Positions 1 to 34,223 of a stretch of 34,223 nucleotides of DNA are shown in pieces (within the stretch, counting starts at the first letter, position 1; each line of letters starts with the position of its first letter). The DNA lies in NCBI GenBank assembly GCA_947647475.1, contig CANSKM010000002.1:1-34223 (forward strand), read 5' to 3'. Both the position numbers and the translations under genes were made by a program. The stretch comes from an uncultured bacterium (GTDB lineage: Bacteria; Cyanobacteriota; Vampirovibrionia; Gastranaerophilales; Gastranaerophilaceae). The notes under the pieces were generated by a model. The model was not told the DNA's origin and ran no database searches. It saw nothing but the letters and a program-made list of their open reading frames with translations.

Positions 1-644
1 CCTTCAAAGCGAAGTTCACCGTACGGGTCATCTTCAATTAAAACAATGTCTTTATCTTTTATGATTTCAAAAATTTCTTCCCTGTTTTCAGCTGAATATG
101 TGAGCCCTGTCGGGTTTTGAAACTCGGGAATTGCATACATCATTTTAATGTCGTTTTTAAGAACATCTTTTAGCTGTGCTGTGTTCAAACCGTTTTCAGC
201 TAAATCAACAGTATAAAATTTTGGCTGATATTGTGAAAACACTTGAATTGCGCCAAGATAGCTCGGCTTTTCTAAAATAATACCGTCATTTTTATCCAAC
301 AAAGCTTTTGAAATTAAATCGAGTGCCTGTTGGGAACCGGTTGTAATTAAAACATTTTCTTCAGTGTAATTCAGGCCGAATTTTTTATTGTAACGTTCTG
401 CAATATATTTTCTAAGCTCAACAATTCCTGCCGTTATAGAGTATTGAAAAACTGTGCTGCCAAAGGTTTTTACGATGCTATCCATAGATTTTAAAAGCTC
501 TTCCTGCGGGAAAGAAACAGGGTTTGGAAGGCCGCCTGCAAAAGAGATGATTTCAGGGTCCATCGCCGTTTTTAAAATGCTTCTTACAAAAGAAGGCGGT
601 GTGGATAAAATTCTTTCTGATAGCAGGTTTTCCATTGTTTTCAT
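1..644 (-). CDS. PLP-dependent aminotransferase, class I/II, MocR/LysN-like (partial, C-terminus off window)
   Basis: The visible N-terminal ~214 residues match fold-type I aminotransferases of the 2-aminoadipate/aromatic aminotransferase (LysN, MocR C-terminal) type, which transfer amino groups using pyridoxal phosphate in the cytoplasm. Seen directly: an ISFAGGLPNP motif near residue 35, a TTGSQQALDL stretch (the PLP-phosphate binding region), an FQNPTG motif, and an EDDPYGELRFE stretch just before the sequence leaves the window. The Schiff-base lysine would lie beyond the edge. The start chosen is ATG at 644 (MKTMENLL), with a GGAAGGA ribosome site about 5 nt upstream; ATG 635 is a less likely alternative. 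No N-terminal GntR helix-turn-helix is present, so this is an enzyme rather than a MocR regulator. The exact substrate cannot be told from this fragment. Confidence 0.85.
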   Translation of the reverse strand, partial: MKTMENLLSERILSTPPSFVRSILKTAMDPEIISFAGGLPNPVSFPQEELLKSMDSIVKTFGSTVFQYSITAGIVELRKYIAERYNKKFGLNYTEENVLITTGSQQALDLISKALLDKNDGIILEKPSYLGAIQVFSQYQPKFYTVDLAENGLNTAQLKDVLKNDIKMMYAIPEFQNPTGLTYSAENREEIFEIIKDKDIVLIEDDPYGELRFE

Positions 645-769
645 ATATGTCCTTCCGTTTCGTCTCTAATTTTTAAAATCTTTTAGGCCGCCTTTTTAAG
701 TTTTTTGGGGCCTTTTTAGGGCCTTTGCGCGCACGCAAAAACAAAAGTTCTTAATCCTTCGGCTATACC

Positions 770-798
770 ATTATACTACTCATGTAAAATTCAAACAA
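770..798 (-). promoter_or_regulatory. sigma70-type promoter for the aminotransferase gene
   Basis: On the minus strand there is TTGTTT (798-793), a 17-bp spacer, then TATAAT (775-770). The predicted start near 763 gives a leader of about 118 nt before the ATG at 644. That leader contains three GGCC blocks separated by A-rich runs (roughly 685-735) that could pair in alternative ways. No known riboswitch was recognised in it. Confidence 0.55.
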
Positions 799-813
799 GG
801 ATTTTTAATATAT

Positions 814-842
814 TTGTGCAGAGCGCAAAAAAAGAATATAAT
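814..842 (+). promoter_or_regulatory. promoter placed for leaderless expression of the metalloprotease gene
   Basis: TTGTGC (814-819), 17-bp spacer, perfect TATAAT (837-842), then 7 nt and the ATG at 850. Transcription would begin at or within about one base of the start codon. There is no Shine-Dalgarno sequence before the ATG, which fits a leaderless message. This promoter lies back to back with the divergent aminotransferase promoter. Confidence 0.55.
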
Positions 843-849
843 TTAATGT

Positions 850-1749
850 ATGAAAAAATTATTACTTTACGCCTTTATTGCCTTTTTGGCCTGGAAATTT
901 TTTACAACGGCAGAGTTTGTGAATTTTGGTTTTAACACCGGAAATAATGCTCCAAAAAAGCGGCCGCCTGCGCCAAAGCTTGCCCTTCATTGCGTTGAAT
1001 TACTGAAAAATTCCGCATTTGACCGCGCAATTTCTTGTTATAAAAGAGAATTAATTAATGACAGAAATAACCCTGAAATTCATTATTACATTGCTCTTTC
1101 ATACTTTGAAAACAAAAATTATGCATCTGCAATATTCCATACAAACTATATCATCAAAAATTTACAAAATTCAGAATATTTAAGCCACGCGGTTACCCTC
1201 AACACTGCAGCACAAAACGTCTTGCGGCAAAAAACAGTGCTTGAAACATCAGATTCTCCGGATTATTTTAACGAAATCAAAACCCCCCTTCATTGGGGCA
1301 GAATGCCAATAAACGTTTGGATAGAGCACAGCGACAACAATTTCAACCTTAGAAATGCTTTTAACACCTGGCAGACAGCACTTTACCCCACAATAAGTTT
1401 TAAATTTGTAAACAACCCCGAAGAAGCCCATATATCAGTTGTTTTTGACGACCCAAGAAAACACGGGCCAGCAGAAAATGCCGTGGGGCTGACCAGTATG
1501 CGGGGATATGCAAAAGAGCCGACGAGAATATATGATGCAAAAATATATCTTACATATTTTGACCCAACAGGAAAACGTCTCTCGGATAATGAAATATACG
1601 GAACACTTTGCCATGAAATAGGCCACGCGCTCGGAATTAGCGGGCACAGCAAAAACAAAAGTGATGTTATGTACCCAAGCACCGATATGTACAACACCCG
1701 CCCCACAAGAAGAGACATTAGAACAATTGAGCGCATTTACGGGAAATAA
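850..1749 (+). CDS. matrixin-like zinc metalloprotease with N-terminal TPR region, membrane-anchored or secreted
   Basis: The 299-residue product begins with a hydrophobic segment (about residues 3-25, KKLLLYAFIAFLAWKFF) that is either an uncleaved signal anchor or a signal peptide. Residues ~42-120 look like two to three tetratricopeptide helices. The C-terminal part has the metzincin zinc site HEIGHALGISGH (H255, E256, H259, H265) followed by a DVMYP Met-turn near residue 273, as in matrixins and related peptidases. The likely role is extracytoplasmic peptide hydrolysis; the substrate is unknown. It is followed 12 nt later by a glycosyltransferase gene and is probably co-transcribed with it. 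No ribosome site precedes the ATG; the promoter geometry suggests a leaderless message. Fusion of TPRs to a short matrixin domain is seen in uncharacterised bacterial families. Family call firm, biological role inferred. Confidence 0.8.
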   Translation: MKKLLLYAFIAFLAWKFFTTAEFVNFGFNTGNNAPKKRPPAPKLALHCVELLKNSAFDRAISCYKRELINDRNNPEIHYYIALSYFENKNYASAIFHTNYIIKNLQNSEYLSHAVTLNTAAQNVLRQKTVLETSDSPDYFNEIKTPLHWGRMPINVWIEHSDNNFNLRNAFNTWQTALYPTISFKFVNNPEEAHISVVFDDPRKHGPAENAVGLTSMRGYAKEPTRIYDAKIYLTYFDPTGKRLSDNEIYGTLCHEIGHALGISGHSKNKSDVMYPSTDMYNTRPTRRDIRTIERIYGK

Positions 1750-1761
1750 AAGGAAAATTGA

Positions 1762-3588
1762 ATGAAAGAGGTTTTAAGTAAATATAAAAATATAATTTTA
1801 CCCCTGGTTTTGGTGTTTGTTTTTGCACTTTGCACGGCTTTAACCTGGGGAAAATGGGGACATATAATCTATGATTGTTTTAGGGAAATGATAATCCCTG
1901 AGGCACTTTTAGACGGGAAAATCCTATATCGCGACATTACAAACCTCTATCCGCCTTTGGGGTATCAATTTAACGCACTTTTATTTTTAATCTTTGGAAA
2001 TTCCTTGAATGTGCTTTATTGGGCAGGAATTATAAATTCGTTTTTAATCCTTTCTATTGTTTATTTTTTGGTAAAAAAACATTCTTCCGTTTTAACCGCA
2101 TTCATTACGGTTTTATCTGTTATGGCGCTTTTAACATTCAGGGTTTATCCTTCCGCCACAACATTTTCCTGGTTTTTCCCATATTCTTATTCTTTTATCT
2201 ACGCCTTTTCAACCTGTCTTGTCTCACTTTTAGCTGTCGTTTTATATAAAGAAAACAAAAAACACTTATATCTTTATTTATCCTTCCTTTTTATAGGGCT
2301 TTCAATTGCTTTTAAGCTTGATTTTGTGCTTTTTGCGCTTGTTCCTCTGTTTTATCTTGTAAAATATGCGCTGCAACAAGGCTTCAGGGCCTCAATAAAA
2401 CCTGTTTTAATAAGCATGGCTTGCCTTTTTGCTCCTTTAATTATAAGCATTTTAATTTATTTAGCCACAGGCGGAACGTTTTTAGACCTTCAAAATGAAA
2501 TAAAATTTCTTGCAGATTTTTCCAAGGCGCATTCTGTTATAAAATTTAACAAAAGCACAATGCCCCAAAGCTTTAGCCCCTGGGTTTTAAAGGCAGCAGG
2601 CCTGTCTTTTTTAAAATTTATTGTTATAACATCAATCTTATCTTTATATACGGCGCTTTCAGCATTTTTTATTTCAAAATTAAAAACCGTCTTTTCAAAA
2701 GCAGGGCTTGGCCTTGTTCTTTTTTGCTTTGGATATTTCACAATCATAAAATGGATTGCAATAAAACAATATACTGCTTCCGAGCTTTATGCAGACCTTG
2801 TTTGGGTGCCTTATGTCGTTACAATTTCTGCAATTTCCATTTTTATTTCAAAAATTATAAAAAACAAAGGCCTTAAAGGAATAGAGTTCAAAAGCAGCGA
2901 GAAATTCTATTTTTTAATCACAATTTGCGCGTTTTTAATCTCATTTAGAAGCTTTGCCCTTGTTTATGCAGGCTGTGTCGGAAATTTTATGCTCGTTGTC
3001 TGGTGGGCTGCCTTTGCATACCTTCTTCTTGAATTAATTCCAAAATATTTTCCCGCAATTTTTGAAAAGAAAAATGCTAAAAACGCTCTGCTTCTATTTT
3101 TCATCATATACCCTCTATATTTCATCTTTGCCTATGTTTCAAATTCAGCACAGATGATATATAAACTGGATGCGCAAAAAGGAGCTTTTTACGGTTCTTC
3201 AAAATATATTCAAACCATAAACGAAACTGTAAAATTTATAAACGAAGAAATCCCGAAAGATAAAACCTTCCTTGCATCCGAAGAAGGGCTTGTTTTTAAT
3301 TATTTAACGGGAAGAAAGGCTGATTTAAAATATTATGCGCTCATTCCGCATATGATAGATACTTTTGGTGAAAAAAATGTCATATCCGATTTAGCAAAAA
3401 ATCCGCCTGATTATTTCCTTGTGACAAACAACATTTATGTTACAGAAAACCTTGGCGGCGTTTTTGGGCTTCATTATGCAAGAAAAATTGCCGCGTTCAT
3501 TGTTCAAAACTATGATTATATTAAAACAATTAAAAACCCTGAAATTAAAGAAGGGCTTGAAATTACGGTGTTTAAACTTAAAAGATAA
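1762..3588 (+). CDS. multipass GT-C fold glycosyltransferase (GT39/ArnT/PMT-like)
   Basis: A 608-residue integral membrane protein with roughly ten or more hydrophobic segments through residue ~470 and a soluble C-terminal domain. The first periplasmic loop (residues ~32-70) carries the acidic residues and LYPPLGY motif typical of GT-C enzymes that use polyprenyl-phosphate-linked sugars (dolichyl-phosphate mannosyltransferase and ArnT relatives). It likely transfers a sugar to a lipid, glycan or protein on the outer face of the membrane; the acceptor cannot be read from the sequence. The start ATG at 1762 is preceded by AAAAGGAAAATTGA, a good ribosome site, and lies 12 nt after the metalloprotease stop, which supports a two-gene operon. 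The GT2 gene and the GtrA gene nearby suggest a surface glycan neighbourhood. Confidence 0.75.
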   Translation: MKEVLSKYKNIILPLVLVFVFALCTALTWGKWGHIIYDCFREMIIPEALLDGKILYRDITNLYPPLGYQFNALLFLIFGNSLNVLYWAGIINSFLILSIVYFLVKKHSSVLTAFITVLSVMALLTFRVYPSATTFSWFFPYSYSFIYAFSTCLVSLLAVVLYKENKKHLYLYLSFLFIGLSIAFKLDFVLFALVPLFYLVKYALQQGFRASIKPVLISMACLFAPLIISILIYLATGGTFLDLQNEIKFLADFSKAHSVIKFNKSTMPQSFSPWVLKAAGLSFLKFIVITSILSLYTALSAFFISKLKTVFSKAGLGLVLFCFGYFTIIKWIAIKQYTASELYADLVWVPYVVTISAISIFISKIIKNKGLKGIEFKSSEKFYFLITICAFLISFRSFALVYAGCVGNFMLVVWWAAFAYLLLELIPKYFPAIFEKKNAKNALLLFFIIYPLYFIFAYVSNSAQMIYKLDAQKGAFYGSSKYIQTINETVKFINEEIPKDKTFLASEEGLVFNYLTGRKADLKYYALIPHMIDTFGEKNVISDLAKNPPDYFLVTNNIYVTENLGGVFGLHYARKIAAFIVQNYDYIKTIKNPEIKEGLEITVFKLKR

Positions 3589-3614
3589 AACACCAAAAAG
3601 ATAACTGCAATAAA

Positions 3615-3851
3615 TTATTCAAACGTAAAAAGTTCAGAAAGGTTTATATTCAGAGCTTTTGAGAGCCTTTTTGCGGTTGAAATCGTTGTGTCTGTCATTC
3701 CGCGCTCGATTGCGCTTAAATAGCTTGAAGAGATATTTGCTTTAAAGGCAAGTTCATCTTGGGTAAAATCCGCATTTTTGCGCAAAAGGGCGACTCTTTT
3801 GCCAAATTTTCGTGTCAAAATTTTATCATATTTAAACGCTCTTTTGCCCAT
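3615..3851 (-). CDS. XRE-family helix-turn-helix regulator
   Basis: A single-domain DNA-binding protein of 78 residues. It shows the five-helix Cro/CI fold: FGKRVALLRKNADFTQDELA forms the first helices, KANISSSYLSAIERG is the recognition helix region, and TAKRLSKALNINLSELF closes the domain. The start chosen is ATG 3851 (MGKRAFKYDK). A GTG at 3872 would add seven residues, but neither has a ribosome site. ATG 3851 has a TACAAT box exactly 7 nt upstream, matching the leaderless geometry seen at other genes here. Such small regulators often control adjacent or mobile genes; this one sits between two glycosyltransferase genes, convergent to one and divergent from the other. Its target and ligand are unknown. 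Confidence 0.8.
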   Translation of the reverse strand: MGKRAFKYDKILTRKFGKRVALLRKNADFTQDELAFKANISSSYLSAIERGMTDTTISTAKRLSKALNINLSELFTFE

Positions 3852-3858
3852 TTTTATA

Positions 3859-3887
3859 ATTGTAGAAGACACATTGACAAATTTAAA
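3859..3887 (-). promoter_or_regulatory. possible promoter of the XRE regulator gene (leaderless arrangement)
   Basis: Minus strand TTTAAA (3887-3882), 17-bp spacer, TACAAT (3864-3859), 7 nt, ATG 3851. A competing promoter is TTGATA (3930-3925), 16 bp, TATAAA (3908-3903), which would give a leader and fit the GTG start at 3872. The sequence alone does not decide between them. Confidence 0.35.
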
Positions 3888-3994
3888 ACTATGGGGTAGT
3901 ATTTTATAGACTAAAATCCTTTAATATCAATATTTTATAAGAACAATTTTTTAAATTATCGGATTAAATTTTTAACAAAGGATACCGTTTAAAA

Positions 3995-4903
3995 ATGACA
4001 CAAAACGCAAACACACCAAAAGTTTCGATAATAATCCCTGTTTATAACAGCGCCAAATTTTTAAAAAAATGCATAAAAAGCATTCTCGCCCAAAGCCTCA
4101 AAGACATTGAAATAATCTGCGTTGACGACGGTTCCTCCGATAATTCAAAAGAAATTTTAGACCAATTTTCAAAAAAGGATTCAAGAGTAAAAATCATAAC
4201 CCAGGAAAACAAAGGGGTTTCAGCCGCAAGAAATGCTGGAATAAAAGCGGCGGGCGGCGAATTTTTGGGTTTTGTGGATGCGGATGATTGGGTGGATGAA
4301 AAATATTTTGAAAAACTCTATCTTGCAGCAATTCAAAACGGGTGTAATTCAGCATGCGCAGGGTTCAAGCGGGCAAAGAAATTTTCTTCATCAGCAAAGA
4401 AAAAATTCAAAAAAGAAGAGGTTTTTGAAGGAATTGAACAAATTGCACGCGCCGTTGAAATTCCAAGCCAAAATTACGTCTGGAACAAAATTTATAACAG
4501 AGAAATCTGGCTTGAATCCGGCATAGCATTCCCTGAGGGCAGATATTATGAAGATATGGCAATCCTTTTAAAGATTTTACACAAAATGGAAAGCCTGGTA
4601 TCAGTCCCCGGGGTTTATTATAACTATAGAAAAAATCAAAATTCTACCGTTTCAAAAAGGACAAGGCCCGAATTTATGGCAAATGCCGGGGTTGAAAAAT
4701 ATAAAAAAGATTTCGCTTGGGCACAAAATGAATTGTACAACTATGCAAAAAGCATTAATCTGCCGCTAGAAAAGCGCAAGGACAACAAAAAAGAATATAT
4801 AAAACTTTTCAATATCACAATATTAAAAATCTATTATTCAAAAAACACCGTAAAATATAGGCTTTTTGGCTTCATACCGTTTATTGTAAAAATCAGGGTA
4901 TAG
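3995..4903 (+). CDS. family 2 glycosyltransferase (GT-A fold)
   Basis: A 302-residue cytoplasmic glycosyltransferase. The N-terminus has the canonical VSIIIPVYNSAKFLKKC start and EIICVDDGSSDNS nucleotide-binding stretch, then GVSAARNAGIKAAGGEF and the metal-binding GFVDADDWVDE motif around residues 90-100. A YYEDMAILLK acidic motif near residue 185 is a plausible catalytic-base region. It would move a sugar from a nucleotide donor onto a growing surface polysaccharide, lipid or protein. A clear ribosome site is not obvious (AAAGGATACC lies about 12-18 nt upstream). It is transcribed alone and converges on the GtrA gene; no terminator is visible in the 57-nt gap. Donor and acceptor cannot be assigned. 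Confidence 0.85.
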   Translation: MTQNANTPKVSIIIPVYNSAKFLKKCIKSILAQSLKDIEIICVDDGSSDNSKEILDQFSKKDSRVKIITQENKGVSAARNAGIKAAGGEFLGFVDADDWVDEKYFEKLYLAAIQNGCNSACAGFKRAKKFSSSAKKKFKKEEVFEGIEQIARAVEIPSQNYVWNKIYNREIWLESGIAFPEGRYYEDMAILLKILHKMESLVSVPGVYYNYRKNQNSTVSKRTRPEFMANAGVEKYKKDFAWAQNELYNYAKSINLPLEKRKDNKKEYIKLFNITILKIYYSKNTVKYRLFGFIPFIVKIRV

Positions 4904-4960
4904 TTTTAACGACCGAAAGCTTACACCCAAAAAATATCCGCAAAAGCAAACGCCAAGCGC

Positions 4961-5458
4961 CTACTTTTTCTCCACAAAAATAAATGTTTTGAAGATTGTA
5001 AATGAGACAACCGCCATTGGAAGCACCAAAATAAGCTGTGCAAGATATTTATTCAAATGCAGATTGTTCATTAAGAAATTGAGGAAAAAATTGTTCACAG
5101 AAAACGTGAATACATAAGAGAGGAAAAACTTAAAAATAAGCCTGTTATCTTTGTTTTTAAAGACAATCGAACCCGTTGTTTTAAAATTCCAAAAAACACC
5201 TAAAATGTATGAAATTAAAAGCGCAGTTGAGGGTTCAAAAGAAAGTGTTACAAAAAGGGCATACATTGAATACCCAAAAAGCGTGTTTATTCCCCCAACA
5301 AAAAGGAATTTCACAAAGCGCCTTTCAAGATTTTGCAAAACCCCCCAGCAAAATTTAGTATAAATCCAGTCAAAAATTTTAAAAAGCATAGAGCGCAAGG
5401 TTTTCTTCTTCCGCTCTATGCTTGTAAATATTGAATTTGTGGTTTCACTGTTGTTCAA
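4961..5458 (-). CDS. GtrA-like membrane protein
   Basis: A 165-residue protein with four hydrophobic helices from about residue 50 onward. It begins with the family's FVKFLFVGGINTLFGY signature and has an LGVFWNFKTTGSIVFKN loop in the middle, as in GtrA/DPMS-type proteins involved in moving lipid-linked sugars or in teichoic/lipopolysaccharide glycosylation. The best start is TTG at 5458, with AAGGA about 9 nt upstream; ATG 5389 is an internal alternative that would remove the charged N-terminus. It begins only 18 nt after the rplA stop with no terminator between them, so it may be read from the ribosomal-protein transcript. That is odd, because rplJ normally occupies this position. Family firm, function inferred. 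Confidence 0.75.
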   Translation of the reverse strand: MNNSETTNSIFTSIERKKKTLRSMLFKIFDWIYTKFCWGVLQNLERRFVKFLFVGGINTLFGYSMYALFVTLSFEPSTALLISYILGVFWNFKTTGSIVFKNKDNRLIFKFFLSYVFTFSVNNFFLNFLMNNLHLNKYLAQLILVLPMAVVSFTIFKTFIFVEKK

Positions 5459-5476
5459 CTACAAATTGTCCTTAAA

Positions 5477-6202
5477 CTATCCTACATATTCTTTAATTTC
5501 AGAAGCAAGGTTTTTGGAATCAAGTTTAATTCCGGGGCCCATTGTGGTTGTAAGATAAGCGGATTTAATGTATGTACCTTTTGCAGCAGAAGGTTTTGCC
5601 TTGATAATAGCATCAGCCAGTGTTGCAAAGTTTTTGATTAAATCTTCTTTTGTGAATTTAATCTTACCAATCGGCACGTGAACCATACCTTGTTTGTCTG
5701 CTCTGAATTCAACCTTACCTGCTTTAGCATCTTTAACAGCTTTTGCAACATCGGTTGTAACGGTTCCTGTTTTCGGGTTTGGCATCAAGCCTTTAGGACC
5801 CAATACACGGCCCAATTTACCCAAAGGAGCCATCATATCAGGCGTTGCAATCAATGTATCAAATTCAAACCAGCCGCCTGCGATTTTATCGATGATATCT
5901 TCAGCACCTGCTTCATCAGCCCCTGCAGCTTTCGCATCAGCTGCTTTATCAGCCTTTGCAATAACGCATACACGAACCGTTTTACCAAGACCTGCCGGAA
6001 GAACGGTGGTTGATCTGATTTGCTGATCGGCATGTTTAACATCGATACCTAATCTCATATGGCATTCAACGGTTTCATCAAACTTTGCAGTTTCAGATGA
6101 AATCTTTTGAAGCATTTCAATTGCACTTGCGGCTGTTGCCGGTTGTTCAAAGCCTTCAAGCATTTCTTTTATTTTAGTTTGTTTTTTAGTTAATTTTGAC
6201 AT
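5477..6202 (-). CDS. rplA: 50S ribosomal protein L1
   Basis: A 241-residue L1, the protein that forms the mobile L1 stalk of the large subunit next to the E site. Recognisable blocks are [15 protein letters not shown] at the N-terminus, the conserved [15 protein letters not shown] loop, and [17 protein letters not shown]. The start is ATG 6202 with AAGGAG five nucleotides upstream; an upstream in-frame extension to 6250 lacks a ribosome site and is not L1-like. In many bacteria L1 represses translation of its own rplK-rplA message. The 92-nt gap between rplK and rplA contains a small hairpin (AGGCA-GAT-TGCCT) but I could not establish it as an L1 site. Length is slightly above the usual ~230, from a few C-terminal residues. 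Confidence 0.97.
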
Positions 6203-6294
6203 TTTTTCTCCTTTCGTGGTAGTAACGGCAGCTTTTTTGCCCGTTTTCACGCCTTTTACGACGCATTTTAAGGCAATCTGCCTCCCAACTTTAA

Positions 6295-6729
6295 CTATTC
6301 AGCAACAGTAACGCCCATTGCTCTTGCTGTACCTTTAATCATTTCAACGGCAGCTTCCATTGAAGTTGCGTTTAAATCTTCCATTTTTGTTTTTGCAATT
6401 TCTTCTAATTGCGCTTTTGTAATTTGTGCCACTTTTGTTTTATTCGGTGCAGCAGAACCTTTTGGAAGGTTTAGCGCTTTTTTAATTAAAACTGCAGCCG
6501 GCGGTGATTTTGTAACAAATGTAAAGCTTCTGTCTTCATAAACATCAATAACTACAGGAATGATATACCCTGCTTGAGATTGGGTTCTTTCATTGAATTG
6601 TTTACAAAAATCCATAATGTTTACGCCTTTTTGCCCTAAAGCAGGACCAACCGGAGGCGACGGATTAGCTTTTCCGGCTTCAATTTGAAGCTTGATTTTA
6701 CCGGTTACTTTCTTGTTGTTTGGTGCCAT
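6295..6729 (-). CDS. rplK: 50S ribosomal protein L11
   Basis: A 144-residue L11, part of the GTPase-associated centre and needed for RelA activation and thiostrepton binding. The N-terminal domain shows [20 protein letters not shown] and the proline-rich [17 protein letters not shown]; the C-terminal RNA-binding domain ends with AMGVTV. The start is ATG 6729, with AAGGAG ten nucleotides upstream; the longer upstream reading frame is not L11. The 18 nt containing its ribosome site are identical to those of rplA. It lies downstream of nusG across a 167-nt gap, where a TACAAT box on the minus strand may be a weak internal promoter. Confidence 0.97.
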
Positions 6730-6896
6730 GATTGTTTTTCTCCTTTCGTGGTCAGACGGGCGCACCTTTGTATTTTTTATGGCTGATACAAAACGCCCTT
6801 CCACATTTTTTATTTTTTATTGTTCTTTGTTTTTGCTATTGTATCTGATTTTTAGGCAACATACAGAAATTTTTCTGCCTTTGTCATCGTCAACAA

Positions 6897-7529
6897 TTAA
6901 ACCTTTTGTATTTGCTTATATTCTAATTCCACAGGGGTTTCACGCCCGAATATGGAAACCATAGCTCTAAGTTTTGATTTATCAGGATAAACTTCTGTAA
7001 TATCCCCGATAAATTCGGCAAACGGACCAGAAATAATTCTAACCTTATCGCCCACTTTAACGTCAAGCTCGATTTTAGGAGCTGAAGCTTGGCCTCTGTG
7101 GATAATTTTCTTGATTTCAGAGTCTTTTGCAGGAATCGGCTTTTTAGAAGACCCTACAAACTTTGTAACCCCTGCAGTGTGGCGGACAACATACCAGGAA
7201 TCATCGTCCATAATCATTTCCACCAAAACATATCCGGGGAATATTTTTTCTTCTTTTTCGGATTTTTTCCCGCCTTTAACCTGAGTGATAGTCTTTTGGG
7301 GAACTTCAATTCTGAAAATCTTTTCGCCCATGTTCATATATTCAACACGTTTTTCAAGGTTTACTTTTACCTTGTTTTCGTGCCCTGAATATGTATGAAC
7401 CACATACCACCTTTTTTTAGGTTCTTTATTAGACTTAAAATCAGGCTTTTCTTCTTTTTTGCTGATTTCAACATCCTCAATTTCAGGGGTTAAATTATCT
7501 TTTTCATCAAACATTTCGTTATCTTTCAT
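6897..7529 (-). CDS. nusG: transcription elongation and termination factor NusG
   Basis: A 210-residue NusG that binds the RNA polymerase clamp through its NGN domain and couples to ribosome or Rho through its KOW domain. The NGN domain starts at RWYVVHTYSGHENKVK (residue ~40) and includes IFPGYVLVEM and VRHTAGVTKFVG. The KOW domain is VKVGDKVRIISGPFAEF through the C-terminus. Residues 1-38 are an acidic and lysine-rich tail (DEKDNLTPEIEDVEISKKEE), longer than in the E. coli protein but typical of several other phyla. Start ATG 7529 has AAAAGGA about 8 nt upstream. It lies 17 nt after secE. Confidence 0.97.
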   Translation of the reverse strand: MKDNEMFDEKDNLTPEIEDVEISKKEEKPDFKSNKEPKKRWYVVHTYSGHENKVKVNLEKRVEYMNMGEKIFRIEVPQKTITQVKGGKKSEKEEKIFPGYVLVEMIMDDDSWYVVRHTAGVTKFVGSSKKPIPAKDSEIKKIIHRGQASAPKIELDVKVGDKVRIISGPFAEFIGDITEVYPDKSKLRAMVSIFGRETPVELEYKQIQKV

Positions 7530-7546
7530 CTATTCAATCCTTTTAT

Positions 7547-7780
7547 TTACCTTAGGGGAATTAATCCGAGCAAACCTTTAAAAATTATGTCCATTAAGTA
7601 AACAATGACAGTAAAAGCAATAACCACAAACAACACAATGCCGGTTTCAACGATTATTTGGTGTTTTTCAGGCCAGGTCACCTTGCCCCATTCAGCCTTT
7701 ACGCCTTTGAAATAATTCTTAAAACCGTCCACCATTGTGGCTTTTTCATCTTTTTTAATTTTTGTATTGGAATTTGCCAT
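7547..7780 (-). CDS. secE: preprotein translocase subunit SecE
   Basis: A 77-residue single-span SecE, the clamp around SecY in the protein-export channel. An amphipathic segment FKNYFKGVKAEWGKVTWPEK precedes one membrane helix (about residues 45-67), the minimal form found in most bacteria. The conserved W-x-K-V-x-W-P motif is intact. The start ATG 7780 is preceded by AAAGGAAGACAA. It sits between tRNA-Trp and nusG in the order tRNA-Trp-secE-nusG, a common bacterial arrangement. Confidence 0.95.
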   Translation of the reverse strand: MANSNTKIKKDEKATMVDGFKNYFKGVKAEWGKVTWPEKHQIIVETGIVLFVVIAFTVIVYLMDIIFKGLLGLIPLR

Positions 7781-7820
7781 TTGTCTTCCTTTATAAAGTT
7801 TATGAGGTTTTTACACAATT

Positions 7821-7893
7821 CGCGCCCTGAAGGACTCGAACCCTCGACATCCGGTTTTGGAGACCGACGTTCTACCAACTGAACTAAGGACGC
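7821..7893 (-). tRNA. trnW: tRNA-Trp (CCA anticodon)
   Basis: The minus strand folds into a complete cloverleaf: acceptor GCGTCCT pairs with AGGGCGC, D-stem GTTC/GAAC, anticodon stem TCGGT/ACCGG with loop CTCCAAA (anticodon CCA), and a T-arm GAGGG-TTCGAGT-CCTTC. The discriminator base is G. The 3' CCA is not encoded; AATT follows. The location between rpmG and secE is a widespread arrangement. Confidence 0.96.
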
Positions 7894-7927
7894 AAAAAGC
7901 GTAATATAACTGGATTACAGAATGAAA

Positions 7928-8095
7928 CTACTTAGTTTCCTTATGCACGGTGTGTCTGTTGCATCTTGGACAGTGTTTTTTCATTTCCATTCTGTCTTTG
8001 TTTGTTTTTTTGTTCTTTGTTGTCGTATAGTTTCTTTCCTTGCAATCTTCACATGCAAGAACAACCATTCTGTCGTTTTTACCTTTAATTCCCAT
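7928..8095 (-). CDS. rpmG: 50S ribosomal protein L33 (zinc-binding type)
   Basis: A 55-residue L33, too short for a standard ORF cut-off. It reads [18 protein letters not shown] at the start and ends [15 protein letters not shown]. Two CxxC pairs (C15/C18 and C42/C45) form the zinc ribbon, so this is the C+ form. The core [18 protein letters not shown] is characteristic. Start ATG 8095 has AAGGAG about 6 nt upstream. It heads the minus-strand cluster rpmG-tRNA-Trp-secE-nusG-rplK-rplA. Confidence 0.95.
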
Positions 8096-8158
8096 TGTTT
8101 CTCCTTGTCTTTATTAGGGAAATAGCCTAAATTACTTAACTGATTTTTGTGCCTATTA

Positions 8159-8183
8159 AAAAATGCCCCCTATGGACATTTTT
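8159..8183 (-). terminator. terminator-like hairpin upstream of rpmG
   Basis: On the minus strand AAAAATGTCC pairs with GGGGCATTTTT around a four- to five-base loop, with one G-U pair, and the 3' arm ends in a run of six T. It could terminate the upstream 298-codon gene (stop at 8346) or act in the rpmG leader, since the likely rpmG -10 box lies just before it. Confidence 0.5.
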
Positions 8184-8188
8184 CCTTG

Positions 8189-8217
8189 ATTATATTATCT
8201 ATGCTTCAATTGTAACA
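8189..8217 (-). promoter_or_regulatory. candidate promoter for the rpmG-secE-nusG-rplKA cluster
   Basis: Minus strand TGTTAC (8217-8212), 17-bp spacer, TATAAT (8194-8189). The -10 box is perfect but the -35 box is weak. The predicted start at about 8182 would place a stable hairpin at the extreme 5' end of the transcript. Confidence 0.45.
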
Positions 8218-8345
8218 GGAACAAAATATTTGTAAAGCCCATGTCCCGTTTGAATTTTAACGTGTTTTAAAACAAAAACCGCTTAAAAGATTCTAAAGCA
8301 TAATTATTAAAATTACGGCTCTTAAAATTGCCGCACCAGCTTTTC

Positions 8346-9242
8346 TTACCTGCTTTTCTTATTTACCCATTTTCCGTCTTCTAAAATCAGGTGTCTTCCC
8401 TGCGGTATGCCGTTTTTAATGTTGCGGACATATTCATATAGTTCGCCCGTGTCATCATACCTTAAATGCAGGCCTATTGTGCTGTTTCCGTCTGCAGAAT
8501 TTTCCATATCTTCATAATACGCGCACATTTTGCCGTCCTGAAACCATATCCACCTTGAAGCGTTTGAACTTCCGTCTGAAAATTCGCCGTAATTTTCAAA
8601 ATACATAGATTTTTCACCATCATTAAAAGTGAAATACCTCTCCATTGTCCGGCCTTCATCTGTTTCTTCAAGGCCTTCAAAGTATTCTGCGGGTTTGCCC
8701 TCTTGTAAAATCAAAATATTTTTCTTATCATCCGGTCTAAATTCTTCCACCCTCTGCAAAACGCCGTCCTTAAAGGTGCTTTTCCTTATAACATCGCCAT
8801 TTGGGGCATATTCAAGCATCTCTTCGGTCCCGTCTTCTTTTGCAAGAATTTCTCTTTCGACACCTACGCCTAAAGAGCCGAGTTCGCCTTCTTCATATAG
8901 TGTCATAAGCTTTTCCGCCTTTGAATTTACAAAGCTTTCAAGCCTTAGCGCCTTGTTTAAAAACAGCTCTGCCACATCCATAGAATCTGCAACTTCAGCC
9001 GGAGTGCCGTATTCCTGAGCCATTATAATATTTGCCCTTGTAATGAGCTCTGCCGCAGTCAACATTTCGGGACTCAAAACAACCAATGCCGTTGAATTTT
9101 CAGGTTTTTGAACAAAAACTTTTGTTTCCGTCAAATCTTCATTTTGCTGAATTGAATTTTTTCTTTCATTATTGTCTGTTTTCTTTAAATCCACACGAGA
9201 CACGGGTTTCATCGAAACGGACGGATTAAAATTAACACCCAT
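8346..9242 (-). CDS. uncharacterised protein with YwqK/MORN-like beta repeats
   Basis: A 298-residue protein of unknown function with no signal peptide or membrane helix. Residues 1-50 are polar and low in complexity (NFNPSVSMKPVSRVDLKK). Residues ~55-115 are predicted helical and rich in Ala, Glu and Leu. From ~118 on there are repeated short strands of the form 'x-Y-D-x-x-G-x-x-x-x-x-x-x-x-x-G': EYAPNGDVIRKSTFKDG, YFTFNDGEKSMYFENYG, WIWFQDGKMCAYYE, LRYDDTGELYEYVRNIKNG and a closing HLILEDGKWVN. This resembles the YwqK/MORN family of antitoxin-like or scaffold repeat proteins. It is transcribed alone, divergently from the pyrimidine operon, and its ribosome site is weak (AGAAAG). Existence as a gene is supported by length and codon pattern; function is not assignable. 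Confidence 0.7.
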   Translation of the reverse strand: MGVNFNPSVSMKPVSRVDLKKTDNNERKNSIQQNEDLTETKVFVQKPENSTALVVLSPEMLTAAELITRANIIMAQEYGTPAEVADSMDVAELFLNKALRLESFVNSKAEKLMTLYEEGELGSLGVGVEREILAKEDGTEEMLEYAPNGDVIRKSTFKDGVLQRVEEFRPDDKKNILILQEGKPAEYFEGLEETDEGRTMERYFTFNDGEKSMYFENYGEFSDGSSNASRWIWFQDGKMCAYYEDMENSADGNSTIGLHLRYDDTGELYEYVRNIKNGIPQGRHLILEDGKWVNKKSR

Positions 9243-9428
9243 TTTTTTCTTTCTAAAACAAATTTTTTCCTAACAACAACCCCTGAATTTTAAAGAGGTA
9301 TATATAATAATACTTCAACAAATTTTTTATTGCCATAATTTTCTGTGTTGGGCAGTTTTCGATTAAAATTCTTAATATTTGTTAATAATTAGCTATGTGA
9401 ATATTTTGTTTAAAGTAGAATGTAAATT

Positions 9429-9473
9429 ATGAAAAGGAAATTTTTAGAAATTTTTTTAACATATAAAAATTAA
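9429..9473 (+). CDS. putative 14-codon leader peptide of the pyrimidine operon
   Basis: A short ORF reading MKRKFLEIFLTYKN, with two T-rich runs (TTTTTAG and TTTTTTTAA). Its TAA stop at 9471-9473 overlaps the first base of the terminator stem that follows. In enterobacterial pyrBI and pyrE leaders, a ribosome following closely through a U-rich pause region blocks the terminator when UTP is scarce; the placement here fits that logic. A TAGAAT box at 9416-9421 ends 7 nt before the ATG, but no good -35 box matches it, and no Shine-Dalgarno is present. Whether it is translated is inference. Confidence 0.4.
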   Translation: MKRKFLEIFLTYKN

Positions 9474-9501
9474 AGAAAGGCGTTTTTGCCTTTCTTTTTT
9501 T
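9472..9501 (+). terminator. intrinsic terminator or attenuator upstream of pyrK
   Basis: A perfect 10-bp stem AAAGAAAGGC (9472-9481) and GCCTTTCTTT (9488-9497) with loop GTTTTT, followed by further T to 9501. No complete gene lies upstream on this strand, so the terminator most likely attenuates the pyr operon or ends a short leader RNA. The remaining 133 nt before pyrK (9502-9634) show another tiny ORF at 9555 (MVESKGFKGERF) and no clear second promoter. Confidence 0.75.
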
Positions 9502-9634
9502 ATAGGGAAAAGAAAAAGCACAAAAAACAGTTATACAGGGGCCTTGAGGCAAAAATGGTTGAAAGCAAAGGTTTTAAGGGCGAAAGATTTTAAAAACAAG
9601 GGCAAAAGCAAGAGCAGGACAAAAGAAAAAGAAG

Positions 9635-10408
9635 ATGAAGAAAAATTTAAAAGGAAAAGTTTTAAACATTGAAAACGTGGCAAAAGACACAGTGAAACTG
9701 CAGTTTTCAACTTCTTTAAAGGAAATCTACCCCGGACAGTTTGTCTCAATTTTAATTCCAAACAAGACACTGCGCCGCCCCTTCAGCGTCGCGGATTTTG
9801 AGGCACACAGCAGCGAAAACGGTATCATCACCGTACTTTTCAAACTTAAAGGCGAAGGCACAAAATACCTAAAATCCCTGAAAAAAGGTGATAGCATTGA
9901 CTATTTGGCTCCACTTGGGAATTGCTTCACCCTGCCTGAAGCCGGAAAAAGAGCTCCTCAAAAGGCGCTCCAAAAGGCTCTTTTAATCGGTGCAGGCATA
10001 GGAATTGCCCCAATGCTCTATCTTAAAAAGGTTTTAACAGAGCGCGACACTGAAAACTTTCTGATTTCAGGCTTTAAAGACGAAGAAGAAGCCGTAAAAG
10101 GTTCTGACAGAACAGTTATAGGCGGAAGTGTTCTTGATAATATCCAAAATCTTTTGGATGAATTTAAACCCGATATAATTTATTCTTGTGGCCCAAAAAT
10201 CGTGCTGGAGCTTGTTTGCAAGCTTGCTGAAAAAAACGGACTTAGGGCTGAAGTTGCAATGGAAAAGGTTATGGCATGCGGAATTGGGGTGTGCAGAGGG
10301 TGTGTGATTAAGGTAAAAGATATGGAAAATGGGGCGAGACTTGTGAAAAACGCCTCAGTTTGCGCGGATGGACCTGTTTTCGCCGGTTCGGAGGTTATAT
10401 GGGAATAG
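9635..10408 (+). CDS. pyrK: dihydroorotate dehydrogenase (NAD+) electron-transfer subunit PyrK
   Basis: A 257-residue FAD and [2Fe-2S] subunit that passes electrons from PyrD to NAD+ in class 1B dihydroorotate dehydrogenase. The FAD-binding barrel shows YPGQFVSILIP and LRRPFSVAD (the RxxS flavin motif), then an NAD-binding part with LLIGAGIGIAPMLYL. The cluster cysteines are C215, C220, C223 (ACGIGVCRGC) and C243 (VCADGPVF), in the expected C-x4-C-x2-C-x19-C spacing. The start ATG 9635 has AAGAAG just upstream. The gene overlaps pyrD by 10 nt, which is consistent with the two subunits being made together. Confidence 0.95.
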   Translation: MKKNLKGKVLNIENVAKDTVKLQFSTSLKEIYPGQFVSILIPNKTLRRPFSVADFEAHSSENGIITVLFKLKGEGTKYLKSLKKGDSIDYLAPLGNCFTLPEAGKRAPQKALQKALLIGAGIGIAPMLYLKKVLTERDTENFLISGFKDEEEAVKGSDRTVIGGSVLDNIQNLLDEFKPDIIYSCGPKIVLELVCKLAEKNGLRAEVAMEKVMACGIGVCRGCVIKVKDMENGARLVKNASVCADGPVFAGSEVIWE

Positions 10409-11328
10409 ATTTACAATCATCCTTATGTGTGGATTTTGGCAAATTTAAGCTTCAAAACCCTATTATGACTGCATCAGGGACATTCGGCTACGTTGATGAG
10501 TTTGATGCATTTTTAAATGTTAAAAACCTTGGAGCCATTGTAACAAAAGGGGTTACGCTTGAAGAAAGGCCCGGAAACGAAGGAAAACGTATATTTGAAT
10601 GCACAGCTGGGATGATAAACCGCATAGGGCTTGAAAATGTCGGAATTCAAAAATTTATTAAAGAAAAACTCCCAAAATTAAGAGAAAAAGGGATAAATTT
10701 TGTTTTAAACATCGCAGGAAGCAGTGTTGAAGACTATGTTAAGCTTGGTGAAATCTCAAAAGCCAATAATATCAAGGCAATCGAGGTTAATGTTTCCTGC
10801 CCGAACGTGAAATCAGGCTGTTTAGAATTTGGAACAGACGAAAAATACCTCTATGAGCTTATTTCAAGAATTAGAGAAGCCTATGACGGTTTTTTAATCG
10901 TAAAATTAACCCCAAATGTAACGGAAATCGAAAAATTAGCCTTTGCCGTTCAAAACGCAGGTGCAGACTGCATTAGCGCAATTAACACCTTAAAAGGACT
11001 TGGTGTAGAATTGAATTTCAACGGCACAAAAGTTTCAAAAAGCTTTGTGCAAGGGGGTTTGAGCGGAAAATGCGTAAAACCCGTGGCGCTTTCTATGGTA
11101 AAAAGAATTAAAGAGGCTGTAAACCTTCCTATAATAGGTCTTGGCGGCATATCCTGCCTTCAAGACGTGCTTGAATTTGTGGCTGTTGGCGCAGATGCAG
11201 TTCAGATTGGGACTGAAAACTTCACTACACCTGATATTTCAGAAAGGCTTATCCTGGAATTAGCTGAATTTATTGAAAAACAGGGCTTTAAAGATTTTAA
11301 TAATTTAAAAGAGGAACTTAGAAAATGA
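10399..11328 (+). CDS. pyrD: dihydroorotate dehydrogenase catalytic subunit, class 1B
   Basis: A 309-residue FMN enzyme oxidising dihydroorotate to orotate, fourth step of UMP synthesis. Seen: NPIMTASGTFGY at the N-terminus, catalytic cysteine C134 within EVNVSCPNVKSG, VKLTPNVTEI, and a phosphate-binding LGGISCLQDVLEF near the C-terminus. The cysteine rather than serine base and the adjacent pyrK identify class 1B. The start ATG 10399 (MGIDLQSSL) has GGAGG about 4 nt upstream; the longer frame from 10360 runs through pyrK and is not conserved sequence. Its stop overlaps the pyrE start by 4 nt. Confidence 0.96.
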   Translation: MGIDLQSSLCVDFGKFKLQNPIMTASGTFGYVDEFDAFLNVKNLGAIVTKGVTLEERPGNEGKRIFECTAGMINRIGLENVGIQKFIKEKLPKLREKGINFVLNIAGSSVEDYVKLGEISKANNIKAIEVNVSCPNVKSGCLEFGTDEKYLYELISRIREAYDGFLIVKLTPNVTEIEKLAFAVQNAGADCISAINTLKGLGVELNFNGTKVSKSFVQGGLSGKCVKPVALSMVKRIKEAVNLPIIGLGGISCLQDVLEFVAVGADAVQIGTENFTTPDISERLILELAEFIEKQGFKDFNNLKEELRK

Positions 11329-11903
11329 CAGAAATTATAGATGTAAAAAAATTGTTAATAGAGGCAGACGGCTTGCTGCACGGGCATTTCTGCCTGACCT
11401 CAGGTCTGCATTCAGACACCTATTTTCAATGTGCAAAATTGTACCAATACCCTGATTTAGTTGAAAAAATCGGATTTGCACTCGCCAAAAAGCTTTCAGG
11501 GCTTGAATTTGACACAATTATTGCCCCCGCAATCGGCGCTGTAATTTTCGGCTATGAAGTTGCAAAACAGGCCAAAAAACGTAATCTTTTTGTTGAAAGA
11601 AAAGACGGCACAATGCAATTGAGACGCGGTTATACGCTTAAAAAAGGTGAAAGAGTCGTAATCATTGAAGACGTCATAACTACCGCCAGGACTATCTTTG
11701 AGACCATTGATGCCATTAAAGAATTTGAACCGGAAATTGTTGGAGTAGGCTGTATTGTAGACAGGACGCAGGGAAAGCTCGATGATAAGTTAAAAATTAA
11801 TTCACTTTTAAAGATTGACCCTGTTGTATATGAACCGGCGAATTGCCCTCTGTGCAAGGAAAATATCCCTGTTGTGAAGCCGGGAAGCAGAGTTGGAGCG
11901 TAA
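11325..11903 (+). CDS. pyrE: orotate phosphoribosyltransferase
   Basis: A 192-residue type I phosphoribosyltransferase joining orotate to PRPP to give OMP. It shows HFCLTSGLHSDTYFQCAKLYQYP near the start (the substrate hood), TIIAPAIGAVIFGYEVA, and the PRPP-binding motif VVIIEDVITTARTI around residues 108-121. The second glycine usual in the TTGGS-type loop is replaced (TTART), a variation seen in other OPRTs. It starts inside the pyrD stop (ATGA overlap), indicating translational coupling. A C-terminal CPLCKEN motif is present, as in a subset of OPRTs that end in a short cysteine pair. Confidence 0.95.
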   Translation: MTEIIDVKKLLIEADGLLHGHFCLTSGLHSDTYFQCAKLYQYPDLVEKIGFALAKKLSGLEFDTIIAPAIGAVIFGYEVAKQAKKRNLFVERKDGTMQLRRGYTLKKGERVVIIEDVITTARTIFETIDAIKEFEPEIVGVGCIVDRTQGKLDDKLKINSLLKIDPVVYEPANCPLCKENIPVVKPGSRVGA

Positions 11904-11918
11904 AAGAAGGAATTTAAT

Positions 11919-12860
11919 ATGTGCGCAGCCGCTAAATTAGAACATTTAATAGACATCAAAAGCCTCTCTACAGAAGAGATTTCAGCCATTGCAGAGCGGG
12001 CTTTAGAGATTAAAAATATGGATAGAGGTGCAAAACCCTTGTCATTAGCGGGGAAACACGCGGCAATGATTTTCTTTGAAAATTCGACCCGCACTTATTT
12101 TTCGTTCGAAATGGCTCTAAACAAGCTTGGCGCAAGCGTTTACAATTTTGAAACTTCTAAATCTTCTCTATCAAAAGGGGAAGATTTTTTTGACACAGTG
12201 AATAACCTTGCTGCCATTGGGTTTGATGCCTGCATAATCCGCACAAGTGAAGAGGGGCTTATAAAAAGGACGATTGAAGAACAAAAAAACGGTCGTAAAT
12301 TTTTCAAAAAAATTGCCTTAATTAACGCAGGGGAAGGCACTTCCGCCCACCCGACCCAAGCCTTGCTTGATTTTGTGACCATTAAAGAAAAATTTAAAAA
12401 TCTAAACGGCTTAAACCTTGCAATAGTAGGCGATATAAGACATTCAAGAGTTGCAAAATCAAATATAGAGCTGTTAAACAGGTTTGGAATTAAAATAAAA
12501 TGCGTTGCACCGAGCTATTTCAAGGATGAAAGCGTGAAAAATGTTGAGTGGTGCGAAAATATGGAAAAAGCTTTTGAAAACGCAGATATAGTAATGGCTT
12601 TAAGAATTCAAAAGGAGAGAATTCAAGATATAATTGAATTTGAAGACTATATTAAAAATTATCAAATAACGGAAGAAAACCTGCCAAAAAATGCTATTTT
12701 AATGCACCCCGGGCCTGTAAACCGCGATATAGAGGTCACTTCAGCCCTTTTGGATTCAAAAAGAGGCAAAACCATACTTGAACAGGCAAATAACGGCGTT
12801 TTTGCCCGAATGGCAGTTTTGGAAATGTTTTTGGGTGAAAACAGGGGGTACAATGTGTAA
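11919..12860 (+). CDS. pyrB: aspartate carbamoyltransferase catalytic subunit
   Basis: A 313-residue ATCase condensing carbamoyl phosphate and aspartate, the committed step of the pathway. Carbamoyl-phosphate contacts are visible as FFENSTRTYFSFE and SSLSKGEDFFDT; aspartate-side motifs are HPTQALLD, RIQKER and HPGPVNRDIE. The residue after STRT is Tyr where Arg is usual (STRTR), and GED replaces the usual GES; the core STRT is kept, so activity is expected. No pyrI regulatory-chain gene follows. A ribosome site (GAAGGAATTTAAT) precedes the start, 15 nt after pyrE. Its end overlaps pyrC by 8 nt. Confidence 0.95.
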   Translation: MCAAAKLEHLIDIKSLSTEEISAIAERALEIKNMDRGAKPLSLAGKHAAMIFFENSTRTYFSFEMALNKLGASVYNFETSKSSLSKGEDFFDTVNNLAAIGFDACIIRTSEEGLIKRTIEEQKNGRKFFKKIALINAGEGTSAHPTQALLDFVTIKEKFKNLNGLNLAIVGDIRHSRVAKSNIELLNRFGIKIKCVAPSYFKDESVKNVEWCENMEKAFENADIVMALRIQKERIQDIIEFEDYIKNYQITEENLPKNAILMHPGPVNRDIEVTSALLDSKRGKTILEQANNGVFARMAVLEMFLGENRGYNV

Positions 12861-13851
12861 AATTGTAAAATTGCCCGCTTTTATCGATATGCACGTACAC
12901 CTGAGAGAGCCCGGGTTTACGGAAAAGGAAACGCTCCAAAGCGGCATGGCTGCTGCGATTGCAGGCGGCTACGGTGCGGTTTGTGCCATGCCAAACACAA
13001 GGCCTGTTGCCGATAACCCTGATGTGATAAGGTTTATAAGGGAATTTACGAGCAAAAACCCCGATATTGATGTCTTTCCGGTTGCAGCAGTGACGAAAAA
13101 CCTTGTAACAACAGAACTTAACGATTTTCAAAGTCTGAAAAATGCCGGCGCTATTGCTTTTTCAAACGATGGCATGCCGATTTTAGATAAAAAAGTATTC
13201 AAAGAAGCCCTAAAGTCAGGTGAATTAATACTTTCCCACCTTGAAGACGAAAAAAACGAGGTTATATGGCAGTTGCACGTATTTGAAGAGGTTCAAAACG
13301 AGGCAAAACAAGGACTTTGCAAAATGCCAAAGCTGCATTTCTGCCATATATCTACATCCCACGCTCTGGATAGCATCAGAAAGGCCAAGGCACACGGCTT
13401 AAAGGTTACCTGCGAAACCGCGCCACACTATTTTACATTTACTAAAAATGACGTAACATCAACAGGCGTCTATAAAATGAACCCTCCGCTAGGCAGTAAC
13501 GATGACAGGGAGGCGGTTTTAGCCGCTTTAAAAGACGGAACGATTGATGTCATTGCAACAGACCACGCGCCGCATACTGTGGAAGAAAAATTAAGGCCGT
13601 ATGAAAAATCCCCAAACGGAATTGTCGGGCTTGAAACTGCCTTCCCACTTGCGCTTTCGGTACTTTCTTTGGATGAAGTTGTTGAAAAAATGTGCTACAA
13701 CCCCGCAAAAATTTTAGGAATTGAAAACAGGCGCGAAATTGAGGTAAATTTAGAAGAAGAATGGGTTGTAAAATCGGATGAATTCAAGTCAAAATGCAAG
13801 ATTTCGCCCTATGAAGGAATGAAGTTAAAAGGAAAAGTAATATGCAAATGA
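12853..13851 (+). CDS. pyrC: dihydroorotase, compact class I type
   Basis: A zinc amidohydrolase cyclising carbamoyl-aspartate to dihydroorotate. Seen: FIDMHVHLREPGFTEKE (the HxH metal pair), AMPNTRPVADNP, SHLEDE, HISTSHALD, CETAPHY and the catalytic-aspartate stretch VIATDHAPHT. The start ATG 12853 follows AGGGGG; the longer frame from 12778 lies inside pyrB. The product is about 332 residues, shorter than the usual ~420-430 for this class: the N-terminal beta-sandwich strands that normally precede the HxH motif are nearly absent (the motif begins at residue ~12) and the mid-protein loop after SHLED is shortened. A recognisable GMKLKGKV segment remains at the C-terminus. Confidence 0.92.
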   Translation: MCKIVKLPAFIDMHVHLREPGFTEKETLQSGMAAAIAGGYGAVCAMPNTRPVADNPDVIRFIREFTSKNPDIDVFPVAAVTKNLVTTELNDFQSLKNAGAIAFSNDGMPILDKKVFKEALKSGELILSHLEDEKNEVIWQLHVFEEVQNEAKQGLCKMPKLHFCHISTSHALDSIRKAKAHGLKVTCETAPHYFTFTKNDVTSTGVYKMNPPLGSNDDREAVLAALKDGTIDVIATDHAPHTVEEKLRPYEKSPNGIVGLETAFPLALSVLSLDEVVEKMCYNPAKILGIENRREIEVNLEEEWVVKSDEFKSKCKISPYEGMKLKGKVICK

Positions 13852-14600
13852 ATGAAAATTTAAAGGAAAAAATAAAAGAGAAAATCGTTCTGGCACTTGA
13901 TGTTGAGGAGTTTGATGAGGCTAAAACCCTTGTGGATGAACTTTCTCCCTATGTTAGCACCTTCAAAGTGGGCCTCCAGCTTTATACAAAATATGGAAAT
14001 GAAGTTGTGGACTACATTTCGAGCAAAAATTCAAACTTTTTTCTTGATGTGAAGCTGCATGACATCCCAAACACCGTAGAAAAAGCCAGTGAGAACGTAG
14101 TTTTGAGGGGTGCAAACTTCTTCAATGTCCACGCCACAGGGGGTTTAAAGATGATGGAGGCAGCGGCAGCCGGAGCCAAAAAAGCGGTCGAAAAATTGAA
14201 TAAAAAACCGCCTATAATCCTTGCTGTGACTATGCTTACAAGCATTTCAGAAGATGTTATGAAAAATGAGTTTGAAATTGATGCTGATGTTTCAGATTTT
14301 GCAATTCGTCTTGCAAAATTGGCTAAAAAGGCAGGTTTAACAGGGGTTGTAGCCTCTTCACTTGAAGCAAGAAAGATAAAAGAAGCCTGTGGAGCGGATT
14401 TCAAGGTTTTATGCCCGGGAATTCGCCCGGAATGGAGCGCAAAAGACGACCAAAAAAGAATTGCCACCCCGAAATTTGCAATTGGAGAAGGAGCAGATTA
14501 TCTTGTAATTGGAAGGGCTGTAACCAAGGCACAGAACCGAATTGAGGCTATGGAAAAAATTTATGAAGAAATTGGAGAATTAGAATGTTTGCAACGTTAA
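13842..14600 (+). CDS. pyrF: orotidine 5'-phosphate decarboxylase (operon copy)
   Basis: A 252-residue TIM-barrel enzyme turning OMP into UMP. Active-site residues are visible in KVGLQLY (lysine) and FLDVKLHDIPNT (Asp-x-Lys-x-x-Asp), with NVHATGG and the phosphate gripper PGIRPEW...DQKR. The start ATG 13842 overlaps pyrC by 10 nt; ATG 13848 is also possible. It overlaps carA by 16 nt. The length of ~250 and the LQLYTKYG segment place it with the bacterial PyrF group. A second, diverged copy lies at 22222-22989. Confidence 0.95.
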   Translation: MQMNENLKEKIKEKIVLALDVEEFDEAKTLVDELSPYVSTFKVGLQLYTKYGNEVVDYISSKNSNFFLDVKLHDIPNTVEKASENVVLRGANFFNVHATGGLKMMEAAAAGAKKAVEKLNKKPPIILAVTMLTSISEDVMKNEFEIDADVSDFAIRLAKLAKKAGLTGVVASSLEARKIKEACGADFKVLCPGIRPEWSAKDDQKRIATPKFAIGEGADYLVIGRAVTKAQNRIEAMEKIYEEIGELECLQR

Positions 14601-15703
14601 TATTGGAAGACGGCACCGTATTAAAGGGCAAAAGCTTTGGGGCACAAGGAACTTCCGTTGGTGAAATTGTCTTTAACACCTCAATGGTAGGCTATCAGGA
14701 GATTTTAACCGACCCGTCATACGCAAACCAAATAATAGTAATGACTTATCCTGAAATTGGCAACTATGGCCTGAATGATGACGATTTTGAATCCGAAAAG
14801 CCAAGGTGCAAGGGCTTTATCGTGAAAAATTCCTGCGAAAACGATTCGCACTATAAAAGCAGGCAAAATATTTCAACGTACCTGAAAACCCACGGTATAA
14901 TTGGAATTGAAGGCCTTGACACCCGCCTTTTGACTAAAAAAATCAGGGAATTCGGGACGATGAACTGTCTTATAACCACTGAAAATGTGGATAACAACAA
15001 CTTGTCCGAAAAAATGGCTCAGCTGAATGCCTATGAACCCAATAGGGACGTGGTTTTAGAGGTTTCGCCCGAAAACTCTTTTGTATTAAACGAAAGCGGA
15101 GATGTAAACCTTGCAATGATAGACTATGGCTGCAAAACGGGGATAACAGACAGCCTTTGTGCAAGGGGATGTAAAATTACCGTTTTTCCTGCAAACGTTG
15201 ACAGTGAGACGATTTTAGCGGGAAATTTTGACAGCGTATTTTTATCAAACGGCCCCGGGGACCCTGCAGACTGCAAAATCGAGGTTCAGACCCTTGAAAA
15301 ATTAATCGGCAAAATCCCGCTTTTTGGCATCTGTCTTGGATATCAGCTATTGTCGATTGTGCTTGGCGCAAAGACATACAAGCTGAAATACGGTCACAGA
15401 GGGGCAAACCACCCTGTTGTGAATTTGCTTAATAAAAAGGTGATGATGACATCCCAAAACCACGGATATGCAGTGGATATGGGCAGTTTGACCAAAATTA
15501 TGGAGCCAACCTATAAAAACCTAAACGACGATACGCTTGAGGGATTTAGGTCTGAAAGCTTGAAAATAGAGGCTGTTCAGTTTCATCCGGAGGCAAACCC
15601 GGGCCCAACCGATGCTGCGGTGATTTTTGACGATTGGGTTCAAAAAATGAGGGAGTATAAAAAGGCGCCCGTAAGAAAAGCAGAGGAAATGGCGAGCCTG
15701 TAA
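14585..15703 (+). CDS. carA: carbamoyl-phosphate synthase small (glutaminase) subunit
   Basis: A 372-residue subunit that hydrolyses glutamine and feeds ammonia to CarB. The N-terminal half has the conserved LEDGTVLKGKSFGA and VFNTSMVGYQEILTDPSY. The C-terminal class I amidotransferase domain has the nucleophile C250 in FGICLGYQL, SNGPGDP, a GHRGANHPV loop, SQNHGYAV and the FHPEANPGP histidine-glutamate pair. All triad residues are present. The start ATG 14585 lies inside the end of pyrF with GGAG just upstream. A 103-nt gap separates it from carB, the longest gap in the operon. Confidence 0.96.
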   Translation: MFATLILEDGTVLKGKSFGAQGTSVGEIVFNTSMVGYQEILTDPSYANQIIVMTYPEIGNYGLNDDDFESEKPRCKGFIVKNSCENDSHYKSRQNISTYLKTHGIIGIEGLDTRLLTKKIREFGTMNCLITTENVDNNNLSEKMAQLNAYEPNRDVVLEVSPENSFVLNESGDVNLAMIDYGCKTGITDSLCARGCKITVFPANVDSETILAGNFDSVFLSNGPGDPADCKIEVQTLEKLIGKIPLFGICLGYQLLSIVLGAKTYKLKYGHRGANHPVVNLLNKKVMMTSQNHGYAVDMGSLTKIMEPTYKNLNDDTLEGFRSESLKIEAVQFHPEANPGPTDAAVIFDDWVQKMREYKKAPVRKAEEMASL

Positions 15704-15806
15704 TCCGCTATAAACAAGGGTTTTTAAGGAAATAAACGGCAAAAACAGGCAAGGGCGGCAAAAAGCTTGAAACGCCTGCGATGATTTTAGAAATAGGGAA
15801 TTTAAA

Positions 15807-18800
15807 ATGGGAAAAGATTTAAGTATAAAAAAGGTTTTAGTAATAGGCTCAGGGCCAATAGTAATCGGCCAGGCGGCGGAATTTGACTATGCCGGAGTGC
15901 AAGCCTGCCGCGCGCTCAAGGAAGAAAATATTGAGGTTGTGCTTGTAAATTCAAACCCCGCAACGATTATGACCGATGAAGATATCGCAGATAAGGTCTA
16001 TTTGGAGCCTTTGACCCTTGAGAGCCTTACTGAAATTATTAAAAAAGAGCGCCCAAACGGCGTCATTGCTTCTCTTGGCGGGCAAACGGGCCTAAACTTA
16101 GCCTGTGAGCTTGATAAAGCAGGGGTTTTAGCCGAATATAACGTTCGTCTTTTGGGGACAAACATTGAATCCATTAAAAAGGCGGAAGATAGGGAAATGT
16201 TTAAAAACCTGATGAATGAAATCGGGGAGCCAATCCCTGATAGCGAAATCGTTTCGACCTATGAAGACGCCAAAAAATTCGCAGAAAAAATCGGTTTTCC
16301 TATAATCATCCGTCCTGCCTTCACTTTGGGAGGCTCAGGGGGCGGCATAGCCAAGAATGAAGAGGAATACGAGGAAATTGTACACTCCGGATTGCAGCAG
16401 TCTCCTATTAACCAAGTGCTTGTGGAAAAGAGCATTGCGGGCTTCAAAGAGGTGGAATACGAGGTAATGAGGGATTCTAACGACACCTGTATTATCATCT
16501 GTAATATGGAAAACATTGACCCGATCGGGATTCACACAGGCGACAGCTTTGTTGTGGCGCCTTCTCAGACCCTTACAAACAATGAATATCAGATGCTAAG
16601 GACTTCTGCGATAAAAATTATTCGTGCTTTGAAAATCGAAGGGGGCTGCAATGTGCAGTATGCTTTGGATACAAAGACAAATCAATATTATGTAATTGAG
16701 GTAAACCCGCGTGTAAGCCGCTCTTCAGCGCTTGCATCAAAGGCAACGGGGTATCCTATCGCAAAAGTGACAACAAAAATCGCCGTAGGGTATGAGTTGT
16801 CTGAGATTAAGAATGCTATAACAGGTAAAACAGTTGCTGCGTTTGAACCTGCGCTAGATTATGTTGTTGTAAAAATTCCAAAATGGCCCTTTGATAAATT
16901 TGCAACAGGGGACAGAATGCTTGGGACCAAAATGAAGGCCACAGGCGAAGTTATGGCAATCGGGCGTACTTTTAAAAACAGTTTCAAAAAGGCCGTAGCA
17001 TCGCTTGAAGACAAGCATACAGGGGTTTTGCATTACAAGTTTGAAAATTTATCAAATGAAGAATTGTTGGAAGACCTTCATATTCAGGATGACAGAAGGA
17101 TTTTCAGGGTTTCTGAAGCCCTAAAGAGGAATTTTGACGTTCAAAAAATCCGCGAAATTACAAAAATTGACCCGTGGTTTATAAACCAAATTAAAGATAT
17201 CGTGGAACTTGAGACTGCGCTTGAAAATACACACCTTGATGAAGAATTATACAAGAAAGCAAAGGGTTTTGGGTATTTAGACTCTGAAATTGCAGCAATA
17301 TCAAAGGTTTCAGAGGATGAGCTCAAAAAATACGACTACCCCGCGGTGTTTAGGATTGTAGACACCTGTGCGGGCGAATTTCACGCCTCAACCCCCTATT
17401 TTTACTCAACTTACGGGGAAGCTTGCGAGCTTGAAGAGTTTAAAAAAGAGCACAGCACAGAAAACCGGGATGCAGAAACCCCAGAGGCCCAAAACAAAGC
17501 GGAAGCCAAGGAAAATACCAAAGGAACGACCAAAACCGGCCCCAAAGAAAACATCCTTGTTTTGGGCTCCGGACCGATTAGAATCGGCCAGGGGATTGAG
17601 TTTGACTACTGTTCGGTGCATGCTTCCAAGGCAATTTTAGAAAACGGGTATGAGTCCGTTATGGTAAATTCAAACCCTGAGACGCTTTCGACCGATTTTG
17701 ACATTGCAAGCCGCCTTTATTTTGAACCGATGAACGCCGAAAACGTGATGAACATTGTAAAAAAAGAGAAGCCGTACGGTGTAATGGTTCAGTTTGGCGG
17801 ACAAACGGCGATTAATTTGGCGCCAAAGCTTGCAAAAGAAGGGGTTAAAATCCTTGGGACCTCTTTAGAGAGTATCGATGCGGTTGAAGACAGAAAAGTT
17901 TTTGAAAAGTTGTTGTCAGAGCTCAACATCCCGCAACCGAAGGGCAGAGGGGTAAGGAGCGCTGCCGAAGCCCTAAGCACGACAAAAGAGCTCGGGTATC
18001 CTGTTTTGGTGCGCCCCTCTTACGTTATAGGGGGCCGCGGAATGCAGGTTGTGTATAACGATGATGAGCTTTTAACATATATTAACGAGGCGCTGAAATT
18101 TTCAGGCGAGCACCCGGTTTTAATTGACCAATATATTGAGGGCCTTGAAGTTGAACTGGATGCAATTTCAGACGGTAAGGACGTCTTAATCCCGGGAATT
18201 TGCGAACATATAGAGCGCGCAGGGGTGCATTCGGGCGATTCTATGAGCATTTACCCCTCAAGAAACATTACAAAATCTCAGGAAAAAAAGCTTGTCGAAT
18301 ATGCTAAAAAAATCGCCAAAAGGGTTAATATCATTGGCTTAATGAACATTCAGTTTATTATAAAAGACGACACGGTTTATGTAATTGAAGTGAACCCGAG
18401 GGCTTCGCGCACGGTGCCCATTATGTCTAAGGTTACGGGCATTCCGATGACAAAAATTGCAATTAATGCGATTTTAGGAAAAAGCGTGAAAAGTCAAGGC
18501 TTTGGGACGGGGCTTTATAAGACAACAAAGCTTGTGTGCGTAAAAATGCCTGTCTTTAGCTTCCAAAAGCTCAACAGGATTGACCCTGCACTTGCGCCCG
18601 AGATGAAATCCACAGGAGAGGTTTTAGGGGTTGATTATTCCTATAAAAAGGCGCTTTTAAAGGCGTTTATCGCAGGCGGGTATAAATTTGGCCAGCGCAA
18701 ACAGAGGGTTTTGGTTTCTTTGAATGACCATTATAAAAAACCTGCATTAAAAATCGTGAAAAAGCTTTATTCACAAGGATTTTTCATTATGGCAACCTGG

Positions 18801-19115
18801 GGAACGCACAAATTCCTTGAAAAAAACGGGGTACCATCTAAGATGATTGAAAAATTTATGGTGGATAAACTCCAAAAACGTATGAAAGAAGGGCGTTTGA
18901 GCTTTGTTTTGAATACGCCTACTTTAGGGAAAAACTCGCAAACTTCAGGTTTCCAGATTAGGACAATCGCTGAAATGTATGGTATTCCTTGTTTTACAAG
19001 CATTGACACGGCAAGAGCCTATTTAAGTGCGGTTAAAACGTATGATAAGGGCGCAAAGCTAAGCTCTGAAACCATTACAAACTATCGCAAAAAGAAATTC
19101 TTTGGAATATTTTAA
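15807..19115 (+). CDS. carB: carbamoyl-phosphate synthase large subunit
   Basis: A 1102-residue ATP-dependent synthetase with two homologous ATP-grasp halves. The first (residues ~1-400, starting VLVIGSGPIVIGQAAEFDYAG) activates bicarbonate and the second (from ~residue 580, ILVLGSGPIRIGQGIEFDY) phosphorylates carbamate. An oligomerisation domain lies between them and an MGS-like allosteric domain occupies the last ~140 residues (VLVSLNDHYKK to the end). Residues ~550-579 are a low-complexity Glu/Lys/Thr/Ala-rich linker that lengthens the usual short junction by about 30 residues. A ribosome site (AGGGAATTTAAA) precedes the start. A strong terminator follows, closing the operon. Confidence 0.97.
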   Translation: MGKDLSIKKVLVIGSGPIVIGQAAEFDYAGVQACRALKEENIEVVLVNSNPATIMTDEDIADKVYLEPLTLESLTEIIKKERPNGVIASLGGQTGLNLACELDKAGVLAEYNVRLLGTNIESIKKAEDREMFKNLMNEIGEPIPDSEIVSTYEDAKKFAEKIGFPIIIRPAFTLGGSGGGIAKNEEEYEEIVHSGLQQSPINQVLVEKSIAGFKEVEYEVMRDSNDTCIIICNMENIDPIGIHTGDSFVVAPSQTLTNNEYQMLRTSAIKIIRALKIEGGCNVQYALDTKTNQYYVIEVNPRVSRSSALASKATGYPIAKVTTKIAVGYELSEIKNAITGKTVAAFEPALDYVVVKIPKWPFDKFATGDRMLGTKMKATGEVMAIGRTFKNSFKKAVASLEDKHTGVLHYKFENLSNEELLEDLHIQDDRRIFRVSEALKRNFDVQKIREITKIDPWFINQIKDIVELETALENTHLDEELYKKAKGFGYLDSEIAAISKVSEDELKKYDYPAVFRIVDTCAGEFHASTPYFYSTYGEACELEEFKKEHSTENRDAETPEAQNKAEAKENTKGTTKTGPKENILVLGSGPIRIGQGIEFDYCSVHASKAILENGYESVMVNSNPETLSTDFDIASRLYFEPMNAENVMNIVKKEKPYGVMVQFGGQTAINLAPKLAKEGVKILGTSLESIDAVEDRKVFEKLLSELNIPQPKGRGVRSAAEALSTTKELGYPVLVRPSYVIGGRGMQVVYNDDELLTYINEALKFSGEHPVLIDQYIEGLEVELDAISDGKDVLIPGICEHIERAGVHSGDSMSIYPSRNITKSQEKKLVEYAKKIAKRVNIIGLMNIQFIIKDDTVYVIEVNPRASRTVPIMSKVTGIPMTKIAINAILGKSVKSQGFGTGLYKTTKLVCVKMPVFSFQKLNRIDPALAPEMKSTGEVLGVDYSYKKALLKAFIAGGYKFGQRKQRVLVSLNDHYKKPALKIVKKLYSQGFFIMATWGTHKFLEKNGVPSKMIEKFMVDKLQKRMKEGRLSFVLNTPTLGKNSQTSGFQIRTIAEMYGIPCFTSIDTARAYLSAVKTYDKGAKLSSETITNYRKKKFFGIF

Positions 19116-19136
19116 AGTTTTTGTTATTTTTTTGAA

Positions 19137-19168
19137 GGGCCCGAACGCAGTTTTTCGGGCTCTTTTTT
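19137..19168 (+). terminator. intrinsic terminator after carB
   Basis: Stem GGGCCCGAA (19137-19145) with TTCGGGCTC (19154-19162), one G-U pair, loop CGCAGTTT, then six T (19163-19168). It ends the pyrimidine operon 20 nt after the carB stop. Confidence 0.85.
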
Positions 19169-19242
19169 CCGTTTAAAAAAACAGTTTCGGGCAAATTTTA
19201 TGCTTTATTTATAGGATATTTCACATAAAGGTATTTACTTTT

Positions 19243-19271
19243 TTGAAGTCAAAATGTAATATTGTTAGTAT
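19243..19271 (+). promoter_or_regulatory. promoter of pilT
   Basis: TTGAAG (19243-19248), 17-bp spacer, TAGTAT (19266-19271). The predicted start near 19278 leaves a ~23-nt leader with GGAG at 19285-19288 before ATG 19301. Confidence 0.5.
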
Positions 19272-19300
19272 ATTAAGTTATTTTGGAGCAATTTTATCTT

Positions 19301-20404
19301 ATGTTAATTGAAGAAGTTTTAGAGCTTACGGTACAAAAAGGTGCATCCGACTTGCACATTTCTGCCGACCTGCCGCCTGTTTTGCGTATTGACGGCGAGC
19401 TCATAAGGACAAACCTCCCTGTTTTAACAGGCGATGACATTGAAACAATCGTTTTCCCGATTTTAACAAACGAACAGAGAAGACACCTGGAACAGCACTG
19501 GGAGCTTGACTTTGGTTATGGCTTACACGGTGTTGGCCGTTTCAGGGTAAACGTTTATAAAGACAAAGGCAACTATGCCGCAGCATTCAGAACGATTAAC
19601 TCAGAACCCCCGACATTTGAAGATTTGGGGCTTCCCGATATCGTTAAAAGAATTGCAAATAAACCAAGGGGTTTGATTTTGGTAACGGGGCCTACAGGTT
19701 CAGGTAAATCAACCACTTTGGCTGCGATGATTGATTATATCAACGCAACAAGAACAGAACACATTCTTACAATCGAAGACCCGATAGAATTTATTCACCC
19801 TTCAAAAAAATCTATCGTTCACCAAAGGGAACTCGGGCAGGATACACGTTCAACCGCAAACGCCCTGAAATCAGCCCTTCGTGAAGACCCTGATATTATT
19901 CTAATCGGTGAGATGAGAGACCTTGAAACCATCTCTCTTGCCCTAACTGCAGCAGAAACAGGCCACTTGGTTATGGGAACATTGCACACCTCATCAGCTT
20001 CCCAGACAATTGACCGTATCATAGACGTATTCCCGCAAGGCCAGCAGCAGCAAATCAGGTTGCAATTATCAACCAGCTTGGTTGCGGTATTCTCTCAAAC
20101 ATTGTTGCCGAAACTTTCTGAAGACGGCTTCACCAAAAAAGGCCGTGTGATGGCACAGGAAATCATGGTTGTAAACAACGCGATTGCAAACTTAATTCGT
20201 GAACAAAAATCTGCTCAGATTTATTCAGCTATTCAAACAGGTGCGGGTGCCGGTATGCAAACCCTTGATATGGCGCTTCGCGACTTATTCAAGATGAATT
20301 TAATCGACCAACAGGATGCAATTGCAAAATCACAACACCCTGAAGAATTAAAGAGAATGCTCGGTATTCAAACAGGCGCTGCCGCAAGAACTTTCGGCAT
20401 GTAA
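19301..20404 (+). CDS. pilT: type IV pilus retraction ATPase PilT
   Basis: A 367-residue hexameric secretion ATPase that depolymerises type IV pili and drives twitching. The N-terminal PAS-like domain (GASDLHISADLPPVLRIDGEL) is followed by the RecA-like core: Walker A GPTGSGKS (residues 130-137), Asp box ILTIEDPIEF, Walker B DIILIGEMRD, and His box HLVMGTLHTSSA. The C-terminal part includes the PilT-type region with NLIREQKSAQIYSAIQTG. The start ATG 19301 (MLIEEVLEL) has TTGGAGC upstream; an in-frame TTG at 19283 overlaps that ribosome site and is rejected. It stands alone with its own promoter and terminator; no other pilus gene is in the window. Codon choice suggests solid expression. Confidence 0.94.
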   Translation: MLIEEVLELTVQKGASDLHISADLPPVLRIDGELIRTNLPVLTGDDIETIVFPILTNEQRRHLEQHWELDFGYGLHGVGRFRVNVYKDKGNYAAAFRTINSEPPTFEDLGLPDIVKRIANKPRGLILVTGPTGSGKSTTLAAMIDYINATRTEHILTIEDPIEFIHPSKKSIVHQRELGQDTRSTANALKSALREDPDIILIGEMRDLETISLALTAAETGHLVMGTLHTSSASQTIDRIIDVFPQGQQQQIRLQLSTSLVAVFSQTLLPKLSEDGFTKKGRVMAQEIMVVNNAIANLIREQKSAQIYSAIQTGAGAGMQTLDMALRDLFKMNLIDQQDAIAKSQHPEELKRMLGIQTGAAARTFGM

Positions 20405-20434
20405 GATTTTTGCATAAGGTAAATTATAAATATC

Positions 20435-20466
20435 AAACCTCCTAAAGTTTTTTTAGGAGGTTTTTT
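20435..20466 (+). terminator. intrinsic terminator after pilT
   Basis: A perfect 12-bp stem AAACCTCCTAAA (20435-20446) with TTTAGGAGGTTT (20452-20463), loop GTTTT, and a T run to 20466. Confidence 0.9.
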
Positions 20467-20489
20467 GTAACACCGTAGTTGTAAGCGTT

Positions 20490-20564
20490 GCTGAAATTCA
20501 ACTGTTAGTCACCCGTCATTGCAAACCTTGGGCTGAAATTCACCCAATGGTCACCCGTCATTGC
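20490..20564. repeat. two 33-nt direct repeats with a 42-nt period
   Basis: Copies at 20490-20522 and 20532-20564 share GCTGAAATTCA at the left and TCACCCGTCATTGC at the right, differing only in eight central bases. Each copy can form a hairpin over the same CTGAAATT core, but with different stems: GTTG/CAAC (20487-20490 with 20499-20502) in the first and TTGGG/CCCAA (20528-20532 with 20543-20547) in the second. No ORF covers this region. Confidence 0.7.
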
Positions 20565-20597
20565 GAGGGAAGCGACAGCGTACCGAAGCAATCCAGG
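20556..20597. repeat. dispersed 'CGTCATTGCGAGG' type repeat
   Basis: The stretch begins CGTCATTGCGAGGGAAGCGA and ends CGAAGCAATCCAGG, with ATTGC/GCAAT as inverted ends. I recognise this consensus as an intergenic repeat found in many unrelated bacterial genomes. It lies immediately upstream of the 204-bp inverted-repeat element and overlaps the end of the second direct repeat. Confidence 0.65.
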
Positions 20598-20636
20598 AAC
20601 CAACGCCGCTGAAAAAACTTTTTCTACCATAGTTCC

Positions 20637-20840
20637 GCCTTCTTAAATATATTTTTTATACCGGGCCTGCAACGGTCAAAGAGCTATTAAGCTCATCCCA
20701 ATCGTACGACTTTGGTGCTCACAAACTCACCGATGTTTCAAGCTAAGGAAACATCGGCTCAAACATACTCGCTTTATATGTTCACTAAAACCTTCTAAGA
20801 TTGTTTACGCTAACGATATAAAAAATATATTTAAGAAGGC
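20637..20840. mobile_element. MITE-like element with perfect 24-bp terminal inverted repeats
   Basis: The left end 20637-20660 (starts GCCTTCTTAAATATA) is the exact reverse complement of the right end 20817-20840. The 156-nt interior has three further hairpins: GAGCT/AGCTC (20681-20694), CCGATGTTTC/GAAACATCGG (20730-20757) and AACATA/TATGTT (20762-20782). It has no ORF of note. TCC flanks both sides (20634-20636 and 20841-20843), a possible 3-bp target duplication. The layout fits a non-autonomous miniature transposon; a structured RNA is the alternative. Confidence 0.55.
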
Positions 20841-20900
20841 TCCACAGGCTCACCATTAATTGAACAATAAAAAATCATACAAGCAATAATCAACATTTTG

Positions 20901-20929
20901 TTGAACATTATTTAAAAAAAGACTATAAT
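20901..20929 (+). promoter_or_regulatory. promoter placed for leaderless expression of the small membrane protein pair
   Basis: TTGAAC (20901-20906), 17-bp spacer, perfect TATAAT (20924-20929), 7 nt, then ATG 20937. No Shine-Dalgarno precedes this ATG. The geometry is identical to that upstream of the gene at 850. Confidence 0.6.
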
Positions 20930-20936
20930 AATTTCT

Positions 20937-21167
20937 ATGGATGAAAAAGAAAAAGCAGAAATAACAGAGCTCACCGCGCTAAGAGGCCATTATTATTCAA
21001 CAATACTTTTAATATCAAGCGGCCTTGCGGGTCTTTTGTTTGCAAATATAGAAATGTGGAAAATTGTATTGCTTGCAGCTGCAGGCATATATTTTAACAT
21101 TGTTTACATATTAAAGTTTACAAATGTTGACAGCAGAATTAAAGCATTAATAAGAAGGAGGAAATAG
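20937..21167 (+). CDS. small two-span membrane protein of unknown function
   Basis: A 76-residue protein. The N-terminus is charged (MDEKEKAEITELTALRGHYY). Two hydrophobic helices follow (about residues 20-36 and 41-60) with a tight NIEMWK turn between them. The C-terminus is strongly basic (RIKALIRRRK), which predicts both ends in the cytoplasm. I recognise no family. It is expressed from a well-formed promoter, probably as a leaderless message, and is followed after 3 nt by a second small membrane protein with a very strong ribosome site, so the two probably work together. Codon pattern and the promoter support it as a real gene. Confidence 0.6.
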   Translation: MDEKEKAEITELTALRGHYYSTILLISSGLAGLLFANIEMWKIVLLAAAGIYFNIVYILKFTNVDSRIKALIRRRK

Positions 21168-21170
21168 TCC

Positions 21171-21302
21171 ATGGAAACTGCGGATTGGAATTTTATAATA
21201 TGTTATGTAGCTGTGCTTATTGTTGCCGCGGTGTTAACTTGGGCGCTTAAACCCTTTGATGATCTTAAAGAAATATTAAAGCACAACAAAGGCGAAAATT
21301 AG
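21171..21302 (+). CDS. 43-residue single-span membrane protein
   Basis: The product reads METADWNFIICYVAVLIV, continues with a hydrophobic segment to about residue 27, then a soluble tail KPFDDLKEILKHNKGEN. It has one membrane helix with a short periplasmic or cytoplasmic start. The start ATG 21171 is preceded by AAGGAGG with a 9-nt gap, the strongest Shine-Dalgarno in this neighbourhood, and lies 3 nt after the previous stop. It is below usual ORF length limits. I recognise no family. The pairing with the upstream two-span protein suggests a small membrane complex; this is inference. Confidence 0.55.
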   Translation: METADWNFIICYVAVLIVAAVLTWALKPFDDLKEILKHNKGEN

Positions 21303-21426
21303 CTTTTCCCCGCAACAATCAAGCTTTAAACCATTTTGTAAATAAATGTAACAAATAACTTCAAATTCCTAATGTTTTTGGGGGAGTATGCCGATAAAAA
21401 TAACATAAGGAACAATGGAGAAGACA

Positions 21427-21924
21427 ATGAGCATCAATGGTTTAACAGCAAAATATAACGGAATCGACGTTGCAAACGTTGCAAAAGTTACATCCGACAT
21501 TTTCACATCCTTGGAAAACAAAACCGTTGATGTATCTAAGGTTGATTTAACAAGATTTACAAGAGCTACCCAAGGCGTTGATTTATACTCAAGCAAAGTT
21601 GATTTAGCAACTCAAAGACAAATTGCAATGACAAATGCAGGTCTTCTTGATGCTACTTCAAACCTTTCATCTGTTCAGGCTTTAAATGCTCAAGCAGCAG
21701 CTCAAATTTATAACCCAAACACAGTTGCAAAAAATGTTGAAGGCAAACTTCACGTTAATGCAAACGCTGAAATGGAAACAGTTCACGCTTTCGGTGAATT
21801 AAGCACTTCATTAAACGTTTTTGAAACACAAAAAGACAAAAAAGGTTCAAACCCTTTCACATTCAGCCAATCAAACGGTGAAGAACAGAAAGAAGAAAAA
21901 CAACCTTTGAACCTTGTAGCATAA
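21427..21924 (+). CDS. uncharacterised, probably abundant soluble protein
   Basis: A 165-residue protein with no signal peptide, membrane helix or cysteine. It is rich in Ala, Asn, Val, Thr and Ser (for example DVANVAKVTSDIFTSLENK and SSVQALNAQAAAQIYNPN). The last ~35 residues are polar and lysine/glutamate-rich (KDKKGSNPFTFSQSNGEEQ). I recognise no family. The start is ATG 21427 (MSINGLTAKY), with GGAGAAGACA in front; the ATG at 21415 overlaps that ribosome site. Codon use is strongly biased to GTT, AAC, CTT and GCA, unlike neighbouring genes, and a strong terminator follows a 126-nt 3' UTR; both suggest a highly expressed gene. A structural or surface-associated role is possible but unsupported. 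Confidence 0.65.
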   Translation: MSINGLTAKYNGIDVANVAKVTSDIFTSLENKTVDVSKVDLTRFTRATQGVDLYSSKVDLATQRQIAMTNAGLLDATSNLSSVQALNAQAAAQIYNPNTVAKNVEGKLHVNANAEMETVHAFGELSTSLNVFETQKDKKGSNPFTFSQSNGEEQKEEKQPLNLVA

Positions 21925-22050
21925 TTTTTTCTACTCCCTCTAATCTTCAATTTAAAAATAAAAGCCCTCTGGGCAAAAAGCCAAAATTCCAATTATTACT
22001 CCTCTTAATCTCAAAAAAACTCCTCCTATTCCCTATTTCTAACTTAATTT
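21925..22050 (+). other. C-rich 3' UTR with repeated CTCC motifs
   Basis: Between the stop of the 165-residue protein and its terminator the sequence holds pyrimidine-rich runs CTACTCCCTCTAATC (21931), TACTCCTCTTAATC (21997) and CTCCTCCTATTCCC (22020), each complementary to Shine-Dalgarno sites. A small GCCC-TCT-GGGC hairpin is at 21964-21974. No ORF is present. It could be an mRNA 3' end that releases an sRNA; this is inference. Confidence 0.4.
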
Positions 22051-22079
22051 AAAACCGCCCTTTAAAGAGCGGTTTTTTT
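22051..22079 (+). terminator. intrinsic terminator after the 165-residue protein gene
   Basis: Stem AAAACCGC (22051-22058) with GCGGTTTT (22069-22076), an inner CTTT/AAAG pairing in the loop, and a T run to 22079. Confidence 0.8.
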
Positions 22080-22124
22080 ATTGCGTGTTTGAAATTTGAT
22101 ACTTAAATAAAGAAACGGGCATAA

Positions 22125-22154
22125 TTGCAAATGTTAACTTTTATGTGATAGAAT
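22125..22154 (+). promoter_or_regulatory. promoter of the pyrF2-ald-proB-proA operon (extended -10)
   Basis: TTGCAA (22125-22130), 18-bp spacer, TAGAAT (22149-22154) preceded by TGA, giving an extended TGn -10. The leader of about 60 nt starts with AGGGT...ACCCT, which can form a small hairpin. Confidence 0.5.
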
Positions 22155-22221
22155 AGGGTACCAACTAAAATTAAACCCTGAAAAATTAAATTGATTTAAA
22201 AGTTTGAAAAAGGCGTTTTAG

Positions 22222-22989
22222 ATGACAATTGAAAAACCAAAAACCGCAAAAGACCGAATTATCCTTGCATTAGACGTTGATGATTTTGATGAAGCAAAAA
22301 ACCTCGTTATGGAATTAAAAGATTATGCAGGCTATTTTAAAGTGGGCCTGCAATTATACACTTCATGCGGGTTTGAAGTTATAAAAATGATTAACGGGCT
22401 TGGCGCAAAAGTGTTCTTCGACGGCAAATTCCACGATATTCCAAACACCGTTGCAAGGGCTTCGGCAAACCTTGTGAAAAACGATGTAAGCCTTTTTGAT
22501 GTACATATTAAAGGCGGCTCCAAAATGCTTACAACGACAGTAAAACTTGCGCAGGAAACCGCAAAAAAATACGGTAAAGAAATCCCTTCAATCCTTGGTG
22601 TAACGCTATTATCAAGCTTTGGGCAAAAAACTTTAACCCAGGAATTGAATGTAAATATGAACATTGACGATTACGTTGACGGCCTTGCAAAAATGGCAAA
22701 AGATGCAGGCCTGGATGGCGTTGTAGCATCGGCTTCAGAGGCTCCTGCCATAAGAAAAGAATGCGGCGAAGATTTTATAATTGTTTGTCCTGCAATCCGC
22801 CCGACCTGGAGCGTTGTAAACGACCAGGTAAGGGTTGTAACTCCAACGGATGCAATACATTCAGGGGTTGATTATATGGTAGTTGGGCGCCCTGTAATTT
22901 GTGCGGAAAACAAGGTGGATGCGATAAAACTTATAATTGATGAAATCGAAGAAGCGCTTGAAACGCAGCCTGTGGGCACAAGAGCCTGA
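22222..22989 (+). CDS. pyrF: second orotidine 5'-phosphate decarboxylase-like protein
   Basis: A 255-residue paralogue of the operon-encoded PyrF. The barrel motifs are kept: LALDVDDFDEAKNLV, KVGLQLYTSCG, FFDGKFHDIPNT (Asp-x-Lys-x-x-Asp preserved), CPAIRPTW and NDQVRVVTP. Differences from the operon copy are HDIPNT preceded by DGKF instead of DVKL, DVHIKGG instead of NVHATGG, and AIRP instead of GIRP. All catalytic residues visible to me are present, so decarboxylation of OMP is plausible. Related barrel enzymes (KGPDC/HPS family) use other substrates, but the DIPNT and CPxIRP motifs favour OMP. AAGGCG lies 8 nt before ATG 22222. It heads a transcript with ald, proB and proA. Confidence 0.9.
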   Translation: MTIEKPKTAKDRIILALDVDDFDEAKNLVMELKDYAGYFKVGLQLYTSCGFEVIKMINGLGAKVFFDGKFHDIPNTVARASANLVKNDVSLFDVHIKGGSKMLTTTVKLAQETAKKYGKEIPSILGVTLLSSFGQKTLTQELNVNMNIDDYVDGLAKMAKDAGLDGVVASASEAPAIRKECGEDFIIVCPAIRPTWSVVNDQVRVVTPTDAIHSGVDYMVVGRPVICAENKVDAIKLIIDEIEEALETQPVGTRA

Positions 22990-23047
22990 ATGAACAGGTA
23001 AAAAACTTGAGGCACAGGCATTTAAAAAAATATAAGGAATTTTTTTT

Positions 23048-24190
23048 ATGAAAATGAAAACCGTTTTTGGTGTCCCGAAAGAATTGAAAACTGATGAAAC
23101 AAGGGTTTCTCTGACACCTGATTGCATTTCAATGCTGACATCTGAAGGGTATGAGGTTCTTGTTGAAGCGGGAGCAGGTAATTTAAGCGGTTTTTCCGAT
23201 GAACAATATATTCAAAGCGGCGCAAAAATTATGGAAAGCGCCGAAAAACTTTGGAGTGAAGCTAATGTTATTATAAAGGTGAAAGAGCCGCAAAAATGTG
23301 AGTTTAAGCATTTTAGGGAAGATTTGGTAATTTTTTCTTATATGCACCTTGCGGTTGAAGAAGAGCTTACAAGCGAGCTTTTAACCAAAAGAGTTTGTGC
23401 AATTGCATCAGAATCGGTTGAAACGGCGAATAAAGAATTGCCTCTTTTAAGGCCTATGAGCGAAGTTGCAGGCCGTTTAAGCATTCAGCTTGGGGCAAAT
23501 TATTTAGAATCTTCTAACGGCGGCTCCGGCGTGCTTTTGGGCGGGGTTCCGGGGGTTCAGCCCGGAAAAGTTGTAATCCTTGGAGGCGGCGTTGTCGGCG
23601 CAAATGCGGCAAAAGTGGCTCTTGGAATGGGCGCAGATGTTTCAATTTTGGATATTAATTCTAAACGCCTTGCAGAATTGGATTTACTGTTCCAAGGACA
23701 GCTTAAAACCCACTACTGCAACCCTTATACAATTAAAGAAGAGTGCAAAAAGGCAGATATTCTGGTCGGCGCCGTGCTTTTGCCCGGAAGAAAGGCGCCA
23801 AAGCTTGTACCTGCCGATGTTGTAAAAGAGATGAAAAAAGGCAGCTTTATAATTGATGTTGCGATTGATCAGGGCGGAAACATAGAAACAATGGATAAAA
23901 TCACCACCTTAAAGGACCCTGTGTTTGAAAAATACGGCATTTTACACTGTGCCGTGCCGAATTTACCTTCTTTAGTGCCAAGGACCTCCTCTTTTGCGTA
24001 TTCTTATGCTATACTTCCTTATGTTAAAGAAATCGGAAAATACGGCGCGTTTATGGCATTAAGGGAAAACGAATCTTTAAGGGCGGGCGTGAATACCTTT
24101 AGAGGCGAAGTGACAAGTGAAAGCCTTGCTGAAACATTCGGTCTTTCCCACACGGAAATTTCCCTTCTGATAGGTTTTAAGGTAGCATAA
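23048..24190 (+). CDS. ald: alanine dehydrogenase
   Basis: A 380-residue NAD-dependent enzyme interconverting L-alanine and pyruvate plus ammonia. Seen: FGVPKELKTDETRVSLTP at the N-terminus, VKEPQKCEF with the substrate-site lysine, YMHLA carrying the catalytic histidine, the Rossmann motif VVILGGGVVGANAAKVA, and DVAIDQGGNIET. Length matches the family (~370). The start ATG 23048 has AAGGA about 10 nt upstream. The usual Cys after GG in DQGGC is Asn here. It is separated from proB by one base, so they share an mRNA; alanine as nitrogen or carbon source feeding amino acid synthesis is a reasonable inference. Confidence 0.95.
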   Translation: MKMKTVFGVPKELKTDETRVSLTPDCISMLTSEGYEVLVEAGAGNLSGFSDEQYIQSGAKIMESAEKLWSEANVIIKVKEPQKCEFKHFREDLVIFSYMHLAVEEELTSELLTKRVCAIASESVETANKELPLLRPMSEVAGRLSIQLGANYLESSNGGSGVLLGGVPGVQPGKVVILGGGVVGANAAKVALGMGADVSILDINSKRLAELDLLFQGQLKTHYCNPYTIKEECKKADILVGAVLLPGRKAPKLVPADVVKEMKKGSFIIDVAIDQGGNIETMDKITTLKDPVFEKYGILHCAVPNLPSLVPRTSSFAYSYAILPYVKEIGKYGAFMALRENESLRAGVNTFRGEVTSESLAETFGLSHTEISLLIGFKVA

Positions 24191-24191
24191 A

Positions 24192-25310
24192 ATGAATACT
24201 GAGAGCATAAAAAGAGTAGTTTTTAAATTCGGAACAAACATTTTAAGAAACGACGAGGGGGATATATCCTTATCCCGCCTGTATTCTTTTGTTGAAGACA
24301 TCTCAAAACTTTATAAAAAGGGGAAAGAAGTAATCATCGTATCATCTGGCTCCGTTGCCTTAGGGATGAAAAAACTTTGCCCCGTAAAAACTGCCTCAAA
24401 CACAACTGTAGATAAACAAGCAGCTGCTTCAATCGGCCAGCCTTTTTTAATGAAAATTTGGCAGGAAGGGTTTGAAAAGTACGGCATTACTGTATCACAG
24501 GTGTTACTCACCGAAGATGATTTTTCAAACAGAAAAAGATATTTGAATTTAAGAAACACGCTATGTCGCCTTTTAGAGTGCGGAATTATCCCAATTATTA
24601 ACCAAAACGACACGGTTTCAACAAGCGAAGTGGCACAGGTTTGTTTTTCAGATAACGACAAGCTTTCAGCCCTTGTTGCAAGCAAACTTGATGCAAATTT
24701 ACTTGTAATGGTCTCAGACATTGACGGGTTGTTTGACAAAAACCCGAAAGAATTTGAAGATGCAAAGTTAATTCCTGTTGTTGAAAAAGTGAATGCCAAA
24801 ATTGAAAAACTCGCATCCGGCGCCTCTTTAGGGGGCAGAGGCGGAATGATTACAAAACTTGCGGCAGCAAAAGTTGTAACAAATTCAGGCTCAAACGCTA
24901 TGATTGTAAACGGCAAAAGAGAAGGCATCATTAAAAAAATCTTTAACAACGAGGACGTTGGGACCGTCTTTTTGCCTGCAAACAAGCTTTCTTCAAAGCA
25001 CAGATGGATAGCATACGCCACAAATTTGCGCGGCGGGCTTGTTGTAAACGATGGAGCCAAAAAAGCGCTTGTAGAAAAGCAGACAAGCCTTCTTCCAATC
25101 GGGGTGCTTGCAGTAGCCGGCGTTTTTGAAAACGGTGAAGTTATAAGCATTTTGGATGAAAAAGGGGCGGAATTTGCAAGAGGCGTTGCAAATTATACAT
25201 CGGGCGAGTGTGAAAAAATTATCGGCGCACACAGCGATAAAATTAAAGAGCTCTTGGGGCACAAGCAAAGCGATGATGTTATAAGCAAGGATAATTTGGT
25301 TTTACTTTAA
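24192..25310 (+). CDS. proB: glutamate 5-kinase
   Basis: A 372-residue enzyme phosphorylating glutamate, first step of proline synthesis. The amino-acid-kinase domain shows RVVFKFGTNIL, VIIVSSGSVALGMKKL, IPIINQNDTVSTSEV, FSDNDKLSALVAS and the GGRGGMITKLAAAK glycine-rich motif. A C-terminal PUA domain follows (about residues 275-360: HRWIAYATNLRGGLVVNDGA onward), as in E. coli ProB, and proline feedback inhibition is therefore likely. The gene starts one base after ald, with AAGGTAGC upstream inside ald. It is followed by proA. Confidence 0.96.
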   Translation: MNTESIKRVVFKFGTNILRNDEGDISLSRLYSFVEDISKLYKKGKEVIIVSSGSVALGMKKLCPVKTASNTTVDKQAAASIGQPFLMKIWQEGFEKYGITVSQVLLTEDDFSNRKRYLNLRNTLCRLLECGIIPIINQNDTVSTSEVAQVCFSDNDKLSALVASKLDANLLVMVSDIDGLFDKNPKEFEDAKLIPVVEKVNAKIEKLASGASLGGRGGMITKLAAAKVVTNSGSNAMIVNGKREGIIKKIFNNEDVGTVFLPANKLSSKHRWIAYATNLRGGLVVNDGAKKALVEKQTSLLPIGVLAVAGVFENGEVISILDEKGAEFARGVANYTSGECEKIIGAHSDKIKELLGHKQSDDVISKDNLVLL

Positions 25311-25374
25311 TTGCCCTTAAAAAGCCCGTGGGCGAAATTAAAAGGGCGGATAAAAAAGAAAATGAGTGGAAAAA

Positions 25375-26622
25375 ATGAATATAGATGAAATCGTAAAAGA
25401 GGCAAACAAGGCCAAAATAAAGCTTATGGGGCTAAGTACCGAAATTAAAAACAGGGCCTTAGAAGCTGTTGCAAAAAATATTGAAAAAAACAAAGAAAAA
25501 ATATATGAAGCAAACAAAAAAGACCTTGAATGCGCAGCAACACTTGTGGAATCGGGCAAAATTACAAAGGCAACATACGGCAGGTTAAAGCTTGATGAAA
25601 ATAAAATGCGCGATATGATTCAAGGAATTTACGATGTTATAAAGCTTGAAGACCCTGTGAATAAAACTCTTTTTGCGCGAGAACTTGATGATAAGCTTAT
25701 TTTAAAGAAAGTAACAACGCCAATCGGGGTTTTAGGGATAATTTTTGAAGCGCGCCCTGATGTAATTTCCCAGATTTCATCCCTTGCAATAAAATCAGGA
25801 AATGCGGTGATTTTAAAAGGCGGAAGTGAAGCAAACAACACAAATGCGGCTATTTTTGAAATTATAACAGAAGCGCTTAATTATGTTGAAGGCTTCCCAA
25901 AAAACGCCGTAAACCTTGTATTTTCGCACGATGATATTAAAGAAATGCTCTCAAAAGACGGCTATATCGATTTAATCATCCCAAGGGGCTCAAACAAACT
26001 TGTAAAATATATCCAGGAAAACACTAAAATCCCTGTTTTAGGCCATGCTTCAGGCATCTGCCATATATTTGTCGATAAATCCGCTGATTTTGATATGGCA
26101 AAAAAAATCTGTATTGATGCTAAAATTCAATACCCGACAGCGTGCAACGCGGTTGAAACGATTTTAATCCATAAAGATTTTGCGCACCAAAACGATTTAA
26201 AAGCTGCCCTAAAAGAGGCAAATATCGAAGTTATTGAAAACCCTGAAGAATTTGGGGTTGAATATTCTGACACCATTTTAAACATTAAAGTTGTTGAAGG
26301 TCTTAATGAAGCAATTGAGCATATAAACACCTTCGGCTCACACCACACGGATTCAATCATTACAAATGATAATGAAAATGCTGAAATTTTTATGAACAAT
26401 GTAGATTCTGCGGGTGTCTTTAAAAACGCATCCACAAGGTTTTCAGACGGTTTCAGGTATGGTTTTGGCGCAGAGGTCGGAATTTCAACCAACAAAACCC
26501 ACGCAAGAGGCCCTGTCGGGCTTGACGGGCTTTGTATTTATAAATATAAGCTTGAAGGCCACGGGCAAACCGTGAAAGAATATGCAGCGGGCGAGAAAAC
26601 CTTTAAACATAAAGACCTTTAA
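25375..26622 (+). CDS. proA: gamma-glutamyl phosphate reductase
   Basis: A 415-residue aldehyde-dehydrogenase-fold enzyme reducing gamma-glutamyl phosphate to the semialdehyde. Seen: TTPIGVLGIIFEARPDV, KSGNAVILKGGSEANNTN, the LIIPRGSNKLVKYI stretch, catalytic cysteine in YPTACNAVETILIH, and FGSHHTDSIIT. The best start is ATG 25375 (MNIDEIVKEANK), with GTGGAAAAA upstream; a GTG at 25366 is in frame but overlaps the ribosome site. The 64-nt gap after proB holds small inverted repeats (GCCCGTGGGC, and GCCCTT with AAGGGC). Confidence 0.95.
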   Translation: MNIDEIVKEANKAKIKLMGLSTEIKNRALEAVAKNIEKNKEKIYEANKKDLECAATLVESGKITKATYGRLKLDENKMRDMIQGIYDVIKLEDPVNKTLFARELDDKLILKKVTTPIGVLGIIFEARPDVISQISSLAIKSGNAVILKGGSEANNTNAAIFEIITEALNYVEGFPKNAVNLVFSHDDIKEMLSKDGYIDLIIPRGSNKLVKYIQENTKIPVLGHASGICHIFVDKSADFDMAKKICIDAKIQYPTACNAVETILIHKDFAHQNDLKAALKEANIEVIENPEEFGVEYSDTILNIKVVEGLNEAIEHINTFGSHHTDSIITNDNENAEIFMNNVDSAGVFKNASTRFSDGFRYGFGAEVGISTNKTHARGPVGLDGLCIYKYKLEGHGQTVKEYAAGEKTFKHKDL

Positions 26623-26639
26623 ATACATAATAAGAATAT

Positions 26640-26669
26640 TTGAATGTATTAATTTTTTTGTTTTATAAT
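26640..26669 (+). promoter_or_regulatory. promoter of nadA
   Basis: TTGAAT (26640-26645), 18-bp spacer, perfect TATAAT (26664-26669). The predicted start near 26676 leaves a leader of about 77 nt before the TTG start codon of nadA. Confidence 0.5.
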
Positions 26670-26752
26670 AAAAAACAACAATAAAATATACGCATATTTT
26701 AAATAAACCAATCGGAGCAAACGCATCCAAAAAAGAGAAGAGAAGTAATATT

Positions 26753-27673
26753 TTGGCAAACACGGAACTTATAGAAAAAATAAATAAGTTAAAAAAGGAA
26801 AAGAATGCGATAATTCTTGCCCACTGTTATCAAAACCCTGAAATTGATTTTGTGGCAGATTATGTGGGCGATTCTTTGGGCCTAAGCCGCCTTGCAAGCA
26901 AAACGGATGCTGAAATTATTGTTTTTGCGGGCGTATATTTTATGGCAGAAACCGCAAAAATCTTATCTCCAAATAAAACCGTGCTTTTGCCGAACAAAAA
27001 TTCAGGCTGCAATATGGCAGATATGATAAATTTGAAGCAGGTTAAAGAATTTAAAGAAAAACACCCCGGCACTCCTTTGGTGTGCTATGTAAATTCAACG
27101 GCCGAAGTAAAGGCACAGTGCGACATTTGCTGCACAAGTGCAAATGCGATAAATGTTATAAAATCTCTCTATATGCAAGGAGCAAAGAAAGTTCTTTTTG
27201 CGCCTGATTGCTATCTTGGAAGCTATGCGCAGAAAAATTTGCCCGATATTGAAATTATAAGCTATCCGGGATATTGCCCCACACACCTTAGAATCATTCC
27301 TGATGAAATTGTAAAAATGAAGATTATGTATAAGGATGCAAAAATTTTGGTGCACCCTGAATGTCATCAGGAAGTTGTAAAACTGGCAGATTTTGTTGGT
27401 TCCACAACGCAAATTATGCAATATTGCGAAAGCACAAAGCATAAAACTTATATCATTGCAACGGAAAAAGGGGTTGTAGACAGGTTGAAGCGGGATTTCC
27501 CCGAAAAAGAATTTATTTTGGCCTCATCAAAACTTGTCTGCCACAATATGAAGTGGAACACGCTTGATGATATTTTAAATTCACTCCTTCATAACCAGCA
27601 CGAAGTGACGGTTGAAGAAGAGATAAGGCAAAAGGCCCTAAGTTCAATTCAAAAAATGATTGAGCTTAAATAG
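26753..27673 (+). CDS. nadA: quinolinate synthase A
   Basis: A 306-residue [4Fe-4S] enzyme condensing iminoaspartate and dihydroxyacetone phosphate to quinolinate for NAD synthesis. Seen: AIILAHCYQNPEI, FVADYVGDSLGLSR, the three likely cluster cysteines C86 (SGCNMADM), C175 (GYCPTH) and C263 (VCHNMKWNT), YVNSTAEVKAQCDICCTSAN and FAPDCYLGSY. The start codon is TTG at 26753 (MANTELIEK), with AGAGAAG about 9 nt upstream; no better ATG exists. The nadB and nadC partners are not in this window. Confidence 0.95.
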   Translation: MANTELIEKINKLKKEKNAIILAHCYQNPEIDFVADYVGDSLGLSRLASKTDAEIIVFAGVYFMAETAKILSPNKTVLLPNKNSGCNMADMINLKQVKEFKEKHPGTPLVCYVNSTAEVKAQCDICCTSANAINVIKSLYMQGAKKVLFAPDCYLGSYAQKNLPDIEIISYPGYCPTHLRIIPDEIVKMKIMYKDAKILVHPECHQEVVKLADFVGSTTQIMQYCESTKHKTYIIATEKGVVDRLKRDFPEKEFILASSKLVCHNMKWNTLDDILNSLLHNQHEVTVEEEIRQKALSSIQKMIELK

Positions 27674-27746
27674 ACTTTTTACGGTTTGTTTTTACAAGAT
27701 TCTTATAAGCTGCCGAGCGCTTTTAGCCTGTTAAGCCGCATTAAAA

Positions 27747-29009
27747 TTATAGCCTTGTACCTTTAAGGCGTTTATAGGAGTGGTTTTTTAAATATCTTAA
27801 ATGTTTTTCAATCCCGTTTGCAATGCCCTCAGCTACAGTTTCCTGAAACTCAGCATCAGTTAATTTTACCCTTTCATACGGGTGAATTAAATATCCGCAT
27901 TCAACCAAAATGCTTACAGGGGTTGTGCTTCTTGTGAGTGCTAATGATGAATTGAAAACGCCGTCGTCTTTAAAGCCCGTTGCGCGGACTAAGCCGTTTT
28001 GAACACTTTCTGCGAGTGCCTTTGCGTTTTCATTGTAATAATAAACGCCTGCCCCGTGCTTTTTTTCATAGTTTTCGGGGTTTGCAAGGGAATTTTGATG
28101 CACACTTATAAGAAAATCCGCTTTGGCATCTTTTGCAATTTCAACCCTTTTATAAAGGCCGACATCAACGTCTTTTTTCCTTGTCATTATTGTTTTTGCG
28201 CCGCGTTTTTTTAATTCTTTATCAAGTTTTTTTGTAATTTGAAGGTTAACATCTTTTTCTTTAATTCCGCGCGCAACACACCCGGGTTCATTCCCGCCAT
28301 GCCCTGCATCCAGCGCAATTTTCACCCCTTTAAGAGGTTTTTTGGATTTAATATCAATAGGTTTTCTAATTTGAACAATGAGCGCATTGTCTTTTCTTTT
28401 AACATCATACCCGAAAATCGGCACTTTGCTTTTATAATTCAAAGCCAAAATGCCTGAATCTACCTTGGGTTTCATCATAAAGATGTTAAAACCTTCACTG
28501 TTGTTTGATTTAAACTTTATCCCGTATGTATCTTTATTTTTTGCCTTTTGTTTTTTATTTTTTTTCAGGTCTATATTATACATTTGAAAATTAAGATCAT
28601 TTCCTGTCTGTGCTATTTTATAAGGTGTTTGCATTTTGTTTTTGGTCTTAATTTTTACAATGTAATTATTTCCGTTTTCATAAATTTTAACGTTTGTAAC
28701 TTTTGTGCCCCTTTTTTCAACCACTTTATCCACAGGGGTTACATATTTCTTTTCAACCCAATATCTTTTGCTTGTGCCAAAATCCAGAATGTAAAAATCC
28801 GAATTATATTCTTCAGCATAAATCGACACACCTTTTCTTAAATGTGTAAACCTTTGTGCGTTGGTGCTCGGCGCCTCTCTTAGGGGTGTATAGTCAAATG
28901 TTGTCTTTAAAACAACGTATGGAAGGCCGTCATCTTCTTCCCAACGGTTTGCAAAGCTTGCAGGTGAAATTAGCAAAAATGCCAAAAATAATAATAAAAT
29001 CTTTTTCAT
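27747..29009 (-). CDS. exported N-acetylmuramoyl-L-alanine amidase (Amidase_3)
   Basis: A ~420-residue peptidoglycan amidase that cuts the bond between muramic acid and L-alanine, acting outside the cytoplasmic membrane. A signal peptide (MKKILLLFLAFLLISPASFA) precedes an SH3-like region (YTPLREAPSTNAQRFTHLRKG), a middle region resembling AMIN or beta domains, and the catalytic domain from about residue 230. Zinc and catalytic residues are visible in IALDAGHGGNEPG, GIKEKDVNLQ, ISVHQNS and LVECGYLIH. The start is ATG 29009; the extended frame to 29045 is not signal-like. No ribosome site precedes it, and its promoter ends 7 nt upstream. Likely role is septal or general wall remodelling; it may act with the Min-positioned divisome, but that link is inference. 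Confidence 0.9.
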   Translation of the reverse strand: MKKILLLFLAFLLISPASFANRWEEDDGLPYVVLKTTFDYTPLREAPSTNAQRFTHLRKGVSIYAEEYNSDFYILDFGTSKRYWVEKKYVTPVDKVVEKRGTKVTNVKIYENGNNYIVKIKTKNKMQTPYKIAQTGNDLNFQMYNIDLKKNKKQKAKNKDTYGIKFKSNNSEGFNIFMMKPKVDSGILALNYKSKVPIFGYDVKRKDNALIVQIRKPIDIKSKKPLKGVKIALDAGHGGNEPGCVARGIKEKDVNLQITKKLDKELKKRGAKTIMTRKKDVDVGLYKRVEIAKDAKADFLISVHQNSLANPENYEKKHGAGVYYYNENAKALAESVQNGLVRATGFKDDGVFNSSLALTRSTTPVSILVECGYLIHPYERVKLTDAEFQETVAEGIANGIEKHLRYLKNHSYKRLKGTRL

Positions 29010-29016
29010 AACAAAA

Positions 29017-29045
29017 ATATTAACAAAATAATAAAATTCTATCAA
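29017..29045 (-). promoter_or_regulatory. promoter placed for leaderless expression of the amidase gene
   Basis: Minus strand TTGATA (29045-29040), 17-bp spacer, TAATAT (29022-29017), 7 nt, ATG 29009. This is the same geometry as at 850 and 20937, and no Shine-Dalgarno precedes the ATG. Confidence 0.55.
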
Positions 29046-29054
29046 ACTTTTTTA

Positions 29055-29079
29055 TTTATGTTGTTTAATTAAACATAAA
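29055..29079. promoter_or_regulatory. inverted repeat, possible operator upstream of the nucleotidase gene
   Basis: TTTATGT (29055-29061) and ACATAAA (29073-29079) are perfect inverted arms around TGTTTAATTAA, which contains the palindrome TTAATTAA. It ends 3 nt before the ATG at 29083 and lies between two divergent genes. It may be only AT-rich coincidence. Confidence 0.25.
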
Positions 29080-29082
29080 GTT

Positions 29083-30801
29083 ATGAAAACCCAGCCGATT
29101 TTAAATTTATATAAAAACACATACAACCCGAATTTTAAAGGGGCAACGCTCAATATCAACTCCTTTTCAGACAATCACGGAAATTTAGACAAGCTTGATA
29201 CTTTTTATTTGAATATGGAAGAAAACCGTGATGAACTTTTTTTAGAAAATAAAAAGGGAAATAAAAACGTTCAAATTATTGCGGGAGATTGGTTCATTTC
29301 AGGCGGAACAAAAGGCTATGCTTCAAACAAGGATGCAAATTCGCACTTTTTCCAGATTCAATTTTTTAACGCGCTGGTTGAAAGAATTAACGCACTCTCA
29401 AAAGGTAATTCAAAACCAAACACGGAAGCACAAGACGACGAAACCGCCGTATATCTTGTAGGGGGAAACCACGAGCTCGATGGAGGAGAACTTGAATTTA
29501 AAAGGGTTGTGGATAATATTAACGCAAAAGTTCTTATGACAAACCTTGATGTTGAAAATTCGCCCGTATTAAAAGAAGAAGTGGAAGAAGGAAAAGTTAT
29601 TCAGGAAGACATTCTTGAAATTGAGGATGATAAAGACCCGAACCTTAAACATAAGACGCTTTTCCTTGGCATTAGCCCTGTAAATATGCCATATTATGCA
29701 AAAGGAGTAAAGGGGATAACTTTCCTTGATGCAAGATATAAGGCAGAAAAGCTTTTAACCCCCGAAGATTGCAAAAGAACTTTTGATGATGCGGTGCGCC
29801 GCATTGAAGAATTTAAGAAAGAAAACCCAAAAGGCCTTGTTGTGGTTTCAACTCATACAGGCGCAAACTTTGCAGAAAATTTGGCTCTAAAACTTGGGGA
29901 TGACATAAGCATAATCTTTGACGGGCACGAGCATAAGGACGAAACAAAAACCGTAAACGGTGTTAAAATTGTAAAAATGTCACAAAACTTTAAAAAACAC
30001 GTTAACGTAAAATTCTATATAGACGATGATGGAAACCTTAAAGATGACGTTCAAATAAAAACTTATTATCCTTTTAACAAGCCAAAAACGGGCGGTTTCT
30101 TTATGGGCTTTTATAATGGCATTTTTATGAAAGATTTAGCCAAAGATTTTAAAATCAAAACCGAAAACCCCGATATTAAAACTTTAAGCGTTGACAACGT
30201 AAGGGTCGGGAATAATTTCCTTGCAAACTTTATAACAGATGCAATTCTCTCTGAAATTCAAAGCAAAGACCCCGATGTTGATATTTTTACAATAAATGCT
30301 TCTGCAATAAGAACATCATTAGATACTGAAAATTCAGGCGGGGCAAGCATTATACAGATTTTAGGGGCCCTAAACGGCATAACGCAAGATGATGCAATGC
30401 TATATAAAAATACGGTTTCGGGGTCCTTATTAGTTGAATTAATCCTTGATAGCCTTTTATTTAACGAACATACGCCCGAAAGAAACCCTATAATGCACAA
30501 TTCAGGGCTCATTATTGATAAAAAGAATTTTCTTTCCGCCTATCATTCAGGGGCAGAGCTTGATGAACTTACAAAATATGTTATTTTTGAAAAAACGGGC
30601 GAGCCTATAAAACCAAACAAACTTTATACGATTGCAAACGTTAAAAAATTCTTTGTAAAATCTAAAAACCCTCTTATTCACGACAAGCTTTTTAAAGAAG
30701 CAGAACCTTTAAATTTAAACGCAAAAGATTTATTTGTCGATTATATGCACAAAAACAAAGAAAACTTGCATGCAAAATGCGACACAAGAATTTTAGATTA
30801 A
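29083..30801 (+). CDS. 5'-nucleotidase/metallophosphoesterase (UshA-like), no signal peptide
   Basis: A 572-residue two-domain phosphoesterase. The N-terminal calcineurin-like domain has metal motifs FSDNHGN (~residue 28), AGDWFISGG, GGNHELDGG, STHTG and FDGHEHKDE. The C-terminal 5'-nucleotidase domain (from about residue 365) has VGNNFLANFITDAI, NASAIRTS (substrate arginine region) and YKNTVSGSLLVELI. Such enzymes remove phosphate from nucleotides or cyclic nucleotides and are usually exported, but this one begins MKTQPILNLYKNTYNPNFKG with no signal sequence or lipobox, so its location is unclear. The NPNFKG tag resembles a short N-terminal tag I associate with gut Melainabacteria. No clear ribosome site precedes the ATG. 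Substrate not assignable. Confidence 0.8.
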   Translation: MKTQPILNLYKNTYNPNFKGATLNINSFSDNHGNLDKLDTFYLNMEENRDELFLENKKGNKNVQIIAGDWFISGGTKGYASNKDANSHFFQIQFFNALVERINALSKGNSKPNTEAQDDETAVYLVGGNHELDGGELEFKRVVDNINAKVLMTNLDVENSPVLKEEVEEGKVIQEDILEIEDDKDPNLKHKTLFLGISPVNMPYYAKGVKGITFLDARYKAEKLLTPEDCKRTFDDAVRRIEEFKKENPKGLVVVSTHTGANFAENLALKLGDDISIIFDGHEHKDETKTVNGVKIVKMSQNFKKHVNVKFYIDDDGNLKDDVQIKTYYPFNKPKTGGFFMGFYNGIFMKDLAKDFKIKTENPDIKTLSVDNVRVGNNFLANFITDAILSEIQSKDPDVDIFTINASAIRTSLDTENSGGASIIQILGALNGITQDDAMLYKNTVSGSLLVELILDSLLFNEHTPERNPIMHNSGLIIDKKNFLSAYHSGAELDELTKYVIFEKTGEPIKPNKLYTIANVKKFFVKSKNPLIHDKLFKEAEPLNLNAKDLFVDYMHKNKENLHAKCDTRILD

Positions 30802-30842
30802 ACTTTTTTTAAAGGAGAGTTTAGCCTTTTAAAGCAGGCAAA

Positions 30843-31760
30843 TTAATGATGATGCCCGTGCCCATGGCCTTTTGCGTTGGAAGAACCTGCCTCAAACCCA
30901 CAGTGGATATAGATAAGCGCAAGGATTTTATCAAACGGAACAGCACTTAAAAACGGAATTTTTGCAAGAGCAAGAGCCGTTACAATATCATCAATATGCA
31001 CAATATAATCTTTCGGGCGGAAATGCCTTTGTTTTGTCTTATCTTCTTTAAATGTTTTTTTGTTTATTGCACCTGAAATTTTCGATGCAACAGGCGCCCC
31101 AAGGCCGACACCGAGGGCAACAGGAAGTATTTTTTTCAGGGCAGGGTTCATTTTCAGGCTTTTAGCAGACTCTAAAAACTTTCCTGTGCCGACAACAAAA
31201 AGTGTCGGAACAGTTATATTCACCATTTCAAAAACAGCATTTTTAACTTTTGCTTTTCTGTTTTCCTTATCCTTATCTGAAATTACACCGCCCAAAAGGC
31301 CGCCTGCTATGGCTCCGCCTGCAGTTGAAAGAATTCCTTTTACACCTTCAATTTCAAAATATTCACCGACTTCTTTTAATTTTTCAAGCATTTTGCCGTT
31401 TTTTAAGACTTCAGTATTTAAATTTTTCCCTTTGGCCTTATTTAAAATGACAACAGGAAGAATTGTGCCTGCAATAGCACCTAAGAGGGGAAGAATTTTT
31501 TTCGGACCGCCCTTTTCGCCCTCCTTTTCTTCTTTGTTTTTTGCTTCTGCCGTAGGCATTTTGCTTATTTGAGGAGCTTGAACATAGGAAGGAGTGAAAA
31601 CTTCTTTGTTTTCAGGACCGTTTGCATTCAAAAGAGCACTTCCGCCCGGAATTCCGCCATGCATGTGCGGTTCAAGGCTTCTGCAAAGGGCGCTGTTTGG
31701 AATATCGAAATCTTTAAATGTTGTTGTTTTTACAATGCTTTGAAGAGAAACGGCCTGCAT
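30843..31760 (-). CDS. uncharacterised hydrophobic protein with His-rich C-terminus
   Basis: A 305-residue protein. Residues 1-90 are polar and include HMHGGIPGG. Three or four weakly to strongly hydrophobic segments follow (ILPLLGAIAGTILPVVIL, GILSTAGGAIAGGLLGGVI, ITVPTLFVVGTGKF, ILPVALGVGLGAPVA), Gly/Ala-rich and glycine-zipper-like, then an amphipathic region (HIDDIVTALALAKIPFLSA) and a terminal KGHGHGHHH. A natural His cluster of this sort can bind Ni, Zn, Co or Cu ions. AAGGAAG precedes the ATG at 31760. It converges with the nucleotidase gene. I recognise no family; glycine-zipper and metal-binding roles are inference from composition. Confidence 0.6.
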   Translation of the reverse strand: MQAVSLQSIVKTTTFKDFDIPNSALCRSLEPHMHGGIPGGSALLNANGPENKEVFTPSYVQAPQISKMPTAEAKNKEEKEGEKGGPKKILPLLGAIAGTILPVVILNKAKGKNLNTEVLKNGKMLEKLKEVGEYFEIEGVKGILSTAGGAIAGGLLGGVISDKDKENRKAKVKNAVFEMVNITVPTLFVVGTGKFLESAKSLKMNPALKKILPVALGVGLGAPVASKISGAINKKTFKEDKTKQRHFRPKDYIVHIDDIVTALALAKIPFLSAVPFDKILALIYIHCGFEAGSSNAKGHGHGHHH

Positions 31761-31983
31761 AATCTTCCTTTTTGTCTTTTTAGAATTTAAAAAGACATTT
31801 TACACTACTTAATTAAAACACATAAAGGATAAAAATTGACAAAAAACGAAAATGAACAAGGGGAAATTTTTTCAAAAAACAGGCCTCATCATGATTTCGG
31901 CGCAATTTTTCTTTATAATTAATTGTTTTTATATTGATTTTAAGATAAGGTAGATAATAAGTAAGATTGAGGTATGAAATTTT

Positions 31984-33114
31984 ATGGAAGATATCGGACT
32001 TTTTGTAATCGATTTGAGCGAATGCACAAATACGGGTGAAATTATTAACAATGTTTCTTTGGCACTTGAAATTCCAAACGCTTCAGGCAGAGGAATTTCT
32101 TTGAAATTAAAGGATAACGTTTTAAACCAATCCCAAATTTTGAGCATTAAATCTTTAATCGAAAGCTACAATTCACAGCTTGTAAATGTGGATACAACAT
32201 CTTTAATTACCCAAAATGCCTGCGAGAGCATGGGAATTAAGGTTACAAGGGCAAAGGTTATGAAGCTTAAAAAAGCTGCAAATGCCGATATAGTCCAAAA
32301 TGAACAGGCAATGTTAAATGTTGATGAGCCTGCAAGCCAAAATGTTCAAAACCAAAATGTTCAGGCACCAAAAGATGAAATGCCCGAAAATTTGGCACCA
32401 AACCCTGCCCCTGCGGCAAGTTTAGCGGAAGGTCTCGTTCTTGGGCCTGAAACTGTTGTTACCACAATGGTTACAAATAAATTTGACGAATTAAAAACAG
32501 AGCTTGGGGAAGAAGCAATTGCAGAGCCTCCAAAGCCTAAAAAAGATGTTCTTAAAAAAGCAAAAGCCTCAAAGGCAGAGCCCCCCGCAGAACAAGCACC
32601 GCAAACTGTCGTAAGACCGATTGAAGAAGAATTTGAAGGTCTTCAAAGGCAGACTATAACTGTTTATAAAAAGGCAAGTGATGAAAATCTTCAGGATGAA
32701 TCAGACCTTGAAGAAGTTGATTTTTACCTGCCGCCGACAGATGAACCTGTTGTAATTGATAATAAACAGACAATTTATGTTAACCAGACACTAAGAAGCG
32801 GTCAAACACTTGAGTTTGACGGAAATATTATAATCATCGGAGATTGCCATCCGGGTTCTGAAATTAAAGCCACAGGCGACATTACGGTTTGGGGCGTTTT
32901 AGGTTCAATAGCGCATGCAGGCTGCAGCGGAAACAGAGAAGCAAGAATTCGTGCTTTGAAGATGAATGCTGTTCAATTAAGAATTGCAAACTGCTATTCA
33001 AGACGTCCGGACGGCGGAAACATACCCTACATCGTAAAATCGGCAGTCTTTACGCCCGAAGAGGCAAGGATTGTAGATGATAATATTGTGTTGTTTAAAA
33101 TGGCTAATCAATAG
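31984..33114 (+). CDS. minC: septum-site determining protein MinC
   Basis: A 376-residue inhibitor of FtsZ assembly that is recruited to the membrane by MinD. Residues ~1-100 form the N-terminal domain (MEDIGLFVIDLSECTNTGEI). Residues ~265-376 form the C-terminal beta-helix that binds MinD: VNQTLRSGQTLEFDGNIIII, GDCHPGSEIKATGDITVWG, GSIAHAGCSGN, and the closing AVFTPEEARIVDDNIVL. Between them lies a long Pro/Ala/Glu/Gln-rich linker (about 160 residues), far longer than in E. coli MinC (231 in total) and like several cyanobacterial MinCs. A GAGG site lies about 10 nt before ATG 31984. It precedes minD by 12 nt. Confidence 0.92.
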   Translation: MEDIGLFVIDLSECTNTGEIINNVSLALEIPNASGRGISLKLKDNVLNQSQILSIKSLIESYNSQLVNVDTTSLITQNACESMGIKVTRAKVMKLKKAANADIVQNEQAMLNVDEPASQNVQNQNVQAPKDEMPENLAPNPAPAASLAEGLVLGPETVVTTMVTNKFDELKTELGEEAIAEPPKPKKDVLKKAKASKAEPPAEQAPQTVVRPIEEEFEGLQRQTITVYKKASDENLQDESDLEEVDFYLPPTDEPVVIDNKQTIYVNQTLRSGQTLEFDGNIIIIGDCHPGSEIKATGDITVWGVLGSIAHAGCSGNREARIRALKMNAVQLRIANCYSRRPDGGNIPYIVKSAVFTPEEARIVDDNIVLFKMANQ

Positions 33115-33126
33115 GAGTGAAGATAT

Positions 33127-33951
33127 ATGACAGGTTCTGTTATTGTAATTACATCAGGAAAGGGTGGGGTTGGAAAAACCACAACCTCTGCAAACATAGG
33201 TACAGCCCTTGCAAAAGGCGGAAATAAGGTTGTTTTAATCGATACAGACATCGGCCTTAGGAACCTTGATTTATTGCTCGGCCTTGAAAACCGCATTGTT
33301 TATACGATTGTGGATGTTGTTGAAGAAAGATGCAAGCTGAAACAGGCTCTTGTAAAGGATAAGAAAAACCCGAACCTTTGCTTGCTTGCAGCGGCACAAA
33401 CAAGAGATAAATCCGCAGTGAACGCTGATCAGCTTAAAGACATTTGCGAAACTTTAAAGAAAGAATTTGACTACATTCTTGTTGATTGCCCCGCAGGGAT
33501 TGAACAAGGTTTCCAAAACGCTGTTGCAGGCGCAAACGAAGCTATTGTTGTAACAACACCTGAAATGTCCGCTATTCGCGACGCGGATAGAATTATAGGC
33601 TTATTGGAATCTAAAGAAGATGTGAAAAAATACAGACTTCTTGTAAACAGAGTTCGTCCGAATTTGATTAAAACAAACGATATGATGAGTGTTGAAGACG
33701 TTGTGGAAATTTTATCCGCAGAGCTCATCGGCGTTATCCCTGAAGACACGGGCGTTATAACTTCAACAAACAAGGGGGAACCTATCGTAAACGACGAACA
33801 TTCGCTTGCAGGACAGGCATATTTAAACGTTGCAAGAAGAATTCAAGGGGAAGATGTGCCTTTCCTTGACATTGACCAGCCGAAAAACATTATTGAAAAA
33901 ATCAAAAAATTCACAAAAAAGCTTATGTCAAAGAAAGCGAAGGCTGAATAA
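33127..33951 (+). CDS. minD: septum-site determining ATPase MinD
   Basis: A 274-residue ParA-type ATPase that cycles on and off the membrane with MinE and carries MinC. The deviant Walker A is GKGGVGKTTT (residues 11-20), followed by VLIDTDIGLRNLD, VDCPAGIEQGF and VVTTPEMSAIRDADR. The C-terminal amphipathic membrane-targeting helix is IIEKIKKFTKKLM. AGGAGTGAAGATAT precedes the ATG. Its stop codon overlaps the minE start (TAATG), so the two are translated in a coupled way. Confidence 0.97.
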   Translation: MTGSVIVITSGKGGVGKTTTSANIGTALAKGGNKVVLIDTDIGLRNLDLLLGLENRIVYTIVDVVEERCKLKQALVKDKKNPNLCLLAAAQTRDKSAVNADQLKDICETLKKEFDYILVDCPAGIEQGFQNAVAGANEAIVVTTPEMSAIRDADRIIGLLESKEDVKKYRLLVNRVRPNLIKTNDMMSVEDVVEILSAELIGVIPEDTGVITSTNKGEPIVNDEHSLAGQAYLNVARRIQGEDVPFLDIDQPKNIIEKIKKFTKKLMSKKAKAE

Positions 33952-34223
33952 TGAAAGATATTTTTCATGATTTATACAACAAGGTTTTAAGTTTTTTCAC
34001 ATCAAATGAAGAGGCAGACCCCACAAAAGGGGTTGCAATTAACCGTCTGAAAACCGTTCTTTTACAAGACAGAGCAGGTTTTTCCGAACGTGCCATTCAG
34101 ATGATGAAAGAAGAGCTTGTATCTGTTGTATCAAAATATATGGAAATTGACGGCGACAGTTTCCAGCTTCAAATTGATGCGCTTGAAGACAAGACTGTTT
34201 TAAATTTAAGCATTCCTGTAACC
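33951..34223 (+). CDS. minE: cell division topological specificity factor MinE (partial)
   Basis: The first 91 residues are visible before the window ends: MKDIFHDLYNKVLSFF (the membrane-binding start), then VAINRLKTVLLQDRAGFSER (the MinD-contact helix or beta strand) and a C-terminal topological domain with MMKEELVSVVSKYMEIDG and VLNLSIPV. E. coli MinE is 88 residues, so only a few residues may be missing. It starts one base inside the minD stop. Confidence 0.93.
   Translation, partial: MKDIFHDLYNKVLSFFTSNEEADPTKGVAINRLKTVLLQDRAGFSERAIQMMKEELVSVVSKYMEIDGDSFQLQIDALEDKTVLNLSIPVT

Follow-up and report, generated by a model that had tools for sequence, protein, structure and literature searches.

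What does a very short open reading frame do at the edge of an intrinsic terminator, just ahead of a pyrimidine biosynthesis operon, in an uncultured bacterium of the Gastranaerophilaceae? The question is raised by a window of 34,223 nucleotides (the whole stretch of DNA that was analyzed), for which a first-pass annotation had proposed a UTP-sensitive attenuator of the enterobacterial pyrBI/pyrE type. Judging from the leader and its counterparts in relatives, the best reading is that it is very probably a translation-coupled attenuator of this enterobacterial kind, which likely responds to pyrimidine nucleotides. That the tract sensing UTP and CTP lies inside the terminator itself is a further proposal, toward which we lean only slightly.

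Anatomy of the leader and its operon

The elements concerned all lie on the forward strand and are listed below with their coordinates in the window; gene assignments are from NCBIfam.

9379..9407, + strand: putative promoter, TTGTTA, 17 nt, TATTTT, 21 nt upstream of the leader ATG; weak (8/12)
9429..9473, + strand: leader ORF, 14 codons and TAA (MKRKFLEIFLTYKN), frame and position kept in relatives
9472..9497, + strand: intrinsic terminator hairpin, with a purine-rich 5′ arm AAAGAAAGG(CG) and a U-rich loop and 3′ arm
9483..9501, + strand: loop, 3′ arm and U-tract (19 nt, of which 15 are U and 3 are C), the stretch proposed to sense UTP/CTP
9502..9634, + strand: spacer from terminator to pyrK, long in the window compared with 13–55 nt in most relatives
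9635..10408, + strand: pyrK (dihydroorotate dehydrogenase electron transfer subunit)
10360..11328, + strand: pyrD (longest ORF; the true start is probably later)
11325..11903, + strand: pyrE
11919..12860, + strand: pyrB
12778..13851, + strand: pyrC (longest ORF; the true start is probably later)
13842..14600, + strand: pyrF
14585..15703, + strand: carA
15807..19115, + strand: carB

Running from its ATG at 9429–9431 to its TAA at 9471–9473, the leader ORF ends on the first bases of the terminator (9472–9501 with the U-tract), directly ahead of the eight-gene operon pyrK-pyrD-pyrE-pyrB-pyrC-pyrF-carA-carB, just as the first-pass annotation had described. The hairpin is formed by the inverted repeat AAAGAAAGGC/GCCTTTCTTT (9472–9497), is followed by TTTT up to 9501, and has a folding energy of −13.2 kcal/mol; a terminator scan over 600 bp returned two matches against 0.2 expected, the second being the minus-strand image of the same hairpin. 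As the upstream gene (8346–9242) is on the opposite strand, this terminator cannot be that of an upstream sense gene, and it sits between the putative, sequence-inferred promoter and the first pyr gene. The promoter candidate of the window scores under the cutoff of the scan; those of relatives are clearer, with TTGAC(A/T)-17-(T/G)ATAAT at a similar distance.

With regard to the genes themselves, the pyrK match falls under the curated cutoffs of its models, yet it is to the best family and fits the operon context. A second pyrF (orotidine-5′-phosphate decarboxylase, 241.7 bits) lies outside the operon at 22222–22989 (+), the operon copy being that at 13842–14600, and inspection by eye revealed no such attenuator directly upstream of this genome's uracil phosphoribosyltransferase gene.

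Conservation and specificity of the layout

We searched relatives and 239 genomes of the family for pyrK, with one extra genome from a sheep colon metagenome, and then extracted the leaders; the genomes are mostly draft assemblies, that of the window being 78% complete. A short ORF ending at the stem or, in five cases, continuing through it was found in all 85 pyrK leaders, from families f1, f6, and f7 and about 20 genera, a total that includes nine leaders lying outside the script or failing it, whose readings by eye carry no statistical test. By script, an ATG ORF ending between −20 and +18 of the stem is present in 75 of 81 leaders against 16.6 expected when the 110 nt preceding each stem are dinucleotide-shuffled, and the narrower interval from −9 to +7 holds 54 of these 81 leaders against 8.6 expected. 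Since leaders within a genus are related, such per-leader counts overstate independence, and the genus-level figure (19.6 of 21 against 4.5 expected) is safer. Stop codons are most frequent at the stem base, and the distance from stop to stem is mostly −1 to 13 nt. The leader peptide and DNA sequences differ among relatives (the peptide reads MKRKFLTKIFI in the same-genus genome G001) while the ORF–terminator layout is kept, so that the comparative check suggested in the first-pass annotation, conservation of the coupling rather than of the sequence, came out in its favor.

The common anatomy consists of a promoter-like element, a start codon mostly 16–26 nt past the −10 in relatives, an ORF of 7–22 codons, a stop at the base of the terminator stem, and pyrK often 13–55 nt further on. 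This last distance, which holds in most relatives, leaves little room for a promoter 3′ of the terminator, and a main start of transcription beyond 9501, which the annotation had named as the finding that would speak against it, is unlikely for the class. In six leaders (L033, L089, L092, L079, L008, and L095), the −10 ends just 6–9 nt before the leader start codon, and the RNAs on which their ORFs are translated may be leaderless. Among the leaders read by eye, the ORF ends at the stem in G022, G134, and G207 and in the loop in G099, and it runs through the terminator in G034, G112, G187, G153, and G145, overlapping the pyrK start in the last four. In these five run-through leaders (L016, L059, L099, L100, and L101), the pyrBI-like geometry is found beside the pyrE-like geometry within the same genera. 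Two leaders of one genus, L062 (G099) and L066 (G207), also carry about three tandem copies of a ~115-bp repeat (GCGTAGGGTGAAATCGAGCG...) between the attenuator and pyrK.

Because selection on the leader peptide is weak (pN/pS 0.74, too weak to support a function of the peptide), we infer translation of the leader ORF from its frame and geometry; weak peptide selection would be expected if translation mattered and the peptide did not. In a control of 1.2 Mb from G033 (f1) and G046 (f7), comprising 1,074 gene calls made by crude calling, 17 leaders have a terminator, and six of them have a short ORF nearby against about 5 expected. Read by eye, only the two pyr leaders among these 17 combine a short ORF with a purine-armed terminator, and the layout is therefore not general in these two genomes.

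As regards the wider distribution, pyrK occurs in other contexts and this leader is absent in families f2, f3, f4, f10, and f12 of the order/class. Within the family itself, searches found neither operon-type pyrK nor pyrB in roughly half of the sampled genera or more, which suggests that de novo pyrimidine synthesis was lost there; the attenuator was found wherever the operon is present in the sampled genera.

Terminator composition and a proposed mechanism

The pyr-leader terminators have an unusual composition, which we assessed against 124 gene-end terminators, 122 from G033 and G046 and two from the window. At least six of the seven apical bases of the 5′ arm are purines in 92% of the pyr-leader terminators versus 11% of the gene-end ones, and the pairs are oriented accordingly: with the two apical pairs excluded, A-U outnumbers U-A by 402 to 2 and G-C outnumbers C-G by 165 to 8 in the pyr leaders, compared with 371 to 115 and 266 to 168 in gene-end terminators. 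As A-U and G-C pairs are both oriented, low GC alone is insufficient to account for this asymmetry. With one leader taken per genus, the purine fraction of the 5′ arm is 0.97 against 0.615, a value not attained once when sets of 20 ordinary terminators were drawn 100,000 times, and the substitutions between genera exchange A-U for G-C with the purine staying 5′. The loops are 72% U and 10% A, versus 46% U and 37% A at gene ends; from loop to tail, the U fraction is 0.68 versus 0.53, and the pyrimidine run is longer, at 13.9 nt versus 8.7 nt. On average, this stretch of the pyr-leader terminators is 20 nt long and contains 15 U and 3 C, and the conserved U-rich stretch of these leaders is the terminator loop, 3′ arm, and tail.

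On this basis, the explanation that we consider likely as a whole is a pyrimidine-operon attenuator in which the polymerase would race the first ribosome, with sensing inside the hairpin. Transcription would start about 15 nt upstream of the very short ORF. With UTP and CTP abundant, the polymerase would clear the A-rich leader and the terminator ahead of the ribosome's arrival at the stop codon and, the ribosome being late, the hairpin would fold and transcription would terminate. With pyrimidine nucleotides low, the polymerase is predicted to slow over the ~20 nt (90% pyrimidine) that run from the loop through the 3′ arm to the U-tract; the ribosome would then arrive at the stop codon and cover the 5′ arm, and the operon would be transcribed. 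A homopurine 5′ arm would force a polypyrimidine 3′ arm, making the UTP/CTP-dependent stretch and the terminating stretch one and the same. The homopurine arms could conceivably have another cause, which we count against this explanation. That a ribosome could act at such distances is consistent with work on E. coli, in which a terminator loses nearly all of its activity when it lies a few bp past a stop codon and regains it beyond ~30 bp (PMC4824070); the stop-to-stem distances of the pyr leaders fall within this repressed range.

The closest known systems are those of E. coli. The rph-pyrE attenuator resembles the present one in that a pyr gene is preceded by an intrinsic terminator, with a translated ORF ending 5′ of it; in both, a ribosome positioned at the stop codon would impede hairpin formation, and an antiterminator is absent. 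However, the E. coli ORF is the full gene rph rather than 7–22 codons, the U-run is directly before the stem (GATTTTTAAGGCGACT; GATTTTT) rather than within the hairpin, and the terminator arms are mixed (AAGGCGACT/AGTCGCCTT in the MG1655 record), with no purine/pyrimidine asymmetry. The pyrBI leader likewise has a short ORF, pyrL, and an intrinsic terminator before a pyrimidine operon, and pyrL traverses its terminator as the ORFs do in the five run-through leaders. It differs by its 44 codons, by a U-rich stretch upstream of the hairpin (GTTTTTCTTCCCGTT in the MG1655 record), and by a terminator (AGCCCCTC/GAGGGGCT) whose pyrimidine-rich 5′ arm, AGCCCCTC, gives it the opposite asymmetry. UTP control of pyrBI operates via a short ORF overlapped by a U-rich stretch (PMC3641672), and close coupling across pyrL is required to stop its terminator from forming (PMC5021804). 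In the leaders studied here, no U-rich pause region is conserved upstream of the hairpin, the ORFs having no conserved U-run. We therefore file the pyr leader as a variant that would work in the pyrBI/pyrE manner with its U-rich stretch in the hairpin instead of upstream.

To our knowledge, most known cases of UTP-sensing attenuation by ribosome coupling come from enterobacteria and related bacteria, and we found no report of a leader of this kind in the open-licence literature. The pyr leaders have no sequence relation to those of E. coli and are conserved in about 20 genera, which suggests an independent origin of the same physical principle. They also suggest that polymerase and first ribosome run close enough in these uncultured bacteria for a race to matter, and conservation of the homopurine/polypyrimidine stem points to a compact design that would unite nucleotide sensor and terminator in one element. 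Whether the terminator is itself the pyrimidine sensor, gated by an ORF of 7–22 codons in an independently evolved minimal form of pyrimidine attenuation, appears to us evenly balanced. A purine-armed terminator abutted by a short ORF provides a rule by which other genomes can be searched.

Alternative explanations

The same ribosome-coupled attenuator might instead follow E. coli in relying on UTP-sensitive pausing further upstream, within the leader ORF, and the U richness of the hairpin would then be incidental. The first-pass annotation had placed the sensor there, in two U-rich runs, and these do exist in the ORF of the window (T-runs of 5 and 7), the leader ORFs overall being 52% A, 32% U, and 5.5% C. 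However, such runs are confined to this species and its near relatives, and the longest U-run has a median of 3 among 76 leader ORFs; the 32% U of the leaders is below the 40% of the DNA upstream of them; and the hairpin asymmetry is kept in about 20 genera. The annotation thus held for the ribosome-coupled attenuator and failed for the U-runs as its sensor, and we regard pausing within the ORF as rather unlikely.

Marginally less probable still is that the device senses general translation capacity or ribosome loading, its homopurine 5′ arm serving to keep the ribosome track unstructured or to avoid Rho. The geometry alone would suffice for such sensing, and PMC13323073 ties purine bias in genes to Rho avoidance. 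Against it, the layout occurs only before the pyr genes in the 1.2-Mb control, the asymmetry is missing from gene-end terminators in these genomes, and an unstructured arm leaves the U-rich, A-poor loops unexplained.

Pyr operons of Gram-positive bacteria are often under PyrR-type or riboswitch control, in which a protein or a ligand binds the leader RNA, and the Bacillus PyrR attenuator (RF00515) resembles the present case as a terminator-based control of a similar operon. Such control is very improbable here. PyrR exceeded the cutoff in none of 59 genomes (44 of them with a completeness of 90% or more and a contamination of 5% or less, the window's own being 78% complete), which yielded sub-cutoff phosphoribosyltransferases only. 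The Rfam search for the PyrR element, riboswitches, and other elements returned only tRNAs, with no match to RF00515 or any other regulatory family at gathering score, in line with the annotation, which had seen no PyrR-binding element; the terminator is the only conserved structure. A PyrR-like protein at a sub-cutoff 78.5 bits was noted at G012:C189:256-735, in a genome with 5% contamination.

Amino-acid attenuation of the trp/his type, in which stalling at regulatory codons would favor an antiterminator, has an even smaller probability: a short leader ORF and a terminator are common to both, but a conserved run of regulatory codons is absent here, and folding shows no competing antiterminator, the 5′ arm being 6% paired without its 3′ arm (z = 0). 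The rarity of Asp and Gln codons speaks against sensing of the substrate amino acids, and this candidate is contradicted by folding and codon content alike.

Finally, an ORF that lies by chance next to an ordinary or unrelated terminator, conceivable in AT-rich DNA that is rich in short ORFs and in which ~20% of leaders would be expected to have one in the wide interval, has a negligible probability and is refuted for the class as a whole by the excess over shuffles (75 of 81 against 16.6), the peak of stops at the stem base, and the 85 of 85 leaders obtained with manual reading.
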